A DNA stretch of 64,000 nucleotides from Gluconacetobacter azotocaptans (GTDB lineage Bacteria; Pseudomonadota; Alphaproteobacteria; Acetobacterales; Acetobacteraceae), in contig NZ_JABEQF010000003.1 in the NCBI RefSeq assembly GCF_014174355.1, positions 62,001 to 126,000 of the forward strand, in the 5' to 3' direction. Position 1 is the first letter of the stretch, and each line of letters starts with the position of its first letter. Positions 1-64,000 of the stretch are shown piece after piece. The translations under genes were made by a program, and so were the position numbers. The notes under the pieces are model-generated. The model was not told the origin of the DNA and ran no database searches. It worked only from the letters and a program-made list of their open reading frames with translations.

Positions 1-976
1 ATGCTGCCTTGAGATGGCCTGGGCTATGATGGGCATAGGTATCCTCGACCATCCTCGTATTCGAGTGCCCCAGGAATCCGGCTACCTCCCAAAGCGGGAC
101 ACCTGCCTGAGCCATCCAGGTGGCCGCAGTATGCCGCAGGGTATGGGGCGTCACGCCCTGAAGCCCAGCCCGCTCGGCCGCCGCGCGAAATCCGCGCTTG
201 ATCGAAGCGACCTTGTTGCCGGCCCACTCGATTACCCAGTCGGTCTCCCGGACGGCATGCGCTTCCTGTAGCGCAGCGAGCAAGCCGTCATTGACGGGAA
301 CGCGGGCCCTCCCTTTTGATGTGCGCGGCCTGGTCGGATCACGTAGGTCGATCACCCGGCCATCGAAATCGACCCGTGACCACGGCAGTTCGAGCAATGA
401 TGCGACTCGGGCGCCGGTCCCAAGGGCCAGAATGACGAACAGTCGCATGTGATGGGAACCGCATCCTTTAATGAGAGCCTGCGCTTCATCGCGGGTCAGC
501 CATCGTTCCCTCGGAACGGCGCGCGGAGGCAGGGGGATATGCGGCGCTTCGGCCGTCAGTTTCTCTTTCGCTGCCCACCGCAGCGCCGCACGGAGTGCCT
601 GCATCTCTGTCCGCACAGTACTGGTGCTGATTCCGTTGGCCAGACGATTCCTCAAATAGGCTCGGCATTCCGGGTCGGTGATAGCTTCGACTGGCCTTTC
701 GCCGAACCAGGCACTGACCTGTTTGTGGGCGAACGCCAGCCTGTCCGCGCCCGGCTTGAGGGCATCCCGACGGTCTGCCAGATAAAGGTCCAGAATCTGC
801 GAAATCCCGACTGCCTGCGTCTGCGGCCGAGATAGATCGGCGACATATTTCGAGAGAACTAATTCAGCCGACGCGCGATCCGTGCAGCCCGTAGAGAGGC
901 GTTTGCGCTGGTGATAGATGTGCCATGTGTCGCGCCCTGCGACTCGGCAGAGTCGCGGCTTGTCGTTTGCGGGCAT
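1..976 (-). CDS. int: Phage tyrosine recombinase (integrase), 3' end cut by the window edge
   Basis: Site-specific recombinase expected to integrate and excise the phage. The reading frame is open from ATG at 976 to base 1, giving 325 residues. An N-terminal arm-binding region (about 10-50) is followed by a SAM-like core-binding domain (about 55-150) and a catalytic domain (about 155-320). Catalytic residues are visible: R190 in GTGAR, H278 and R281 in HTLRH, H304 in LGH and the nucleophile Y314 in EDTYAHH, so only a few C-terminal residues are missing. The 5' end overlaps the excisionase-like gene by 118 bases. It is the promoter-distal gene of the leftward operon and points toward the unseen left attachment site. 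Confidence 0.95.
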   Translation of the reverse strand, partial: MPANDKPRLCRVAGRDTWHIYHQRKRLSTGCTDRASAELVLSKYVADLSRPQTQAVGISQILDLYLADRRDALKPGADRLAFAHKQVSAWFGERPVEAITDPECRAYLRNRLANGISTSTVRTEMQALRAALRWAAKEKLTAEAPHIPLPPRAVPRERWLTRDEAQALIKGCGSHHMRLFVILALGTGARVASLLELPWSRVDFDGRVIDLRDPTRPRTSKGRARVPVNDGLLAALQEAHAVRETDWVIEWAGNKVASIKRGFRAAAERAGLQGVTPHTLRHTAATWMAQAGVPLWEVAGFLGHSNTRMVEDTYAHHSPGHLKAA

Positions 977-1143
977 TCAGTCTTTGCCTCGATTTCCAGG
1001 ACTGCGGAGAGGGGGATGCGGACCATCCCATCCAGGCGGATAGCTGGCAGCTTCCCTGCTTCAATCATGCGGCGGATCTTGGCGGGCGAGCACTCCCACC
1101 GATCCGCAAGAGATTTCACCCGGCAGCACGTCGCCTCAGCCAT
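859..1143 (-). CDS. Excisionase-like helix-turn-helix protein
   Basis: A 94-residue protein with an N-terminal MerR/excisionase-type HTH (about 6-55: a helix containing LADRWECSPAKIRRMI, then a wing containing LPAIRLDG). Such proteins next to an integrase usually direct excision; that role is inferred from position and fold. The C-terminal 40 residues are polar and probably disordered, in the part that overlaps the integrase start. ATG at 1143 was chosen over 1158 because GGGAGAGG sits just upstream. It overlaps the previous gene by 8 bases. Confidence 0.7.
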   Translation of the reverse strand: MAEATCCRVKSLADRWECSPAKIRRMIEAGKLPAIRLDGMVRIPLSAVLEIEAKTECPQTTSRDSAESQGATHGTSITSANASLRAARIARRLN

Positions 1144-1378
1144 TTGCCTCTCCCTCACCGCGCGCCGGCGTCGTCAAATACCCCGTCAGCTCCAGCACAC
1201 ACTGGCCGTCGATCGTGACCAGCCGGCCGACGTGCGCGATCGCGCAGGCGCCGCCGTCCTCGCGCGTGGCACCGACGTAGGCGCCCTTTCCGTCGCCGTA
1301 GAGGCGGGTCGTGTAGGCTGCCTGACCGATCACCAGATCGGACAGGCAGGAATGGGATGGCAGCGGATTATCGGGCAT
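1136..1378 (-). CDS. Hypothetical phage protein, 80 aa
   Basis: Unrecognised small protein. It looks beta-rich in the middle (segments near AAYTTRLYGDG and AYVGATREDGG) with a central hydrophobic stretch around ACAIAHVGRLVTIDG, and no membrane segment. It overlaps the gene upstream by 11 bases and the excisionase-like gene by 8, so it is very likely translated as part of the leftward operon. Function unknown. Confidence 0.6.
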   Translation of the reverse strand: MPDNPLPSHSCLSDLVIGQAAYTTRLYGDGKGAYVGATREDGGACAIAHVGRLVTIDGQCVLELTGYLTTPARGEGEANG

Positions 1379-1778
1379 CTTGAGTGCCCTCCATCCGTGT
1401 CTGGCTGCGCCAGTTCGGCCGCGCCTGGTCCAGCGCTATCAGGAGCGCGTCCATCTCAGGCCACGGATCGAATGCGACCGGGTCGCCGCCATTCAGGACC
1501 GACTCGGTGCCGGCCTCTGACCAGGCCAACCTGATCGCGGCCGCAATGACCACCTGCGCCTGGTGCCGGCCGATTGTGATTCCGGCTTCGCGCCCGTTCT
1601 GGACGCCGCGCTGGTAGACGTCCCCGATCTCGGCCTGCGCCTCGGCGCGGGCTCGGGATTCGGCTTCTTCTATGTGGCGACGGGCGCTTTCCCGCTCGAA
1701 CGCTCCTATGCAGCGGACCCCGGACAGATTCCCGGCCAATGCGCTGATCTGCTCTTCCCGCGTCCTGTGCTGGGTCAT
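1368..1778 (-). CDS. Hypothetical phage protein with coiled-coil segment, 136 aa
   Basis: Unrecognised. Residues about 25-60 are rich in Arg, Glu and Ala and should form a long helix or coiled coil; the C-terminal half has a compact Trp/Pro-containing region (PVAFDPWPEMDALLIALD). It overlaps both neighbours (ATGA with the gene upstream at 1775-1778), which supports translational coupling in the early-left operon. Confidence 0.6.
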   Translation of the reverse strand: MTQHRTREEQISALAGNLSGVRCIGAFERESARRHIEEAESRARAEAQAEIGDVYQRGVQNGREAGITIGRHQAQVVIAAAIRLAWSEAGTESVLNGGDPVAFDPWPEMDALLIALDQARPNWRSQTRMEGTQDAR

Positions 1779-1972
1779 GGGGCATCTCCCTGCTTGATGG
1801 CTTTACTCTCGCGGCGCGACAGGTCCAGATTGGAAATCGGCCTGGCCGCCGCACTGGCCCCACCCCACGACGCGCCACAGCGCGTGCATCGGTAGGCGCT
1901 GACGTCGCATCGCGCGCGATCACGCCAGACGATGGCCACGGGATAGCCCATGCAGGTGCAGGGTTCGCTCAC
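1775..1972 (-). CDS. Small cysteine-rich phage protein, 65 aa, GTG start
   Basis: Unrecognised. Cysteines occur as CTC near the N-terminus and as a YRCTRCGASW segment around residues 30-40, suggesting one zinc-ribbon-like site. The GTG at 1970-1972 overlaps the stop of the upstream gene, matching the coupling used elsewhere in this operon. Upstream in-frame starts would place an unlikely Arg-rich extension inside the neighbouring gene. Confidence 0.5.
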   Translation of the reverse strand: MSEPCTCMGYPVAIVWRDRARCDVSAYRCTRCGASWGGASAAARPISNLDLSRRESKAIKQGDAP

Positions 1973-2742
1973 GCCTTCTCTCCCCCCGAGTGGCGAATGG
2001 CGGCAGCGACTCCTGCCTTGTCGATCAGCCACATGCCGGTGGCCTGAAGTGTGTGCAGACCCCAGCGCTCCACGACAAGCGCACACGCCTCCCGCGTCTC
2101 CTGCGCGATCGTGTCGATCTGCGCGGTCAAGGTTGTATTCTCCTCTTTGAGGGACGCGAACGCGGCTTCGGTATCGGCCCCTTCGAAATCGGGATTATCG
2201 GTCCACGAAGTCTTTCCGGGGGACAAACGCTTCCGGTCATCAGCCTCCCGGTTCAGCGCCACGGCACCCCATGACAGATCGACAGCATAGACGCACGTAT
2301 TCCCGAATTGGTCTCGGATCTTCTGGGCCCATTCTATGAGGCTGGCGATCTTCATCATATCGCCCATCGCTGCGGGCAAAACACGTCGCTCGATCTTGCG
2401 CCGATAGGCTTCATCGAACGATATGACCGTCTCGGCAGCTGCCTTCAGGTCTTCTATCTCCCGATCCTTGTCGGCAATCTCGGCGTCGCGGGCAGCGATC
2501 AGGGCTTCGGCGTCAGCATGGCGGACGTATTTCGCGTCGAGTGGCCCATATGACGCATCTGCAACGTCGAAAACCCGTAACTTACCGCTCGCCTCGGCGG
2601 GCGTGCCGACAACCCTGCAAAGAGTAGCAGCAAATCGGCGCACGTCTGGAGCGTGCAGATTCCACTCTCGGCAAAATGCGTCGACTTGATCGCCAGTTAA
2701 ATTGGCCGGAATCAGAAATGATTTCGCATTTTCCATCATCAT
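1969..2742 (-). CDS. Hypothetical phage protein with central coiled coil, about 257 aa
   Basis: Unrecognised. Residues about 80-110 form a charged heptad-like helix (AEIADKDREIEDLKAA), and a second helical stretch lies near the C-terminus (about 200-235). The start is ambiguous: a GTG followed by three ATG codons in tandem overlaps the stop of the cytosine methyltransferase gene, and GCGGAG lies upstream. The proximity to the methyltransferases suggests an accessory role, but nothing in the sequence shows one. Confidence 0.6.
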   Translation of the reverse strand: MMMENAKSFLIPANLTGDQVDAFCREWNLHAPDVRRFAATLCRVVGTPAEASGKLRVFDVADASYGPLDAKYVRHADAEALIAARDAEIADKDREIEDLKAAAETVISFDEAYRRKIERRVLPAAMGDMMKIASLIEWAQKIRDQFGNTCVYAVDLSWGAVALNREADDRKRLSPGKTSWTDNPDFEGADTEAAFASLKEENTTLTAQIDTIAQETREACALVVERWGLHTLQATGMWLIDKAGVAAAIRHSGGEKA

Positions 2743-4406
2743 CACTCCGCAGCGATCACCGCCGCCCGATCGAGGGCGGTGACGCGGTTTGCCTGGGCCA
2801 GCAGGGTGGCCATGCGTTTGGGCACGCTGTTGCCGATCAGGCGCATGGACTCGCTCTTGGTCAGCGCCCGGCGCTGGCCGTCGATCTCGATCATGGCGGG
2901 CAATGTCAGTTCATGCGCGGCGGCCGCCTCGGACGGGTGGAGCATCCGCATCATGACGTCGGACAGGACATGCGGCGCGCCCTGGAACTGGACGGTGACG
3001 ATGCCGAAGCGGGCCAGCGTGGTCAGGGCATGCAGCGGATCGCTTGCCGCCTGGCTCTGCGATCCCTGGCCGTAATATTTGGTCAGGAACGCCGCGACGG
3101 CCGCGACATGGTTGCCGCCGGCGGAAAGGGTCGGCACCGGGTAATGAATGTCGGCCGCCGTGCTGGTGCCGCGCAGCTTCGCCAGGGTGGCCGCCGCGAC
3201 GTATTTCTGGGTGCCGCGCGTCATCAGGGTCGAAGCCGACTGGTCCATGCCGGTGCCGATGACGCCCTCGGCTACGGTGAAATTGTACTGGACCATCCAG
3301 GCGGCGACCAGCGAGTGGTGCTGGATCTGTGTCTGGGCACCGAGCGGCTGCGCCAGGTCCTGCCCGACGCTGGCGCCGCGCCGTTCCTCGACAAATGCCG
3401 GCGCCACGACCGCCAGTTCGCCCCGATGCGCTGCCGTCAGTGTCCGCAGGGGGTCCAGCATGTCATGGACCCGCACGCCACCGGTATGGGTCAGCGGCAA
3501 GATGAACGGCCGAATGAACGGCCGAGGCGATTCCAGCACGAATTTCCGCAGACCAACCGCGATCCGGTGATTGGTGTTCGCAGCCAGCGGACGGGCCCGG
3601 TCGAAAATCGACTGCATCGGGATCGACCAGTCGATGATCGTGTGTGCGCCGACCCAGGGTTTGAGGCGCAGGGCCTTGGCCTGGGCGATCGGGGCATGTG
3701 TACGAGCAGGCCAGTCGATCGGCTGGCCGTCCCGCCGCGCCACGGCGAACCAGCGCCGGCGGCTGGTCGGGATGCCGAAGTCGGCGCAGCACAGATCCCG
3801 GTCCTGGTAATCGTATCCCAGCCCCCGGATATGGGCCATGAACGCCCGATAGGACCGGCCAAGGCGTCGCTTGTCGCGCACCAGCTGCTGCATGTGCCGG
3901 GGCACATGCTCGCCCCGGGCTGCGACGGTGCCGTCCAGCTTGAGCACACGGCCGGTGGTCTTGTCGCGCTTTGCGATCAGGGGCCCCCAGCCGCGTATCT
4001 CGCGGACGTTTTCCATCATAATGACGGTCGGGCGGGTCTTGCCTGCCCAGCGGCAGACCTGCCACGGCAGGGACCGGACGCGTGCGGATCTCGGCGCCGC
4101 GCCCTTGGCCACGGAATGATCGCGGCAGTCGGGCGATGCCCACAGGATATTCACGGGCCGGCCATTGGTCGCAACCAGCGGGTCCACGTCGAAAATATCG
4201 CCGGCGACGTGGCGCGTGTGCGGGAACAGCGCGGCGTGCGCAGCCAGCGCCACCGGGTCGTGGTTGTTGGCAACGTGGACCGGCAGGCCTGCGTCCTCCA
4301 GGCCTGCGCAGGCGCCGCCCAGTCCGGCGAACAGGACCACGTTGATTGCGGTGTCCAGCGACCATTGCATCGGCGCCAGGCGACCGATTGGCGCAACGGC
4401 GTTCAT
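2742..4406 (-). CDS. DNA cytosine-5 methyltransferase, 554 aa
   Basis: Predicted to methylate C5 of cytosine in DNA. Motif I is FAGLGGACAG (26-35). The catalytic motif IV reads SPDC (91-94) rather than the classic PCQ, a form I associate with phage enzymes. Motif VI is ENV (132-134), a QDRD...RRR region matches motif VIII, and motif X is IGNSVP near the C-terminus. The long variable region before motif X would hold the target recognition domain. The ATG at 4406 overlaps the preceding stop by four bases; longer in-frame starts run through the neighbouring genes. No partner endonuclease is adjacent, so the likely role is protecting phage DNA from host restriction or altering methylation in the lysogen. 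Confidence 0.9.
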   Translation of the reverse strand: MNAVAPIGRLAPMQWSLDTAINVVLFAGLGGACAGLEDAGLPVHVANNHDPVALAAHAALFPHTRHVAGDIFDVDPLVATNGRPVNILWASPDCRDHSVAKGAAPRSARVRSLPWQVCRWAGKTRPTVIMMENVREIRGWGPLIAKRDKTTGRVLKLDGTVAARGEHVPRHMQQLVRDKRRLGRSYRAFMAHIRGLGYDYQDRDLCCADFGIPTSRRRWFAVARRDGQPIDWPARTHAPIAQAKALRLKPWVGAHTIIDWSIPMQSIFDRARPLAANTNHRIAVGLRKFVLESPRPFIRPFILPLTHTGGVRVHDMLDPLRTLTAAHRGELAVVAPAFVEERRGASVGQDLAQPLGAQTQIQHHSLVAAWMVQYNFTVAEGVIGTGMDQSASTLMTRGTQKYVAAATLAKLRGTSTAADIHYPVPTLSAGGNHVAAVAAFLTKYYGQGSQSQAASDPLHALTTLARFGIVTVQFQGAPHVLSDVMMRMLHPSEAAAAHELTLPAMIEIDGQRRALTKSESMRLIGNSVPKRMATLLAQANRVTALDRAAVIAAE

Positions 4407-4603
4407 GCCGCGCCCCCATCCACCGGCACCAGCTGGATTTCGACGTGCCTCACCTGGTCCTTGGTGCGGCCGCAGAACCGACAGCGGCCGAGCCAACCCC
4501 AGGAATGGCGGCTGCCTACGCGCTTGTTCGTCACGGGGCTGACGCCGTAGCAGCCCAGAGTCTCGGTGTGCCGGATTTTCCGGATGAGAGGGGTCGCGCT
4601 CAT
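4403..4603 (-). CDS. Small CxxC zinc-finger-like protein, 66 aa (paralogue 1)
   Basis: Unrecognised 66-residue protein lying between the adenine and cytosine methyltransferase genes with ATGA overlaps on both sides. It contains TLGCYGVSPVTN, a VGSRH motif and the segment LGRCRFCGRTKDQVR. It is clearly homologous to the 66-residue protein at 6005-6205 of this operon. The C...CRFC cysteines could bind one zinc ion. Possible roles are a small DNA-binding or methyltransferase accessory factor; neither is shown. Confidence 0.65.
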   Translation of the reverse strand: MSATPLIRKIRHTETLGCYGVSPVTNKRVGSRHSWGWLGRCRFCGRTKDQVRHVEIQLVPVDGGAA

Positions 4604-5460
4604 GCCGCACCCCCGAACCGAAAGGCCATCTGGGCGAGTGCGTCCTGCGTCGCAGGATTGAGCCACAGCGCCTCGACGCGCGGCTGGGCGCCGTCGGCGT
4701 GGGTGCTGGTGGTGACGCGCATCCAGCCGGGCAGCGCGGCGTCGTAGGACCGGTGCGGATAGCCACTGAGGACCACCATGCCGGTCAGCTCGCACAGCGC
4801 GCCCAGCAGCCGTGCATGGTCCTCGGCCGTCAGCTCGTGCACGTAGCCGTGCCCCCGGTGCGACAGGCGGCGGGTAGTCGGCAGATAGGGCGGGTCGACG
4901 TAATGCAGTGTGGTCGGCCGGTCGTGCATCCGCATGACCTCGACCGCATCGCGGTGTTCTATGACGACTGCCTGAAGGCGGTCGACGGTCAGTCGCAATG
5001 CGTCCGGATATGCTGCCCATTCACGCGCCGCAGTGCATTTACCGCGATCGCGATTGCTACCAGACCGAAAGCCGGTCGTTCGATCGGCGCGGCACGCATC
5101 GGACCCGTATCCCATGAATGACCTGACGATCAGTCTGCGGGCGCGCTCGACCGGATCCGCATCGGGCGCCGGCCGGCGACAATCGGCGTCCTCGGCCCGT
5201 GCGAACGGCGTGAGGCGCAGTCCTGCGATCAGGCGTTCCGCCTGGTCGGCGTTACGCAGGACCCGGAACAAGCCGACCACGTCGTCGTCCAGGTCGTTAT
5301 AGACCTCGGCGCCGACCCGCGGCTTGCGCAGGAGGACGGATGCCGCACCGCCGAACGGCTCGACATAGCAATCGTGCGGCGGGAAATGCTCGATCACCCA
5401 CGGGGCAAGGCGCCATTTGCCGCCATGCCAGCGGAGGGCTGGACGTGGGATGGCGTTCAT
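4600..5460 (-). CDS. dam: DNA adenine N6-methyltransferase, Dam/D12 class, 286 aa
   Basis: Predicted adenine-N6 methyltransferase of the D12 class. The N-terminus carries the D12 signature RWHGGK (10-15) and the SAM-binding segment YVEPFGGAASVLL (32-44). The catalytic motif IV DPPY is at 189-192, and a YNDLDD segment near 54 fits motif II. ATG at 5460 overlaps the upstream stop (ATGA). With the cytosine enzyme downstream it forms a two-modification cassette without an evident nuclease. The symbol names the class; target specificity is not determined here. Confidence 0.9.
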   Translation of the reverse strand: MNAIPRPALRWHGGKWRLAPWVIEHFPPHDCYVEPFGGAASVLLRKPRVGAEVYNDLDDDVVGLFRVLRNADQAERLIAGLRLTPFARAEDADCRRPAPDADPVERARRLIVRSFMGYGSDACRADRTTGFRSGSNRDRGKCTAAREWAAYPDALRLTVDRLQAVVIEHRDAVEVMRMHDRPTTLHYVDPPYLPTTRRLSHRGHGYVHELTAEDHARLLGALCELTGMVVLSGYPHRSYDAALPGWMRVTTSTHADGAQPRVEALWLNPATQDALAQMAFRFGGAA

Positions 5461-6008
5461 GCCTGTACTCCCCAAATCTTCGCGTCCTCTGCAAGAATTT
5501 CATCCATTGCGCCCGGAAGCGCGTCCAGGACAGAAAACAGATCCAGCAGCCGCACCAGGCGAGGCTGTGAAGCTCCCGCCTCCCATTCCTTTACGATCTC
5601 GGCCCTGACCCCAACGGCCTTGGCCAGATCCTGCTGGCTCATGCCGGATTTTTCCCGCTCTCGGCGCAGGATCGCAGCAATCGTGCGCGTCAGCGCGACC
5701 TCACGACCGGCGGGTATCTGATGGACCGACCGCACGCGCGTCTTGTCCGGGGCAGGCTCTTGCACCGAGCCCAGCCCGACTGCGTCCAGCAAAAAGCGCT
5801 GTGCTTTCTCAAGCGGCGTCCAAAATGCATCGGGCGGCATAAGTTCCTGATCGTCGCCATCTTCCTGCACGACAATGCAGGTCCAGCCCTGGCTGTGGTC
5901 TTTGTTGTCCTCCCATAGGATGAGCGCCCCGGCGCGTTTGCCGTCCACGATGAGCGTCATCTCGTCGTCGGTTTCAGACGGCACCCAAGCATATCGCTGC
6001 TTGCTCAT
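5457..6008 (-). CDS. XRE-family HTH regulator with N-terminal extension, 183 aa
   Basis: Residues about 105-160 form an XRE-type HTH (IAAILRREREKSGMSQQDLAKAVGV split over two helices, followed by WEAGASQPRL). The N-terminal 100 residues are a compact acidic domain that I do not recognise, containing TLIVDGKRAG and WTCIVVQEDGDD. The layout resembles MqsA- or HigA-like regulators with an extra domain, but no toxin partner is adjacent. It overlaps dam and the next upstream gene by four bases and may regulate the modification cassette. Confidence 0.7.
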   Translation of the reverse strand: MSKQRYAWVPSETDDEMTLIVDGKRAGALILWEDNKDHSQGWTCIVVQEDGDDQELMPPDAFWTPLEKAQRFLLDAVGLGSVQEPAPDKTRVRSVHQIPAGREVALTRTIAAILRREREKSGMSQQDLAKAVGVRAEIVKEWEAGASQPRLVRLLDLFSVLDALPGAMDEILAEDAKIWGVQA

Positions 6009-6205
6009 GTCGCCCCTCCCTCATCGGGAGCCGACTTGATTTCGATAATTCGCACCTGATCCTGCGTGCGATTACAGAATTCGCATCGCCCCAGACGGTC
6101 CCACCTATGCCGGCTTCCGACAACGCGGTTGGTCACGGCACTAAAGCCCCAGCAACCCAGGGTCCGAACCGTTCGAATTTTCCTGCCTCGGCGGGTTCGC
6201 ATCAT
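6005..6205 (-). CDS. Small CxxC zinc-finger-like protein, 66 aa (paralogue 2)
   Basis: Second copy of the 66-residue family seen at 4403-4603: TLGCWGFSAVTN, VGSRH and LGRCEFCNRTQDQVR match the first copy closely and the lengths are identical. It lies immediately upstream of the XRE regulator with an ATGA overlap. The pair most likely arose by duplication within this operon. Function unknown; a metal-binding nucleic-acid-interacting protein is a reasonable guess from the cysteines. Confidence 0.65.
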   Translation of the reverse strand: MMRTRRGRKIRTVRTLGCWGFSAVTNRVVGSRHRWDRLGRCEFCNRTQDQVRIIEIKSAPDEGGAT

Positions 6206-6396
6206 GCTCGCCCTCCCCGCGCCCAAGCCTGCCGCCCGTCGCCGTCGCCGTCGCAACCGGCGCAGATCGCCAGGGCCTCGACGGTGTGAAAGGTGAAAAT
6301 GTCCCGACCGCCCGACCAGGTGGTGCGGATCCAGCCCCGGCCCGCGCAATCGCGGCAGGCGCGCAGGGCGATGATGATGGCGAGCCAGCACATCAT
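6202..6396 (-). CDS. Small protein with two DnaJ-like CxxCxGxG motifs, 64 aa
   Basis: Contains CRDCAGRG near residue 14 and CAGCDGDG near residue 46, resembling the CxxCxGxG units of the DnaJ zinc-binding domain; two units are the number needed to bind one zinc ion. The N-terminus (MCWLAIIIALRA) is hydrophobic but short. ATG at 6396 overlaps the stop of the gene upstream. No J-domain is present, so this is not a DnaJ protein. Confidence 0.55.
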   Translation of the reverse strand: MMCWLAIIIALRACRDCAGRGWIRTTWSGGRDIFTFHTVEALAICAGCDGDGDGRQAWARGGRA

Positions 6397-6806
6397 GTCC
6401 CGCCCTCCCGGTCCGCCTTGATCCCCAGATCCACCAGCCACCGCACCGCCGCGGCGAAAGTCAGCGGATGCTGGCCGCCGATGGCGACCAGGTGGATGTC
6501 GCGCACGGTGTCGACCGCCAGGCAGGTTGATACGATGCGGCGCTTACCGACCGGGCGCAGGGATTCGGCGGGCGGTGTACGGTATTTCGTGGCATCCTCC
6601 AGGCCGTATTCGATCAGGGTACGGACGCGGTCCATCAGCGACCGGCCGCGCATCGTCTCAATGTGGCGGATCTGCCGTCCATGCAGACAGACCCGGTTCA
6701 GCGCCATGCCGGCACTGTTGACGTTGCGGATAGCCGGCACCCCGGCCCGCGCCGTCATGATGGTGCGGGCGATGGCGTCCTCGATGTCGATCTGGCCCGG
6801 CGTCAT
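6393..6806 (-). CDS. Hypothetical phage protein, 137 aa
   Basis: Unrecognised, probably alpha/beta and soluble. It contains a basic central segment (RVCLHGRQIRHIETMRGRS) and a hydrophobic C-terminal helix (LTFAAAVRWLVDLGIKAD). ATG at 6806 overlaps the stop of the tiny membrane protein upstream, consistent with coupling. No catalytic motif is recognisable. Confidence 0.6.
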   Translation of the reverse strand: MTPGQIDIEDAIARTIMTARAGVPAIRNVNSAGMALNRVCLHGRQIRHIETMRGRSLMDRVRTLIEYGLEDATKYRTPPAESLRPVGKRRIVSTCLAVDTVRDIHLVAIGGQHPLTFAAAVRWLVDLGIKADREGGT

Positions 6807-6892
6807 GACAGCCCCCACAGCACGACGCAGATGGTGGCCAACCAGAACAGCACGGCGAAACCTGTCGCGTTCAGCAGCGCCTTTGCCGACAT
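6803..6892 (-). CDS. Tiny single-pass membrane protein, 29 aa
   Basis: A 29-residue peptide (MSAKALLNATGFA, then a hydrophobic run through LFWLATICVVLWGLS) that is almost entirely one membrane helix. It fits exactly between neighbours, with TGATG and ATGA junctions, which is the main reason to believe it is translated. It may modify a membrane process such as superinfection exclusion; this is a guess. Confidence 0.5.
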   Translation of the reverse strand: MSAKALLNATGFAVLFWLATICVVLWGLS

Positions 6893-7179
6893 CACGAGAT
6901 AAACCCCCGATGCGGGATCATGCGGCTGGCGCGCGGAACCGGCGGAATATGGGGCACGCCGGGGTTGCGCAGGATGATGTCCTCGATTTCCTGCGCCAGG
7001 CCGATGGCGACGTTCACGAGCGTTTCCGCCATGTCGGTATTGCCCTGGTGGCGGCTCAGTTCCGCGCTGCGGCGCAGGAACGAGATATCCTCCAACAATT
7101 TCGTCACGCGCTCCTGACGATCGGGGGCGCAGTTCTCCAGCTGGCGCATCAGGTCGATGGCCGGGACGGACTTGGTCAT
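6892..7179 (-). CDS. Hypothetical helical phage protein, 95 aa
   Basis: Unrecognised and predicted mostly helical (VTKLLEDISFLRRSAELSR, then TLVNVAIGLAQEIEDII). It has a Pro-rich C-terminus and no membrane segment or cysteine motif. It is coupled to both neighbours by four-base or shorter overlaps in the early-left operon. Confidence 0.6.
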   Translation of the reverse strand: MTKSVPAIDLMRQLENCAPDRQERVTKLLEDISFLRRSAELSRHQGNTDMAETLVNVAIGLAQEIEDIILRNPGVPHIPPVPRASRMIPHRGFIS

Positions 7180-7466
7180 GGGGTCGGTTCTCCGGTTCCG
7201 CTCGCGGCGGAGTTGGGAAATTCGATGATTTGGGCGGGCTGCGTTCCAGACCGGCGCGCCTCAAGCCGCATCGCGGCGGCGCGCAGGCGCACGGCCTGGT
7301 GGCGGGCATCGGCGGCGGCGCGCAGGCTGCGCTCCTGGTCCAGTTCCGACGCAAGGCGGTCCAGAGTGTCGGACAGGTACAGCAGGCGCGACGGGTCAAC
7401 AGGCGGGTCGGCCAGGATGCCGTCCACGGAACGGGACAGCGGCGTGATGTCGATGCCGCCGGTCAT
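7176..7466 (-). CDS. Hypothetical phage protein with coiled coil, 96 aa
   Basis: Unrecognised. Residues about 30-70 are a long Arg/Ala/Leu helix containing LSDTLDRLASELDQER, probably a coiled coil; the ends are disordered. ATGA overlaps on both sides tie it to the operon. Confidence 0.6.
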   Translation of the reverse strand: MTGGIDITPLSRSVDGILADPPVDPSRLLYLSDTLDRLASELDQERSLRAAADARHQAVRLRAAAMRLEARRSGTQPAQIIEFPNSAASGTGEPTP

Positions 7467-7759
7467 CGCGCAAGGCCCGCCGATACGCGGCGACGCACGC
7501 GGCGCGCCGGGATGGCCCGGTCGCGGCGCGTGGCCTCAGCCTGCCGGGCGGCGGCGGCATCGATCTCGCGGGTGATGGCGGTGCGCGCCACGGTGCAGGC
7601 CGACAGCAGGTCATGCCCGTCGATGTCGGACATCCGATGCGACCGTGACAGGATCGACGACGCAACCTCGATCACGCGGACCAGGGCAGCGTTCGTGCCC
7701 AGCTCGGCCCGTGGGACGGTGACGGTTTCCAGCGCCTGCAGGGTGCGATCGGCGCTCAT
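7463..7759 (-). CDS. Hypothetical phage protein, 98 aa
   Basis: Unrecognised helical protein with a strongly basic C-terminus (RRDRAIPARRVRRRV), which could bind nucleic acid. The start ATG at 7759 overlaps the stop of the 20-codon frame inside repeat copy 1. No domain is recognised. Confidence 0.6.
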   Translation of the reverse strand: MSADRTLQALETVTVPRAELGTNAALVRVIEVASSILSRSHRMSDIDGHDLLSACTVARTAITREIDAAAARQAEATRRDRAIPARRVRRRVSAGLAR

Positions 7760-7818
7760 GCCGGCAGTCCCTGCATGCGGGAATGGCCGTTGCCAGCCAT
7801 TCCCGCAGCTTCCATCAT
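7756..7818 (-). CDS. Candidate 20-aa microprotein in repeat copy 1
   Basis: A 20-codon frame (MMEAAGMAGNGHSRM plus five residues) ending in an ATGA overlap with the next gene. The same sequence, with A8 changed to S, ends the reading frame at 8864-9193. Scattered differences between the two repeat copies are mostly silent or conservative in this frame, which suggests translation. Upstream the frame stays open with a homologous GFLIDSV segment but lacks a clear start, so the true 5' end is uncertain. Confidence 0.35.
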   Translation of the reverse strand: MMEAAGMAGNGHSRMQGLPA

Positions 7819-7846
7819 CGATGTGTCAACCGAATCGATGAGGAAA
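7775..7846. repeat. About 72-bp direct repeat, copy 1, with hairpin
   Basis: Closely similar to 8882-8954. It contains a perfect 10-bp inverted repeat (CGGGAATGGC, 8-base loop, GCCATTCCCG) at about 7778-7805, then the shared block ending CGAATCGATGAGGAAACC. In both copies the minus-strand frame encodes a GFLIDSV...SMMEAAGM...GNGHSRM segment. Confidence 0.85.
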
Positions 7847-7979
7847 CCAGTGGTAAAGCAACCGATGCGACCGAGCGCGCCGATCCGGCCGCCGGTCGTT
7901 CCGAGATCTCCGGATACGAAAAACGTGCCTCCGACCGCGCCACGGCCAACGCCGGCCTCGCCAATGACGCGGCAGGGGC

Positions 7980-8555
7980 CTAGCGGACCGCCGCCAACAC
8001 GAAAAGGCTGACGACCAGCGCCGACATCGGAACGGCCAAAAACCACCGCCAGCCCAGCGTCAGCGAACGGAAGGCGGCATGAAGCGCGGCGTCGTTGGTC
8101 GTCACCCCAACGGCGCCCGCCTGTGCAAAGGCCTGCAAGACTTCCAGTTCGCTCGGCTCCGTCATGTCGGACGCCACAAGCCACCCAATATCCGCACCGC
8201 CGGCGCTCCAATCCTTTGGCGTGAATACTCGTGTCAGAAGGAAGGCAGACGTCGCTGCAGGAATCAGAACACTGAGTGCCATCGCTACAACGGCCGCTGC
8301 GGAAAGGTTGCCGGGCGCGGTCGAAACGAGCCTTGAGAGCGTTGCGGTGACCGTCGCAATGACCTCTGCACTCAGCCATCCGAGCAATGTCGTTGCGCGC
8401 GTTTCGTAGACGCCGAGCGTCGTGGTCTGCGTCGCGATACGCTTCTCGATCTGCGCCATCGCTTCTTTCGCCTGCCAGAGCGGGAAATCCGCCCCGATCG
8501 CGCCCCACGCTGGCTCCTGCGGGGCGGGCAATGGCGTGATTTCGTCTTCCGCCAT
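7980..8555 (-). CDS. Membrane protein with about three hydrophobic segments, 191 aa
   Basis: Unrecognised. A soluble N-terminus (1-45) contains PLWQAKEAMAQIEKR, followed by hydrophobic segments at about 54-76, 83-107 and 169-190 with a polar loop between (112-165). ATG at 8555 has a good AGGAG seven bases upstream and was preferred to the in-frame start at 8609. It is the largest membrane protein of the early-left operon; a lysogenic-conversion or exclusion role is possible but unproven. Confidence 0.65.
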   Translation of the reverse strand: MAEDEITPLPAPQEPAWGAIGADFPLWQAKEAMAQIEKRIATQTTTLGVYETRATTLLGWLSAEVIATVTATLSRLVSTAPGNLSAAAVVAMALSVLIPAATSAFLLTRVFTPKDWSAGGADIGWLVASDMTEPSELEVLQAFAQAGAVGVTTNDAALHAAFRSLTLGWRWFLAVPMSALVVSLFVLAAVR

Positions 8556-8621
8556 GGATGCTCCTGATCTGGTCGGAGTGATGTTTCCGGCGAACCGTCG
8601 CCGGTGCAAGGGTGGCCGTGC

Positions 8622-8867
8622 TCATCCCCGCACCACCCGCAGGCGCGACGCCGCATTGGCCTCGATCGTCAGGGCGCTTTCGAGGTCCGCCATCGCGCGG
8701 CGGATCTGCGCGCGGGTGGTGGCCGTGGGGATGACGTGCGGGGTCGATGCGTCGTGCAGCAGGATCGACAGCACACGCGACGCGGCAAACCTGCGGTCGC
8801 TGCTGGTGCTGAGGTGGCTACGCGCGCCGGTCGATGCGACGCTGTGAGGGGATGCCTGGGCATTCAT
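8622..8867 (-). CDS. Hypothetical phage protein, 81 aa
   Basis: Unrecognised. It has a polar Ser/Thr-rich first half, then two helices (TRAQIRRAMADLESALTIEA). The ATG at 8867 overlaps the stop of the repeat-containing gene upstream. No motif allows a functional call. Confidence 0.55.
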   Translation of the reverse strand: MNAQASPHSVASTGARSHLSTSSDRRFAASRVLSILLHDASTPHVIPTATTRAQIRRAMADLESALTIEANAASRLRVVRG

Positions 8868-9193
8868 GGTTGCGCCCTCCGCATACGGGAATGGCCGTTG
8901 CCAGACATTCCCGCCGCTTCCATCATCGAACGTGCAACCGAATCGATGAGGAAACCGACATGTTCAAAGGTGCCCAGCCTTCCGAAGCCGTACGCCTTGA
9001 GCTTATTCGCGCCGCGACGCGCCTGACGGAGAAGCACCTGGAAATGCGCGAGCGCCTTTTCCCACTTCAGGCCCCGGAGCAGCAGGACGTCCAGCGTCTG
9101 GAGCTGTGGGCGGTCAGCTACATCACGACGATCTGGGGCAGCATGCTCGACCAGTTGGAAAGGGAATGGCATCGCCACGTTCAGGGCGATCAT
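8864..9193 (-). CDS. Hypothetical protein ending in repeat-encoded motif, 109 aa
   Basis: Begins with ATGA overlapping the stop of the 9190-9564 gene and ends with ATGA overlapping the 8867 gene, exactly as its operon neighbours do. Residues about 35-75 are helical and basic; the last 27 residues are GFLIDSVARSMMEAAGMSG plus NGHSRMRRAQP, encoded by repeat copy 2. A plus-strand frame at 8960-9211 overlaps it almost entirely, so only one may be real. The couplings and the repeat substitution pattern favour this strand. Confidence 0.45.
   Translation of the reverse strand: MIALNVAMPFPFQLVEHAAPDRRDVADRPQLQTLDVLLLRGLKWEKALAHFQVLLRQARRGANKLKAYGFGRLGTFEHVGFLIDSVARSMMEAAGMSGNGHSRMRRAQP
8882..8954. 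repeat. About 72-bp direct repeat, copy 2
   Basis: Second copy of the element at 7775-7846. The hairpin arms CGGGAATGGC and GACATTCCCG keep eight of ten pairs. Besides isolated substitutions, the copies differ mainly in one short block (GATGTGTCA against GAACGTGCA). Confidence 0.85.
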
Positions 9194-9211
9194 TGGCCGC
9201 CCGATCTCTGA
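8960..9211 (+). CDS. Alternative plus-strand frame, 83 aa (conflicts with 8864-9193)
   Basis: ATG preceded by GAGGAA seven bases upstream. The product is a plausible helical protein (SEAVRLELIRAATRL, then LDQLEREWHRHV) and third codon positions are somewhat more GC-rich than first positions. It is almost wholly antisense to 8864-9193 and against the direction of the operon. Listed because its ribosome site is better than that of the minus-strand frame; I rate the two about equally. Confidence 0.35.
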   Translation: MFKGAQPSEAVRLELIRAATRLTEKHLEMRERLFPLQAPEQQDVQRLELWAVSYITTIWGSMLDQLEREWHRHVQGDHWPPDL

Positions 9212-9564
9212 TCGGCACTGAGTGGCAGGCAGGCGATCGCCTCGCGCACGAAGCCGTCCATGCGGTGAAGGGTGGCGACCAGGCCGTAGCGGGCATGTCC
9301 TGGCATGACGGCGCGGGCGACAGCATGCACGACCAGGAATTTCGCTTCCGTGCGGCATGCCGTGCGGTGCTGCGCGGCCTCAAGCCAGCCACGGACCTGC
9401 TCCGCGTTGCCTCGGCTATCCGAAGCGCCGGTCAGGGACGCAATGATCAGCAGCAGGTCGGTGTGGGCAAGCGTGAGCCCGTGACGGCAAGGCAGAAGAC
9501 TGCTGGCCGAAGGCTTGTCGCCGTAGGGCGTGGGCGTTGAGTGTGCGGGCAAGGAAACCTCCAT
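9190..9564 (-). CDS. First gene of the leftward operon, hypothetical, about 124 aa
   Basis: Immediately downstream of pL, the position of N in lambda, although no similarity to an antiterminator is visible. It has helical segments around TDLLLIIASLTGAS and AEQVRGWLEAAQHR, and no domain that I know. The ATG at 9564 would leave a leader of only about 13 bases. An in-frame TTG at 9552 has GGAGG five bases upstream and may be the real start. Confidence 0.55.
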   Translation of the reverse strand: MEVSLPAHSTPTPYGDKPSASSLLPCRHGLTLAHTDLLLIIASLTGASDSRGNAEQVRGWLEAAQHRTACRTEAKFLVVHAVARAVMPGHARYGLVATLHRMDGFVREAIACLPLSADQRSGGQ

Positions 9565-9583
9565 CGCGGGGTGGCGATGGAGA

Positions 9584-9613
9584 ATACTAAGCAATGCCTA
9601 TTTATTTGGTCAA
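9584..9613 (-). promoter_or_regulatory. Leftward early promoter pL
   Basis: On the minus strand, TTGACC (9613-9608), an 18-base spacer and TAGTAT (9589-9584). The spacer and -10 contain an operator. Spacing and -10 are the same as at pR (TTGCAT, 18 bases, TAGTAT), and 17 bases (TAGGCATTGCTTAGTAT) are identical at the two promoters. Confidence 0.8.
9588..9600. promoter_or_regulatory. Operator OL1
   Basis: TAAGCAATGCCTA, overlapping the -10 and spacer of pL. It is the exact reverse complement of the pR-proximal operator at 11896-11908. Confidence 0.8.
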
Positions 9614-9626
9614 TAGGCAATGCCTA
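9614..9626. promoter_or_regulatory. Operator OL2
   Basis: TAGGCAATGCCTA, a perfect palindrome just upstream of the pL -35. Its centre is 26 bp from OL1, the same spacing as between two of the pR operators. Confidence 0.8.
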
Positions 9627-9680
9627 GCGGATAGTTCGTTTTCCAAATTTTGGGCCGCCGATAGAGAAACGGACATGTGG

Positions 9681-11018
9681 TCAGATACGAAACTGCGCCA
9701 ATTGGCTGTGGTGCATGAGGATCACACCGGTGGTGCTAGCGAGCTGCCGCGCCGACGGCGTGAATTCAGCATTTGAGGCAACTAGCGCGACGTGCGCCCT
9801 CTGATGCTCCTTCGCGGCGAATGCTTCTTGGACCGCTTTATTTCCGACTGGCTGGCCGTATAGCTTGCACTGCACTACGATCTTCTGACCTCTGCGCTCC
9901 GCAATGACGTCTGCGCCTTGGTCGCCGCTCGCCTGCGTGACTCGCGCGTCCCAGCCAGCCTGCTGCAACAGAAAAGCGCAGTGTCGTTCATAGTCGATCG
10001 GGTCCATCCTAGGATCGAACGTACGCGGATCGCTCACGAACTGCGGCGATGTTGAGTCCCTCGAAGGTTCAGCAGACGCGATTGCGTCAACGCGTTGCGC
10101 AGTCTGGGCCGCTATTAACGGCCATTGGTCCCCAAGACCGTTGCCAGTAAGAAAGGTGAGAAGACGAGACTCACAGAAGTAACCGATCTCTTTTTGCCAT
10201 TTTGCTAGGTTTATTGTTCCGTAATGGTCCGGGGTTGCAAGTTGCAACTTGCGAATCTGGAGCGCATTAGACTGTCGGTCAATCTCTGTATTTACTATGG
10301 CCAGGGCTCCTTCTAGGCGTCGTCGTGCGATAGCCTTCTTTCGCAGTTGAAGGCCAAGTAACCCCAACGCTCCCATTAGAAGAATAATGAGACCGGTGTG
10401 GCCCCCTGAGTCAGCAGGGGCGGCCGGCGCCGTGCCCGGTGACGGAGTCGATGGTGCCTCCTGTGCGACTCCTTGGTCGCTGTTCCGCCCTGCAGCTGCA
10501 GCCGACGGGATGGCGCCCGAAGAATCGGCAGGCGGCGCGCTTCCTGCTTCTGGCTGAACAGGAGAGACGGCCGGGTCGTCTGTCGATGTGTGTGGCGCCT
10601 GATCCTCGGGCACAGATGGCGACTGTTCGGGAGGGGCCGGCAAGCCAGAGGCTAACTGGTCGGCAAGAAAATAAAGAGGAGGCATGCCGGAGACGGGCGG
10701 ATCGTGGCGGAGCAATTTTATTCCGTCGTGTTCCGAAATCGCCTCCCATGTATCGTTCGGGCTAATCTGGAAGCAACGGCCATCCTGTATCACAAATCGG
10801 ACCCAGCGCATATCGTGCTGGCGCGGGTCTTCCTTGTTCGCCAGTGCCTTGGTTGCGCGAGGATTAACGCATGCATAGATCGGAGCGGTCACGTGATACA
10901 GGTCTTCAGCCAAGGCTGAACTGCTTAACAGGTTGAGGCCTAGGCAGGAAAGAAAGACAGTCAAAACCAGTCTTTTGGCCACAAATATCGTGTGGCAATC
11001 ATCGTTCTGGTCATACAC
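9681..11018 (-). CDS. Membrane-anchored Mrr-type restriction endonuclease-like protein, 445 aa
   Basis: Predicted order: N-terminal signal or anchor (about 13-37, ending SSSALA), small exported domain (about 38-125), Pro/Ser/Ala-rich linker (125-207), membrane helix (about 208-226), basic cytoplasmic stretch and C-terminal Mrr_cat-like domain (about 335-445). The nuclease core shows E344 (DYERH), D370 in GDQGADV and Q383-x-K385 (VVQCK), the PD-(D/E)xK variant found in Mrr-type enzymes. The first codon is GTG; a GTG at codon 13 (10982) would give a more ordinary signal peptide. It lies downstream of cI on the same strand, the place occupied by rexAB in lambda, so it may be expressed in the lysogen and act against other phages or foreign DNA. 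That role is inference. Confidence 0.8.
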   Translation of the reverse strand: MYDQNDDCHTIFVAKRLVLTVFLSCLGLNLLSSSALAEDLYHVTAPIYACVNPRATKALANKEDPRQHDMRWVRFVIQDGRCFQISPNDTWEAISEHDGIKLLRHDPPVSGMPPLYFLADQLASGLPAPPEQSPSVPEDQAPHTSTDDPAVSPVQPEAGSAPPADSSGAIPSAAAAGRNSDQGVAQEAPSTPSPGTAPAAPADSGGHTGLIILLMGALGLLGLQLRKKAIARRRLEGALAIVNTEIDRQSNALQIRKLQLATPDHYGTINLAKWQKEIGYFCESRLLTFLTGNGLGDQWPLIAAQTAQRVDAIASAEPSRDSTSPQFVSDPRTFDPRMDPIDYERHCAFLLQQAGWDARVTQASGDQGADVIAERRGQKIVVQCKLYGQPVGNKAVQEAFAAKEHQRAHVALVASNAEFTPSARQLASTTGVILMHHSQLAQFRI

Positions 11019-11167
11019 GTCCGCAATCCCCCGGTCAGGATACTATCCAACGATTCATGATTACGTTTGGCAGCCTAGATCAGCAAGTGGGGGACTTGGT
11101 AAACACGACCCATTCTGCGGCCTCGTTTTCGAGAGGCTTCCATGCTCGCGCCAGATTACGCTCAATC

Positions 11168-11833
11168 TTACCAAGATTTGGGAAGGTGGAAATCGATCGG
11201 TGCGATCCATTCGATCGGCGCGTCGTAGATGGGTGGCACCATTGGGTTCACCGAGAGGAGAGTGAATGTATCTGAAGCGGCTCCAGCTACGACTGTCTTA
11301 AGGACCATCTGATCATTGGCAAGCTTCGCGACCACGTCCTGACCCAGCATCTTCGCCGATGGAGACTCCCTGCCTGGGAGCCGGATTCCAATCAGCTCGC
11401 CCGGTTTATACCGTGGCAGCATAGATTCGCCCTGCACCCGTAGAACGCGACCAGGGTAATTGAAGAACGGCAGGATAACCTGTTCCTCTTCAAGGCTTTC
11501 GTGGTCGTAAATCACTACCCGATCGGCTGCCCCAACGTAGCCCACAACCTTTGTCCTAGTTCCAAACACTTCGTCCTGGAGCGATTTCACCGCCACTTCA
11601 GACGCGGCTCTACGTGCGGAATGCGGATCACCTAGATCTGTTCCGCATAGCTCTTCGAGCGTGACCTGGTAGAGTTCAGCCAGTGCAGGCAGGCGATCTA
11701 GAGACGGCTTGGATCGCCCAATTTCCCATTGCGCGACTGACGGCCCCGAGATTCCAAGAGCTTTGGCGACCTTGACCTGAGAAAGGCGTGTTGCGCTCCG
11801 CAAGCGTCTAAGTCGTGTGGGCCAATCTTCCAT
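11168..11833 (-). CDS. cI: CI-like phage repressor, XRE HTH plus S24 peptidase domain, 221 aa
   Basis: Lysogeny repressor. Residues about 5-60 are an XRE HTH (LSQVKVAKALGISGPSVAQW), and residues 125-215 an S24/LexA-like domain with the nucleophile S137 in RVQGESM and general base K179 in MVLKTVV. The usual Ala-Gly or Cys-Gly cleavage pair is not obvious in the hinge (VVGYVGAADR, 97-106), so self-cleavage cannot be assumed. ATG at 11833 starts directly at the HTH; an in-frame start at 11902 would run through the operators. Five 13-bp operators occur at pR and pL. Confidence 0.92.
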   Translation of the reverse strand: MEDWPTRLRRLRSATRLSQVKVAKALGISGPSVAQWEIGRSKPSLDRLPALAELYQVTLEELCGTDLGDPHSARRAASEVAVKSLQDEVFGTRTKVVGYVGAADRVVIYDHESLEEEQVILPFFNYPGRVLRVQGESMLPRYKPGELIGIRLPGRESPSAKMLGQDVVAKLANDQMVLKTVVAGAASDTFTLLSVNPMVPPIYDAPIEWIAPIDFHLPKSW

Positions 11834-11848
11834 TCCGGCAATTTGCAC

Positions 11849-11861
11849 TAGGCGATGACTA
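11849..11861. promoter_or_regulatory. Operator OR3
   Basis: TAGGCGATGACTA, closest to cI and most diverged from consensus. Its centre lies 21 bp (two helical turns) from OR2. The position suits autoregulation of cI. Confidence 0.65.
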
Positions 11862-11869
11862 CATGCGCC

Positions 11870-11882
11870 TAGCGTTTGCCTA
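11870..11882. promoter_or_regulatory. Operator OR2
   Basis: TAGCGTTTGCCTA, ending next to the pR -35. Its centre lies 26 bp from OR1, the spacing also found between OL1 and OL2. Confidence 0.7.
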
Positions 11883-11912
11883 TTGCATTGGATGATAGGC
11901 ATTGCTTAGTAT
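11883..11912 (+). promoter_or_regulatory. Rightward early promoter pR
   Basis: TTGCAT (11883-11888), an 18-base spacer and TAGTAT (11907-11912), followed within seven bases by the ATG of the Cro-like gene, so the transcript would start at or very near the initiation codon. Confidence 0.8.
11896..11908. promoter_or_regulatory. Operator OR1
   Basis: TAGGCATTGCTTA within the spacer and -10 of pR, identical to OL1 on the opposite strand. Confidence 0.8.
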
Positions 11913-11918
11913 GTATCC

Positions 11919-12170
11919 ATGATGAACGAAACCGTCAGGCGAGTGATTGATGCTGCTGGAGGCCCTACGGCGCTCGCTCGGCACCTGGGTATCAAAATAC
12001 CATCGCTCTATTCATGGCGCCGAATCCCGGCCGAGAGGGTGAATGCCGTCCATGCGGTTACGGGCATCCCCCGGGAGGACTTGCGCCCGGATCTGTTCGC
12101 TCCTGGGCAGTATCCGGTCGACTCGTCCCGCGCCTCGAAGAGCCTTGCACGAAGGGAGATCGCGGCATGA
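11919..12170 (+). CDS. Cro/YdaS-like regulator, 83 aa, probably leaderless mRNA
   Basis: Short HTH protein divergent from cI. The helix pair GGPTALARHLGIKIPSLYSW and the following GIPREDLRPDLF match the Cro/YdaS antitoxin-like family, expected to compete with CI at the operators. Two ATGs are in tandem (11919, 11922). With the pR -10 ending at 11912, the mRNA would begin at about the first ATG and no ribosome site is possible. The last 20 residues are polar. Confidence 0.85.
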   Translation: MMNETVRRVIDAAGGPTALARHLGIKIPSLYSWRRIPAERVNAVHAVTGIPREDLRPDLFAPGQYPVDSSRASKSLARREIAA

Positions 12171-12256
12171 GCGATAAATTGGATATTGAATTGCCGGCCG
12201 ATTGCCCAGTTTGTGCGGGCAATGCTGCAGGTGCGGAGGAAGGGATCGCGGCATGA
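12167..12256 (+). CDS. Tiny CxxC protein, 29 aa
   Basis: The ATG at 12167 overlaps the cro-like stop and the frame ends in an ATGA overlap with the next gene. The product contains LPADCPVCAGN, a single CxxC. Coupling at both ends is the main support; function unknown. Confidence 0.45.
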   Translation: MSDKLDIELPADCPVCAGNAAGAEEGIAA

Positions 12257-12684
12257 TGACCAACACCATGCGCGCGCGGGTGCGCGAGATGGCTCTCGGA
12301 TATGCAGCCCAATTACAAACCAATGCTCGCCTCACTCGGGCAGAGGCTGCTGCCCAGATCGTCGCGGCCGCCCGGGTTTTTGAGGAGTATTTATCGGGAG
12401 GGACGCCTGCCATCAACGACCTGGACCGCATCGGCGTACAGGTCGAGGATTTCGTCGCGCGTGAAGGAGGCACCATTCCTTCCCCGGGCGGAAGCTTCAA
12501 GGATTTCGGCGTAAATGGTGCGGATGAGACCCTCCCGGGTGAGGATATGCTCCCGGTCGTTAACGGGTTCGAAAGCCATGACGAATCGTCTCCTGATTGT
12601 GTGGACAGCAGCAGGATGAACGATGACGACGGTGCTGTCATGGCGCCGTCGTCCAATGTCGCTGCAAATGGGGCGTCGGCATGA
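12253..12684 (+). CDS. Hypothetical early-right protein, 143 aa
   Basis: ATG at 12253 overlaps the previous stop. Residues about 5-70 look like a genuine helical domain (RARVREMALGYAAQL, then TRAEAAAQIVAAARVFEEYL); the second half is low-complexity and acidic and is antisense to the minus-strand frame 12391-12579. Unrecognised. Confidence 0.55.
   Translation: MMTNTMRARVREMALGYAAQLQTNARLTRAEAAAQIVAAARVFEEYLSGGTPAINDLDRIGVQVEDFVAREGGTIPSPGGSFKDFGVNGADETLPGEDMLPVVNGFESHDESSPDCVDSSRMNDDDGAVMAPSSNVAANGASA
12391..12579 (-). CDS. Candidate antisense small protein, 62 aa
   Basis: Nested inside the plus-strand gene 12253-12684. The ATG at 12579 has CAGGAG ten bases upstream and the product is a balanced helical sequence (LIRTIYAEILEASAR, then FTRDEILDLYADAVQVV), unlike the Arg-rich frames usual for antisense shadows. 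It is first of four such minus-strand frames between 12.4 and 14.2 kb. Confidence 0.4.
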   Translation of the reverse strand: MAFEPVNDREHILTREGLIRTIYAEILEASARGRNGASFTRDEILDLYADAVQVVDGRRPSR

Positions 12685-12863
12685 CGGCTCGCGACACGTC
12701 GGACTGGGACGAAGTCATCGATCAGCGGAGCATTGAGATCGAGGCGTTCCAAGCGCGCTCTAAGAATCTCGTCTGCTTTCGACGCCATGAAGGATCGCGC
12801 TCCAGAACGATGCGCAACGTGTTGCGTCGAGCTGCGCATTTTCTGCGTCGGGTCCTGCGGTGA
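12681..12863 (+). CDS. Small SDWDE-family protein, 60 aa (copy 1)
   Basis: ATG overlaps the previous stop. The N-terminal 28 residues (TSDWDEVIDQRSIEIEAFQAR) are homologous to those of 13089-13247 (ISDWDEYMAQRAKETAAFRQR), which supports translation on this strand. The remaining Arg-rich half is antisense to 12760-13041 and may be a by-product of that overlap. Function unknown. Confidence 0.45.
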   Translation: MTARDTSDWDEVIDQRSIEIEAFQARSKNLVCFRRHEGSRSRTMRNVLRRAAHFLRRVLR

Positions 12864-13041
12864 TGACGCGTGGTTTCGTCTGCTCGGCCGCTGCAACCCG
12901 GCCCTGGATCGACGTGATGATCTTGGGCGGCATTGCCAACAAAAGCTCGGTGACGACCGTGCGCAGGAACAGGACTTCGGTGTCCAGTTTCTGCAGGCGA
13001 ATCTGCATCTGCCGGATGGTCTTGTCACCGGTTTCAGGCAT
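12760..13041 (-). CDS. Convergent coiled-coil protein, 93 aa (copy 1)
   Basis: The ATG at 13041 is preceded by CCAGGAGAC. Residues 8-45 form a coiled coil (IRQMQIRLQKLDTEVLFLR), then PPKIITSIQGRVAAAEQ. It is homologous to the minus-strand protein 13135-13410. Its 3' end overlaps the SDWDE gene by 104 bases. Confidence 0.5.
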   Translation of the reverse strand: MPETGDKTIRQMQIRLQKLDTEVLFLRTVVTELLLAMPPKIITSIQGRVAAAEQTKPRVITAGPDAENAQLDATRCASFWSAILHGVESRRDS

Positions 13042-13062
13042 CGGGGGATGTCTCCTGGATTG

Positions 13063-13077
13063 TATTCGTTTGTGAAT
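13063..13077. promoter_or_regulatory. Candidate palindromic site
   Basis: TATTCGTTTGTGAAT between a minus-strand and a plus-strand gene start. It resembles the better palindrome TTATTCAGTTGCGAATAA at 13429-13446, which has the same placement in the second module. Confidence 0.35.
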
Positions 13078-13088
13078 GGGATTGCAGC

Positions 13089-13247
13089 ATGAGCCACGAC
13101 ATTTCTGACTGGGACGAATACATGGCCCAGCGCGCTAAGGAGACGGCGGCGTTTCGTCAGCGCGCGATAGCGCCATCACCCAGTCGCTGGCGGCGATGCT
13201 GGATGTGGTTATCGCGTATTCGCGGTGCGGCTGGTCGGTCACGATGA
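13089..13247 (+). CDS. Small SDWDE-family protein, 52 aa (copy 2)
   Basis: Paralogue of 12681-12863 over its first 28 residues. The C-terminal half is Arg/Trp-rich and antisense to 13135-13410. The upstream ribosome site is weak (GGGAT). The family is unrecognised. Confidence 0.4.
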   Translation: MSHDISDWDEYMAQRAKETAAFRQRAIAPSPSRWRRCWMWLSRIRGAAGRSR

Positions 13248-13410
13248 CTGGGGCGTCTTTCTCCAGCGTGGCAACGAGATCCCGCGCCTTGTCGCGCACT
13301 GCCTTCGGGGCGCTTTCCGCCAGGGTCATCACGACCGCGCGCAGATATCGGATTTCGTTCTGCTGCATCTGCAGCAGGTTGGCGATTCGCTGTGGCGACA
13401 GGGCGGTCAA
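13135..13410 (-). CDS. Convergent coiled-coil protein, 91 aa, TTG start (copy 2)
   Basis: Paralogue of 12760-13041: IANLLQMQQNEIRYLRAVV, then a helical segment containing KAVRDKARDLVATLEKDAP. The TTG start at 13410 has CCCGGAGACC upstream. It overlaps the 3' half of the SDWDE copy 2 by 113 bases, tail to tail, as in module 1. Confidence 0.5.
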   Translation of the reverse strand: MTALSPQRIANLLQMQQNEIRYLRAVVMTLAESAPKAVRDKARDLVATLEKDAPVIVTDQPHREYAITTSSIAASDWVMALSRADETPPSP

Positions 13411-13428
13411 GAGCGGTCTCCGGGATGG

Positions 13429-13446
13429 TTATTCAGTTGCGAATAA
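13429..13446. promoter_or_regulatory. Candidate operator palindrome
   Basis: TTATTCAGTTGCGAATAA lies between divergent starts (minus gene at 13410, plus gene at 13462). Related palindromes occur at 13063-13077 and 15760-15779. Confidence 0.4.
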
Positions 13447-13461
13447 AGGGGCGGTGGCGTG

Positions 13462-13887
13462 ATGACGTCCAATCAAAGGCAATTCGCGTTCATGCAGGCC
13501 GTTCGGCTGCTTGAGCTGGGAGCGATCGGTGGTTTCGCGGCCCGAGGCAGGGAAAGCTATGTGTTCTCTGCTGCGGAGCGCATCATCGCATTCCTGGGTG
13601 ATGACTCTGCTCTCCTCGGTGGCGCTCCGATTGTCGGAGTGGAAGCGGGGCTGTCCACCACGACCGAGGATACCGCGGAAGATATCCCGGCCGAGAGGAT
13701 CATGCTTGTTGTCGAAAAGCCGGTCGCTGCGGAAATCTTTCATGCGCTCATGTGCCAGCGGGATCGTCATTACGCTCGGATGCAGGAGAATGTGATGTGG
13801 AATCCGGCCGATGACGAGCGGTTAGAATTTCTCGACGCGGCGATCCGTCTGGTGCAGTCGCAATTGTTCGGCCCGAGCCCGCTGTGA
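13462..13887 (+). CDS. Hypothetical early-right protein, 141 aa
   Basis: Unrecognised soluble protein with a helical N-terminus (RQFAFMQAVRLLELGAIGGF) and a C-terminal segment (DDERLEFLDAAIRLVQSQL). AAAGGGGCGG lies upstream. An in-frame GTG immediately precedes the ATG. Its 3' 140 bases are antisense to 13748-14200. Confidence 0.6.
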   Translation: MTSNQRQFAFMQAVRLLELGAIGGFAARGRESYVFSAAERIIAFLGDDSALLGGAPIVGVEAGLSTTTEDTAEDIPAERIMLVVEKPVAAEIFHALMCQRDRHYARMQENVMWNPADDERLEFLDAAIRLVQSQLFGPSPL

Positions 13888-14200
13888 TGGGAATCAGGCG
13901 CCCTTTGCCCCAGCGCTTCTCAGTCCACGCCTTATGCATGTCGGCCTGCAAGGTTTCGAGCGCCCGGCGCCTGGGTTCCGTCTTGTGCGGATCTTCTTCC
14001 GGATCGATCCAGGCCGATGCCGTGCGCCTGAAAAAATCGTCGCAGAGCCGGGTGAATGCATCGTCGGTAGTGGCGGCCGGCATCTGGTCGAGGACGAATG
14101 TCAGCAAGAGGTGCCGCGTCGCCACGGCGTGCTGTTCGAGTGCCCTGATCCGGCGCGTCAGTTCCGCGATCTGTGGATCCGGGTTCGGCCGTGTGTTCAT
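13748..14200 (-). CDS. Convergent helical protein, 150 aa
   Basis: ATG at 14200 with GGAGGATTCT directly upstream, an excellent ribosome site. Residues 10-40 form a coiled coil (AELTRRIRALEQHAVATRH), followed by FVLDQMPAATTDDAFTRLC. The last 45 residues are low-complexity, within the overlap with 13462-13887. A longer upstream reading frame exists but lacks comparable initiation signals. Function unknown. Confidence 0.55.
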   Translation of the reverse strand: MNTRPNPDPQIAELTRRIRALEQHAVATRHLLLTFVLDQMPAATTDDAFTRLCDDFFRRTASAWIDPEEDPHKTEPRRRALETLQADMHKAWTEKRWGKGRLIPITAGSGRTIATAPDGSPRREILTARHRPDSTSHSPASERNDDPAGT

Positions 14201-14287
14201 AGAATCCTCCATGGTCTGGTCGGGCGACCCCATGGTGGTCCGAAGCGGCCGGGGCGACAATGCCCCGGCCGTCAGGGGTTTCGCGTG

Positions 14288-14551
14288 ATGACCGGCGGAC
14301 TGCGGCATATCGGCGATGTGCTGCCGGATGCGCTGTCCGCCGTCGCGGGCGGCTGGCTGGCGCGTGGCACCCAGCCGGCCGGCCCGTCTTCGTCGTCTGT
14401 TTCTTCCCGCGCTGACTCCTCCCGCACCGTTGTTCCCGACCTCGACAATCGGAACGATGGCAGAGAGGACACCCAAGATGTTGGGTATTTCACCCAAGCG
14501 CGCGGGTATTTCACCCAAGGCCCCGCCGGCGGAGCGCCCGATGTCGGGTAG
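14288..14551 (+). CDS. Hypothetical early-right protein, 87 aa
   Basis: Starts GTGATGACC; the N-terminus GGLRHIGDVLPDALSAVAGG looks like a conserved phage segment, while the rest is Ser/Gly-rich and contains the duplicated GYFTQ encoded by the 16-bp direct repeat at 14483-14519. It ends overlapping the next gene start. Unrecognised. Confidence 0.5.
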   Translation: MTGGLRHIGDVLPDALSAVAGGWLARGTQPAGPSSSSVSSRADSSRTVVPDLDNRNDGREDTQDVGYFTQARGYFTQGPAGGAPDVG

Positions 14552-14834
14552 CACCATCCACGAACAGTTCCAGGACATGATCTGCGACGAGGTGCAGTCC
14601 CGTCGCGGGCAGGGTCTGAAAACCGCATTTATCGAGGTCGCGCGGTTCTTCGGCCTGACCGAGCGTCGTGTGCGCGCGGCGTGGCATCATGAAATCCGCA
14701 CTGTCTCTGCGGATGAATGGCAAGCGGTCCGGGACCGGCGCGTCGCCGCCCTGCGCGCCCGCCAGGCGCAGATCGCGCACGAAATCGATCTGCTCGCGGC
14801 GCGCCTGGATGAGGGTGTCGGGGGTGGCCGGTGA
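14541..14834 (+). CDS. Hypothetical regulator-like protein, 97 aa
   Basis: A helical protein whose central segment (KTAFIEVARFFGLTERRVRAAW) looks like a helix-turn-helix, followed by a basic coiled coil (RRVAALRARQAQIAHEIDLL). ATG at 14541 lies in an overlap with the previous gene, with GGAG upstream; an earlier in-frame ATG at 14457 is possible. It probably binds DNA in early-right regulation. Confidence 0.6.
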   Translation: MSGSTIHEQFQDMICDEVQSRRGQGLKTAFIEVARFFGLTERRVRAAWHHEIRTVSADEWQAVRDRRVAALRARQAQIAHEIDLLAARLDEGVGGGR

Positions 14835-15076
14835 TCGGCCTGCGGTGTGCCGTGGCCCGTGGCTGGCATGCGGTTCAGGCATTCGCGCGCGGGGCCTGCG
14901 CCTGGGTGGTTTTGGAATATCGGGTTGCCTGGATGGATTGGGAACTCAGCCAGATAGATCGGGAGCGGCGCTCGATCGACGTTGCGCAGGACCGCTTGCG
15001 GGAGCGGTTCGACTGGCTGCGGGCCCGAGAGCGCCGGTTGGACCGGCGTCAACGCGATTGGTTTGGCGGGTCGTGA
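14831..15076 (+). CDS. Hypothetical helical protein, 81 aa, GTG start
   Basis: GTG overlaps the preceding stop (GTGA). The C-terminal two thirds is a strongly charged helix (LSQIDRERRSIDVAQDRLRE, then RARERRLDRRQRDW). Unrecognised; possibly a coiled-coil partner of a neighbouring protein. Confidence 0.55.
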   Translation: MIGLRCAVARGWHAVQAFARGACAWVVLEYRVAWMDWELSQIDRERRSIDVAQDRLRERFDWLRARERRLDRRQRDWFGGS

Positions 15077-15125
15077 CGACGCGGGCGATGCCCGCGGCCG
15101 CGCCTGGACATCGGAAGGAAGAGCG

Positions 15126-15344
15126 ATGAAGGCACAAATCGACTGGATGCGGCTTGGTCCGATCATGGACCGCATGGCCTTGGATGGCGCTTCGGTACCG
15201 GCGATCGCGGCGGCGCTGGGGGTTTCCGCGCGGACGGTGCGCGGGCGGCTGGCCGATGCCCGCGGCGACCGCATCGCGGGCCGTCCCGTCGTCGTGCGGT
15301 CGCATCCGCGGGGCGCGTTCAGCCCGATGCAGGCGTGCGCCTGA
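15126..15344 (+). CDS. Small HTH protein, 72 aa
   Basis: Contains a homeodomain-like or resolvase-type HTH (VPAIAAALGVSARTVRGRL, about residues 20-40). A GGAAGAG ribosome site precedes the ATG. The stop overlaps the next ATG by one base. Likely a DNA-binding regulator or replication accessory. Confidence 0.6.
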   Translation: MKAQIDWMRLGPIMDRMALDGASVPAIAAALGVSARTVRGRLADARGDRIAGRPVVVRSHPRGAFSPMQACA

Positions 15345-15736
15345 TGCCGAGCGGACAAAAGACTGACTGGTCGCGGATAGATCCCCAACTACCTAATCTT
15401 CTGCGGTCGGGCAGGACGGATCCGGAGATAGCTGCGCAGTTCGGCATGCCGCGATCGTCGATTGCAGACCGGATCAATCTGCTCGAACTGGGCAGCCTGC
15501 GACAACGCCGCCTCGGTGGCAGGACGCCGGCCGTCAAGAAAAGCGAGCAGAGGCCCACGCCGAGAGTGCCGCCCGGCCGCGAGATGCCAGACGCGGCGCG
15601 CGCATCCGCGCCGCGCATCACCAATGCAGACCGCCTGCGTGATCAGGTCCGCGTCACATCGTCGGGCGCGACCTACGTGCGCGGCGGCCGCATGCTCGCT
15701 CTTGTCAGCCGAAACGGAGGCGGCAAGAATGGCTGA
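15344..15736 (+). CDS. HTH-containing phage protein, 130 aa
   Basis: Residues 15-50 are HTH-like (LPNLLRSGRTDPEIAAQFGM, then PRSSIADRINLLEL), similar in plan to the preceding gene. A disordered basic linker leads to a C-terminal segment (VRVTSSGATYVRGGRMLAL). ATG overlaps the previous stop by one base. Function unknown; DNA binding likely. Confidence 0.55.
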   Translation: MPSGQKTDWSRIDPQLPNLLRSGRTDPEIAAQFGMPRSSIADRINLLELGSLRQRRLGGRTPAVKKSEQRPTPRVPPGREMPDAARASAPRITNADRLRDQVRVTSSGATYVRGGRMLALVSRNGGGKNG

Positions 15737-15950
15737 CGACCTGCTGACACTCCGGGGTTTTTATTCAGAACTGAATAAAGACATTCGCGCAGCCGGAAGC
15801 GCATCGCAGTTCGCGCGCGATTGCGGTGTGAGCCCCCAGGCGGTCCTGAACGTCCAGAACACGAACCGGCGCGGCAGTGACGAACTGCTGGGCAAAATGG
15901 GCTGGGAGCGCGTCGGACGGTACCGGCGCAAGCGGACGCCTTCGGCATGA
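15729..15950 (+). CDS. Small HTH protein, 73 aa
   Basis: Residues 8-50 fit a Cro-type HTH (AGSASQFARDCGVSPQAVLN), with a basic tail. It overlaps both neighbours (ATGA into the helicase gene). The palindrome TTTATTCAGAACTGAATAAA (15760-15779) lies inside this gene near its start, so it may be autoregulated. Confidence 0.55.
   Translation: MADDLLTLRGFYSELNKDIRAAGSASQFARDCGVSPQAVLNVQNTNRRGSDELLGKMGWERVGRYRRKRTPSA
15760..15779. promoter_or_regulatory. Perfect 20-bp palindrome
   Basis: TTTATTCAGAACTGAATAAA has nine-base arms around a two-base centre. It is AT-rich against a GC-rich background and located within the first codons of the small HTH gene upstream of the helicase. It resembles the sites at 13063 and 13429. 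Confidence 0.5.
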
Positions 15951-17494
15951 ACCACATTCCGGAAAAGGTGCGCTCGCCCTGGGGCGCGGCGCTGCGCGAG
16001 CGGCCATCGAATGTCGCCGCCGAACAGGCGCTGATCGGTGCCCTTCTGGTGAACAGCGCCAAGGCCGTGCCGCTTGTCGAGGAAATCATCGAGCCGGAGC
16101 ATTTCTATGTTCCGCTCTACGGCGAAATGTATGCCGCCATCCGACGCCTGGTCCAGGCCGGGCGCGTGGCGGACCCGACCGTCATTTCCCCGATCTTCCG
16201 CCACCATGACGCGTTGGACGGCGATGATATCGGCAAGGTCATGGGCGAACTGATGATGGCGTTCGTCGGCTGGCCGACCGTTCCGGCCTACGCCACGGCC
16301 GTACGCGAGGCATGGCTAATGCGGGCGCTGTTCGATCTGTGCACCGAGGCGACCGATCTGTGCTGTCGCCCGGGCGAGCAAACGGCTGAGGACATCCGCG
16401 ACCAGGTCGAAACCGGGCTGCTGCGGATCGCGCAGGGATGCGGCGAGAGTGATCCGCTGGTACCGCTGGATGAGGCGATAGGCACGGCTGTCGCCAACGC
16501 GCGCGAGGCCGCGCAGCGCGAGGACGGAATTTCCGGCGTGACCTGGGGATACAAGGCCCTCGACCGCATGACGGCAGGTCTCCATCGCGGGGATCTGACG
16601 CTGCTGGGCGCCCGACCTGCCATGGGCAAGACTGCGCTGGGGCTCGGTATCGCCGCACGCGCGGCAGCGGCCGGCAACCGTGTGCTGTTCTGGTCCGGTG
16701 AGATGCGGGCCGAGCAACTTGGCGCACGGGCCGGGGCCGCATGGGCTGGTCTCTCCACGCTGTCGGTCTTCACCGGGCGACGATGGGATATCCCGGAGGA
16801 TATCGTGAGCGGCCGCCGCGAGGAACTGGCCGATTACCAATGGCGCGATCTCGAAGATGGGCAGCGCGCGGCCGCTTCGCTGCCACTCGTGATCGACCAC
16901 CGTGCGGGTATCACCGTGGCGCAGCTCCGGGCACGCGCGCGCCGCATGGCGCGGCAAAAGCAGGGCCTTGATCTGATCGTGGCTGATTACATTGCCTTGA
17001 TCAGGGGAAGCGATGCCCTGCGGCGCGGCGCCAACCTGAACGAGATTCTCTCAGAAGTCAGTCTGGATCTGAAAAACCTGGCATCGGAACTGCACATCCC
17101 TGTCCTGTCCCTATCGCAGCTCAGTCGTGAATCGGCGAAGCGCGACGACAAGACGCCGCGCCTGGATGACCTGCGCGACAGCGGTGCACTGGAACAGAAT
17201 GCCGCCACGGTGATTTTCCTGCATCGCGAGCATTATTACCTGTCCAAGATCGCCGATGACGGAGAAATCCCGCGCCGGGTGAACGAGAGCCGCGCCGACT
17301 GGGAGGCGCGTTGTGCCCGGATCGTGGAAATGACCCGTGAGAGCAAGGGCAAGGCCGATATCATCATCGGCAAGAACAGGCACGGCCCGACCGGCGCATG
17401 CCGGATGCAATTCGACGACAATACCACATGGTTCCGCGACCTGGGCGAAGATCCTCGGTCGCCGGCATGGATCATGACTGGACCGGAGTTCTGA
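15947..17494 (+). CDS. dnaB: DnaB-type replicative DNA helicase, 515 aa
   Basis: Hexameric helicase unwinding DNA at the phage fork. The N-terminal DnaB domain (about 15-160; AAEQALIGALLVN) is followed by the RecA-like domain with Walker A GARPAMGKTA (221-230), a Walker B-like LDLIVADYIALI segment and the DnaB motif LSQLSRESAKRDDKTPRLDD. It follows small HTH proteins and precedes a replication-type protein, as in phage replication modules. The symbol is used in the family sense; this is the phage copy. Start ATG overlaps the upstream stop. Confidence 0.95.
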   Translation: MNHIPEKVRSPWGAALRERPSNVAAEQALIGALLVNSAKAVPLVEEIIEPEHFYVPLYGEMYAAIRRLVQAGRVADPTVISPIFRHHDALDGDDIGKVMGELMMAFVGWPTVPAYATAVREAWLMRALFDLCTEATDLCCRPGEQTAEDIRDQVETGLLRIAQGCGESDPLVPLDEAIGTAVANAREAAQREDGISGVTWGYKALDRMTAGLHRGDLTLLGARPAMGKTALGLGIAARAAAAGNRVLFWSGEMRAEQLGARAGAAWAGLSTLSVFTGRRWDIPEDIVSGRREELADYQWRDLEDGQRAAASLPLVIDHRAGITVAQLRARARRMARQKQGLDLIVADYIALIRGSDALRRGANLNEILSEVSLDLKNLASELHIPVLSLSQLSRESAKRDDKTPRLDDLRDSGALEQNAATVIFLHREHYYLSKIADDGEIPRRVNESRADWEARCARIVEMTRESKGKADIIIGKNRHGPTGACRMQFDDNTTWFRDLGEDPRSPAWIMTGPEF

Positions 17495-17496
17495 CC

Positions 17497-17784
17497 ATGG
17501 CACCCGTACGACAGAGGCCCGGGCGACATGCCCGAACGGTCATGGGCGATCAAAGGTGGCGCGTCCTGCCGCTCGGCGCACGGGCCGCCTGGCTCGAACT
17601 GTGCGACCTGGCGGACGCCCTGCCGCATATTCGCGCTCCAGCGTCAGCCCGCGTGGCCACGATCGAAGAGATTGCCAGATTGTTGGCAGCAGACATCGCC
17701 GACATCACCCCGGCCGTCACGGCGTTGGTCGCAATCGGTGTGATGGAAACCTACCGCGACGGATACAGGCTAAGGGCGTATTGA
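17497..17784 (+). CDS. Hypothetical protein, winged-helix-like, 95 aa
   Basis: Begins two bases after the helicase stop. It has a compact helical domain with GARAAWLELCDLADALPHIR and a segment DITPAVTALVAIGVMETYRD, resembling the winged-helix halves of phage replication initiators. Probably a replication accessory; uncertain. Confidence 0.6.
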   Translation: MAPVRQRPGRHARTVMGDQRWRVLPLGARAAWLELCDLADALPHIRAPASARVATIEEIARLLAADIADITPAVTALVAIGVMETYRDGYRLRAY

Positions 17785-17785
17785 G

Positions 17786-18757
17786 ATGAACCTGAGCAAA
17801 ACCCAACAGGGTATGGCCGCACGGCTGGCCGTCATGACGGTGACGCATATCCGCATCCTGGCCATGCCGGTGGAAGCGATCGTGCTGTGGCAACGGTTGG
17901 TCTGGGCCATCATCGAACTGGGTATCGACGGCGTGCTGCCTATCGGTGAGGCAGCGGGATATACGCTCGACGCGCTCGCACGTTTTCGGGTTCACGTTAC
18001 GGAAACCCAACTCGAAACCTACATTGAAACCTGGGCGAAAAACCTAGCTATAACCTACGACCCGGGTACCCGCACCTTGTCGCTCCCAGAGGAGCTGATG
18101 CCGTCGCGGCGCGCGATCGCGTCCCGAAAGAACGGCATGAAGGGCGGGAGACGGCCAAAAAACAGAAATCCCGAGCCGCAAAACGATCCCCGCCAACGCA
18201 CGGCAATGATGCCCATTCCAGGAGGACGCACCGTGGATCATGAAACCCGACGCCAAACCCAAGAGCCGCAATGTGCGCCTATAGCTAAGCTAGCTAGTAC
18301 TGATAATAGATCTGAAGCTATAGCTGGCACGCGCGCGCAAAAACACGAGATCAGCGATACAGCCTTCCATCGGATCGGACGTGGGGCGCTGGATGCTGCT
18401 GGCTTCGATCCGGCGCGGTCGGTGGCGAATTACGGCATCGTCCGCCAGTGGCTCGCCGATGCGCTGACTGCCGGCTTGAGCGAGGCCGAGGCGGAACGAT
18501 TGATCCTAGCCACCATCCGCAAAGGCTCTGAGCGGGCAAAAGCCAAGGCCGCAGTCATCACAACATTGAATTTCTTCAAAAATTCTATCCCCGAAGCGAT
18601 TGCGCGCCGTGATGTTCCGGATCTCGAACTGACTGCCGAGGAAGAAGTTCTGTATCGAGAGGCGCACAAGGAATGGGTGAAGCTGAGCAGACATGCGGAT
18701 GTCGGTCCTCAGCCGCGCCGCGAGGACTTTGCCGTTCGTGGCCGGAGCGCGGCATGA
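17786..18757 (+). CDS. Phage replication-type protein, 323 aa
   Basis: Unrecognised at family level. The N-terminal half (1-115) is an all-helical/winged domain; a polar low-complexity linker (115-190) is followed by a helical C-terminal region (195-320). Architecture and place beside dnaB resemble initiator or helicase-loader genes such as lambda O/P. The linker DNA (about 18,275-18,330) is unusually AT-rich with inverted repeats, as is lambda ori within O. It ends with ATGA overlap into the next gene. Confidence 0.55.
   Translation: MNLSKTQQGMAARLAVMTVTHIRILAMPVEAIVLWQRLVWAIIELGIDGVLPIGEAAGYTLDALARFRVHVTETQLETYIETWAKNLAITYDPGTRTLSLPEELMPSRRAIASRKNGMKGGRRPKNRNPEPQNDPRQRTAMMPIPGGRTVDHETRRQTQEPQCAPIAKLASTDNRSEAIAGTRAQKHEISDTAFHRIGRGALDAAGFDPARSVANYGIVRQWLADALTAGLSEAEAERLILATIRKGSERAKAKAAVITTLNFFKNSIPEAIARRDVPDLELTAEEEVLYREAHKEWVKLSRHADVGPQPRREDFAVRGRSAA
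18281..18330. other. Candidate phage replication origin
   Basis: AT-rich island within the replication-type gene, with inverted arms CTATAGCT and AGCTATAG about 35 bases apart and repeated GCTA/TAGC units between. The surrounding DNA is strongly GC-rich. No similarity to a known origin is claimed. Confidence 0.4.
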
Positions 18758-19236
18758 ATTCGCGCATTGTCCTGGCAGACGGGCTGTCAGTCGCCGATGC
18801 TGTCGCGGGGCGTCTGTTCGAGGCAGCGTGCACCCTGGCGGCGATGCCTATGCATGGGTTGAAGCCTGCTGGCTGCCGGGTGGCTTGGCCCGAGGTCGTG
18901 GCGGAGGCGGACCTGAATTGGATCAATGCCATTCCGGATGATGCCATGCGAATGCCGCGTCCGACCTCCGACGCCATCTCACGAATGGACGAGGCGATGG
19001 GGTGGATTTCGATGATCGATGGCGACTGCATCAATTGGCGGCGCGTCGTGTGCATGCGCATGATCGTACACCCGATCTCGCATCGCTACCGCTGGAGTTG
19101 GCGCAAGATCGGCGATCGCCTGCATATCGATCACCACACCGCCAAAAGCTGGCACAGCCTGGCCGTAGCGGTCATCGCAAAAAAAATCGCACAACCGGAA
19201 TTTTTCACTTCCCAAATTCCCCACTTTGCCGCATAG
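18754..19236 (+). CDS. DUF6362-like HTH protein, candidate late-gene regulator, 160 aa
   Basis: The N-terminal segment contains GCRVAWPEVVAEADLNW, then DEAMGWISMIDGD and a C-terminal HTH (WRKIGDRLHIDHHTAKSWHS, about 118-142) reminiscent of sigma-region-4 folds. The family assignment to DUF6362 is from memory of this motif order. Being the last gene before the packaging operon, it occupies the position of antiterminator Q in lambda and may switch on late transcription; that is inferred. Confidence 0.6.
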   Translation: MNSRIVLADGLSVADAVAGRLFEAACTLAAMPMHGLKPAGCRVAWPEVVAEADLNWINAIPDDAMRMPRPTSDAISRMDEAMGWISMIDGDCINWRRVVCMRMIVHPISHRYRWSWRKIGDRLHIDHHTAKSWHSLAVAVIAKKIAQPEFFTSQIPHFAA

Positions 19237-19503
19237 AAATTCCTAGTGGTGGCGGCGTGCATCCTTCGGGGTTCGCGCCGTTTTTCGTTGGCCCGCCGCA
19301 CGGCCGAGGAGCCCCGACGCAGGTCGGGCGAGCCATGCGCAACACGCGCGGCCAGGGATGGGATGCCCACCCCGACGCATAACTCATGGGTCCCTCCTGG
19401 AGGGGTCCCCTACCGGGAGCTATTCGCACCCCGGTTAGTCGCTCTCTTTGATAAAATTTTCAAAGGGTTGGTGTTTCTGTTGGTGTTGTTGTCGGAGGTC
19501 AGG
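19237..19503. other. Intergenic region upstream of terminase, candidate cos/late-control region
   Basis: About 267 bases without a convincing gene. It holds an imperfect inverted repeat around GGTCCCTCCTGGAGGGGTCC (19389-19408), a CCCGAC/GTCGGG hairpin near 19,315-19,331 and a near-perfect AT-rich palindrome CTTTGATAAAATTTTCAAAG (19446-19465). In cos phages with lambda-type terminases the packaging site lies here. No cohesive-end sequence can be identified by reading alone. Confidence 0.4.
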
Positions 19504-20121
19504 GTGGATCAGCCGGAGCTGCCCAGCGCACCGACGGTCAATAAGCGCAAGCTGGCCAGCCTGCTTCGCATCTCGCTGCCGACCCTGACCAATTGGCTAG
19601 ATCGCTGGCCGGAATTTCCGGTGGCGGCGGGCGGCCGCAATGGCGTGCCCTACGCGTTCGATCCGGCGGCGGTCTTCTCGTTCCTGGCCGAGCGCAGGAA
19701 GGAAGAGGCTGAGCGGGACGCCAGTCGCGACGAAGAGCTGATGAAGCTCCAGCTGTCGTTCGATGCGTTGTGGCCGTCTGCTGAGCCAGAACCGGGCATG
19801 TCGTCACGGATCCCGGTCAAGGAACAGATCGACCTGGCGCGGCTGCGCGACCTGCAGATGAAGCAGGCCGAGCGGGCCGGCAAGCTGGTTAACGCCGAGG
19901 AAGTGCAGGACCTGTTCATCGGCGCGGTGTCGCGCCTGTCCCGCGATATGGGCACGTTCCTGCGGCAGCTCGGCCGCGACCAGGGCTGGCCGGATGCCAT
20001 GGTGCGTCAGGCCGAGACGCGATTTGCCGACATGCAGCGCCAGGCCGTCGAGGGCGCGTTGCGATCTTTGGAGCCTGAGACTGCCGATGACGGAGGTGCC
20101 CAGCTTCGGCTCGCTGGCTGA
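19504..20121 (+). CDS. Terminase small subunit (Nu1-like), 205 aa, GTG start
   Basis: DNA-packaging recognition subunit. An N-terminal HTH (VNKRKLASLLRISLPTLTNW, about 14-35) matches the winged-helix head of Nu1-type subunits, and a long charged helix (about 100-130) and C-terminal helices should mediate oligomerisation and contact with the large subunit. GTG at 19504 has GGAGG six bases upstream; the frame stays open farther upstream, without a comparable signal. It overlaps the large subunit by 35 bases. Confidence 0.85.
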   Translation: MDQPELPSAPTVNKRKLASLLRISLPTLTNWLDRWPEFPVAAGGRNGVPYAFDPAAVFSFLAERRKEEAERDASRDEELMKLQLSFDALWPSAEPEPGMSSRIPVKEQIDLARLRDLQMKQAERAGKLVNAEEVQDLFIGAVSRLSRDMGTFLRQLGRDQGWPDAMVRQAETRFADMQRQAVEGALRSLEPETADDGGAQLRLAG

Positions 20122-22201
20122 AGTCCAGTTCGCGGACCCGCGCGCGATCGTGGCGCGCGCCCTGCGCCAGTTCCTGCCCGCCGAACGGGTCGATGTGGCC
20201 GACTATGCCGCGGCCCACCGTTTCCTGAACAACCGCGGCGGCGGCTTCGTCGGCAAGTGGAACCATGACGAGGCGCCGTATCTGGTCGGTCCGATGCAGG
20301 CCCTGACCAGTCGGACCCATCTGACGACGGCTATCGTCGGGCCCGGACGGAGCGGGAAAACGACGGTCGGCCAGAACTGGATGCTCCAATCGGTCGGGAA
20401 CGACCCGGCCGACATGCTGGTCTACGGATCGACCGAGGCGATGATCGAGGCGTACGTCAAGGCCGAGATCGAGCCCATGATCGACGGTCACAAGGAACTG
20501 GCTGCCGCCCTGGGCAAGGGCGCGAAAGCCCGTTCGATGGCGTTCAAGAATTTCCGGTCCATGTGGGTCCAGTTCCTGGCCGCGACCTACAGCAACCTGA
20601 TCAACAAGTCGGCCGGCCGCATCATCATCACCGAACTGGACGCCTGCGACGACAAGGAGGGCGATCCCTACAAGCTGGCGGACATCCGCCGCCAGACGTT
20701 CGGTTATGAATCCATGGTCCTGGCCGAAAGCCATCCCGACCGCGCGGCAGGCCTGGACCCGCAGAAATGGACTGCCGGCATCATGCGGCTCTATGCCGAC
20801 AGCGACCGGCGCGTCTGGTATTGGCCGTGCCCGCACTGCAACGGGTTTTCCTCGCCGAACCCCACGGCCAGCCGGGTCATGACCCTGGACTGGCCGGAGA
20901 ATGCGCCGCTGGACGAGATCCGCGACGCCGCGCGCATGGCCTGCCCCTGCTGCGGTGCGCTGATCGAGGACAAGTGGCGGCGAGCCATGAACCGCGACGG
21001 TATATGGGTCGGGCGCGGGCAGGCCATCAGCATCGACGGGGACGTGACCGGCGACCTGATCCAGTGCGATACGGCAGGTTTCTGGATTACGGGCCTGATG
21101 TCCCCATTCATTATCGGGGGGATCGGTAGCCTCGCCCGTGCGCGCGTGGAAGCGGAACGCGCACTGGAGCGCGGGGACGATGATGCCCTGCAAAACCTGA
21201 AGGACGTCATCGTCAAACGCTGGGGTCTGCCGTTCGATCCGCCAGGGAGCGCCGGCGTTCTGGATGGGACAGTGCTGGCTGACCGCGTCGAGCCTGATCT
21301 GGTAATGGGCACCGTTCCCGCTGGTGTCCGGTTCCTGACCAGTGCAGTTGATGTGCAGGCCTCACGATTTGAGATAATGACTCGCGGCTGGGGGGAAAAC
21401 GGGGAAAGTTGGATTGTCGACCACCAGGTGATCGATGCTGATCCGGCGAAATGCACTGAGGACTGGGACGATCTGATCGACGGGATCGCCGATCGTCTCT
21501 ATCCCCTGGCGACCGACGCGCAGATGGGCATGCGCGTCATGGCCACTGGCTATGACAGCGGCGGTGAAGCCGGGGTAACAACGCAAGCCTATGATGCATG
21601 GCGTCGGGCAAAGAAGCGCGGGAAAGCCCGCAAATATGGGATGATCGGCGGCCGAGAGGCGTGGAGCCTATTGCCTCTCAAGGGGGCATCCAGTCTTGAT
21701 GCCCGGTCGATCGCAATCTCTTACCCCGACAGCCAGCGGAAAGATCGGCTGGCCGGCGCGCGCGGGGAGGTCCCGTTGGGGATCTTCAACCCCAACCGTA
21801 TGAAGGACGACGTAAACGCGGCCTTACAGAGCATCGATCCGGGCTCTGCGGTCATCCACTTCCCTGCCGACCTGCGGTCGGTGGCTGCGCCGCACGCATT
21901 CTTCGAGCAGATCGTCGCCGAGAACCGTCGCAAAGACGGCAGATGGGAAAAGAAGACATCTTCCGCCCGCAACGAGGCCTTGGATCTTCTCGTCATGACA
22001 GGCGTGATGGCGCGAATCATGGGCATTAACCGCATGGATTGGAGCAAGCCGCCCTTGTGGGCTGAACAATGGGACAGGAATTCCATGGTGAAGCCGATAA
22101 TCGTCAATCGGGCCCCGGTGCCAGCGCCTGCGATGGAGGTGGTGCCGGGTCCTGCGCCATCCCGCCCTTCGATGGGCGGGCGGAGACGGTGGGCCACGTA
22201 G
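20087..22201 (+). CDS. Terminase large subunit, lambda gpA family, 704 aa
   Basis: Packaging ATPase and nuclease. A Walker A-like GPGRSGKTT (85-93) and Walker B-like IIITELDAC form the motor; two CxxC pairs (CPHC and CPCC, about 248-290) are typical of GpA-type terminases. The C-terminal nuclease domain has acidic residues around SAVDVQ and ATGYDSGG. Length fits the family (lambda gpA has 641). ATG at 20087 lies within the small-subunit gene. Together they indicate lambda-type head packaging. Confidence 0.95.
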   Translation: MTEVPSFGSLAEVQFADPRAIVARALRQFLPAERVDVADYAAAHRFLNNRGGGFVGKWNHDEAPYLVGPMQALTSRTHLTTAIVGPGRSGKTTVGQNWMLQSVGNDPADMLVYGSTEAMIEAYVKAEIEPMIDGHKELAAALGKGAKARSMAFKNFRSMWVQFLAATYSNLINKSAGRIIITELDACDDKEGDPYKLADIRRQTFGYESMVLAESHPDRAAGLDPQKWTAGIMRLYADSDRRVWYWPCPHCNGFSSPNPTASRVMTLDWPENAPLDEIRDAARMACPCCGALIEDKWRRAMNRDGIWVGRGQAISIDGDVTGDLIQCDTAGFWITGLMSPFIIGGIGSLARARVEAERALERGDDDALQNLKDVIVKRWGLPFDPPGSAGVLDGTVLADRVEPDLVMGTVPAGVRFLTSAVDVQASRFEIMTRGWGENGESWIVDHQVIDADPAKCTEDWDDLIDGIADRLYPLATDAQMGMRVMATGYDSGGEAGVTTQAYDAWRRAKKRGKARKYGMIGGREAWSLLPLKGASSLDARSIAISYPDSQRKDRLAGARGEVPLGIFNPNRMKDDVNAALQSIDPGSAVIHFPADLRSVAAPHAFFEQIVAENRRKDGRWEKKTSSARNEALDLLVMTGVMARIMGINRMDWSKPPLWAEQWDRNSMVKPIIVNRAPVPAPAMEVVPGPAPSRPSMGGRRRWAT

Positions 22202-22219
22202 CAGTAAGGGGGTCATCTG

Positions 22220-22972
22220 ATGGCACTGGATCTGCGGGTATCTCTGGACAAGGGAAGCCTTCAAAATGATCTGGCCAAGTTATCGCAAGGCGAGATCCGA
22301 ACAGCCACGGCATTTGCCATGAACATGCTTGCAGCCAACGGGAAAAGGGCAGTCGTAGACCGAATGAAAGAAGTCTTCGACCGCCCCAATCACTTCACGC
22401 TGGATGGCTTTTTTGTTCGTCCAGCAACGGCAGATAACCTCACGGCCTGGGTCGCCAGCAAGGATTTCGCCCCCAACGGAACGCCTGCGATAAAATATCT
22501 TGGCCCCCAGATCCATGGGGGCGCACGCGATATGAAGCGGTCGGAAAAAGCTCTCGCCCGAATTTCCGGAGGGCAATACTGGCTGCCCGGACCGGGTGCC
22601 CCCCTCGATCAGTACGGAAACATCCGACCGGGAGAGATGACGCGCATCCTGTCCAGGCTTGGCCTGATGGCCGACGCCTCATCGAACATGACCGACAAGA
22701 CAGCGCGGCGCCTGGCCCGGCAGGGCAAAGCGGCGAAGGCACAGCGCAGCGAATATTTCGTAGCGCGCGAACGTGGAAATGGTCGACCGAAGGGAATCTA
22801 CAAGCTCATGGGGCCTGGAAAGGTCTCAGCGGTGCTTATTTTCACTCCACGCGCTCCAACCTACCGGATGCGCCTGCCGGTCGAGCAGATCGTCCAGCAG
22901 GCATTCAATGCCCGACAGGACCGTGTTGTGGCCGCGGCCCTGCGCCGCGTGCTGCGTCAGAGAGGACTTTGA
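22220..22972 (+). CDS. Hypothetical late protein, 250 aa
   Basis: Not recognised at family level; basic and alpha/beta, with TATAFAMNMLAANGKRAV and a C-terminal segment TYRMRLPVEQIVQQAFNAR. The layout recalls minor tail or neck proteins but it lies inside the head module between terminase and gpW. A strong AAGGGGG ribosome site is upstream. It ends overlapping the next start. Confidence 0.65.
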   Translation: MALDLRVSLDKGSLQNDLAKLSQGEIRTATAFAMNMLAANGKRAVVDRMKEVFDRPNHFTLDGFFVRPATADNLTAWVASKDFAPNGTPAIKYLGPQIHGGARDMKRSEKALARISGGQYWLPGPGAPLDQYGNIRPGEMTRILSRLGLMADASSNMTDKTARRLARQGKAAKAQRSEYFVARERGNGRPKGIYKLMGPGKVSAVLIFTPRAPTYRMRLPVEQIVQQAFNARQDRVVAAALRRVLRQRGL

Positions 22973-23244
22973 TGGCCAAATCTGTTTTCCCCGTCTCCTG
23001 CGGCCCATGGGCGGGCATGACGGAGGCGCAGGTTCTCGCGGCGCGCAATGGGGCGCAGCAGGCCTTGATCCAGTTGATGAGCGGCAAGCGCCCCCAGTCG
23101 GTGAATTACGCGCAGGGGGACGGCAGCCGAGGAGTCAGCTTTGCGGCCGCTACCCAGGCGGAACTGCGGCAGAACATTCGTGAATTCAACATTCTCCTCG
23201 GCGCCGCGACCCCGAGGCGAGCAATGAGGCCATATTTCCGATGA
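22972..23244 (+). CDS. Head-tail joining protein, lambda gpW family, 90 aa
   Basis: Small protein that in lambda stabilises the filled head and forms the tail connection. Helical segments VLAARNGAQQALIQLMSGK and ATQAELRQNIREFNILLG match the two helices of the gpW fold, and VSFAAAT the beta-hairpin between. It lies directly before the portal gene as in lambda, with a four-base overlap. Confidence 0.85.
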   Translation: MAKSVFPVSCGPWAGMTEAQVLAARNGAQQALIQLMSGKRPQSVNYAQGDGSRGVSFAAATQAELRQNIREFNILLGAATPRRAMRPYFR

Positions 23245-24884
23245 AAAAACCCGGCTTCCTCGGTCGCATGTGGCAGGCGGTCGCTGGCGACAGCCCGATC
23301 CATGTTCCGTCGACGCTGCCAGGAAATTTCATGGGCGGCATGGGCGGCGCATTTGCCTATGACGCGGCCAACCTGTTCGGCGAGGAAAGCGCCGAGTGGA
23401 ATCCCCTCCTCCGCTCGCCGGATAACGCGATCAATATCAACCGCGACCGGATGGCAGCGCGGGCGAACGACCTCTATCGTAATGACGGATGGGCACGCGG
23501 CGGCATCACGCGGATCCGGGACAATGTCGTCGGCGCGCAGTTCCGCCTGGTCGCGACGCCCGACCATCGTGCCCTCAGCCGGCGTTATGGACCGGCCTTT
23601 GACGGCGAGTGGGCGCACGATTACCGGCGTGCGGTCGAGGCCGAATGGCGGACATTCTCTGAAGATCCTTTGTTCCTGTGCGATGCGGTCCAGAAAATGA
23701 CCGTCATGCAGATCTTCGGACTTGCCTTTCTGCACCGGATGAAGGACGGGGATTCGGTCCTCGTCATGGGATGGGACCCCGACCGGCGCGACATGGGCTC
23801 GAATTCCGCGACGACGGTGCGCCTCGTCCATCCCGATCGGCTGTCCAACCCGTACCAGCAGATGGACACGCACAATTTGCGCGGCGGTGTGGAGTTGAAC
23901 GACGATGGTGCAGCCATCGCTTATCACATCCGACGCGCGCATCAGTACGACTATTTCGATGCCGTGGAGAGTATGATCTGGGATCGTCTGCCCCGCTTTA
24001 CCTCCTGGGGGCGGCCTGTCTGCATCCATTCCTACGATTCGGATGATGCCGACCAGCATCGGGGAATCAGCGCATTCACCCCTGTCATGAACCGGTTCCG
24101 GATGCTGTCGCGCTATGATCAGGCTGAATTGCAACAGGCCCTGATCCAGACGATCCACGGCATGTTCTTCGAAAGCCCGTATGACCCGGAGGATGCTGCG
24201 CTGATCATGGGCGGCAGCGACGAGGTGTCGCCCTATCAGGCGGAAAGGGCGCGGTTTCACCGCGAGAACCCAATCTCGATCGGAGGCGTGCGCGTTGCAT
24301 CCCTCGCTCCTGGCGAGAAGATCGGCACAGTCTCGGCCACCCGCCCCTACAGCGGCTTCCAGGACTTCCAGCATGCCTTCCTGCGCAATTTCAGCGCGGC
24401 GATGGGTGTGTCGGCAGAGCAGATGAGCATGGATTACAGCCAGACGAATTACAGTTCGTCGCGCTCGTCCATGCTGGAAACGTGGAAAACAATGCTCCGG
24501 CGGCGGCGCGATTTCGCAATCGACACGGCCACGCCGGTCTATGTGGCGCACCTCGAGGAACAGTTCGACCGCAAGCGTGTGCCATTGCCCCGAAACGCTC
24601 CTGATTTTCTGGAAGCGCGCGCGGCCTATGCCCGCTGCAACTGGATCGGACCGGGCCGAGGATGGGTCGATCCGGTGGCAGAGCGTCAGGGCGCCGTCCT
24701 CGGCCTCGATGCCGGCTTCGGCACGCTGGAGCGCGAATGCGCAGAACAGGGGTTGGATTATGAGGAGGTCCTGGATCAACGCCAGATCGAACGGCGCATG
24801 ATGACGGAACGCGAGCTACCCTTCCCGGAATGGGCGGTCGGCGTTCCGGCCAATGACGCAACAAAGAAGCCGGACGCACAATGA
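23241..24884 (+). CDS. Portal protein, lambda gpB family, 547 aa
   Basis: Dodecameric channel at the head vertex. Diagnostic segments include RANDLYRNDGWARGGITRIR, RDNVVGAQFRL and a C-terminal AEQMSMDYSQTNYSSSRS region. Length agrees with lambda gpB (533). It overlaps gpW and the S49 peptidase by four bases each, giving the lambda order W-B-C. Confidence 0.95.
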   Translation: MKKPGFLGRMWQAVAGDSPIHVPSTLPGNFMGGMGGAFAYDAANLFGEESAEWNPLLRSPDNAININRDRMAARANDLYRNDGWARGGITRIRDNVVGAQFRLVATPDHRALSRRYGPAFDGEWAHDYRRAVEAEWRTFSEDPLFLCDAVQKMTVMQIFGLAFLHRMKDGDSVLVMGWDPDRRDMGSNSATTVRLVHPDRLSNPYQQMDTHNLRGGVELNDDGAAIAYHIRRAHQYDYFDAVESMIWDRLPRFTSWGRPVCIHSYDSDDADQHRGISAFTPVMNRFRMLSRYDQAELQQALIQTIHGMFFESPYDPEDAALIMGGSDEVSPYQAERARFHRENPISIGGVRVASLAPGEKIGTVSATRPYSGFQDFQHAFLRNFSAAMGVSAEQMSMDYSQTNYSSSRSSMLETWKTMLRRRRDFAIDTATPVYVAHLEEQFDRKRVPLPRNAPDFLEARAAYARCNWIGPGRGWVDPVAERQGAVLGLDAGFGTLERECAEQGLDYEEVLDQRQIERRMMTERELPFPEWAVGVPANDATKKPDAQ

Positions 24885-25738
24885 GCCGCTTTCCGTTCCT
24901 CGCCCAGCGCCTGTTCAACGTGCCGGTCGCGATCCATCCGCAGAAGGCGGAGGTCGTGGTGTGTGCATTGGCCGACCGGCTCGGTGTCACACATCTGTTT
25001 CACGGCGGAAAGGCGATCGCCCTCGATGCGTCGACACTGGCTGATGAAAGCCCTGCCCTCGACGTCGGTTATGATGTCGTCGGCGGGGTCGCAGTCATTC
25101 CTGTGGTCGGCACGCTGGTTCAGAAGCTGGGCAACCTCCGGCCCTATTCGGGCATGACCGGGTATGACGGGATCCGGATCAATTTCATGACCGCGCTGCT
25201 CGATGCGGATGTGAAGGCGATTGTCCTGGATATCGACAGCCCCGGCGGAGAGGTCGCCGGCTGTTTCGATCTGGTCGACCTGATCTACGCCAATCGGGGA
25301 AAGAAGCCGATCTGGGCGATTCTGAACGAGAACGCGTTCAGTGCAGCCTATGCACTGGCATCGGCTGCCGACAGAATCACGGTGCCGCGGACGGGTGGTA
25401 CCGGATCGGTTGGTGTCATCTGCATGCACACGGACCTGTCCCGCGCGCTGGACAAGCAGGGCGTCGTCGTCACGCTGATCCGCTACGGTGCCCGGAAGGC
25501 CGAGGGATCGGAGCTGGAGCCGCTCTCGGATGACGCTCGGGCCAGAATGCAGGCGGATATCGATCAGATGGGCAGTCTGTTCTGCGATACGGTCGCGCGC
25601 AACCGCGACATCAAATCCACCCTTGTCCGGTCATACGAGGGCGGAACCTTCCTGGGCGCGGCGGGAGTACAGGCCGGATTGGCCGACGCCGTGCGCGCGC
25701 CAAGCGACGCATTCGCCGAACTGCTGTCGTCGCTCTGA
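24881..25738 (+). CDS. Head maturation protease, S49/SppA type (lambda gpC), 285 aa
   Basis: Serine protease that would process the prohead. The SppA-like fold carries the DIDSPGGEV segment, nucleophile S154 in NENAFSAAYAL and general base K206 in YGARKAEG, the Ser-Lys pair of SppA. In lambda, protease and scaffold (Nu3) share one gene; here the protein stops after the protease domain and the scaffold candidate is a separate gene 30 bases downstream. Confidence 0.93.
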   Translation: MSRFPFLAQRLFNVPVAIHPQKAEVVVCALADRLGVTHLFHGGKAIALDASTLADESPALDVGYDVVGGVAVIPVVGTLVQKLGNLRPYSGMTGYDGIRINFMTALLDADVKAIVLDIDSPGGEVAGCFDLVDLIYANRGKKPIWAILNENAFSAAYALASAADRITVPRTGGTGSVGVICMHTDLSRALDKQGVVVTLIRYGARKAEGSELEPLSDDARARMQADIDQMGSLFCDTVARNRDIKSTLVRSYEGGTFLGAAGVQAGLADAVRAPSDAFAELLSSL

Positions 25739-25768
25739 TCAATCAGAAAACTGAAAGGGAACAGGTCA

Positions 25769-26461
25769 ATGGCAAATCGTGCCAGGGGAGCGCTGTCGTT
25801 CGCCCATCTGCTGGGCTCCACCACCCTCTCGCGCGGGCGTCGCGCGGAAGAGGATGACAATCGCGTCGACACCGACGAAGACGACGATGGCCGCGACGGC
25901 GCATCCGATGACGACGACGATGATGCCCGACCGAGGGGTCGCCGCGCCAGGGGCGCGGACGATGACGCTGGGGACGATGACGAAGATCGCCCCAATGGGC
26001 GCCGGGCCCGGCGCGCCGATAATGACGATGACGGCGAAGCGGGCGACGGCGAGCCTGCGGGGCGCCGGGCATCGCGTCAGCGGGCGAATGACGACGATGA
26101 TGACGACGCCTCGGCCGATGACGAGACGGACGAGGACGATCCGCAGGCCTCGGCCGCCCGGTCCCGTGAGCGAGCCCGATGCGCCGCGATCTTCCGGTCC
26201 AAGGCGGCCGCCACGCGCCCCGATCTGGCGGCACATCTCGCATTCAACACCAGCCTGCCGCGCAATCAGGCCGTGGATCTGCTGCGCGCCAGTGCCGCGG
26301 GCGCCCAATCGCGGTCCGGCGACACCGGTCTTTCCGCCCGTATGCGCGCATTCGGCGATACGCGTGTCGGAATGGACCGGGCGGCGCCTGATGAATCTGT
26401 CGGCGCGTCCCGCAGTTGGGAAGCATCGGCGGCGCGGGCCGGCATCAAGCTGAAATCCTGA
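25769..26461 (+). CDS. Acidic scaffold candidate with Asp-rich repeats, 230 aa
   Basis: Residues about 28-125 consist of alternating Asp runs and Arg-rich units (repeated GRRARG/GRRASR blocks), very acidic and almost certainly disordered. The C-terminal 100 residues contain a helical segment (RARCAAIFRSKAAATRPDLA, then AFNTSLPRNQAVDLLRAS) typical of the end of gpC/Nu3-type scaffolds. Position between protease and decoration genes fits a scaffold. Other frames in this stretch look like simple-repeat artefacts. Confidence 0.65.
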   Translation: MANRARGALSFAHLLGSTTLSRGRRAEEDDNRVDTDEDDDGRDGASDDDDDDARPRGRRARGADDDAGDDDEDRPNGRRARRADNDDDGEAGDGEPAGRRASRQRANDDDDDDASADDETDEDDPQASAARSRERARCAAIFRSKAAATRPDLAAHLAFNTSLPRNQAVDLLRASAAGAQSRSGDTGLSARMRAFGDTRVGMDRAAPDESVGASRSWEASAARAGIKLKS

Positions 26462-26475
26462 AGGAGATCGGGGAA

Positions 26476-27135
26476 ATGGTCAGTCCAGTCCTGAACGAAT
26501 ATTTTTATGACGGCGCATTTCTGGTCCGCGAGGCTAACGGTTTCCTCTCGCGGGATCTGGGGGAAATCGTCAATGTCACGGAATCCGATGCGACCTTTGA
26601 GGGCGGCCTGGTGGTCAGCGCTGGCGGAACGGCCCAGGCCGATGTCGTCGTCGGCGTGGAGAACACGGGCAACGGCACCGTTGGTGTTGTAACGGTCGCC
26701 AGCGGCACGGTACCGGGCAACTATGCGGTCGCGTTCACAGCGCCGACTGCCTTCACGGTCTCCGATTCCTCCGGGAACGAGATCGGGGCCGGCACGACGG
26801 GCGCCGCGTTCTCCGGCGGGGGGCTGGCGTTCACCATCGCGGCGGGCGCAACGGCATTCGTTGCCGGCGACGGCTTCACGATCGTCGTCGTGGCGAATGA
26901 CGCGCAATACGTGCCTTATACCGGGGCGGCGGCGGCGGTCGGCATCCTCTTCAATCTGGTCACGGTTCCCGCCCTGTCCTACCGCAAGGTCACCGTCATC
27001 AAACGGATGGCCGAGGTCAACGGCGCCGAACTCCAGTGGGATGCATCGGTGACCGCCGCCGCGAACGCGGCAGCCCTGCAGGCGCAGGCGCAGGCGTTGG
27101 CCAGCCTGGCGGGCGCGGGCATCGTCGCCCGATAA
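26476..27135 (+). CDS. Head decoration protein, lambda gpD family, 219 aa
   Basis: Capsid-stabilising trimer protein. The N-terminus (DGAFLVREANGFLSRD) and C-terminus (LSYRKVTVIKRMAEVNGAEL) fit the gpD family, but the protein is about twice the length of lambda gpD (110). A Gly/Thr/Val-rich beta insert occupies about 45-150, with VTVASGTVPGNYAV and two related strands, possibly an exposed decoration domain. AAGGAG is upstream. Confidence 0.85.
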   Translation: MVSPVLNEYFYDGAFLVREANGFLSRDLGEIVNVTESDATFEGGLVVSAGGTAQADVVVGVENTGNGTVGVVTVASGTVPGNYAVAFTAPTAFTVSDSSGNEIGAGTTGAAFSGGGLAFTIAAGATAFVAGDGFTIVVVANDAQYVPYTGAAAAVGILFNLVTVPALSYRKVTVIKRMAEVNGAELQWDASVTAAANAAALQAQAQALASLAGAGIVAR

Positions 27136-27230
27136 TTCCTGGCGCAGTCGCGCCTCTCTAAACAACGACAGCATGCGCGTTTCCAGGCCTCGGGCCGGGA
27201 GGCGCGGCTGCGCACGCACGGAATGCAGAT

Positions 27231-28265
27231 ATGGTTTCGCTGAACGTCTTCAATCGTGACCCGTTCACGACGATGGAGCTGACCAGCTACGTCGACAAGG
27301 TACCCTTCAACCCGACCGGAATCGGCGATCTCGTCCTGTTCGAGGACCTGCCGATCCGCACATCGTTCCTGATGGTCGAGGAACGCGATCAGAAGCTGGT
27401 CGTCATCCCCACATCGCCGCGCGGTGCTCCGGCGACCGAACGCGACACGGAAAAGCGTAAGGCACGCTTCTTCCAGGTGCCGCGCCTCGCTCATGGCGAC
27501 ACGATCTATGCGACCGAATTGCAGAATGTGCGCGCCTTCGGCACTCAGACTGAACTGATGCAGGTGCAGGACGAAGTCAGCCGCCGCTTGGCAGGCCCGA
27601 CCGGACTGACCGCGAACATGGAATATACCTGGGAACTGCACCGCCTGGGCGCCATCCAGGGCAAGCTGCTCGACGCGGATGGGTCCGTGCTCTACGACTG
27701 GGCGCAGGAATTCGAGATCGAGCGTCCCGAGGAAATCGGCTTCGCCCTTGACGCCGCCGATCCCACGCTCGGCAGCTTGCGCATTCAGTGCAACAAGATC
27801 GTTCGTGCGATGATGCGGGCAGCCCAGGGCGCATGGCTTCCTTCCACCCGTGTCATGGCGATGTGCGGCGATGATTTCTGGGATGCGCTGATCACGCACA
27901 AGGACGTCCTCACCACCTACTTCAACTGGGAGGCGGCTCGGGAACTGCGGAAGGGAACCGCCTTCGAGGCGATGGACTTCGGCGGCATCAGCTGGTTCAA
28001 CTATCGCGGGTCGAACGACAACACGACGGTTGCCGTACCGACGGACAAGGTGAAGTTCTTTCCCCAGGGTGCCCCCGGCGTCTTCCAGCGCGCCTTGGCG
28101 CCAGCCGAGGCCGCCCAGTGGGTGAATACGCTCGGCAAGCCGATCTATGTCATCCCGATCTTCGATCGCGACCGCAATTTCTGGTGGCGGATGGAGACCT
28201 ACTCCTATCCGCTGCACATCTGCACGCGCCCGGAAATCCTTCAGTCCGGGCGCATGGAAGCCTGA
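27231..28265 (+). CDS. Major capsid protein, lambda gpE family, 344 aa
   Basis: HK97-fold shell protein. The N-terminus VSLNVFNRDPFTTMELTSYV and the C-terminal segment PIYVIPIFDRDRNFWWRMET with PLHICTRPEIL are typical of the gpE family, and length matches lambda gpE (341). A 95-base gap with a GCCTC/GAGGC hairpin separates it from gpD and may tune its expression. Confidence 0.95.
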   Translation: MVSLNVFNRDPFTTMELTSYVDKVPFNPTGIGDLVLFEDLPIRTSFLMVEERDQKLVVIPTSPRGAPATERDTEKRKARFFQVPRLAHGDTIYATELQNVRAFGTQTELMQVQDEVSRRLAGPTGLTANMEYTWELHRLGAIQGKLLDADGSVLYDWAQEFEIERPEEIGFALDAADPTLGSLRIQCNKIVRAMMRAAQGAWLPSTRVMAMCGDDFWDALITHKDVLTTYFNWEAARELRKGTAFEAMDFGGISWFNYRGSNDNTTVAVPTDKVKFFPQGAPGVFQRALAPAEAAQWVNTLGKPIYVIPIFDRDRNFWWRMETYSYPLHICTRPEILQSGRMEA

Positions 28266-28271
28266 CCGGCG

Positions 28272-28616
28272 ATGGCCATCGACTGGGACGGCCTGGTTAT
28301 CGGGCCGTGCATGCAGGCGTTCGGGGATGACACCGTCACCTGGACGTCGGCCGCGCCGGGGGCGCAGCCCGTCGCCATCACCGCCATCTTCGACAACGGG
28401 TTCCGTGCCTTTATGGTCGAAGGCGGCGACGGCGGCATGGCCCCTGACCATATCACCGCCAGCACGCCGATCCTGGGCGTGCAGCTCAGCCAGTTCCCCA
28501 CGCCGCCCCTGCAGGGCGACACGGTCACCGTCGGCGGCCAGGTCTACCTGGTCAACGAGGTCCAGCCCGACGGCAAGGGGGCCGCGCACCTGCAACTGAT
28601 CGAGGCCGACGGATGA
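28272..28616 (+). CDS. Head-tail connector protein, gpFII-like, 114 aa
   Basis: Small beta-rich protein (ITAIFDNGFRAFMV, TVTVGGQVYLVNEVQPDG) in the position of lambda FII-type stopper proteins between capsid and tail genes. The family call rests on size, beta content and place. It overlaps the next gene by four bases. Confidence 0.65.
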   Translation: MAIDWDGLVIGPCMQAFGDDTVTWTSAAPGAQPVAITAIFDNGFRAFMVEGGDGGMAPDHITASTPILGVQLSQFPTPPLQGDTVTVGGQVYLVNEVQPDGKGAAHLQLIEADG

Positions 28617-29137
28617 CCCTCTATCGCGTGGAACTGCGCGAGGCCGTGGCCGCTGCGATCCTGGGGGCGAACACGGCGGTGGGGGCGAATGTCTTCACCG
28701 CCCGGACGATGCCCAGCCGGGCGGCCGACCTGCCGAACGTCTATATCCAGAGCCCGTCCGACCGGGGCGAAAGCCTCAACCGGGGGCCGCCGCAATTCCT
28801 GCGGACCGCCCAGATCATGGTGGTCGCCCGCGTCAGCGCATCCAGCGGCCCGGCCGCCGAGACTGCGCTGGATGCCCTGACCGAACAGATCGAACTGGCC
28901 ATCATGACCAACAGCCCGCTGCTGTCCATGATCCAGCAGGTCAGCAGCATGGAAATCGGCATCCGGGTCAACGCGGACACCAACCCGGTGATCGGCGAGG
29001 CGCGGATGGATTTCTACCTGGAATGGACCGAGTTCTACCCGATCACCGGGCCGGCCCTGACCTCCATCACCGGTACCCTGCAGTCCGGCGGGAACACCGA
29101 TTTTGCCGCCATGGACGTCACCTTCCCTCAATCCTGA
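28613..29137 (+). CDS. Tail terminator/completion-like protein, 174 aa
   Basis: Alpha/beta protein with the early helix LREAVAAAILGANTAVG, central strands around AQIMVVARVSA and a helix LDALTEQIELAIMTN. This resembles tail-terminator or completion proteins of the gpU type, and the location just before the sheath operon agrees. Not certain. Confidence 0.6.
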   Translation: MTLYRVELREAVAAAILGANTAVGANVFTARTMPSRAADLPNVYIQSPSDRGESLNRGPPQFLRTAQIMVVARVSASSGPAAETALDALTEQIELAIMTNSPLLSMIQQVSSMEIGIRVNADTNPVIGEARMDFYLEWTEFYPITGPALTSITGTLQSGGNTDFAAMDVTFPQS

Positions 29138-29149
29138 GGACATCCCCTC

Positions 29150-29359
29150 ATGTTCGTAAAACCCGCCCCGGGCCGCGCCGTGCGCTGGCCCGGCACCCGC
29201 CGGCTGTTGTCCGAGGCGGGCGAAACCGTCCCCGAAACGACCTTCTGGCTGCTGTGCGAGCGCAACGGCGACGTGGTGAAGGCCACGCCGCCCGTGGCCG
29301 CCCCCGTGGCCGCCCAGCCCGCACCCGCCATCCCGCCCGCGCCTGAGGTCCAGAAATGA
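29150..29359 (+). CDS. DUF2635-like small tail-module protein, 69 aa
   Basis: The N-terminus (MFVKPAPGRAVRWP, then GETVPETTFWLLCERNGDVV) matches the short DUF2635/Mu gp38-type proteins that precede the sheath gene in Mu-like phages. The rest is Pro/Ala-rich. It overlaps the sheath start by four bases. Confidence 0.75.
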   Translation: MFVKPAPGRAVRWPGTRRLLSEAGETVPETTFWLLCERNGDVVKATPPVAAPVAAQPAPAIPPAPEVQK

Positions 29360-30852
29360 GCGGCAGCATCACCATCCCGGGCTATGCCGCGAACACGCGC
29401 GTTCCCGGCATCCGCTTCGCCCTGGACAATTCCAAGGCCAATACCGCCCAGACCGCGCGGCGCGTCCTGATCGTCGGCCAGATGCTGGCCGCTGGCTCCG
29501 CGACCGCCGGCACCGCGTCGATCTCCGCTGGCCCGACCGACGCGGTGACGAAATACGGCGCCGGGTCCCAATGCGCCATCATGGTCGCGCGCTACATGGC
29601 GCTGGACAGCCAGGGTGAGGTCTGGGTGCTGCCGCTGGGCGACGATGCGGCCTCGGTCGCCGCGACGGGCTCCGTCACCATCGGCGGCACGGCGGCCGCC
29701 TCCGGCACGCTGGCCCTGTATATCGGCGATGCCCTGGTGCCGGTGCTGGTGACGGCCGGCGACACGCCCGCCACGATCGCGACCAATATCGTCTCCGCCG
29801 CTGCCGGCGTATCGGGCCTGCCGGTCACCGTGGCTGTCGACGGCACCACGGCGGGGAAGGTCGACGTCACGGCGCTCAACAAGGGGATGTCCGGCAACGA
29901 TATCCTGCTGGGCCTCAACGTGCTGGGCACCGCGGGCGGCCAGCAGACGCCGTCCGGAATCACCGTCACGCTGGCGCAGATGACCGGGGGCACGCAGAAC
30001 CCCACGACGCTGGCCTCGGCGCTGTCCGGGCTGGGCGACCGGGTCTATGACCTGTTCATCCACCCCTATACCGACACGGCCAGCCTGTCGGTGTTCAAGA
30101 CGCAGTTCGACAACCTGACCGGCCGGTGGGCACCGTCCGAACAGATCTATGGCCACGGCGTCACCGCCTATCGCGGCAGCTATGGCGAGGCCACGGCCTT
30201 CGGCCTGACCCAGAACGACCCGCACACGACGATCATGGGCATATCCGACAGTCCGTCGGCGCCCATGGCATGGGCCACCGAAATCGGCGCGGTGACCGCG
30301 ATTTCGATGCGCACCAATCCCACCCTGCCGATCACCGGCAGCGCGGGCGTACTGAACGTGCTGCCGCCGTCCGATGCCGGCCGGTTCATCTCGTCGCAGC
30401 GCAACAGCCTGCTGTGGGATGGCATCTCGACCCACAAGGTCGATGACAGCGGTACGGTGATGGTCGAGCGGCTGATCACGACCTACCAGGAAAATGCGTC
30501 CGGCGAGCCGGACGACAGCTACCTGGACATCGAAACCCTGCTGACGGCGGAAATCTGCCTGCAGGACATGCAGACCTACCTGTCCAGCCAGTTCGGCGGA
30601 TACGGCCTGGTCGCCGACGGCACCGTGATTCCGGCGGGGGCGAAGTTCACCACCGCGCAGCTGATCGGCAAGTCGGTGGTGGCCCGCTATCGCTGGCAGG
30701 GGCAGCAGCTGTGGGTTCAGAACGCGGATACCTTCGCGCAGAACCTGGTCGCGCAGAACGCCGGCAACGGGCAGGTCAGCCTGCTGATGCCGTACGATTT
30801 CGCCAACCAGCTTTGGCAGATCGCCGGCAACTGCCAGTTCGTGAAATCGTAA
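29356..30852 (+). CDS. Contractile tail sheath protein, Mu gpL type, 498 aa
   Basis: Sheath that contracts around the tail tube on infection, showing the phage is a myovirus despite its lambda-like head. It begins ITIPGYAANTRVPGIRFAL, has a Gly/Ala/Thr-rich variable domain (about 100-215) and the conserved C-terminal region (LTAEICLQDMQTYLSSQF, then MPYDFANQLWQIAGNCQFV). Length is close to Mu gpL (495). The tube gene follows 16 bases later. Confidence 0.95.
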   Translation: MSGSITIPGYAANTRVPGIRFALDNSKANTAQTARRVLIVGQMLAAGSATAGTASISAGPTDAVTKYGAGSQCAIMVARYMALDSQGEVWVLPLGDDAASVAATGSVTIGGTAAASGTLALYIGDALVPVLVTAGDTPATIATNIVSAAAGVSGLPVTVAVDGTTAGKVDVTALNKGMSGNDILLGLNVLGTAGGQQTPSGITVTLAQMTGGTQNPTTLASALSGLGDRVYDLFIHPYTDTASLSVFKTQFDNLTGRWAPSEQIYGHGVTAYRGSYGEATAFGLTQNDPHTTIMGISDSPSAPMAWATEIGAVTAISMRTNPTLPITGSAGVLNVLPPSDAGRFISSQRNSLLWDGISTHKVDDSGTVMVERLITTYQENASGEPDDSYLDIETLLTAEICLQDMQTYLSSQFGGYGLVADGTVIPAGAKFTTAQLIGKSVVARYRWQGQQLWVQNADTFAQNLVAQNAGNGQVSLLMPYDFANQLWQIAGNCQFVKS

Positions 30853-30868
30853 GGGGAACACAAAAACC

Positions 30869-31249
30869 ATGGCAACCGTCTATCGTGGCCCCCTTTCGGG
30901 CCAGGCGACGCTGACGATCAATGGCGAGGTCTTCAACATCGTCGGCGAGGCGCAACACCAGGCCAGCGGTCCGGTCAACGAAACCCTGAAGGGGCAGAGC
31001 GCGGTCGAGGGTTTCTCGACCATGCCCGGCGAGGGCTTCATCCAGGCCACCCTGCGCGACCGCCCCGACTTCGACGCCACGTCGCTGCAGGGTGCCAGCA
31101 GCCTGACCGTGGTGATGGTCAAGGTCAACGGCCAGATCGTTACCGCCGTGAATGCCTGGCAGACCGAGCGGATCAATGTGAACACGCAGGAAGGAACCTT
31201 CGAGTTCCACTGCGAGAGCGACACCGTGACCGTGGATGTGGTGGCATGA
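30869..31249 (+). CDS. Tail tube protein, Mu gpM type, 126 aa
   Basis: Inner tube subunit. TLTINGEVFNIVGEA, then GQSAVEGFSTMPGEGFIQAT fit the Mu gpM/phage tail tube family, as does the length. It directly follows the sheath and overlaps the chaperone gene by four bases. Confidence 0.9.
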   Translation: MATVYRGPLSGQATLTINGEVFNIVGEAQHQASGPVNETLKGQSAVEGFSTMPGEGFIQATLRDRPDFDATSLQGASSLTVVMVKVNGQIVTAVNAWQTERINVNTQEGTFEFHCESDTVTVDVVA

Positions 31250-31908
31250 CCCTGGATCTGTCCGACGAATACGTCCTGTCCGCCATGGCGGCCCCGGACG
31301 ACGAAGCCGCCCCCGACGAGCCCGGCCTGATCGTGCTGGACGAGTCGATCGAGTGGAAGGGGACCCGCTACACGGAACTGCGCCTGCGCGAGCCGCTGGT
31401 GGCCGAGGTCCTGTTCTCGACCAGGGTCATGGGTGCGCGGGCCACACGATCGACGGCCTACGCGGCGCAGCTTGATCTGGTGGCCCGTGTTGCCAAATGG
31501 CCAGCGGCGGCGATCGACAGGCTGCCGGTCAGGGCCCTGGACCGCGCGGTGGCCTACGTCACCGATTTCGAGGAAAATGCCCGCCGGCCTGCGGATGAAG
31601 ACCCCGACTTGTCGTCCGATCTCCGCCTGGTCCTGTCTCCGCCGGTCCAGGCAGTCGGGCAGGACCATGGCGACATGGCCTTGCATGAACCGACCGTCGC
31701 TCAGCGCAAGGCCTATATCGCCCGCACCGCACGCGAAACGCCCGAGGCCTTCGTGCAGGGGGAAATCGACCTGGTCGCTGCCGTCAGCGGCTGGCCGATG
31801 GCCGCCGTCCTGAAAATGCCGATCGGGAAATTCGCGCAGGCGGCGGATTACCTGACCGGTTTTTTTACACGTGGCCCGCGAACTGGGCCGAATTACCGGG
31901 CGAGCTGA
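31246..31908 (+). CDS. Tail assembly chaperone, Mu gp41-like, 220 aa (zero frame)
   Basis: Helps load tail tube on the tape measure. The conserved segment YTELRLREPLVAEVLFSTRV is followed by LDLVARVAKWPAAAIDRLPV; a second, diverged copy of that helical part (IDLVAAVSGWPMAAVLKMPI) occurs near the C-terminus, so the domain is partly duplicated. The frame contains the slippery heptamer T TTT TTT at 31860-31866, after which a -1 extension stays open to 32045. Confidence 0.85.
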   Translation: MTLDLSDEYVLSAMAAPDDEAAPDEPGLIVLDESIEWKGTRYTELRLREPLVAEVLFSTRVMGARATRSTAYAAQLDLVARVAKWPAAAIDRLPVRALDRAVAYVTDFEENARRPADEDPDLSSDLRLVLSPPVQAVGQDHGDMALHEPTVAQRKAYIARTARETPEAFVQGEIDLVAAVSGWPMAAVLKMPIGKFAQAADYLTGFFTRGPRTGPNYRAS

Positions 31909-32045
31909 GCCGCTTTTTCACGGGCTGGACCCGGATCGAAGCGGAGAGCCTGACCGGAACGGCGATGCTCGAATGGGTTGAGCAAGCCAACCGCATCGGC
32001 GAACAGCAGAAGAAAGCGGCAGAGAATGGCAAACGTCGGCGCTAA
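31866..32045 (+). CDS. -1 frameshift extension of the tail assembly chaperone (GT-like)
   Basis: Has no start of its own. It begins at the slippery site after codon 207 of the chaperone and adds 59 residues (YTWPANWAELPGELSRFF, then helical to GEQQKKAAENGKRRR), giving a 266-residue product. Tail chaperones of lambda, Mu and P2 types use this arrangement. It ends inside the tape measure gene. Confidence 0.8.
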   Translation, partial: YTWPANWAELPGELSRFFTGWTRIEAESLTGTAMLEWVEQANRIGEQQKKAAENGKRRR

Positions 32046-33990
32046 GGTCACGATCTCGGCCGTCGACCGCGCGTCGGCGATCGTGGACCGGATCAACGGA
32101 CGGCTGGACCGGATGCGCGCGCCGGTCGAGCGCCTGCGGTCATCGTTCGGGCGCTTTGCCCACCTGTCGGGCCTCAGCACGCTGAACAACGGCATGGCGC
32201 GCGTCGGGCGCTCCGCCCTGGGTGTCTTCCGCACCATGGGGCAGATCGTGCCGGTCCTCGGCACGATCACCGGCGCGGCCAGCGTGGCGGGCGTCTACCG
32301 CCTGGCGACGGCCTGGGCCGAGGTCGGCACCCGGCTGGGCACTGCCGCCCGCGCCATGGGCATGGCGCCGAAGCGGTTGCAGTCCATGCGCGGCGCGGCC
32401 GAACTGGCGGGCGGATCGGGCGATGCCATGGGCGACGCACTGCAGCAGCTCTCCACCACCAGGTGGGAAGCCGCGAACGGCTTCGCGCCCGAGGCCGCGG
32501 CGCAGTTCCAGGCGCTGGGAATCTCCCTGCGCGAATTGCAGACGATCGCGCCTGATAAGATGTTCGAGCGCATCGCCCAGAAAATTCGCGCCATCCGCGA
32601 CCCCGCCGCGCGCACGATCGCGGCGTTCGCCGCGTTCGGCGGGGCCGCGCAGGGGCTGATGCCGATCCTGAATGAAACGGAAGATCAATATCAGGCCGAT
32701 GTCCGCCTTGCGGACAAGTATGGCGCCTCGACAGAACGCAACACCGACGCGGCCAGGCGGTTCAATCATTCCTTCGTGGCACTGCGCCTGGCGTCGGAAG
32801 GGTTCGGCGACAGCCTTGCCGAATCGCTATCCCCCGCGCTGGAAGATCTGAACGGCTTCTTCGCGGACCTGATCAACAATAATCGGGAATGGATCTCGCA
32901 GAAGGCCGGAGAATATGCCCGCGACTTCGCGCGGTGGATGCGCAATGGGGGCTGGCAGGAGATCAAGGATCGCATCCATCGCGTCTATGACGAGATTTCC
33001 GGCGTAGTGGACGGGCTGGGGGGCTGGCTCGACACCGCCAAGCAGATTGCGATGATCGGGGCCGAGTTGTGGGGCGCCAGCGTCGTGCTCCGCATCGGAC
33101 AGGTCGGCATGGCCATTCTGTCCCTGGCGACGTCATACCGCACCCTTCAGGCCGCGAAAGAGGCCGCAGCGGCGGCGGGAGGAGCCTCGTCGGTTGCCAA
33201 GGGGGGCGTTCTCGCTGCCGTGGGCCGCTTCGGGTTGGGCGCCGCCAAACGGACCGCCTTGGGCTGGGCGGCCTACGAGGCGCTACATCCTTCTTATACC
33301 GCATCAAACGACACGCTTTCGTCGGACCTGCGCCGGTCGCTCCGCAGCGACCCTACGAAAAACGATGGTCTGTTCGGCATCTACGCCCGGAGCGTCGCAG
33401 CAATCGAACATGCCCGTTATGACCAGATGGGTGGCGCCGGAGGCGCCTACGCCGGGCGATACCAGATGGGCAGGGGCGCCATCACGGACGCGGCACGTTG
33501 GCTGCACGAGGCCGTGCCATCGCAGGCCCAGTTTCTGAACGATCCCGGAATGCAGGAACGGTTTTTCCGCGCTTATACTGCGTCCAATCAGGCGACCCTG
33601 AATGCCTATAGCGGGTCCTTCAGGAGAATGACCGACCAGCAGAGGCTGGAGGTTCTGGGCTACGCCCACAACCAGGGCGCCGGGGCGGCGCTGACCTTCC
33701 TCAGCACCGGGAGGGTCGGATCTGATGCCAATGGCACGCCTGGGACAGCCTACTCCGACCTGATTGCCAGAAATCTGGCGGCATCCGCCCCGCCCGTCAC
33801 CGTCCCGCCCGGCAACGTCAACGGCCCTAGTCTTGCAGACGCGATCGCGCTTTTAAGGGTCGAGATCCGTCACGAAAACGCCCCGCCCGGGTCGACCGTC
33901 CGGGCCACGTCGGCCAGCCCGGGCGTGCGGGTGTCATCCATCAGCCAGAGCCGGGCGATGACGCCGGAGCTATCGGGGGGAGGTTTGTAA
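32026..33990 (+). CDS. Tape measure protein with lysozyme-like domain, 654 aa
   Basis: Sets tail length. It has an N-terminal helical region (about 1-110; ASAIVDRINGRLDRMRAPVE), hydrophobic stretches around 75-105 and 340-400, and a peptidoglycan-hydrolase-like domain at about 455-575: AIEHARYDQMGG, AYAGRYQMGRGAI and LGYAHNQGAG, in the style of transglycosylase/lysozyme folds, with a Glu in AIEH as possible catalytic acid. The domain would help local cell-wall opening at infection. ATG at 32026 lies within the frameshift extension. Confidence 0.88.
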   Translation: MANVGAKVTISAVDRASAIVDRINGRLDRMRAPVERLRSSFGRFAHLSGLSTLNNGMARVGRSALGVFRTMGQIVPVLGTITGAASVAGVYRLATAWAEVGTRLGTAARAMGMAPKRLQSMRGAAELAGGSGDAMGDALQQLSTTRWEAANGFAPEAAAQFQALGISLRELQTIAPDKMFERIAQKIRAIRDPAARTIAAFAAFGGAAQGLMPILNETEDQYQADVRLADKYGASTERNTDAARRFNHSFVALRLASEGFGDSLAESLSPALEDLNGFFADLINNNREWISQKAGEYARDFARWMRNGGWQEIKDRIHRVYDEISGVVDGLGGWLDTAKQIAMIGAELWGASVVLRIGQVGMAILSLATSYRTLQAAKEAAAAAGGASSVAKGGVLAAVGRFGLGAAKRTALGWAAYEALHPSYTASNDTLSSDLRRSLRSDPTKNDGLFGIYARSVAAIEHARYDQMGGAGGAYAGRYQMGRGAITDAARWLHEAVPSQAQFLNDPGMQERFFRAYTASNQATLNAYSGSFRRMTDQQRLEVLGYAHNQGAGAALTFLSTGRVGSDANGTPGTAYSDLIARNLAASAPPVTVPPGNVNGPSLADAIALLRVEIRHENAPPGSTVRATSASPGVRVSSISQSRAMTPELSGGGL

Positions 33991-33991
33991 C

Positions 33992-35299
33992 GTGTCCGGT
34001 GCCCTATCATCCCTGGTCAGCACGGCGGCCGAATATCTGCAATGCTCGTTCCGTGGCGTACCCTTCGCGGTTGTGGGCAGCGGCGGGCAGCCGGGGCGGA
34101 AATTCGCGGTCCATGACTATCCCTACCGCGATACGCCCTGGGCCGAGGATCTGGGGCGCAAGGGACGGCTCTATCGCGTCCGGGGCTTCGTCACGGGCGC
34201 ACTGGCGGCGACACAGCGCGACCTGCTTGTCAACGCGGTGGAGACCAAGGGCCCAGGCCTGTTGCTGCATCCCTCGATCGGTGCAGTCCAGGCCGCATGC
34301 CTGCGCTTCGAATGGCGGGAGCGGGATGGCTATTCCGGGGTGATCGACCTGGAATTCGAGTTCCTGGAGCAGAAAAACTACCTCGGCGGCCTAGTCCTGA
34401 CGGCGTTGCATGCCGCGATCGGCGTGGCGACGCTGGCGTTCAACGCCGCATCGTCGTCCGATTACGGCAACGCCACCGCGGCGCCTATGGCCGTCGGTGC
34501 CTCGGTCGTGGCGGCGGCCGTGGACACAGCGACCAACTGGGCGGCCGGCGCGGTGTCGGCCCTGTCGTCGCCCGCCGCCTTTGCGGCGTCGGTCGCGACG
34601 GTGCCGGGCAATAATGGGCGCTATGCCAACCTCAATGCCGGCATGGTCGATCCGTCGGCGACGGTGTCCAGCGCCCTGGCGGCCTTGGGCATCAGCCAGC
34701 AGACACTGGCCGCCACGGCGGCGGCGATCGCGGACCAGGCCAGCACCGGCACGCTGGCCGCTGCCGTTCTTGCGGTGCCGGAGGCCTTGCGCACCGCGAT
34801 CCCGGACCCGGGCACCCAGATCGCGCTGCTGATGCAGCTGACGTCCTACGATCCCGCCGTGCTGGCGTCGTCGGCGCCGATCGGGGGCGCGATCGCGACG
34901 GTGCGGACGGCCACGGCGGCCCTGTGCCGCCAGGGCGCGTTGCTGTCGATCGCGACCGCCTGTTCCGACTGGCAGCCCACGTCGTCCAATCAGGCCGAGG
35001 CCCTGCGCCAGCAGGTCGGCATCCTGCTGGACAACGAGGCCACGATCGCGGCTGACGCGGGCTATGACGCCACATGGCAGGCCCTGCGCGCGTTGCGGGC
35101 CGATGTGCTGCAGGATCTGGCGCAGCGGGCCAGTCAATTGCCCGACATCATCACGGTGGAGCGCAATGCCCCGCTGCCCGCCCTGGTGCTGGCCCAGCAG
35201 GTCTATGCCAACGCCACGCGCGCCCCGGATCTGATCCAGCGGGCCAACCCGATTCATCCGGCCTTCATGCCGACCAGTTTCGAGGCGCTGTCCAGTTGA
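33992..35299 (+). CDS. DNA circularisation/baseplate protein, Mu gpN type, 435 aa
   Basis: The N-terminal domain (about 1-110; QCSFRGVPFAVVGSGGQPGR, HDYPYRDTPWAEDLGRKG) is the DNA_circ_N family found in Mu gpN, a baseplate component despite the family name. The remainder is Ala-rich and helical. Start is GTG one base after the tape measure stop. The next gene is on the opposite strand, so the HigBA pair separates gpN from gpP. Confidence 0.88.
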   Translation: MSGALSSLVSTAAEYLQCSFRGVPFAVVGSGGQPGRKFAVHDYPYRDTPWAEDLGRKGRLYRVRGFVTGALAATQRDLLVNAVETKGPGLLLHPSIGAVQAACLRFEWRERDGYSGVIDLEFEFLEQKNYLGGLVLTALHAAIGVATLAFNAASSSDYGNATAAPMAVGASVVAAAVDTATNWAAGAVSALSSPAAFAASVATVPGNNGRYANLNAGMVDPSATVSSALAALGISQQTLAATAAAIADQASTGTLAAAVLAVPEALRTAIPDPGTQIALLMQLTSYDPAVLASSAPIGGAIATVRTATAALCRQGALLSIATACSDWQPTSSNQAEALRQQVGILLDNEATIAADAGYDATWQALRALRADVLQDLAQRASQLPDIITVERNAPLPALVLAQQVYANATRAPDLIQRANPIHPAFMPTSFEALSS

Positions 35300-35306
35300 C
35301 GAGGGC

Positions 35307-35684
35307 TTACGCGGCGATCCGTTGCGGAACCAGCAGGTCGGCAGGAATGCCCCATGCCGCCCGGATTGCCGCGATCATCGTCAGGCTCAGGTCCCGCCGG
35401 CCGGCCAGCACCTCGCTGGCGCGGGGGCGCGAACCCAGCACCTGGGCCAGGTCGGCCTGCGCCAGGCCGTTCTGCTCCATGTAGAACCGCAGCACATCGA
35501 TGGGGGCGGGCGCTTCGATGGGGAAATGCGCGCGCTCATAGGCCTCGATCAACGTGGCCAGCACGTCGAACCGGTCGCCGTCCGGCGATCCGGGGGAGGG
35601 CTCGTTTTCGAAATAACGCTCGATTTCCTTGAGCGCCCATTCATGGTCCGCGTCTGTGCGGATCGGTCGAATGTCCATCATCAT
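35307..35684 (-). CDS. higA: HigA-type antitoxin, XRE HTH, 125 aa
   Basis: Antitoxin that neutralises HigB and represses the operon. The N-terminal half resembles HigA proteins that read IRTDADHEWALKEIERYF, with an XRE HTH at about 70-115 (GLAQADLAQVLGSRPRASEV, then LAGRRDLS). It lies downstream of the toxin with an ATGA overlap, the toxin-first order of higBA. Three tandem ATGs follow a GTG at 35687; start choice is uncertain by a few codons. Confidence 0.9.
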   Translation of the reverse strand: MMMDIRPIRTDADHEWALKEIERYFENEPSPGSPDGDRFDVLATLIEAYERAHFPIEAPAPIDVLRFYMEQNGLAQADLAQVLGSRPRASEVLAGRRDLSLTMIAAIRAAWGIPADLLVPQRIAA

Positions 35685-35977
35685 CACACGGTCTCCGGGT
35701 CGATGTCGTCATAATCCTTGTGTGTGCCGACAAACTTGATCAGCACGCGCTTGTGGCGATAGGCCACATGAACAATCAGCCGGTACTTGTTGCCGCCGAT
35801 ATTGAAAATCACCCGGTTGTCGCCGACGAAATCCGCGCTGTTGAACATCGCGCGGATATCGGCGGGGCCGGCCCATTCCGCCTTCGCCGCCAGGGCATAC
35901 CACGCGCGCAGCGGTGTCTCCGCCTTGGGTTCGGCGACCCAGAAGTCCCTGAGGGTTTTCAGCGCGATCACGTTCAT
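35684..35977 (-). CDS. higB: HigB-type mRNA interferase toxin, 97 aa
   Basis: RelE-superfamily toxin of the HigB_toxin family, which cleaves mRNA on the ribosome. Motifs: KTLRDFWVAEPKAETPLRAW, ADIRAMFNSADFVGDNRVIF, NIGGNKYRLIV and the family ending KFVGTHKDYDDID. It is transcribed against the late operon from a promoter flanked by two palindromes, so it can be expressed in the silent prophage. Confidence 0.93.
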   Translation of the reverse strand: MNVIALKTLRDFWVAEPKAETPLRAWYALAAKAEWAGPADIRAMFNSADFVGDNRVIFNIGGNKYRLIVHVAYRHKRVLIKFVGTHKDYDDIDPETV

Positions 35978-35987
35978 GTCGATTTTC

Positions 35988-36036
35988 TAGCATGTTCCAT
36001 TTTTGGGAACAAGAGAAATATTCCCAATTTGGGAAC
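35988..36036 (-). promoter_or_regulatory. higBA promoter and two operators
   Basis: GTTCCATTTTTGGGAAC (35994-36010) and TTCCCAATTTGGGAA (36021-36035, perfect palindrome) share GGGAA/TTCCC half-sites, about 26 bp apart. On the minus strand TTGTTC, 17 bases and TAGAAA can serve as -35 and -10 overlapping the first site. HigA is the likely ligand. Confidence 0.7.
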
Positions 36037-36053
36037 TGTGGAAGGTCACCAAA

Positions 36054-37247
36054 ATGTCAGGATTGCTGTCATCGATCGGCGACGTGCTGGGCTACGGCAA
36101 CCAGCCGTCGGACGCGGTTTCGATCGTCGTGGGCGGCGTCAAGATCACCGGCTGGACCGAGGTGCAGATCCGCTGCGGCGTGGAAATCATGCCCTGGTCG
36201 GCCGACCTGATCGCCACCGAATGGCAGCCGGACAGCCAGACCGCGGTGACGATCAACGAAGGCGACGTATGCCAGATCCTGATCGGCAACGACCCGGTCA
36301 TCACCGGATACGTGATCACGGTGGACCGCGAGATAACGCCGGACAGCCACACCGTCCATGTCGCCGTGGCCTCGAAATCGATCGACCTGGTGGAATCGGC
36401 GGCCGAGATTGCGACCTATCAGCTCAACAGCATGAATGCGCTGGCGATCATCCAGAAGCTGGCGGCGACCGCCGGCATCTCAGTCTATCCGGTGAATGGT
36501 GCCGGCAATGTCGATATCCAGATCTTTTCGATCATTCTGTCGGAAACGGCGTACGAGGCGATCGAGCGGGTGTGCCGCCTGGCCAACTGCCTGTTCTATG
36601 ATCGCCCGGACGGCAATATCACCCTTGCCCCGGTCGGCACCACAATTGTCCCGTCCGCATTCGCCCAGGGCCGGAATGTCGAGGCAGCGCGCGTGCGCGC
36701 CAGCCAGGCGGGGCGTTTCGCGTCGATCCAAGCAATCATCCAGACGCCGCTGGTGCTGACCCAGTCGCCGACCAGCAGCGACTATGTCAGCGAATTCACG
36801 GCCAAGACCAAGCCGGTCAATGCCATTGCCTACGACCAGGGCGTCACCAACACCCGGCCCTGGCGCAAGATGCTGCTGCCGATCGAGGCCGGCGACGATG
36901 CCAATTACGACTACGCCAAACGCCGCGTGCAGTGGGAATCCAACCGCCGCTACGGGCGGTCGCAAGTGATCGAACTGACCTGCGACAGCTGGCGCGACGG
37001 ACAGGGCAATCTGTGGGCGCCCAACACGGTTGCACAGGTCAGTCTGAAGGCCTTGAAGCGCGACGGGATCGAACGGCTGATCGTGGAATTGGTCTTCCGG
37101 CGCGATGAAGGGGGTACGCATTGCGATGTGACCCTGATGCCGCCCGAGGCCATGACGCCGGAACCCATCCTTCTGCCGGTGCAGCAGAATGAAGGCATGC
37201 GTGCCATCACCAGCACCGATACCGCGCCGCTGCCGGGGGGCATGTGA
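36054..37247 (+). CDS. Baseplate hub protein, Mu gpP type, 397 aa
   Basis: Hub/tail-tip protein of the gpD/gp44 fold. AVSIVVGGVKITGWTEVQI, PWSADLIATEWQ and the middle VHVAVASKSIDLVESAAE are typical of Mu gpP family proteins. ATG at 36054 with GAAGGT upstream; a longer frame from 36003 would begin inside the HigA operators and is rejected. It ends overlapping the spike gene (GTGA). Confidence 0.9.
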   Translation: MSGLLSSIGDVLGYGNQPSDAVSIVVGGVKITGWTEVQIRCGVEIMPWSADLIATEWQPDSQTAVTINEGDVCQILIGNDPVITGYVITVDREITPDSHTVHVAVASKSIDLVESAAEIATYQLNSMNALAIIQKLAATAGISVYPVNGAGNVDIQIFSIILSETAYEAIERVCRLANCLFYDRPDGNITLAPVGTTIVPSAFAQGRNVEAARVRASQAGRFASIQAIIQTPLVLTQSPTSSDYVSEFTAKTKPVNAIAYDQGVTNTRPWRKMLLPIEAGDDANYDYAKRRVQWESNRRYGRSQVIELTCDSWRDGQGNLWAPNTVAQVSLKALKRDGIERLIVELVFRRDEGGTHCDVTLMPPEAMTPEPILLPVQQNEGMRAITSTDTAPLPGGM

Positions 37248-37756
37248 CGGCGCCGCTGCGGCGCCTGGGCCAGCGCATCCTGATGGCGCTGGGCATTGCG
37301 CGCCAGATCGCAGATACCGACGAAAGCTTGACCGTTTCACGCCTCCAGGTGGTGCTGCCGGGAGGCGAAATCCGGTCGGACGTCCCGCTGCTGCAGCAAT
37401 ACGGGTTGGCAAGCCGCCCGGTGGAAGGGGCAGACATCGTTGTGATCTTCCAAGGCGGCGACCGTACGCGCGGCGTTGCCGTCGCCAGTGGGGATCAGCG
37501 CAACCGCCCGGCCGCCCTTCAACCTGGTGACGTGAGCCTTTACCATCCCCGGACCGGATCGCGAGTCTGGATGAAGTCGGATGGATCGATCCAGATCGAT
37601 CCGGTCAGCGGCAAGGGCACGATCAGCGGCAACTGGACCTTCTCCGGCACTGTCACGGCGGCCGATTTCATCGCCGACGGCGTGCATCTGACGACCCACG
37701 AACATGGCGGCGTGCAACAGGGCAACGACCAGACCGGCGCGCCCGTCACCACCTGA
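37244..37756 (+). CDS. Baseplate assembly/spike protein, Mu gp45 type, 170 aa, GTG start
   Basis: Membrane-piercing spike. The OB-like N-terminal region (LTVSRLQVVLPGGEIRSDV) leads to a beta-helical stretch (ISGNWTFSGTVTAADFIADG) and ends with H152-E-H154-G-G, the HxH motif by which such spikes hold an iron ion at the tip. This agrees with a functional contractile tail. Confidence 0.9.
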   Translation: MTAPLRRLGQRILMALGIARQIADTDESLTVSRLQVVLPGGEIRSDVPLLQQYGLASRPVEGADIVVIFQGGDRTRGVAVASGDQRNRPAALQPGDVSLYHPRTGSRVWMKSDGSIQIDPVSGKGTISGNWTFSGTVTAADFIADGVHLTTHEHGGVQQGNDQTGAPVTT

Positions 37757-37766
37757 CGGATAGAGC

Positions 37767-38267
37767 ATGGATATCGCAATATCATGGGACCCGGACACGG
37801 GAACCGGAGACTGGTCGATCATGGGCGGCGACCTGGCGCTGGGCGACGCCCTGACATCGGCGGTGATGATCTCGATCTTCACCGACCGCATCGCGCCGGC
37901 CCAGCCCGATACCACCGACGTCGCGGCCGGCATCACGGGGCCGGCCGGCCCCACGGGCAGCGCCCAGGACGACCGGCGCGGCTGGTGGGGGGACGCCTTC
38001 GCCGATGTGCCGATCGGCTCGCGCCTGTGGGAACTGGCGCGGGCCGTGAAGGCGGGCGCGACGGCGATCCCGGCGGAGGTCAAGGTCATCCTGGCTGAGG
38101 CCCTGCAATGGATGGTCGATGATGGCGTCGCATCGTCCGTGGTCGTCGATGCGTGGTGGAACCCCACCAACCGACAGGGTGTCGAGTTCAGCGTGGCAGT
38201 GACCGAGGCCATGGCATCGACACCGACCACATTCCGTTTCGCCTGGTCCTGGCAGGAACTCTCGTAA
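37767..38267 (+). CDS. Baseplate wedge protein, Mu gp46 type, 166 aa
   Basis: GP46-family/gpW-type wedge subunit: WSIMGGDLALGDALTSAVMI, IFTDRIA, and DRRGWWGDAFADVPIGSRLW are family-typical. It sits between spike and gp47 as in Mu; the next gene starts immediately after the stop. Confidence 0.9.
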   Translation: MDIAISWDPDTGTGDWSIMGGDLALGDALTSAVMISIFTDRIAPAQPDTTDVAAGITGPAGPTGSAQDDRRGWWGDAFADVPIGSRLWELARAVKAGATAIPAEVKVILAEALQWMVDDGVASSVVVDAWWNPTNRQGVEFSVAVTEAMASTPTTFRFAWSWQELS

Positions 38268-39419
38268 ATGCCCTATGCACGTCCTACCTTGACCCAGCTG
38301 CGCCAGCAGGCGGTGCAGGATGTCGTCAGCGGCGGCATTCCGGGCGTGGTCTCCCTGCTGCGCTTCTCGGTCCTGTATGTGCTGTCCATGGTCCTATGCG
38401 GGCTGGCGTGGCTGCATTACGGCTATATCGACTGGGTGTCGCTGCAATCGGTGCCCTGGACCGCGCAGGATGAATTCCTGGCGGGCTGGGCGGCCCTCAA
38501 GAACGTCTTCCTGAAGGCGGCGACGGCCGCATCGGGTCCTGTGTCATTCGCGGCAACCGGTACCTCGATCATCCCGGCGGGCACGCAGATCACCCTCACC
38601 GGCGGCTACGTCGCCACCACGACGGCCGACAGCGTCACCACCAACGGCGTGACAGTCGCGAACGCCACGATGGCGGCGGCCGGCGCGGCCGGAAACGTGC
38701 CGGCCGGCACGATTGCGACCCTCAGCAGCCCCGTCCCGGGCATCCAGACTTCGGGCACCGTGACGGCATCGTGGACCGGGGGCGCCGACATCGAGGACCA
38801 GACCTCCTTCAGAGGGCGGACCATTGCGGCCTATCAGGCAGGCGGCACCAACGGGAAGCCGGTGGACTATGTCGGATGGGCGACGGACGTCGCGGGAATC
38901 ACCCGCGCCTGGTGCGCGCCGAACGGCGCCGGCGCGGGAACTGTGGTGCTCTATATCATGCTGGACAAAGCCCAGGCTGCCCACGGCGGATTCCCGCAGG
39001 GAACGAATGGGGCATCGACCGCCGAGCCGCGTTATGCGACGGCAACCGGCGATCAGCTGACCGTGGCGGATGCGGTCAGCGTCGACCAGTCGGTCACGGA
39101 CCTGGTTATCGTTTGCTCGCCAATCGCCCAGCCGACGCCGTTCGTGATCGCCGACCTGGGCACCGCGAACACGGAAGCCAACCAGGAAGCCATTACGGAG
39201 GCGCTGCAGGACATGTTCACGCGCCTCTCCTCGCCGAAGGGCACGTGGCAGCCGCCTGGCGCGCCTTATGCGAACGGCACGATCCACCCGAACATGTGGG
39301 ACGAGGCTATTTCTGCGCTCGGACTGCCCACCTTCAGTGTCGCGTCGCCTTCGGCCCCGGTCGTTGGAGCAACGAACGGCTGCATGCCCACGCTGGGCAC
39401 CATCACCTTCGCGTCGTGA
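38268..39419 (+). CDS. Baseplate J-like protein, Mu gp47 type, 383 aa
   Basis: Baseplate_J family wedge protein. Opening PYARPTLTQLRQQAVQDV, GTQITLTGGYVATTTADSVT in the middle, and GIQTSGTVTASWTGGADIED followed by FRGRTIAAYQ are diagnostic. Length fits Mu gp47 (360). Confidence 0.92.
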   Translation: MPYARPTLTQLRQQAVQDVVSGGIPGVVSLLRFSVLYVLSMVLCGLAWLHYGYIDWVSLQSVPWTAQDEFLAGWAALKNVFLKAATAASGPVSFAATGTSIIPAGTQITLTGGYVATTTADSVTTNGVTVANATMAAAGAAGNVPAGTIATLSSPVPGIQTSGTVTASWTGGADIEDQTSFRGRTIAAYQAGGTNGKPVDYVGWATDVAGITRAWCAPNGAGAGTVVLYIMLDKAQAAHGGFPQGTNGASTAEPRYATATGDQLTVADAVSVDQSVTDLVIVCSPIAQPTPFVIADLGTANTEANQEAITEALQDMFTRLSSPKGTWQPPGAPYANGTIHPNMWDEAISALGLPTFSVASPSAPVVGATNGCMPTLGTITFAS

Positions 39420-39422
39420 GCC

Positions 39423-40070
39423 ATGGCTGCACCTGTCTTTTCGATGGCGGATTTCCGGTCCGCGATCCTGCGCCTGTTGCCCAGTGGCCCGATCTGGTCC
39501 CGCGAGCCGGGCAGCATGGCCTTCAGGCTCGCATCTGTGTGGGCACCCACGTTTCAGCGGAATGGGGCGCGGGCCGGCAACCTTCTGGTCGACGCCTTCC
39601 CGGCGACGGCGGTGGAACTGCTGCCGGAATGGGAATCAACCCTGGGTCTGCCCGATCCCTGCGCGGGCGACAGTCCAACCATCGAACAGCGTCAGGCACA
39701 GGTCGTCGCGCGCCTGACCGATACTGGTGGATCATCGGTCGCCTATTACACCGCCCTGGCGAAATCGCTTGGTTATGACATCACCATTACGCAATTCGCG
39801 CCATCGCGTTTTGGAAAGACCTTTGGCGGCACGTTCGGCGGGGACGACTGGGCCTTCGCCTGGAAAATCAGCGCCCCGCAATTCACGATCCGGCAGCGCC
39901 AGTTCGGCGACGTCTTCGGCGAACCCTATGCGACCTGGGGAAATACCGTCCTGCAGTGCGAGATCCGTACCCGCGCGCCCGCGCGGACCATCCTCATGTG
40001 GGACTACGGCGGCCAGGGCAATCCTGCCGTTCTCGGCAATTTCGAACTCGATTTCAACACGCTGACTTGA
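39423..40070 (+). CDS. Tail protein, Mu gp48 type (DUF2313), 215 aa
   Basis: YmfQ/DUF2313 family: MADFRSAILRLLPSGPIW, LLPEWESTLGLPDPC and RQAQVVARLTDTGGSS are the conserved opening, followed by a C-terminal region with repeated FGGTFGGDDW-type strands. It joins the baseplate to the fibres and starts four bases after gp47. Confidence 0.9.
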   Translation: MAAPVFSMADFRSAILRLLPSGPIWSREPGSMAFRLASVWAPTFQRNGARAGNLLVDAFPATAVELLPEWESTLGLPDPCAGDSPTIEQRQAQVVARLTDTGGSSVAYYTALAKSLGYDITITQFAPSRFGKTFGGTFGGDDWAFAWKISAPQFTIRQRQFGDVFGEPYATWGNTVLQCEIRTRAPARTILMWDYGGQGNPAVLGNFELDFNTLT

Positions 40071-40077
40071 GGGTCCA

Positions 40078-40878
40078 ATGGAACTGTTGATCGCGCCCAA
40101 TACGGTGCCGCAAGCCAGTCGAGATACGATGCCCGCAACGGGTACGCCCGGCTGGGCCACCGACGGGGACCCCGCGCTGAATATCCCGGCAACGGGCGAT
40201 CTGGCCTGCCATTACAATATGATGATGGCGGAGATCGTGCAGGCGATCCTTGACGCCGGCATGGCTCTCGACCGCACCAATTGGGGGCAGCTGTCGGCGG
40301 CAATCCAGAAGTTCGTTGCGAACGAAACCCTGCGCGCCACGACAATCGAGAGCAACCTGCAAACGAGCAAGCAGGACATTCTGGGCTTCACTCCAGTCCA
40401 GCAGGGAGGCGGCGCAAACCAAGGCACGAACAAGGTCTTTTTGGGCTTCGATTCTGCCGGTTCAGGTCGTGCGCGCCTTCAGGTCGACGCTACCGACAAA
40501 GGGACCCTCGCATACTACGCGGACTTGGTGGCCATTGCAGCCTCCGGGATTGCATCTGGAAACGGCTGCATCGAAGCCCCGGTCGGCAGCGGCATTTCTT
40601 TGCTGTTCCAATGGGTCACATTCCAGGCCACCACGGGCCCGGGTGGGAGCGCCAACGGATCATACGAGACCAACAATATTTCCGTGACGTGGCCGCGAGC
40701 GTTTTCGACCTTTCTGGGCGTGCCCGGAACGACTGTGTTCGATATTGGCGGCATCGGGATGGGTGAGCGTTGCTGGGTTATGGGCGCTCCCAGCGAATCC
40801 GGCGGAGATTTTCGCCTCGCCTGCAATCAGAATGCCGCCACCATGACGGGCAATGCATGGGTAGTGGGGATCGCATAA
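40078..40878 (+). CDS. Tail fibre protein, 266 aa
   Basis: The N-terminus (IPATGDLACHYNMMMAEIVQ, AGMALDRTNWGQLSAAIQ) is the baseplate-proximal part; KQDILGFTPVQQGGG and KVFLGFDSAGSGRARLQVD are shaft repeats common in fibres. The C-terminal 100 residues form a gp53-like knob (ISVTWPRAF, MTGNAWVVGIA). Receptor binding at the cell surface is its expected role. Confidence 0.85.
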   Translation: MELLIAPNTVPQASRDTMPATGTPGWATDGDPALNIPATGDLACHYNMMMAEIVQAILDAGMALDRTNWGQLSAAIQKFVANETLRATTIESNLQTSKQDILGFTPVQQGGGANQGTNKVFLGFDSAGSGRARLQVDATDKGTLAYYADLVAIAASGIASGNGCIEAPVGSGISLLFQWVTFQATTGPGGSANGSYETNNISVTWPRAFSTFLGVPGTTVFDIGGIGMGERCWVMGAPSESGGDFRLACNQNAATMTGNAWVVGIA

Positions 40879-40879
40879 C

Positions 40880-41305
40880 ATGTCTTGGCAATACTCATCC
40901 TCGGGCGGATTCCGTCCGGCCACGACCGCAGACGCGGTGTCCTCTGGCTACACATTCGTCGACGATGACACATACGCCTCGCTTTTCGAGGCGCAGGCCA
41001 AAGGCGCGCGGATTCAGGCCAATGCGTCGGGCGCCCCAGAAGCCATCGACGGGAACGGCAATGTCGTCGACCTGTCGACCGTTGCGTCCACCGCGACATA
41101 TGTGCAGACGGTCACGGTGACCCTGGCCCAGCAGGCACAAGCAGCGATGTCCATCGTCAACCAGCAGGCCGCCCTTGCCGCCGTCATGGGTCAGACATTC
41201 GGGCCGGCCATGCGCGCCTACGTCACTGCGCTCCAGGTGATCGTCGCCGGCACCGACACCACCAGCGCCCCGCTGCCGGCCGCACCGGCGGCTTATACCG
41301 ATTGA
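40880..41305 (+). CDS. Tail fibre assembly-like protein, 141 aa
   Basis: Starts one base after the fibre stop. The N-terminus (YSSSGGFRPATTADAVSSGY, then FVDDDTYASLFEAQAKGARI) resembles fibre-assembly chaperones, followed by an alpha-helical region (LAQQAQAAMSIVNQQAALAA). Function inferred from place and shape. Confidence 0.6.
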   Translation: MSWQYSSSGGFRPATTADAVSSGYTFVDDDTYASLFEAQAKGARIQANASGAPEAIDGNGNVVDLSTVASTATYVQTVTVTLAQQAQAAMSIVNQQAALAAVMGQTFGPAMRAYVTALQVIVAGTDTTSAPLPAAPAAYTD

Positions 41306-41313
41306 GGCACTCG

Positions 41314-42858
41314 ATGAACCGAATCCAATGCGGTGTCCTGGCAGCGGTGCTCTGCCTTGTCCCGTCTCTCGTGCGCGCCCAGTCCCAGATCGTGCCGTTG
41401 TTGCCTGGTCAGCTTCTGTCAGCTGCCATTCTATCGACCATCCAGTCCGGAAAAGCGGACTATTCGGGTCTGGTGGCAGAGGTCGCGCGGGCCTCGGCCG
41501 CCGAGGGCACATTGCAGTCGAGCACCGTCGCCAATATGGACGGATCGTCCACAAACCAGCTGCTGTCGACGCCTGTGGTATCGGGGGGCAGGCTGGACGG
41601 CGCGCAGTCGATCCCCGGATTTGCGAATGACGCAGCCGCGCGCACGATCGCCCAGCATTTCGTGGACCTGCCGAATGTGCTGGATTTCGGGGCGGTTGCA
41701 GGAACGGCCGACAGCGGAAATGGTTTTCTATCCGCCTATGAGACTGCCCCGGCGACAACGGGATTCCGTGTCCTCAATTTCCCGTACAGCGCATCAGGAT
41801 ATACCGCGAACGCCCTGTCCGGGGCATCCAACGATTACCTGTATCCCGGCGTGGGCAGCCTGAAAAACGAATTGCCGGGCATCTACTACCTCAATGGGAA
41901 CGTCGTTGCGGGGACAATGGGAGGCACGCCGGAGAACGGGCACGGCACGTTCAACAGCGAAATCACGAACCCGTGGAACGTAGTGACGAACATTCGCGAG
42001 GTGCTGGACCCGGCGGCCGTACCATCGCGCGGCGCCGGCGTAACCTATGTCGGGCATTCGGTTGAGTGCCTGCCGCAGCGGCCAAACGCGTCCGACGCAA
42101 ACACGACGATTCGAGGAATTGCGTGCCTGTATTTCGGTGGGGATACGGGGACCGGTGGCGCGACTGGAACCGCCTATGGTTCCGAAATCGTCAACATGGT
42201 GCAAAACGTCGACACCAATTCCGGAAATATCCTGGAGTTGAACCAGAACTGGAACGGGCAGGTTGCCGACGGCGGCTTCAGCCGCACGCTCTACATCACG
42301 GGCGGAGGGAACTACCCGAACCCGAATTCGGCGGCTATCGAGATCAACCACGGCACCTATTCAGGCGGCAGCGCGCCGTACGGATCAGGCATCGTGATCC
42401 GCGGGTCAACCAATGATCTGGCAATGTTCCGTGCCTCTGCTACCGACCCGGGGTATTTTCAGCTCGGACTCAATGAGAATGCGGCGTATATCTACTCTTT
42501 GGACAAGCAGGCCAATCTTTGGGCAACGTCTCTGGCGACGCATAACGCGGCCGGCACTACCACGTCCGCCATCGACACCAACGGATACTCGACCGCCGCT
42601 GGCTATACCGCGTCCAACGGCATTGCCGTGAATGGCGGTCAGATCGTTATTGGCAACACAGCGAGCATCGCGGGGAACACATCCCTGACGTGGGCCGTGA
42701 TATCCGCCCTTATTGGCGTGCCGGAAAGCTCGATGCTCTGGTGCCACGATTGCCGGGCGCCCGGACAGGCGGCAGGCGCCGGCACCGGCCGCTGGATCTA
42801 TGCGGACAGTGCCGGTCACTGGTTGGATCAGGCCACGGGAACGACACCGACAAATTGA
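41314..42858 (+). CDS. Tailspike-like beta-helix protein with signal peptide, 514 aa
   Basis: Residues 1-22 (NRIQCGVLAAVLCLVPSLVR then AQ) read as a Sec signal peptide, unusual for a virion protein. The mature part starts with a helical segment, then VLDFGAVAGTADSGNG (about 118-133), reminiscent of pectate-lyase-like beta-helix N-termini, and continues Gly/Asn/Thr-rich to the end. A C-terminal CHDC is present. It may be a receptor-binding or depolymerising spike, or a protein exported by the lysogen. The ATG at 41314 begins at the signal peptide. Confidence 0.7.
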   Translation: MNRIQCGVLAAVLCLVPSLVRAQSQIVPLLPGQLLSAAILSTIQSGKADYSGLVAEVARASAAEGTLQSSTVANMDGSSTNQLLSTPVVSGGRLDGAQSIPGFANDAAARTIAQHFVDLPNVLDFGAVAGTADSGNGFLSAYETAPATTGFRVLNFPYSASGYTANALSGASNDYLYPGVGSLKNELPGIYYLNGNVVAGTMGGTPENGHGTFNSEITNPWNVVTNIREVLDPAAVPSRGAGVTYVGHSVECLPQRPNASDANTTIRGIACLYFGGDTGTGGATGTAYGSEIVNMVQNVDTNSGNILELNQNWNGQVADGGFSRTLYITGGGNYPNPNSAAIEINHGTYSGGSAPYGSGIVIRGSTNDLAMFRASATDPGYFQLGLNENAAYIYSLDKQANLWATSLATHNAAGTTTSAIDTNGYSTAAGYTASNGIAVNGGQIVIGNTASIAGNTSLTWAVISALIGVPESSMLWCHDCRAPGQAAGAGTGRWIYADSAGHWLDQATGTTPTN

Positions 42859-42904
42859 CGGCCGCTGGCGTCATGTCAGCGTCCTCCCGATCGAGACGAT
42901 CGCA

Positions 42905-42930
42905 GCCGCCCAGTAGGGCGGCTTTTTTAT
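42905..42930 (+). terminator. Rho-independent terminator after fibre genes
   Basis: GCCGCCC, AGTA loop, GGGCGGC, then TTTTTTAT. It follows the structural operon, 46 bases after the spike gene, and precedes the lysis genes by 12 bases. Confidence 0.9.
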
Positions 42931-42941
42931 TGGAAAATCGA

Positions 42942-43271
42942 ATGCCTCAAGACCTGGCTCCGAAGGGAGATGCGGAGCGCGTCCGCCTGCTCGAAGACCG
43001 AGTGCTGGTGCTGGAAACCAGCCTGTCTGCGCTGGACGGAAAGCATGAGGACCTCAAGTCCATGGTCGACCGCAAGATCACCGAACTGACCACGTTCGTG
43101 ACGTCGCGGCTGGATGCCGTGTCGCGTCAGATCGGCGACGTGAATGACAAGCTCGCGCGGCTATTCGGCGCCCGGGCAGTCGTCACAGGCCTGATCACGC
43201 TGGTGACGTCGATCCTCGGATCGGGCGTCGTACACGTCGTGGTGTCGCTCACAGGAGGCAACTCGCCGTGA
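42942..43271 (+). CDS. XhlA-like coiled-coil membrane protein, 109 aa
   Basis: Residues 10-75 form a coiled coil (RLLEDRVLVLETSLSALDGK, LDAVSRQIGDVNDKLARLF), and residues about 78-102 a membrane helix (VTGLITLVTSILGSGVVHVV). This is the layout of haemolysin XhlA, which acts with holins in lysis. It opens the lysis module. Confidence 0.75.
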   Translation: MPQDLAPKGDAERVRLLEDRVLVLETSLSALDGKHEDLKSMVDRKITELTTFVTSRLDAVSRQIGDVNDKLARLFGARAVVTGLITLVTSILGSGVVHVVVSLTGGNSP

Positions 43272-43684
43272 GCGACATCGACATCGCAGCCCGTACTGCC
43301 TGGGGTGAGGCACGGGGCGAAGGTGCGCGTGGGATGCAGGCCGTTCTGAATGTGATCGGCAATCGCGCGGCGCAACCCGGCTGGTGGGGCGCTTCGATCG
43401 GATCCTGCTGCCTCAAGCCCTGGCAGTTTTCATGCTGGCTGCGGACCGATCCGAACCGGACGAAGCTGCTGGCCGTGACGGATTCCGACCCGCAGTTCCG
43501 CCAGGCGCTGGCTTTGGCCGAATGTCTGTCCGCCGGCGATCTGGAGGACCTCACATGTGGCTCCGATCACTATTTCGCCGACGGCATAGAGCCGCTTCCG
43601 ATCTGGGCAGATGGCCGGAGGCCCCGCTGCACTATCGGGCGTCACGTCTTCTATCGCTGTGGCCTGCAAGGGAACGAGCAATGA
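43268..43684 (+). CDS. Endolysin, SleB/CwlJ-type cell wall hydrolase, 138 aa, GTG start
   Basis: Hydrolase_2 family: AARTAWGEARGEGARGMQAV has the catalytic Glu in EARGEG, followed by NVIGNRA, CLKPWQFSCW and a closing FYRCG. Likely degrades peptidoglycan at lysis. No signal peptide, so it depends on a holin. It overlaps both neighbours (GTGA and ATGA). Confidence 0.9.
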   Translation: MSDIDIAARTAWGEARGEGARGMQAVLNVIGNRAAQPGWWGASIGSCCLKPWQFSCWLRTDPNRTKLLAVTDSDPQFRQALALAECLSAGDLEDLTCGSDHYFADGIEPLPIWADGRRPRCTIGRHVFYRCGLQGNEQ

Positions 43685-43947
43685 ACACCGCAACCCGCGT
43701 GTCCGGCATCGCCGGTGCGCTCAGCGCGCTGCTGCTGTGCCTGCCGGCGCAATACAGCCTCTACGCCGCATGGCTCGTCGTCACCTGCGCGGCGATCTCG
43801 GCGGGCGTACCTGCGCCCGCACCCGGATCGCGCTGGGGACCGATCTACCGCGCGATCAATGTCGTCGCCCTCAATGTCGGCTGGGCAGCCAACCGGCTGC
43901 GCGATGCCAACTCGCCGGCCGAGAGCGACACCGCCCCGCCCGCCTGA
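43681..43947 (+). CDS. Small membrane protein, holin candidate, 88 aa
   Basis: Two hydrophobic segments (about 7-24, GIAGALSALLLCLPA, and 27-47, LYAAWLVVTCAAISAG) with a charged C-terminus. Size and coupling to the endolysin suggest a class II-like holin, although an XhlA-type helper is also present. It could instead be a spanin component. Confidence 0.6.
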   Translation: MNTATRVSGIAGALSALLLCLPAQYSLYAAWLVVTCAAISAGVPAPAPGSRWGPIYRAINVVALNVGWAANRLRDANSPAESDTAPPA

Positions 43948-43975
43948 CTGCGGGGCACCCCAATCCTACCCCCCC

Positions 43976-43998
43976 GACCGCCCGCGAGGCGGTCTTTT
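43976..43998 (+). terminator. Terminator after lysis genes
   Basis: GACCGCC, CGCGA loop, GGCGGTC, followed by TTTT. It separates the lysis module from the distal cargo. Confidence 0.85.
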
Positions 43999-44013
43999 CG
44001 TATGGAGGCCCCT

Positions 44014-44286
44014 ATGGCCGATCTGAAATCCGTCACCGCCCTCGAAGCCCTGATCTCCGACGCCGCCGGAAAGAGCGAAAGCGCCGCCGTCAAGGCCGAC
44101 ATCGCCATCGCCGGCACGGCCGCGTCGCTGCTGGCATCGACTCTGGTCCCGCGGCTGGACCCGGCGCTGGACATCGACGGCGTCGATGCGGCGCTGGCCA
44201 AGGTCTTCTCGGGCCTGTCCGACCTCAAGGCCGCGATCGCACCGCCCGTTCCCGCGGTGCCGGCCGAGTCTGCGCCGACGGTCTGA
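44014..44286 (+). CDS. Hypothetical Ala-rich protein, 90 aa
   Basis: Helical Ala-rich protein (AVKADIAIAGTAASLLASTL) with a Pro-rich tail. A GGAGG ribosome site precedes the ATG at 44014. Unrecognised; its place after lysis genes suggests accessory cargo. Confidence 0.55.
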   Translation: MADLKSVTALEALISDAAGKSESAAVKADIAIAGTAASLLASTLVPRLDPALDIDGVDAALAKVFSGLSDLKAAIAPPVPAVPAESAPTV

Positions 44287-44332
44287 CTCCAGACCATTGA
44301 TCTGACCCCAAAAATCAACAGGAAAAATTAAG

Positions 44333-44893
44333 ATGGCCCATCTTTCCCGCCGTTCCCTGCTGCGCGGCGCGATCGCGCTCGCCGGCGCTTCTGCCCTGGC
44401 TGCCTGCGCCGTCTCCACGAACGGCAATGTGACCACCATCACGCTGAACGTCGCCAAGATCGACGCCTATGGCCAAGCCGGGCTGAACGCGGCCGCGACC
44501 GTGACGGGATTCCTGTCCACCGTCCCGGCGGCTGCGCCGTATGTCCCGCTGATCGCGGCGGCCGAAACCGCCCTCTCCGGCGCACTGACGGCACTGTCAT
44601 CGGCGGCAGGCTCGGCGCTTACGATCGACTACAATGATGCGACCTGGAAAACCCGTGTGGACAGCGTGCTGCATGCGCTGGCCGCTGTCGGCACGGCGAT
44701 CGGCGTAGCCCTGAAGGGCATGGGGCCGGCATTGCCGGCGTCGATCGCCGCCGACGCCAACACGGCAGTGAGTGCGCTGCGGACCGTCATCAGTCTGTTC
44801 GAGGGCCTGGTTGGCGTGTCGGCCGCCCGCGCCGTCGCCGCGCCAGAGATGACCGAGGCGCAGGCGCTGCGGGTTCTCGGCGTCAGCCGGTGA
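44333..44893 (+). CDS. Predicted Tat-type lipoprotein, 186 aa
   Basis: SRRSLLRG (5-12) resembles a twin-arginine motif, followed by a hydrophobic run and lipobox LAAC with C25. The mature part is Ala/Thr/Val-rich and helical. An envelope location is indicated; function unknown. It overlaps the next gene by four bases. Confidence 0.7.
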   Translation: MAHLSRRSLLRGAIALAGASALAACAVSTNGNVTTITLNVAKIDAYGQAGLNAAATVTGFLSTVPAAAPYVPLIAAAETALSGALTALSSAAGSALTIDYNDATWKTRVDSVLHALAAVGTAIGVALKGMGPALPASIAADANTAVSALRTVISLFEGLVGVSAARAVAAPEMTEAQALRVLGVSR

Positions 44894-45288
44894 CGCGCGC
44901 CGCGTTGGCCGCGCTACTGGCTCTCTCCGGCTGCACGACGCTACCGGAGCGCGCCCGGAGCGCCCTTGTCGGCCAGCCGCGCCCGGCCGCCCTCTCCTGC
45001 ATGGGGGTGCCGGACCGGGCGGAGCAGCGCGGCGACATCGAAACCCTGACCTGGCGGCAGGACCAGCAGGTTCAGGGGCCGTTCGACATCAAGGGTCCGC
45101 TGTCGCTCGAATTGAGCCTAGGCGGCCATGGCACCTGCCGGGCGACCGCGACGATCCGCGACGGGCGCATCTCCTCTGTCGTCTATTCCGGGCCCAGCGC
45201 CACGCTGCTGGGCCGCAACGGGGCCTGCGCCGGTCTTGTGCGCGGGTGCGTTCAGCCCGACCCCAGCAAATCGGAGCCTTCTCCATGA
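44890..45288 (+). CDS. Predicted lipoprotein, 132 aa, GTG start
   Basis: Short signal with lipobox LSGC (C15). The mature part contains CMGVPDRAEQRGDIETLTW, TATIRDGRISSVVYSGPSA and two more cysteine-containing stretches near the end, resembling small outer-membrane assembly-type lipoproteins. Translational coupling to the preceding lipoprotein suggests joint action. Confidence 0.65.
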   Translation: MTRAALAALLALSGCTTLPERARSALVGQPRPAALSCMGVPDRAEQRGDIETLTWRQDQQVQGPFDIKGPLSLELSLGGHGTCRATATIRDGRISSVVYSGPSATLLGRNGACAGLVRGCVQPDPSKSEPSP

Positions 45289-45407
45289 TTCATGATGTCG
45301 CCATTGGGCTGCTCGGCGCGCTCGGCGGGCAGGTCCTGGCGCTGATCTCGCTCAAGATCCTCCGCGTCCGGCGGTCGCAGCAGCTTCGCGACGCGGGGCT
45401 GGAGTGA
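45285..45407 (+). CDS. Tiny membrane protein, 40 aa
   Basis: One membrane helix (AIGLLGALGGQVLALISLKI) and a basic tail (RVRRSQQLRDAG). ATGA overlap with the lipoprotein stop and a one-base overlap with the next gene make translation likely. Confidence 0.5.
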   Translation: MIHDVAIGLLGALGGQVLALISLKILRVRRSQQLRDAGLE

Positions 45408-46168
45408 TGGGCCGCAAGCTCGGCTGCCGGCCGGCCGAAACACGCCCCGGCCAACCCACCATGACCAGCCTGCGCATGATGGCGCGCCGCGCGCCCCCGC
45501 GCCTGATCCGCGACCATATCGACCCGGCGCCGCTGATGCTGGGCAATGACGTGCTGGGGGACTGTACCTCGGCCGGCCTGGGCAACCACATCCGCGCGAC
45601 GGCCGCGCTGGCCGGCTATCAGGTGGCCGTGCGGGACGCTGACGCTGTGCTGTTCTACGAGCGGTCGACTGGCTACATGCCTGCCGATCCGGCGACCGAC
45701 CAGGGCGGCGTCGAGGTGGACGTGCTGACCCATGCTGCGCGCGACGGATACGCGCTGGCCGGCCAGACGCTGTTCCCCCTGTGGGGCAGCGCCGATCCGG
45801 CGGACCTGAACGGGCTGCGCAACATTATGGCCGGGCTGGGCGCGGCCTATCTGGGCGTGCATCTCGCGCTGGCCGACCAAGCCGAGGGTGGTGTGTGGGA
45901 CACGGCCACGCCGGGCGACCAGACGCCAGGATCGTGGGGCGGGCATTGCCTGCTGGCCTGGGCCTATGACGGCGTGGCGGAGGATGCGCTGGTCACGCTG
46001 CTGACCTGGGGCACGACGCAGCGCTGCACCTGGCGCTGGCTGCGGTCGCGGCTGATGGAGGTGCACGGCCTGGCCTGGCGGCAGTTGATGCCGGCCGGCG
46101 GCCTGGCACCGGACGGCGAGGATTGGGACGCGCTGGTGGGGGCGAACCGGGATTATCTGGCGGGATAA
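45407..46168 (+). CDS. Papain-like cysteine-protease-fold protein, 253 aa
   Basis: MLGNDVLGDCTSAGLGNHIR contains a Cys-bearing helix start like that of papain/C39 proteins, and GSWGGHCLLAWAYD supplies a His; together they look like a Cys-His pair. Proteins of this outline are common in bacterial prophages, their substrate unknown. Last gene before the prophage end; candidate lysogenic-conversion gene. Confidence 0.6.
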   Translation: MGRKLGCRPAETRPGQPTMTSLRMMARRAPPRLIRDHIDPAPLMLGNDVLGDCTSAGLGNHIRATAALAGYQVAVRDADAVLFYERSTGYMPADPATDQGGVEVDVLTHAARDGYALAGQTLFPLWGSADPADLNGLRNIMAGLGAAYLGVHLALADQAEGGVWDTATPGDQTPGSWGGHCLLAWAYDGVAEDALVTLLTWGTTQRCTWRWLRSRLMEVHGLAWRQLMPAGGLAPDGEDWDALVGANRDYLAG

Positions 46169-46176
46169 ACAGACAG

Positions 46177-46223
46177 AAAGCCGCTCCTGTGTTCAGTCGT
46201 ATAACTGAACCAGTGCGGCTTTT
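46177..46223. terminator. Bidirectional terminator at prophage end
   Basis: AAAGCCGC ... GCGGCTTT arms enclose an inner hairpin GTTCAG/CTGAAC, with A-rich and T-rich flanks. It stops late transcription before the tRNA gene. Confidence 0.8.
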
Positions 46224-46245
46224 GTGTATAACGTCTTGAAAAAGC

Positions 46246-46290
46246 TGGTCGGAGTGAGAGGATTCGAACCTCCGGCCCCTGCGTCCCGAA
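46246..46290. other. Candidate attachment site (tRNA 3' end)
   Basis: Phage-to-host boundary inferred from the last phage gene (46168), the terminator and the intact tRNA-Pro. The 3' part of the tRNA (T arm to CCA) is the usual crossover sequence. The matching repeat should lie left of base 1, beyond int, and cannot be seen here. Confidence 0.45.
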
Positions 46291-46322
46291 CACAGTGCTC
46301 TACCAGGCTGAGCTACACTCCG
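46246..46322 (-). tRNA. tRNA-Pro (anticodon CGG)
   Basis: On the minus strand the acceptor CGGAGTG pairs perfectly with CACTCCG. The D arm GCTC...GAGC, anticodon stem CTGTG/CGCAG with loop TTCGGGA (anticodon CGG) and T arm with TTCGAAT are all present. Discriminator A and an encoded CCA close the 3' end at 46246. Its 3' end faces the prophage, so it is the probable integration target. Confidence 0.95.
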
Positions 46323-46429
46323 AACTTGACGGGGGCTATACAACCCATCCCGGGTCTCCGCAAGTGCCCCCTCGCCATCTTTTCGCCGGCCGTCAGGTCG
46401 CGGGCACCGTCAGGGGCCGGCATCCCGCG

Positions 46430-47011
46430 TCACAGGCGGCTGACATCCTCGGTCGTCGGCAGGTGGGCCGTCGCGGTCAGGCGCGCCATCACCGTGGCGA
46501 CATCGGGCACGACCTCGAACAGGTCCAGCGCCGACGTCTCGGCGAAACCGTCGTGAACGGCGGCGTTCAGCATCGCCAGCATCGCATCGGCCCAGCCCGC
46601 GACGTTGACGATGAAGATCGGCTTGTCATGCAGCTTCAACTGCCGCCAGGTCACGATTTCCATCGTCTCGTCGAAGGTGCCCAGGCCGCCGGGCAGCACG
46701 ACGAAGGCGTCGGCCCGCGCGAACATCAATTGCTTGCGGCTGTGCATCGAATCGGTGACCGTCAGGTCGTCCACCCCCGCATGCATCACTTCGCGCGATT
46801 GCAGGAAGGTCGGGATCACGCCCGAAACCTGGCCGCCGGCCAGCAGCGTGGCGTCCGCCACCGCGCCCATCAGCCCGACATCGCCCCCGCCATAGACCAG
46901 GCGCATCCCGGCCTCGCCCAGGCCGGCCCCCATTTCGCGCGCCGCGGCCAGGAAGGCGGGACGGGTTCCGAAACGGGATCCACAGAATACGGCAACGGCG
47001 GCAACGGACAT
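46430..47011 (-). CDS. LOG-family protein (cytokinin riboside phosphoribohydrolase-like), 193 aa
   Basis: Rossmann-fold LOG protein that would release a base from nucleoside 5'-monophosphates. YGGGDVGLMGAVAD (40-53) and PGGLGTFDET (107-116) are the two signature motifs, with M89-x-R92-K in SMHSRK. Length is typical. Activity on plant-type cytokinins versus general nucleotide salvage cannot be decided. First host gene after the tRNA. Confidence 0.92.
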   Translation of the reverse strand: MSVAAVAVFCGSRFGTRPAFLAAAREMGAGLGEAGMRLVYGGGDVGLMGAVADATLLAGGQVSGVIPTFLQSREVMHAGVDDLTVTDSMHSRKQLMFARADAFVVLPGGLGTFDETMEIVTWRQLKLHDKPIFIVNVAGWADAMLAMLNAAVHDGFAETSALDLFEVVPDVATVMARLTATAHLPTTEDVSRL

Positions 47012-47129
47012 GAATCCTCATCCTCCTGTTTACAATTCGGACGGCTGGCGCGGGTGGACAGGCGGCCTGGCCGCGTCCGCGTGACATCCCCGGGGGCCGG
47101 CTCGCCACAGGGCGAACGTAACCAGCCTC

Positions 47130-48332
47130 TCAGGCGACGCCGGGGCGGGTCCGCCCTCGCAGCAGCACAGTGGCACCGACCCCCGCCCCGGTAAACAGGG
47201 CCGACGCCAGAAACATCGGGCCGTAGCCCAGGCTCTGGATCATCAGGCCCAGCATGGGTCCCGACAGGCCGATGCCGATATCCAGGAACACGCTGAACGC
47301 CCCCAGCGCGGCCCCCCGGTTCTGCGGCCCGACGCGGGACACGGCCTCGACCCCCAGCGCCGGAAACACCAGCGAAAATCCCGCCCCCGTCAGCGCCGCC
47401 CCCAGGTCGGCCGACAGCACGCCGGTGCTGCGCCACAGGATCAGCAGGCCCGCCGATTCGACCAGCAGCGACACGACTGCCACCTTCAGCCCGCCCTGCC
47501 GCCCGATCTGGCGCGAAAACAGCAGCCGCACCAGCACGAACACCACGCCGAACACCGTCAGGGCCAGCGCCGCCCCCTGCCAGTGCCGGGCCGAGAAATA
47601 CAGCGACAGGCACGCCGAAATCGCACCGAAGCCGACCGACCCGCACGCCAGCACGACGCCGTGCGGGAACACCCGCCAGAAGACCTGGCTGAACGGCAGC
47701 ACCTCACCCTTGGGCATCGGCGGCACCGGGGCGTAGCGCGAGGCTGCCAGCAGGCCGCCGAAGGCCAGCACCGCCGACAGCAGGCCCACCCCCAGCAGGC
47801 CGCCGAACGGGGCGGGCAGGTGGGACAGCATCTCGCCCACCGGGGCGCCCAGGGCGATTCCGCCATATGAGGTGATGCCGTTCCACGAGATGACCTGCGC
47901 CGTGCGTTCGGCCCCCACGCGGCCGATGTTCCACAGGATGGCGCCCGTCGCCGTCCAGCTTTCGCCCACACCCATCAGGATGCGGCTGGTGATCAGCAGC
48001 AGGACCGACAGGCCCGGGCGGTGAGGAAACGCCCCCGACAGCATCAGCGCCACGCCCGCCGCCGTGCAGGTGGCAAGGCCGATCACGACCGCGGGCTTGG
48101 CCCCCCGGCCGTCGACGAACCGGCCCGCCGTCGCGCGCGAGGCGAACGTCGCCAGATATTGCAGCGACACGGCCAGGCCGGCGACGACGGTATTGTAGCC
48201 CAGCGTCTGATGGACGAACACGGGAATGACCGCCATCGGCAGGCCGATATCGACGTAGCAGATCAGGTTGAACAGCACGACCGCCAGGATACGCAGCGTG
48301 GGATTACCCGAAGACGTCCGCAGCGATGTCAT
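47130..48332 (-). CDS. MFS transporter, 400 aa
   Basis: Twelve-helix major facilitator, probably an exporter of the YfcJ/YhhS type. GRFVDGRGAKPAVVIG matches the loop 2-3 motif of MFS. It begins PTLRILAVVLFNLICYVDIG. ATG at 48332 was preferred over 48395 because the longer N-terminus is Arg-rich and not membrane-like; the ribosome site is weak in both. Substrate unknown. Confidence 0.85.
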   Translation of the reverse strand: MTSLRTSSGNPTLRILAVVLFNLICYVDIGLPMAVIPVFVHQTLGYNTVVAGLAVSLQYLATFASRATAGRFVDGRGAKPAVVIGLATCTAAGVALMLSGAFPHRPGLSVLLLITSRILMGVGESWTATGAILWNIGRVGAERTAQVISWNGITSYGGIALGAPVGEMLSHLPAPFGGLLGVGLLSAVLAFGGLLAASRYAPVPPMPKGEVLPFSQVFWRVFPHGVVLACGSVGFGAISACLSLYFSARHWQGAALALTVFGVVFVLVRLLFSRQIGRQGGLKVAVVSLLVESAGLLILWRSTGVLSADLGAALTGAGFSLVFPALGVEAVSRVGPQNRGAALGAFSVFLDIGIGLSGPMLGLMIQSLGYGPMFLASALFTGAGVGATVLLRGRTRPGVA

Positions 48333-48563
48333 GGCGAAGGGGAGGCTCCTGTCTCTTTTGCGGACACCATACGACCCCCGCCGGGTTGCCGCCAAGGTGG
48401 CGGGACGCCCTACCCGGCACCCTGTCCCGCGGAATCGTCGCCCATGTCCACCTCCAGCCCGTCACGACCGCGCGAGAACGGGACGCGGCGTTGACGCCGC
48501 CACCCCGGGGTGCGGCATGATCGTCTGACGGTCCGGGATCGGTCCCGGGGCAGAGGAGGACGT

Positions 48564-49145
48564 ATGAGCGACGACATGGGAAGGCCGGATACGGGTGGGT
48601 TCGTCACGCTGTCGTCGCGCATCGTTTATGAAAACCCGTGGACCCGCCTGCGCGAGGACATCATCCGTCGTCCCGATGGCGGCGAGGGTCTGTACGGCGT
48701 GGTCGAACGCGGCGAATTCGTCGTCGTCCTGCCGTTGGGAAACGGGCCGGAGGGGCCTACCGTGACCCTGGTCCGGCAATATCGCTATCCGGTGCGCGCG
48801 CGGCTGTGGGAACTGCCGATGGGCATGTGGGAACACCGCCCCGACACCGACCCCGAAATCGTGGCCCACGGCGAACTGGAAGAGGAAACCGGCCTGCGCG
48901 CCTTTGCCCTGCGCCATGCCGGCACGCTGTACCAGGGGGCGGGCTATTCCACCCAGCGGGGCCATGTCTACCTGGCGACCGGCCTGACGCAGGGTCCGCC
49001 CCGGCGCGAGGCCACGGAAGGGGACATGACCAGCCACACCGTCCCCCTGGCCGAGCTGGAGCGCATGATCCGCGACGGCGAAATCACCTGCATGGTCACC
49101 CTGGCCGCCGTCGCGCTGGTGCGTGCCCGGGGGTGGATTCCGTAA
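48564..49145 (+). CDS. NUDIX hydrolase, 193 aa
   Basis: ADP-ribose pyrophosphatase-like NUDIX domain (about 45-185). The NUDIX box appears as GMWE...GELEEETGL (87-111), with the catalytic Glu cluster intact, but the usual Arg before the first Glu is Gly103. GAGGAGGA gives a strong ribosome site for ATG at 48564. Substrate probably a nucleoside diphosphate derivative. Confidence 0.9.
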   Translation: MSDDMGRPDTGGFVTLSSRIVYENPWTRLREDIIRRPDGGEGLYGVVERGEFVVVLPLGNGPEGPTVTLVRQYRYPVRARLWELPMGMWEHRPDTDPEIVAHGELEEETGLRAFALRHAGTLYQGAGYSTQRGHVYLATGLTQGPPRREATEGDMTSHTVPLAELERMIRDGEITCMVTLAAVALVRARGWIP

Positions 49146-49240
49146 TCGGGGGTCCGGGCCTCAGGCCCCGGCGGGTTCGGGCAACGCATAAACCTTCGGT
49201 TCACGATCGTCGGGCAGGCTCGCGCTTCACGCGCAGGAGC

Positions 49241-49744
49241 ATGCAGCACCCCATGACCGAAGGACATGCCGTCGACACCCTTCCCGGCGGGACCTCGTCC
49301 CCCCCGCCGACGCCCCGCGCGCTGATCGTCAGCCAGTACGTCAAATCGGTCGCCTTTGCGGTTCCCGCCGCGCCGGGAGTGCATGCCGCCCCCAAGGGGA
49401 TGCCCGCCCTGCATCTGGACCTGGATGTCGATGCGCGGCAGGTCGAGGGAGCGTCCAGCCTGTTCGAGGTCGCGCTGATCCTGCGCTGCCGGGGAAACGC
49501 CCCCGCCGGCCAGGGGCCGGCGCGTGCGGTGTTCGAGGCCGATATCGCCTATGCCGCCCTGGTGTCCCTGCACGACGCGCCCCCCGCCGCGCTGGAACCC
49601 CTGCTGCTGATCGACGTGCCGGCCATGATCTTCCCGGCGGCGCGCAACGTGCTGGCCGACCTGACGCGCGAGGCCGGGTTCGCGCCGGTGCTGATGCACC
49701 CGGTGGATTTCCCCGCCCTGTATCGCGCCCGCCGGCCCACCTGA
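49241..49744 (+). CDS. secB: Protein-export chaperone SecB, 167 aa
   Basis: Keeps precursors unfolded for SecA. ALIVSQYVKSVAFAVP, PALHLDLDVDARQVEG and the C-terminal PVLMHPVDFPALYRAR are characteristic. Two starts (49241 and 49253) are in frame; AGGAG precedes the first by four bases. The N-terminal 20 residues are Pro/Gly-rich, as in several alphaproteobacterial SecB proteins. Confidence 0.95.
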   Translation: MQHPMTEGHAVDTLPGGTSSPPPTPRALIVSQYVKSVAFAVPAAPGVHAAPKGMPALHLDLDVDARQVEGASSLFEVALILRCRGNAPAGQGPARAVFEADIAYAALVSLHDAPPAALEPLLLIDVPAMIFPAARNVLADLTREAGFAPVLMHPVDFPALYRARRPT

Positions 49745-49850
49745 CGGCCCACTGACGGCCACGGATTGCATTTCCCGCGCCGTGTTCGCACATTCCCCTC
49801 GATTGTCGTGCCGCGCCGACGCGCCGCGACGCCGGATCGAGGATGGGATT

Positions 49851-51257
49851 ATGGGTATGACGAGCGGACGCGACCTGAACGCCGTGCTGGGCCGGGTGGA
49901 CCGTACGCTGGAATCCAGCCTGGACCGGCTGTTCGATTTCCTGCGGATTCCCAGCATTTCGGCCCAGCCGGCCCATGCCGGCGACTGCCGCCGGGCGGCG
50001 GAATGGCTGTGCGCGGAACTGACCGCGATCGGCCTCGACGCCTCGGTGCGCGATACGCCCGGCCACCCGATGGTCGTCGCCCATGACCATGGCACGGCCG
50101 AGGGGCCGCATGTGCTGTTCTACGGCCATTACGACGTGCAGCCGGTCGATCCGCTGGACTTGTGGGATTCCGCGCCGTTCGACCCGAAACTGGTCCGCAA
50201 TGCCGACGGCACGGCGCGGATCGTCGCGCGCGGCGCGTCCGACGACAAGGGGCAGGTCATGACCTTTGTCGAGGCCCTGCGCGCCCTGAGGGCCGAACAC
50301 GGCACCTTGCCGCTGCGCGTCTCGGTCGTCATCGAAGGCGAGGAGGAAAGCGGCGGCGCCAACCTGCTGCCGTTCCTCGAAGCCAATCGCGACGAACTGC
50401 GCGCCGACGTGGCGCTGATCTGCGACACCTCGATGCTGGACGGCGGGGTGCCGGCCATCACCACCGCCCTGCGCGGCATGGTGGGCGAGGACGTGACCAT
50501 CCATTGCGCCAACCGCGATCTGCATTCGGGTATCTACGGCAACGCCGCGCGAAACCCGATCGAACTGCTGTGCGGCATCCTGGCCTCGGTCCGCGAGGCC
50601 GGCAGCGGGCGTGTCGTCCTGCCAGGCTTCTACGACGGGGTGCAGGACCCCTCGGCCGAGGTCCGCGCCCAATGGCAGGCCATCGCGCCGTCCGACGCCG
50701 ACTTCCTTGGCCCCGTGGGCCTGTCGGTGCCGGCGGGCGAACGCGGCTATTCCGCGATCGAACAGACCTGGTGCCGCCCGACCTTTGAAATCAACGGCAT
50801 GACCGGCGGTTATACCGGCGACGGGTTCAAGACGGTGCTGCCGGCCCAGGCCTCGGCCAAGGTGTCGTTCCGGCTGGTCGCGGGGCAGGACCCGGCCCGC
50901 GTCCGCGCGGCCTTCCGCGACCATGTGCGCGCGATGCTACCGGCCGATTGCACCGTCGAATTCGCCGCCCATGGCGGGTCGTTTGCCAGCGTCGTGCCGT
51001 CGGACGGCCCGGCGCTGCGGGCGGCGCTGACCGCGCTGGGCGCGGAGTGGGGCCATCCGGCGGTCACGATCGGCAGCGGCGGCTCGATCCCGGTGGTGTC
51101 CGAGGTGAAGCAGGCCCTGGGCATGGACGCGCTGCTGATCGGCTTCGCGCTGGAGGACGACCGCATCCACTCCCCCAACGAGAAATACGACCTGACCTCG
51201 TTCCATCGCGGCATCCGCTCGTGGGTGCGGGTGCTGGGGGCGCTGGCCGACGTGTAA
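49851..51257 (+). CDS. M20-family metallopeptidase (dipeptidase), 468 aa
   Basis: Di-zinc peptidase of the ArgE/DapE/carnosinase group. Metal ligands are visible in FYGHYDVQPVD (His, Asp), GASDDKGQ, and the catalytic EGEEESGG; the dimerisation domain follows, with a C-terminal His in DRIHSPNEK. ATG at 49851 with GAGGATGG upstream. Probably cytosolic peptide turnover. Confidence 0.92.
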   Translation: MGMTSGRDLNAVLGRVDRTLESSLDRLFDFLRIPSISAQPAHAGDCRRAAEWLCAELTAIGLDASVRDTPGHPMVVAHDHGTAEGPHVLFYGHYDVQPVDPLDLWDSAPFDPKLVRNADGTARIVARGASDDKGQVMTFVEALRALRAEHGTLPLRVSVVIEGEEESGGANLLPFLEANRDELRADVALICDTSMLDGGVPAITTALRGMVGEDVTIHCANRDLHSGIYGNAARNPIELLCGILASVREAGSGRVVLPGFYDGVQDPSAEVRAQWQAIAPSDADFLGPVGLSVPAGERGYSAIEQTWCRPTFEINGMTGGYTGDGFKTVLPAQASAKVSFRLVAGQDPARVRAAFRDHVRAMLPADCTVEFAAHGGSFASVVPSDGPALRAALTALGAEWGHPAVTIGSGGSIPVVSEVKQALGMDALLIGFALEDDRIHSPNEKYDLTSFHRGIRSWVRVLGALADV

Positions 51258-51375
51258 GCGGGGCTCTGCCCCGCACCCCGCCAAAGGCAGTCGCCTTTGG
51301 AAACCAGTCGTTGAAACAGATCGGGGTCAAGGGGCCTGCGGCCCCTTGCGGATTCGGGCGGAGCCCGCAAAAGAC
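51258..51375. repeat. Intergenic hairpin-rich repeat, copy A
   Basis: A string of short hairpins (GGGGCTCTGCCCC, AAAGGCAGTCGCCTTT, GGGGCCTGCGGCCCC, GCGGAGCCCGC) fills the gap between the peptidase and pdxA. Order and spacing are shared with 53131-53250. It may act as terminator or mRNA stabiliser. Confidence 0.75.
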
Positions 51376-51399
51376 CCCACCTCATAGGATAGTGGCAAC

Positions 51400-52392
51400 A
51401 TGACAGACGGCAGGCGGACGATGCTGGCGCTGACGATGGGCGATCCGGCCGGGATCGGGCCGGAGATCACCGCCGCCGCGTGGCGCGCCCTGCGCGCGGG
51501 CGACGGCCCGGTCTTCGTCGTGCCGGGCGACGTCGCCCTGCTGTCCGCCCACGCCCCGGTGCGTGCGGTAGCCGACATGGCCGAAGCTGCCTTGGTTTTC
51601 CCCGACGCCCTGCCGGTCCTGCCCGTCGATCTGGTACGGCCCGCCCGGCCGGGCCAACCCGATTCCGCCAACGCGCCGGCCATCACCGGCAGCATCGAAC
51701 GCGCGGTGCGCCTGGCGCAGGCCGGCCAGATCGCGGCCATGGTCACCAACCCGATCAGCAAGCTGGTGCTGAAGCAGGCGGGTTTCCCTCACCCCGGTCA
51801 TACGGAATATCTGGCCGAACTCTGCGGTGTTGCGGGGCAGGAGGTCATGATGCTGGCATGCCCCGAACTGCGGGTGGTGCCGGTGACGGTGCATGTGTCG
51901 CTGCGCCGCGCGCTGGACAGCCTGACCACGGCGGAAATCATCCGCTGCGGCCGCACGGCGGCGGCGGCCTTGCGGCGTGACTTCGCGATCGCGTCCCCCC
52001 GCCTGGCGGTCGCCGGCCTGAACCCGCATGCCGGCGAGGGCGGGGTAATGGGGGACGAGGAACAGACGATCATCGGCCCGGCCATCGCGGCGCTGCAGGC
52101 CGACGGGTTCGACGTCACCGGCCCCTGGCCGCCCGACACCATGTTCACGCCGCCAGCCCGGGCGCGCTATGATGTGGCGCTGTGCATGTATCACGACCAG
52201 GCGCTGATCCCGCTGAAGACCATCGACATGGCGGGCGGGGTGAACGTGACGCTGGGCCTGCCCATCGTCCGGACCTCGCCCGACCACGGGACGGCGTTCG
52301 ACATCGCGGGACAGGGTGTCGCCGACCCGTCCAGCCTGCTGGCCGCCCTGCGCCTGGCGGATGACATGGCGCGCAACAGGGGGGCCGCATGA
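51400..52392 (+). CDS. pdxA: 4-hydroxythreonine-4-phosphate dehydrogenase PdxA, 330 aa
   Basis: Oxidises 4-phosphohydroxy-L-threonine in de novo pyridoxal phosphate synthesis. [13 protein letters not shown] (9-21), [18 protein letters not shown] with a metal-binding His and [12 protein letters not shown] (about 261-272) with [14 protein letters not shown] are diagnostic. It overlaps pdxJ by four bases, coupling the two enzymes that supply and use the same intermediate. Confidence 0.97.
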
Positions 52393-53150
52393 CCGATTCC
52401 ACTCCGCCCAAGGTGCTACGGCCCAAAATGCTGCGGTTGGGCGTCAACATCGACCACGTGGCGACGGTGCGCAACGCGCGCGGCGGCGCGCACCCCGACC
52501 CGGTGGAGGCCGCCCGCCTGGCCGCAGCATGCGGCGCGGACGGCATCACCGCCCATCTGCGCGAGGACCGGCGCCATATCCGCGATGCCGACCTCGCTCG
52601 CCTGCGCGCCGACGTCTCTGCCCCGCTGAACATGGAAATGGCCGCAACGGACGAGATGGTGGGCATCGCCCTGTCCCTGCGGCCGCATGCGTGCTGCATC
52701 GTCCCCGAACGCCGGGCCGAGGTCACGACCGAGGGCGGGCTGGACGTCGCCGGCCAGGTCGCGGCCCTGGAACCGCGCGTCCGCGCGCTGGGCGAGGCGG
52801 GCATCCGCGTGTCGATGTTCATCGACCCCGACCCGGCGCAGATCGCGGCCTCGGCCGCCATCGGCGCGGCGGTGGTGGAACTGCACACCGGCGCCTACGC
52901 CGAAGGCCGCGCCGGCGAACTGGACCGCCTGCGCGCCGCCGCCATCGCGGCCGACGCGGCCGGGCTGGAGGTCCATGCCGGCCATGGCCTGACCTACGAC
53001 AATGTCGGCCCGATCGCCGCCCTGCCGCAGATCGTGGAACTGAATATCGGCCATTTCCTGATCGGCCAGGCGATCTTCGACGGCCTGCCTGCCGTCATCG
53101 CGCGGATGCGACAGGAGATGGAGCGGGGCAGGCAAGGGCTTTGCCCTTGA
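52389..53150 (+). CDS. pdxJ: Pyridoxine 5'-phosphate synthase PdxJ, 253 aa
   Basis: Condenses the PdxA product with deoxyxylulose phosphate. [14 protein letters not shown] (20-33), [27 protein letters not shown] and [12 protein letters not shown] are family signatures. Directly coupled to pdxA. The 3' end runs into intergenic repeat B. Confidence 0.97.
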
Positions 53151-53250
53151 CCCACCAAAGGGCGTAGCCCTTTGGAAACCCGTGACTCTATAAGACGAAT
53201 GGGATGCAAGGGCCGAGGCCCTTGCCGGGTTCGGGCGAAGCCCGGCCTTT
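53131..53250. repeat. Intergenic hairpin-rich repeat, copy B
   Basis: Related to copy A: AAGGGCTTTGCCCTT, AAAGGGCGTAGCCCTTT, AAGGGCCGAGGCCCTT and GGGCGAAGCCC in the same order. It lies between convergent pdxJ and tldD and touches both 3' ends, so it can serve as a two-way terminator. Confidence 0.75.
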
Positions 53251-54724
53251 ACTTCCCCGTTCCGCCCACCGTCAGCCCGGTCATCTTCAGCGTGGGCTGG
53301 CCCACGCCCACCGGCACGCCCTGGCCGGCCTTGCCGCAGGTGCCGATGCCCGGGTCCAGGGCCATGTCGCCGCCGATCATCGTCACCCGGGTCATCGCGT
53401 CGGCCCCGTTGCCGATCAGGGTGGCGCCGCGTACCGGGGCCGTGACCTTGCCGTCTTCGATCAGATAGGCTTCCGACGCCGCGAAGACGAACTTGCCCGA
53501 GGTGATGTCCACCTGGCCGCCGCCGAAATTGACGGCGTACAGGCCGCGCTTCGTCGAGCGGATCATCTCGTCGGTCGTGGAGTCGCCGCCCAGCATGATG
53601 GTATTGGTCATGCGTGGCATCGGCGCGTGGGCGTAGGATTGCCGCCGGCCATTGCCGGTGGGGCGCACGCCCATCAGGCGCGCGTTCATCCGGTCCTGGA
53701 TGTAGCCGGTCAGGATGCCGTCCTCGATCATTACCGTCCGGCCCGACGGCGTGCCTTCGTCATCGACGGTCAGGCTGCCGCGCCGGTCGGGCAGGGTGCC
53801 GTCATCGACGACCGTCACCCCCGGGGCGGCGACGCGCTTGCCCATCAGGCCGGCGAAGGCCGACGTGCCCTTGCGGTTGAAATCGCCTTCGAGCCCATGG
53901 CCCACGGCCTCGTGCAGCAGGATGCCGGGCCAGCCCGACCCCAGGACGATCTCCATCTCGCCCGCCGGGGCGGGGACGGCGTCCAGATTGACCAGCGCCA
54001 TGCGCAGGGCCTCGTCCACCGCGCCCTTCCACACGGCCTCATCCAGCAGGCGGGTGTAGGAATAGCGCCCGCCCAGCCCATGACCGCCGCTTTCGCGCCG
54101 GCCGTCCTTCTCCACCACCACGGACACGTTCAGCCGCACCAGCGGCCGCAGATCGGCGACGCGCTGGCCGTCGGCACGGATGATCTGCACCGCCTGCCAT
54201 TCCGCGGCCAGCGAGGCCGAAACCTGCACCACCCGGGAATCCCGCCCCCGGGCATAGCCGTCCAGCGCCGACAGCAGGGCGGCGCGCGACGCGAAATCGG
54301 TCTCGCCCAGCGGGTTGGCGTCGCCATACAGGTGCCGGTTGGTGGCCTGCGGGCCGGCGGCCATGACGCCGGAGCGCCCGGCGCGGACCTGCGTCACCGT
54401 CTCCGCCGCGCGCATCAGAGCCGATTCGCTCAATTCGTCGGCATGGGCGAAGCCGGTTTCCTCGCCCAGGATGGCGCGCAGGCCGAACCCCGACGAGGTA
54501 TCGAAGGTGGCCGACCGGATCACCCCGTCGTCCAGCGAGATCATCTCGCTCTCGCGATATTCCAGGAACAGTTCGCCGTCATCCATGCCCTCCAGCGTGC
54601 GGCGGACCAGGTTTTCGGCCTCGGTGCGTCCCAGCGTGGCCCCCGCCCGGTCGAAGAACAGACGGTCGGTGGCGGTCAGTGGGTTCAGGATGGGGGGATT
54701 CAGGATAGGAGCGGTCGAGGGCAT
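53249..54724 (-). CDS. tldD: Metalloprotease TldD, 491 aa
   Basis: Works with TldE/PmbA in peptide degradation and maturation. The zinc motif is HEAVGHGLEGD (about 271-281), with conserved SYAHAPMPRMTN and a C-terminal GIGTCGKAGQG. The gene for the partner is not in this window. The N-terminus begins with a repeated NPPILNP stretch upstream of the domain, so the true start may be slightly downstream. Confidence 0.95.
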   Translation of the reverse strand: MPSTAPILNPPILNPLTATDRLFFDRAGATLGRTEAENLVRRTLEGMDDGELFLEYRESEMISLDDGVIRSATFDTSSGFGLRAILGEETGFAHADELSESALMRAAETVTQVRAGRSGVMAAGPQATNRHLYGDANPLGETDFASRAALLSALDGYARGRDSRVVQVSASLAAEWQAVQIIRADGQRVADLRPLVRLNVSVVVEKDGRRESGGHGLGGRYSYTRLLDEAVWKGAVDEALRMALVNLDAVPAPAGEMEIVLGSGWPGILLHEAVGHGLEGDFNRKGTSAFAGLMGKRVAAPGVTVVDDGTLPDRRGSLTVDDEGTPSGRTVMIEDGILTGYIQDRMNARLMGVRPTGNGRRQSYAHAPMPRMTNTIMLGGDSTTDEMIRSTKRGLYAVNFGGGQVDITSGKFVFAASEAYLIEDGKVTAPVRGATLIGNGADAMTRVTMIGGDMALDPGIGTCGKAGQGVPVGVGQPTLKMTGLTVGGTGK

Positions 54725-54926
54725 CGGGCGGTCTCCGGACGGCGGGGTCGGTTATCGCAAGTCATAATCGTATTCCGACATGGGGCGAAACCGTCCGATT
54801 GGCCAGCACCGGCAGGTGCCGAAGGGGTGAACTTCCCTCCATCCGGGCCGTTTTTCTTTCCGATCCCGCCGCCGCAAGGCATCCTGACCCCGCCAAGTCC
54901 CTGACCGACCGAGGAAACCGCGCCCA

Positions 54927-57104
54927 GTGACAGTGCCCGATCAGACCCGTCCCCCCGCCTCCGCATGGTCCCGCGTCCGCATCGCACCTTCTCTGGCCGG
55001 CCTTCTGGCCGTCCTGCCGGCCGTCATGGCGCCGGCGGCGGTGGCCCAGGATGTCATGCAGGGCGCCCCCCCGGACAGCGCCGCGCAGGCCATGCTTCTG
55101 CCGGCCCCTTTTCCGCCCCCGGTCGCCGCCGTCGCGCCCTTCGGCGCGGCCCTTCCGCCGCCCGCGGTCTATCTGGCACGGCTTCCGGCCGGCCCGGCGG
55201 TGGCGGTGCCCTCGGCCGACCAGCAGGATCTGCGCCCGCCCTCCATCGCGCTGGACGGTTTGTTCGCCGCCATCGGCGCGGCCCATGTCTTCGACGACGC
55301 CAAGACCGTCGCCGACGCCATCCCCGACGAGGCCCCGGACGCGCTGCTGGCCGATTACGCGGCGCAGAAGGCCCGCCCCGGATTCGTGCTGAAGGATTTC
55401 GTGGCCCAGCATTTCTCGGTCGCGCCGCGCCGGACCGTGTCCTACCGCCGCCGGCCGAACGAGGGCGTGCGCGATTACATCACCGGCATGTGGGAGGTCC
55501 TCAGCCGCCCGCCCGACACGCTGGTGGCCCATTCGTCGCTGCTGCCGCTGCCCTACACCTATGTCGTGCCCGGCGGCCGGTTCAGCGAGATGTACTATTG
55601 GGACAGCTATTTCACCATGATCGGCCTGTACGAGGATGGCCGGATCGACCTGATGCGCAGCATGGTGCGCGACATCGCCTCGCTGATCGACCGGTACGGA
55701 CACATGCCCAACGGCAACCGCACCTATTACCTCAGCCGTTCGGAACCGCCCTTCTTCGCGCTGATGATCGACCTGCTGGCGATGCATGACGGGCAGGTGG
55801 CCTACACCACTTTCCTGCCGCAACTGCAGCGCGAGTACGATTACTGGATGGATGGCGCGGCGCAGACCGCACCCGGCGGGGCCTACCGCCATGTCGTGCG
55901 CCTGCCCGACGGGACGGTGATGAACCGCCATTGGGACGATTTGTCGACCCCGCGCGACGAAAGCTCGCCCCAGGACATCGCCACCGCCGCCGCGACAAAC
56001 CGCCCGGCGGCGGAAGTCTACCGCGACCTGCGGGCCGGGGGCGAGACGGGATGGGATTTTTCGTCCCGCTGGCTGGCCGACGGGCACACCTTGTCGACCA
56101 TCCACACCACCGACCTGCTGCCGATCGAGCTGAACTGCCTGATCGCGCATCTGGAACAGACCCTGTCCCATGCCTATGCCCTGAGCGGGAACACGGCCCT
56201 GTCCGCCCGCTATGCGCATGAGGCCACGGCGCGGATCGACGCCATCCGCCGCCTGCTGTGGGACGGCAAGCAGGGGGCCTTCTTCGATTACGACTGGAAG
56301 AAGGGCGCGCTGTCGCCGGTCCTTTCGGGGGCGACGGTCATGCCCCTGTTCCTGCAGATGGCCACCCCCGACCAGGCGAAGGCCGTGGCCGCGACCCTGC
56401 GCGCCCGGCTGCTGAAAATCGGCGGGCTGGCGACCACCGACCGGGTCAGCGGCCAGCAATGGGATGCCCCCAATGGCTGGGCGCCGACGCAATGGATGGC
56501 GATCAAGGGCCTGAACCAGTACGGGATCGACGACCTGGCGCAGGAGATCGCCGCGCGCTGGATGGGCCGGGTGATCGGCACCTATGAAAAATCCGGCGTG
56601 CTGCTGGAAAAATATGACGTGGTGAACCCGGTGATCAGCCCGACCGGCGGCAAGGGCGGCGGCGAATATCCGATGCAGGTCGGCTTCGGCTGGACCAATG
56701 GCACCCTGCTGGGCCTGATGAACCGCTATCCGCAGGACACCCGCGTGGTGCTGGACCGCAACCCGCGCGCCGACCAGCCGGCCGCCCAGCCCCTGCCACC
56801 GTTCAATGCCTATGACGTGAAAGGCCCGGTGGTCGATCCTGCCCCGGTGCCCCAGGCCCAGGTGCCGCCTGCGCCGCTGCGTCCTTCCTCGCCCGAGGTT
56901 GCTGCCCCTGCGGTATCGCCCCCCGCCGCGCCGGCCCCTGCGTCAGGGTCGGCCGACGCCGCGCAGCCGGTGCAGGGTCACGATGGCGACGGTCAGAAGG
57001 ACGGCGGCCCAGGTCTGGTGCACGGTCCCGGCCCAGGCGGGCACGACCAGCAGCAGGGTGGTGACCCCCAGCGCGTACTGGATCAGCACGGCCCAGCCCA
57101 GTAG
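54927..57104 (+). CDS. treA: Periplasmic trehalase (GH37), 725 aa, extended C-terminus
   Basis: Hydrolyses trehalose to glucose outside the cytoplasm. A signal peptide spans about 1-41 ([20 protein letters not shown], then Q). Trehalase signatures are [15 protein letters not shown] (about 215-229) and [10 protein letters not shown] (about 511-520); [16 protein letters not shown] (about 577-592) completes the active site. After about 610 the protein is Pro/Ala-rich, and the last 162 bases are antisense to ctaA, so the end may be elongated by a lost stop. Residues before the first signature include a long Pro/Ala linker. Confidence 0.93.
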
Positions 57105-58043
57105 CATCAGCGCGTCCTGCACCGGCTTGCCGATCTGCGGCGTGCGCAGGCCCATGAACACGCAGGCCCCGATCGCCAGCGCGGTGGCGGTCGCCAGCAG
57201 CCGGTGGTCGAACTGGATGGCGGGAATATTCTGGAACCAGTTCAGCCAGAAGGGCGTCAACCGCGCATAGCCGGCCGGGATCAGGCGACCGTCCATCAGC
57301 GGGAACGTATTGTAGGTGAAGCCCGCGTGCGTCCCTGCCGTGAAGCCGCCGGCGATGATGGTGATCCCGATCAGCACGGTGGCGATCCGCACCAGCCGCC
57401 GGGTGCGCACCACCGGCGGCGTGGCCGGGATGAAGGGGGCGACGGGCGTGCGCACGGACAGGGCGGTCCACAGGATCGCGATATACAGCGCGAAGGCGCA
57501 GCACAGATGCAGCACCAGCCGAACCGGCGCCACCGCCGTGCTGTCGGGGTTGAAGCCCGAGGCGACCATGAACCAGCCGATGGCCCCCTGCAGCCCGCCC
57601 AGCACGAAGAACAGCAGCAGCCGCGCGACCAGCCCGCGCGTCAGAGCGCCGGTCACCGCGAACCACACCAGCGGCACCAGCAGCACCAGCCCGATCATCC
57701 GGCCCCAGAAGCGATGCGTCCATTCGGCCCAGAAAATCTTCTGGAACCCCGACAGGCCGAAGCCGTCATGCAGGATCTTGTACTGCGGAATGGTCTGGTA
57801 CAGCGCAAACTGCCGTTCCCATTCGGCATGCGTCAGCGGCGGCACGATGCCGGTGACCGGCCGCCAGTCCATGATCGACAGGCCCGAACCGGTCAGGCGG
57901 GTATAGCCGCCCAGCGCGATCATGCCGATCAGCATGAAGCACACGGCGAACAGCCAGACCGACACCCGGCGACGGTTTCGCAGGGTCACGGGCGTTGCGT
58001 CGTCGCGGCCGCCGGCCGGACGGTAGGAAATGCTTGCGGACAT
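56943..58043 (-). CDS. ctaA: Heme A synthase CtaA (COX15 type), 366 aa
   Basis: Oxidises heme O to heme A for terminal oxidases. Eight membrane helices; heme ligand histidines lie in [34 protein letters not shown] and [10 protein letters not shown], and [16 protein letters not shown] is the family's opening motif. It converges with treA, overlapping by 162 bases. Confidence 0.95.
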
Positions 58044-58100
58044 GCGGTCGATTTAGACCGCCCTTGCCGCCGGCCGCAAGGCGATGCTAGGGCGCAAGCC

Positions 58101-58841
58101 ATGCCGTATTCCGATCCCCGGGCCGGCGCGGTCGGGCGGGCCAGCCCCCCGAACCCGCCGGATGCCTCCGGCCGGATGCGCGCGCTGGCGCGGCCGGCCC
58201 TGATGGTGGCCGCGTTCATGGCGGTGGGTACCCTGCTGCGCTTCACCCCCGGCCTGCACGGGCTGATGGCCGATACCGCCTTGCTGCGCGATGGGGCATG
58301 GGGGCGGGCGGTCTTCCTTCTGGTGGCCACCCTGTTCTGCGCGCTGGGCCTGCCGCGCCAGGTCGTCTGCTTCGCGGCCGGGGTGGCGTACGGCCCGTTC
58401 GCCGGGGTCGGATTCGCCACGGCGGCGACGGTGGCGGGGGCGGTGGCGGGGTTTTCGTGGGCGCGGTGCGTCGGGCGGGCGGCGGTGCGCCGGTGGCTGA
58501 GCGGGCGTCTGGGCGGGCGGCTGGCACGCCTGGACACTCTGGTCGCGGCCAGTCCGTTCGCCACGATCCTGACCTTGCGGCTGCTGCCGGTGGGGTCGGC
58601 GCTGATGCTGAACCTGCTGGCCGGGGTGTCGGCCGCCCCGGCGCGGTCCTTTTTTCTGGCCACCCTTGCCGGAAGCCTGCCCCAGACAATTGTCTTCGTC
58701 CTGCTGGGCAGCGGCGCGCGGATCGGCCACGCATGGCAGGTGGCTCTGGCGGCGCTGCTGTTCGCGGCCTCCGCCGCACTTGGCCTGTGGCTGATGCGAC
58801 GGGGCGGCATGACGCAGGGCGCCGCCCGGGACATGTCCTGA
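58101..58841 (+). CDS. VTT-domain (TVP38/TMEM64, DedA-like) membrane protein, 246 aa
   Basis: Inner-membrane protein with about five hydrophobic segments. CALGLPRQVVCFAAGVAYGP and LTLRLLPVGSALMLNLLAG match the SNARE-associated/VTT domain, thought to move lipids across membranes. ATG at 58101 lies 58 bases upstream of no other gene and divergent from ctaA. Confidence 0.85.
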   Translation: MPYSDPRAGAVGRASPPNPPDASGRMRALARPALMVAAFMAVGTLLRFTPGLHGLMADTALLRDGAWGRAVFLLVATLFCALGLPRQVVCFAAGVAYGPFAGVGFATAATVAGAVAGFSWARCVGRAAVRRWLSGRLGGRLARLDTLVAASPFATILTLRLLPVGSALMLNLLAGVSAAPARSFFLATLAGSLPQTIVFVLLGSGARIGHAWQVALAALLFAASAALGLWLMRRGGMTQGAARDMS

Positions 58842-59014
58842 AATTGCCACGTTCCCGCCGGTTTTGGCGGGCCCTGTGCGACCAACGGCAAGGTGGGCGG
58901 GCTGTTGCGGAGATGCACCGCGTACAGCGAATTGCTGCCTTACTGTATTTAGATGATGAAATGCGAAGGGCCGCTGGGATAGTAGGGCCCGACGATCTCT
59001 TACGGAGTGCCGCC

Positions 59015-60322
59015 ATGGCGTCTTCCGCGATAGCCGCGAGATCCGACGATGCCCCTGCCGCCGCCCAGACTGCCGCGCCCATGAGCTGGATCGCCATCCT
59101 GCTCGGCTTTCTGACCGCTGTCGGTCCGGTATCGACGGATATCTATCTTCCCGCCTTCCCGGCGCTGGAGGCGTCCCTGCACGCCCAGGCGGGGTCGGCG
59201 CAGATGACGCTCGCCGTCTGGTTCGTCGGCCTGGCGGTGGGGCAGATCACGATGGGCCCGCTGTCCGACCGGTTCGGCCGGCGGATGCCCATGCTGGTGG
59301 GCACGCTGGTCTATACCCTGGCCTCGGTCGGCTGCGCCCTGGCGCCGGACATCTGGACGTTCTCCAGCTTCCGGCTGCTGGCGTCGCTGGGCGCGTCGGC
59401 CAGCCTGGTCATCCCCAGCGCCTGCGTGCGCGACATGTCCAACGGGAACGAGGCCGCGCGGCTGATGTCGCGGCTGGTGCTGGTCATGGGCGTGGTGCCC
59501 ATTCTGGCACCCACCCTGGGCGGCTTCGTGCTGTCGTTCACCACATGGCGGTCCATTTTCTGGGCGTCGGCGGTCTACGGGCTGATCTGCATCTTCCTGG
59601 TCGCGCGCGTACTGCCCGAAACCCTGGCGCCGGACGACCGCAGCGTGATGTCGCCGGTGGCGCTGGCCAGCCGTTACCTGACGCTGGTGCGCGACCGGGG
59701 GTTCATCACCAACGCCCTGGTGGCGGGCTTCGCCGCCTTCATGTCGTTCACCTACCTGTCGGAAGCGCCGTCGGTGTTCATCCATCTGTTCGGCTTCTCG
59801 CCGGCGCAGTTCGGCATGCTGTTCGGCGTGTTCGCCGTCTGCATGATCGGCGCGTCGCAGTTGAACGGCATGCTGGTGGGGCGTATCGACGCGACCCGTA
59901 TCCTGGGCCTGTCGGTGGGGACGGCCTTGCTGGGCACGGTGGCGATGGTGGTGGTGTCGATCGTCATGGCCTTCGCCATGCGGGGCGGCGCCGTCCTGCA
60001 CGGCCTGGCGCTGATTCCGCTGATCCTGACGATGATGGTGGCGCTGGGCACCACCGGCATCATCGGCCCCAACGCGACGGTGGGCGCCATGGCCGACCAT
60101 CCGCGCCTGGCGGGCAGCGCCGCGGCCTTCATCGGTACCTTGCAATATGTGCTGGGCGCCGTTGCCGGGGCCGTGGTCGGCATGTTGCCGGCCAACAACC
60201 CGGTGCCGATGGCGGGGGTCATGCTGCTGGGGGCGGTCATCATGCTGCTGATGGTGCTGATGCGGCCCGGACGCCCGCGCGATGCCGAGGCGACGCTGCC
60301 CGACGTGCCCGTCCTTCATTGA
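59015..60322 (+). CDS. MFS drug-resistance transporter, Bcr/CflA type, 435 aa
   Basis: Twelve-helix exporter. TAVGPVSTDIYLPAFPALE is the Bcr/CflA opening, GQITMGPLSDRFGRRMPML the MFS loop 2-3 motif and ARLMSRLVLVMGVVPILAPT the helix 5 antiporter motif. TACGGAG precedes the ATG at 59015. Proton-driven export of toxic compounds is probable; the substrate is unknown. Confidence 0.92.
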   Translation: MASSAIAARSDDAPAAAQTAAPMSWIAILLGFLTAVGPVSTDIYLPAFPALEASLHAQAGSAQMTLAVWFVGLAVGQITMGPLSDRFGRRMPMLVGTLVYTLASVGCALAPDIWTFSSFRLLASLGASASLVIPSACVRDMSNGNEAARLMSRLVLVMGVVPILAPTLGGFVLSFTTWRSIFWASAVYGLICIFLVARVLPETLAPDDRSVMSPVALASRYLTLVRDRGFITNALVAGFAAFMSFTYLSEAPSVFIHLFGFSPAQFGMLFGVFAVCMIGASQLNGMLVGRIDATRILGLSVGTALLGTVAMVVVSIVMAFAMRGGAVLHGLALIPLILTMMVALGTTGIIGPNATVGAMADHPRLAGSAAAFIGTLQYVLGAVAGAVVGMLPANNPVPMAGVMLLGAVIMLLMVLMRPGRPRDAEATLPDVPVLH

Positions 60323-60451
60323 TGCGCCCAGGCCCGGCGCCCTGCGGGCTTGCGGGCGACGGCGGCGGCGGGCTACAGCAGGTCGGGATTTTTCCGGTCC
60401 GGACATCAGGTTCGGGCCGGCTTTTCGCATGGGATGGATTTGGACACGGAC

Positions 60452-60982
60452 ATGACGACCGCCACGATGGACCTGAAGCAGCACATTCGCGGCATTCCGG
60501 ATTTTCCGAAGCCCGGCATCCTGTTCTACGACATCTCCACCCTGATGCGGGATGCGGATGCCTGGCAGGTGGCCATGGGCCGGATGACGCGCGCGGTCGC
60601 GCCCTGGGCGCCGGACATGCTGGCCGCCATTGAATCGCGCGGCTTCCTGACCGCCGCCCCGCTGGCCAGCCGCCTGGGCTGCGGGCTGGTGATGCTGCGC
60701 AAGCCCGGCAAGCTGCCGGGGGCGACGGTGTCGCACGAATACGACCTGGAATACGGCACCGACACCCTGCATATCCAAGCCGACGCGATCCGCCCGGGGC
60801 AGCGGGTGGTGGTGATGGACGACCTGCTGGCGACGGGCGGTACGCTGGCTGCGTCGGTCGCGCTGCTGCGCAAGGTGGGGGCCAACGTCGTCGGCGCCGC
60901 CACCCTGATCGAGATCCGCGCGCTGGGCGGACGCGAGCGCCTGGACATCCCGGTCGAAACCCTGGTGTCCTACGACGACTGA
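60452..60982 (+). CDS. apt: Adenine phosphoribosyltransferase, 176 aa
   Basis: Salvages adenine to AMP using [24 protein letters not shown] near the N-terminus, [14 protein letters not shown] and the PRPP loop [13 protein letters not shown] (about 119-131) identify it. ATG at 60452 was chosen; an in-frame ATG at 60434 would add six residues and cannot be excluded. Confidence 0.96.
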
Positions 60983-61136
60983 TCCGCGCACGCTTTCGCC
61001 GGCCGGAAAGATACGGTTTGGGGAAGTCTGTTATGCGGAACGTTGCCTGCCGGGCGACGGTCGTGTGATCTAGACAGGCAGAGGAACCGTCGCAGGGGCG
61101 GCGTCGCACGCCGGAGCGGGGAGCAGGAATGCCGGG

Positions 61137-63359
61137 ATGAGGAGTCTTGCGCTGACCCTGGCCCGGACCCGCGTCGGCGACCTGTGGTCCCGCCTGTGGT
61201 CGGCCCCCCCCCGGCGGCAGGACCAGTTGCGCTGGCTGTTCGCCCCCGACCTGCTGACTTTCGGCTACGCGCTGCGAACGACGATCACGTCGCTGGTCGC
61301 GTTGGGCATCGCCCTGTGGTGGGAACTGGGCAGCCCGCAATGGGCGGCCCTGACGGTCTGGATGGTCGCCCAGGGCACACGGGGCAAGAGCGTCGCCAAG
61401 GCGCGCTGGCACCTGTTCGGGATGGTCGTCGGCACCATCTGCGCGGTGGCGCTGGTCGCCGCCCTGCCGCAGTCGCCGCTGCTGTTCATCGTGGCGCTGG
61501 CGGTGGGCATCGGCCTGTTCTGCTTTGTCGGCACGCTGCTGCCCGGCCCGGCGACGATGACCAACTACCGTATCCACGGCATGCGGGCCAGCGGCTTCAC
61601 CTACGCCATCATCGCGCTGGACGGCATCGCCGACCCCGAACACATCTTCCAGATCGCCATGGCCCGCGCCACCTACATCGTGCTGGGCATCGTGCTGGAA
61701 TCCTCGGTGTCCGCGCTGTTCCAGTTCCGCCTGGGCGAACGGGCGCGGGACCGGCTGACGCACAACTTCCTGACCGCCATCGACGGCGCGGCCCGGTCGC
61801 TGGCCGCGCTGCTGGCCGGCGACGGGCAGGTGCTGTCGCGGGCGCGGAGCGTGTTCGCCACCATCACCACCCTCAGCGACCAGATCGAATTCGCCGAGGT
61901 CGAACTGGGCCGCCATCACGGCCATGAAGGCGATCATGCCCGGGCGGCCCTGGCGCGGATCGCGGTGCTGCTGTCGCGCGGGCTGGACCTGGCGGCGCTG
62001 ATGCATATGCCCGGCGGGGTGCCCGCCGACGGGTTCCACGCCAATGCCGAGGGGGTGCGGACGTTCCTGCTGGACCTGCCCGCCCGGCTGGAAAGCGGCG
62101 ATGTCCGTCCGGTCCTGGACCGCCTGGGGGCGCTGCGGGCCGCTTGCCGGCAAAGCATCGCCGATTCGCTGGGCGAGGAGATGGGCAGCGACAGCCGGCC
62201 GCCGGCATCCGCCGACGCGGCGGCGGTCCTGCAACGGCAGAGGATGCTGCAGCACGGGCTGGACGCGATGCTGGACGATCTGGAACAGGCGATCATCCAG
62301 TTCGAGGCCAGCCTGCATCCGCTGCCGCACGACCATTTCCATTACCGCATCCGCAGCTTCCGCGACTGGCAGCAGGCGCTGGCCAACAGCCTGCGGGCCT
62401 CGGTCACGATCTTCGGCGCCGGGGTGATCTGGATCGCCACCGGCTGGCGCGACGGGCTGACGTTCCTGATGTTCGTCTCGATCGTCTGCAGCCTGTTCGC
62501 CACGCTGGAGAAGCCGGCGCTGGCGACGCAGGCGTTCCTGACCGGGGCCTTGTGGGCGGTGGGCGTATCGGGGGTGCTGGTGCTGTGGGTGCTGGCCACC
62601 CCCTCGAGCTACGAGATGCTGGCCCTTTGCCTCAGCCTGCCGATGCTGGCGGGGGGGCTGGCCTTCGCCTATCCGACCATCATCCTGGCGGCGGTGTCGT
62701 ACAATCTGTTCCTGCCCATCCTGATCGGCCCGGCCAACCAGGCCCGCCTGGATGAAATCGCGTTCTTCAACACCGCCATGCCGCTGATCCTGGCGCTGTG
62801 GTATGCGATGTGGACGTTCCGGCTGGTGCTGCCGTTCGATACCAAAGGCATGCGCTGGCAGATGCGCACCGGCATCCTGAAGGGGTTGCGGCTGCTGGCG
62901 CGCTCACGCACTCTGCCGTCGCCGCTGTATGTCATCGAACGCAATGTCGACCGCTTCGTGCGGCTGCTGACCAATGCGGAACAGACGCCCGAACCGGTGG
63001 TCGACGCGTACCTGCAAGGCATCCTGTCGGCGATGACCATCGGTCTGAACGTGATCCGCCTGCGCGCGGTCCTGGCGCGCAACGTCCTGCCGCCCCAGGC
63101 CCGGCAGGTGATCGAGGAAATGATGGGCCGCATGGCGCAGTTCAGCGGTCGCTATGGCGGCCATTACGGGCGCACGGCGCGGGCGGCGAAGCTTGCCATC
63201 CAGCGGATCACCTCGGAAGCCGGGCGGGAGGCGAATCTGGCCACCCGGATGGAAATGGACCGTGCGCTGTCGAGCCTGAACGTGATCTCGTACGAACTCG
63301 ACACCAACCAGATGTTCTTCGACGCCGCCAGCCCGTATCTGGATTCCGCCCTGGGTTGA
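61137..63359 (+). CDS. FUSC-family exporter (AaeB-like), 740 aa
   Basis: Inner-membrane protein with two hydrophobic blocks (about 45-200 and 420-570), each followed by a long helical cytoplasmic domain, the FUSC/AaeB plan for aromatic acid efflux. Signatures include PQWAALTVWMVAQGTRGKS and, in the second block, FAYPTIILAAVSYNLFLPIL. Upstream GGAGCAGG. No periplasmic adaptor is adjacent in this window. Confidence 0.88.
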   Translation: MRSLALTLARTRVGDLWSRLWSAPPRRQDQLRWLFAPDLLTFGYALRTTITSLVALGIALWWELGSPQWAALTVWMVAQGTRGKSVAKARWHLFGMVVGTICAVALVAALPQSPLLFIVALAVGIGLFCFVGTLLPGPATMTNYRIHGMRASGFTYAIIALDGIADPEHIFQIAMARATYIVLGIVLESSVSALFQFRLGERARDRLTHNFLTAIDGAARSLAALLAGDGQVLSRARSVFATITTLSDQIEFAEVELGRHHGHEGDHARAALARIAVLLSRGLDLAALMHMPGGVPADGFHANAEGVRTFLLDLPARLESGDVRPVLDRLGALRAACRQSIADSLGEEMGSDSRPPASADAAAVLQRQRMLQHGLDAMLDDLEQAIIQFEASLHPLPHDHFHYRIRSFRDWQQALANSLRASVTIFGAGVIWIATGWRDGLTFLMFVSIVCSLFATLEKPALATQAFLTGALWAVGVSGVLVLWVLATPSSYEMLALCLSLPMLAGGLAFAYPTIILAAVSYNLFLPILIGPANQARLDEIAFFNTAMPLILALWYAMWTFRLVLPFDTKGMRWQMRTGILKGLRLLARSRTLPSPLYVIERNVDRFVRLLTNAEQTPEPVVDAYLQGILSAMTIGLNVIRLRAVLARNVLPPQARQVIEEMMGRMAQFSGRYGGHYGRTARAAKLAIQRITSEAGREANLATRMEMDRALSSLNVISYELDTNQMFFDAASPYLDSALG

Positions 63360-63469
63360 CAACGGGGTCGTTTCGGCGGCGTCATGCGAACCAGCCCGCG
63401 GTGAGCGACCACGACACGCCCCTTCCTGGCGAGACCCCGGCGCAACTTCTGGCGGCGGCTCATGACGAG

Positions 63470-64000
63470 ATGAAATCGGTTTCCGGAGCCGCCCGACATC
63501 TTCCGACAAGACGGTCCGTCGGGCTCGGCCTCCTGGCCGCCCCTGCCTTGTGCGGGCCCTTGCGCCGTGCTTTTGCCTCTGAACACACCAGCTTTCCGTT
63601 TTCGGTGGCGTCCGGAGATCCCTCTGCATCGGGCGTCGTACTCTGGACACGCCTGGCAAGATCGGCGTTCGACCCCGAACCCATCTCCCACAATCCCATC
63701 CAGGTAGAATGGGTCATCGCCAAAGACTGGGATCTCGTGCACGTCGTCCAGTCAGGACTGGCTCTGGCGCGACCGGCCCTGGGTTTCAGCGTTCATGTCC
63801 ATGTCCAGGGATTGCAGGCGGCGCAGACCTATCATTATGGATTTTATCTCGGGGGAGAACGCAGTCCGGTGGGGCGCACCAAGACTCTTGCGTCCCCGGA
63901 TCAAAATCCGGCCTCGGCGCAATTTTCCGTGGTGAGCTGCCAGAATTGGGAAAACGGCTATTTCGATGCCTACCGGGGTATCGTGGAAGACGACCCTGAT
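63470..64000 (+). CDS. PhoD-type alkaline phosphatase, 5' part only
   Basis: Open to the window end (177 codons). Tat signal: PTRRSVGLGLLAAPALCGPL. The mature start FPFSVASGDPSASGVVLWTR is the classic PhoD N-terminal domain, and VVSCQNWENGYFDAYRGI begins the metallophosphatase domain. It should be secreted and hydrolyse phosphate esters under phosphate limitation. ATG 63470 gives the cleanest signal peptide; GTG at 63401 is an in-frame alternative. Confidence 0.88.
   Translation, partial: MKSVSGAARHLPTRRSVGLGLLAAPALCGPLRRAFASEHTSFPFSVASGDPSASGVVLWTRLARSAFDPEPISHNPIQVEWVIAKDWDLVHVVQSGLALARPALGFSVHVHVQGLQAAQTYHYGFYLGGERSPVGRTKTLASPDQNPASAQFSVVSCQNWENGYFDAYRGIVEDDPD

Follow-up and report, generated by a model that had tools for sequence, protein, structure and literature searches.

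What is a nuclease that appears to be built into the inner membrane doing beside the repressor gene of a lysogenic phage? The question is raised by a gene in the window, a 64,000-nucleotide stretch of DNA from Gluconacetobacter azotocaptans, of the family Acetobacteraceae (contig 3 of a 4.13 Mb genome), whose predicted product joins an exported N-terminal domain to a cytoplasmic Mrr-type nuclease. The reading favored here, to which we give a probability of about one half, is that the gene encodes a lysogen-expressed superinfection-exclusion nuclease that would cut phage DNA at its entry through the inner membrane.

The gene belongs to a 46.4 kb prophage inserted in tRNA-Pro, the end of which is directly repeated over 58 bp at the two borders. 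The prophage gene set includes an integrase, a leftward operon, an immunity region, DnaB and virion genes, the last comprising a gpA-type terminase, a lambda-type portal, capsid E, a tail sheath and baseplate J. The features that frame the locus are these (window coordinates):

-130..976 (window part 1..976), minus strand: integrase (gene scan past the window edge)
9558..9583, minus strand: hairpin directly behind the leftward promoter-like site (terminator scan; sister-prophage comparison)
9584..9600, minus strand: operator-like site and TAGTAT hexamer of a putative leftward promoter, OL side (motif search, promoter scan)
9681..11018, minus strand: gene for the predicted membrane-anchored Mrr nuclease, 445 aa, GTG start (ORF call, Pfam, hydropathy, alignment)
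11168..11902, minus strand: cI-type repressor with HTH and S24 peptidase (Pfam, PHROGs)
11896..11912, plus strand: operator-like site beside cro, OR side (motif search)
11919..12170, plus strand: Cro-like (YdaS/P22_Cro) regulator (Pfam, PHROGs)
15947..17494, plus strand: DnaB (Pfam)
46236..46293, unstranded: attR, the 58-bp repeat inside tRNA-Pro (repeat; other copy at window position -207)

The cI and Cro-like genes are divergent, and 149 nt separate the cI stop from the start of the nuclease gene on the same strand, with no terminator-like site reported between them on that strand. A 17-bp sequence, TAGGCATTGCTTAGTAT, is found exactly at 9584-9600 (minus strand) and 11896-11912 (plus strand). 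Allowing three mismatches, the window holds two such sites against 0.02 expected; allowing one, the whole genome holds two and the reversed control pattern has none. When the two places are compared, both sites and a flanking piece match in inverted orientation, over 18 and 10 bp. The pair brackets the region and thus places the cI and nuclease genes between OR-like and OL-like sites, in keeping with the first-pass annotation, which had put the nuclease in a rexAB-like position: downstream of cI, on the cI strand and before the leftward operator. In lambda, cI and rexAB likewise lie on one strand between operators. The slot beside cI in prophage immunity regions is where lambda rexAB and Salmonella bstA are found (PMC8585504). 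The nuclease may thus be expressed in the lysogen along with cI. The hairpin at 9558-9583 (minus strand), 96% conserved in a sister prophage, is possibly the end of the cI-nuclease transcript; over the region as a whole, promoter and terminator scans gave results near chance, the terminator scan not exceeding it.

Related phages fill this slot differently. Seven immunity regions whose cI is related were compared: the slot gene is lipoprotein-like in six and encodes a small hydrophobic zinc-ribbon-like protein in one. The latter region belongs to a sister prophage from within the genus (G007, L179), where window region 9583-12237 is swapped for another immunity cassette; the 94-residue product of its slot gene (L179 8152-8436) begins with a zinc-ribbon-like stretch (E = 6.7e-4, short of the cut-off) and has a hydrophobic segment. 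The other six are IMG/VR records (L180-L185) with a cI 58-59% identical to that of the window, and their slot genes, lipoprotein-like by the N-terminus, are of three types: L180 and L182-L184 share one (LPAM_1 at 0.067 in L180 and 0.0013 in L182, both under the cut-off), the L181 gene is lipoprotein-like by eye, and that of L185, on the opposite strand, matches BamE at 9.4e-5, just under the cut-off. By a plain hydropathy yardstick, which 29 of 181 ORFs in these regions pass, four of five slot gene types pass, the window's included, and the L180/L182 type fails. Envelope proteins thus seem to be what this slot accommodates. The nuclease gene itself is absent from all 13 congener genomes. That sister prophages do without it would fit a gene with no selected function, or a nuclease of the lytic cycle; this is scarcely credible for a gene that lies within the immunity region on the same strand as cI and has full-length relatives (48-57% identity) in which every catalytic residue is retained.

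The protein is laid out as follows, from its N-terminus to its C-terminus:

10908..11018, minus strand: putative export signal or signal anchor, residues 1-37 (hydropathy; ALA-ED site by eye)
10656..10907, minus strand: predicted exported domain, residues 38-121 (alignment and structure model)
10407..10655, minus strand: Pro/Ala-rich linker, residues 122-204 (disordered in the model, pLDDT <50 over most of 124-204)
10347..10406, minus strand: membrane helix, residues 205-224 (hydropathy and model)
10011..10346, minus strand: helical cytoplasmic pre-domain, residues 225-336, with a motif around YG..KW..E..YF common to the family (alignment and model)
9693..10010, minus strand: Mrr_cat nuclease, residues 337-442, with E344, D370, Q383 and K385 (Pfam and alignment)

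The start codon is not certain, a second GTG lying 12 codons downstream of the called one. The Pfam scan matches Mrr_cat (PF04471) to residues 337-442 (E = 1.6e-24, 86.7 bits against a cut-off of 21) and finds no family in residues 1-336. Hydropathy marks two segments, 8-26 (score 1.63) and 205-223 (1.74), and the stretch between them is predicted to be exported; the first ends in ALA-ED, which by eye resembles a signal-peptidase site. Positive charges flanking a membrane helix mark its cytoplasmic side (the positive-inside rule), and the RKKAIARRR run directly after the 205-223 helix would thus place the nuclease in the cytoplasm. Hydropathy and charge together predict a protein that crosses the inner membrane once, and the first-pass layout of exported N-terminal domain, linker, one helix and cytoplasmic Mrr domain agrees with Pfam, hydropathy and the structure model. 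The catalytic residues named there are also in place: when 21 proteins, among them that of the window, are aligned, E344, D370 and K385 do not vary and Q383 hardly does. Only over residues ~210-445, a range that covers the nuclease domain, is the full-length model confident, and the solved structures that match this half best are AF1548 (E = 3.9e-6) and MspJI (3e-4). The Mrr_cat domain is predicted to be an active nuclease.

The exported domain is less readily placed. C50 and C82 are its sole invariant columns, conserved in 16 of 16 relatives, the pattern that a disulfide would give. Its best model, built from three sequences, is a small beta-barrel with helices at pLDDT 81 (the other four models reach 60-73). 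Of the first-pass proposal to model residues 38-125, the small barrel is what was obtained; the fold search gave nothing significant (0 of 398 matches at E up to 0.001). SH3 domains recur among the non-significant matches (E about 0.4-1.8, TM-score 0.4-0.6 depending on target length), so the domain is at best weakly SH3-like. A profile search of the Protein Data Bank gave nothing significant either (best E = 0.4), and Pfam, NCBIfam and PHROGs hold no family name for it. Over 142 alphaproteobacterial genomes, the domain profile matches the window's own genome only, which makes the domain look narrow. In another genome of the host family, the same two-cysteine domain is followed by a membrane helix and TerB_N/TerB_C (L063 4442-7435), a second kind of inner part; the domain thus behaves as a module of its own. 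In the absence of a significant structural match, the case for wall contact rests on a sibling phage protein, L089, which carries PG_binding_1 in the same place. That the exported part is a domain, as first suggested, is in line with both its appearance and this sibling.

The closest relatives are mostly found on mobile DNA. In a tree of 51 pre-domain-plus-nuclease sequences, the window protein groups with relatives from Asaia and Tanticharoenia, a second Tanticharoenia copy (L040) and two viral proteins (L088, L089) with support of 98/100, and five of these six clade members are on phages or beside an integrase, L040 being chromosomal. The Asaia astilbis prophage relative is full-length at 48% identity, in the gene order Cro-like gene, HTH repressor lacking S24, nuclease, HTH_17 gene, integrase; prophage carriage and a place behind a repressor thus recur here. 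In L088 and L089, the nuclease lies in a reversed island within the tail module, adjoining the tape-measure gene (E = 4e-74 and 5e-96); the L088 gene is broken by an in-frame stop, and in L089 the two membrane helices are separated by PG_binding_1 (E = 1.6e-7), which endolysin families also match. Set against the two-cysteine domain, this means that two unlike exported domains feed the same pre-domain and nuclease; by its sequence match, one of the two kinds belongs to a known wall-binding family. GenBank phages and plasmids yielded no full-length kin: nine phage and 248 plasmid records match, none over more than 80% of the query.

The Tanticharoenia sakaeratensis relative, full-length at 54% identity, brings in another reading. 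The start of its gene overlaps an AbiJ-like gene (Abi_C E = 2.8e-21; PADLOC AbiJ 1.3e-18), with an integrase 1.2 kb past the latter and two PIN-domain genes behind the nuclease. The protein could act by abortive infection: the exported domain would sense envelope damage and free the nuclease to act on the host chromosome, so that the cell dies before the phage matures. Besides the AbiJ-like neighbor, it would suit a nuclease with no visible sequence-recognition domain and a slot that in lambda holds an abortive system, RexAB (PMC8585504). Yet the membrane tether should hold the nuclease off the nucleoid, and SNIPE, which comes closest in overall plan, gives direct protection, with toxicity only once the tether is lost (PMC13190303). 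Abortive infection thus seems unlikely, and exclusion at the point of entry remains the preferred reading.

Beyond this clade, a profile search of viral contigs returned 82 relatives, of which 80 were kept; clustering at 90% identity gave 68 clusters, L158 having been dropped beforehand as lacking the motif. A membrane helix precedes the nuclease in 49 of the 68 clusters, against a hydropathy yardstick of 29 in 181 ORFs. As a family-wide rule, the helix was rejected: it is missing in the remaining 19 clusters, in five of six plasmid relatives and in the copy on a Rhodovastum phage-plasmid (L109). That plasmid, RHOApg, is a phage-plasmid by annotation (capsid, terminase, tail, ParA, RepA), and its helix-less relative is a lone reversed gene in the tail module. 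Elsewhere on RHOApg (L167 41176-41547), a beta-lactamase label on a hypothetical protein beside a holin gene looks like a mis-call. Two viral genes fuse Mrr to FtsK_gamma (L134 7242-8486 and L153 6648-8588), one with two membrane helices and one with the FtsK ATPase part. For an integrase search, the authors selected 45 records from among the 80 viral ones; of the 19 that have an integrase, eight carry the nuclease within 3 kb of it (2.3 expected, P = 0.00045), and five of these eight copies have the membrane helix.

The family also lives on chromosomes. Relatives are present in 37 of 150 host-family genomes, many in ordinary-looking chromosomal places, with an integrase within 3 kb at at least one place (G100:C88) and within 10 kb at at least one further, across 24 genomes. 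The catalytic set is kept in 27 of 41 rows from these loci. Among 16 exported-domain proteins, the nuclease is intact in six and recognizable but degenerate in seven; of the rest, one cannot be called (L064), one has TerB parts instead (L063) and one ends after the helix (L065). The family is thus a chromosome resident as well, some copies having lost the nuclease. In three genomes (L043, L045, L051), membrane-Mrr genes that lack the exported domain share, by eye, one conserved position flanked by an ahpF-like and a pqiA-like gene, and other chromosomal relatives lie near cobalamin or folate genes. Four paralogues pair the exported domain with a degenerate nuclease (L047, L050, L058, L061), two of them adjoining cobalamin-like genes, an arrangement that hints at a conserved gene of the chromosome serving a different role. 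In L052 (1377-4272), a membrane-Mrr gene has a C5 methylase gene and one for an EcoRII-type restriction enzyme at a distance of ~3.4 kb.

Such residency is what would be expected of a host-family stress or DNA-uptake nuclease that phages picked up by chance and that acts on host, plasmid or transforming DNA; the spread over 37 genomes, the shared ahpF-like place and the degenerate paralogues all speak for it. It nevertheless appears improbable for the window gene, because five of the six members of its clade are on phages or linked to an integrase and because 80 of 80 viral copies have E344, D370, Q/E383 and K385, a count to be read with the fact that the search patterns demanded part of the set, the D370 region, in part of them. 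The first-pass annotation had named homologues that are mainly housekeeping genes outside prophages as telling against its proposal: many relatives are indeed chromosomal, but those closest to the window protein are not mainly so.

The leftward operon (minus strand) encodes a C5-cytosine methyltransferase (2742-4766) and a D12 N6-adenine methyltransferase (4600-5475). E. coli Mrr is a methylation-dependent enzyme, and the window protein might by analogy be half of a restriction system, in which the nuclease reads methylation and the two methyltransferases mark the prophage DNA. The sister prophage, however, lacks the nuclease and yet keeps the C5 gene, at 79% DNA identity over 2733-4411, and its genome has no D12 gene. 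A pairing of nuclease and D12 methyltransferase as a rule was rejected: none of 12 records or genomes searched has a D12 gene, some virus records possibly being fragments, and these 12 include the two-copy Tanticharoenia-like genome and the Asaia prophage. A half restriction system is therefore highly improbable.

In the favored reading, superinfection exclusion, the lysogen would make the nuclease from the prophage alongside the cI repressor. The N-terminus would be exported and the chain would cross the inner membrane once, with the exported domain kept in the periplasm on its long flexible linker, where it would probably make contact, at the sites of phage entry, with the cell wall or with some partner; a tether of ~80 residues should be long enough to reach the wall. 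The Mrr nuclease would hang from the inner face of the membrane, so that incoming phage DNA threading through would meet it and be cut. The host chromosome and the prophage would be spared either because they are absent from the entry site or because the enzyme stays inactive until the outer domain senses entry. The sequence analysis itself gives the order of the domains, the conservation of the catalytic residues, the setting in prophage and operon, the operators and the mobility; topology, lysogen expression, nuclease activity, wall contact and the cutting of incoming DNA are what we infer. If this is how it works, the prophage excludes by position, cutting any DNA that enters via the membrane, and no sequence or modification mark is needed. 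This principle has been shown only recently, for SNIPE; the window protein would bring it to a second, unrelated protein family, one that is phage-encoded, and exchange of the outward domain could set which entry events are seen. A wider and more tentative proposal, possible though held with less confidence than exclusion by this one protein, is that phages carry a widespread, unnamed class of single-protein entry-site nucleases with a swappable exported envelope domain (two-cysteine SH3-like or PG_binding_1), a helix and Mrr, of separate origin from SNIPE and Zorya, which would cut rival genomes at injection from the slot of exclusion lipoproteins. With a recent precedent for the principle and a chromosomal life for the family, the function guessed in the first-pass annotation is still the most likely.

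How does the protein compare with known systems? E. coli Mrr-type type IV restriction enzymes have an N-terminal Mrr DNA-binding domain. Mrr and other type IV enzymes, like the PADLOC candidate PDC-S02 (a candidate model only), share the Mrr_cat domain with the window protein, whose residues 1-336 show no N-terminal Mrr DNA-binding domain in Pfam and hold the exported domain and the helix instead. Lambda RexAB and Salmonella BstA are prophage defense genes beside cI that are expressed in the lysogen (PMC8585504) and occupy the same slot; Pfam and PHROGs scans placed the window protein in no RexA, RexB or BstA family. The Ltp-type exclusion lipoproteins of Streptococcus thermophilus phages are expressed from the lysogeny module in the prophage state, are membrane-tethered and block DNA injection (PMC3952083); they have no nuclease, but phages related to the window's carry lipoprotein-like slot genes.

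None of the openly licensed papers among the matches listed describes a membrane-anchored Mrr nuclease with an exported domain. The claim that no described system has exactly this layout stands as far as family, order of domains and exported domain go, and falls for the principle: SNIPE (PD-lambda-1) is anchored in the inner membrane, cleaves lambda DNA as the phage injects it and becomes toxic once the tether is lost (PMC13190303), so that a membrane-held anti-injection nuclease is not without precedent. SNIPE resembles the layout predicted here in being a single protein with one helix, a periplasmic N-terminus, a cytoplasmic middle part, which binds DNA, and a C-terminal nuclease, and its N-terminal regions are diverse (PMC13190303). 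However, it combines DUF4041 with GIY-YIG and has no large exported domain, whereas the window protein has Mrr_cat, another pre-domain and an exported part of ~165 residues, with neither DUF4041 nor GIY-YIG among its Pfam hits to E = 0.1; the cI-linked prophage slot is a feature of the window gene.

Zorya couples a peptidoglycan-binding periplasmic domain to nucleases (PMC11890865). In type I, the peptidoglycan-binding domain of ZorB, the inner-membrane complex and the Mrr-like nuclease of ZorD all recall the window protein, and the Mrr domain of ZorD is the top PADLOC match of the window's own. This match, however, spans only positions 947-1058 of the 1071 in the ZorD1 profile, leaving out the SNF2 helicase part, which the window protein lacks, and the neighbors scanned, which cover the small ORFs in part, are phage regulators, replication genes and unknowns, with no ZorAB motor genes among them. 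Zorya is a multi-gene system with the ZorA/ZorB proton motor and an SNF2 helicase, whereas the window has one protein, of which only the ~110-residue Mrr domain matches. The best reading of these comparisons is that the window protein would work like SNIPE or Zorya while belonging to neither.
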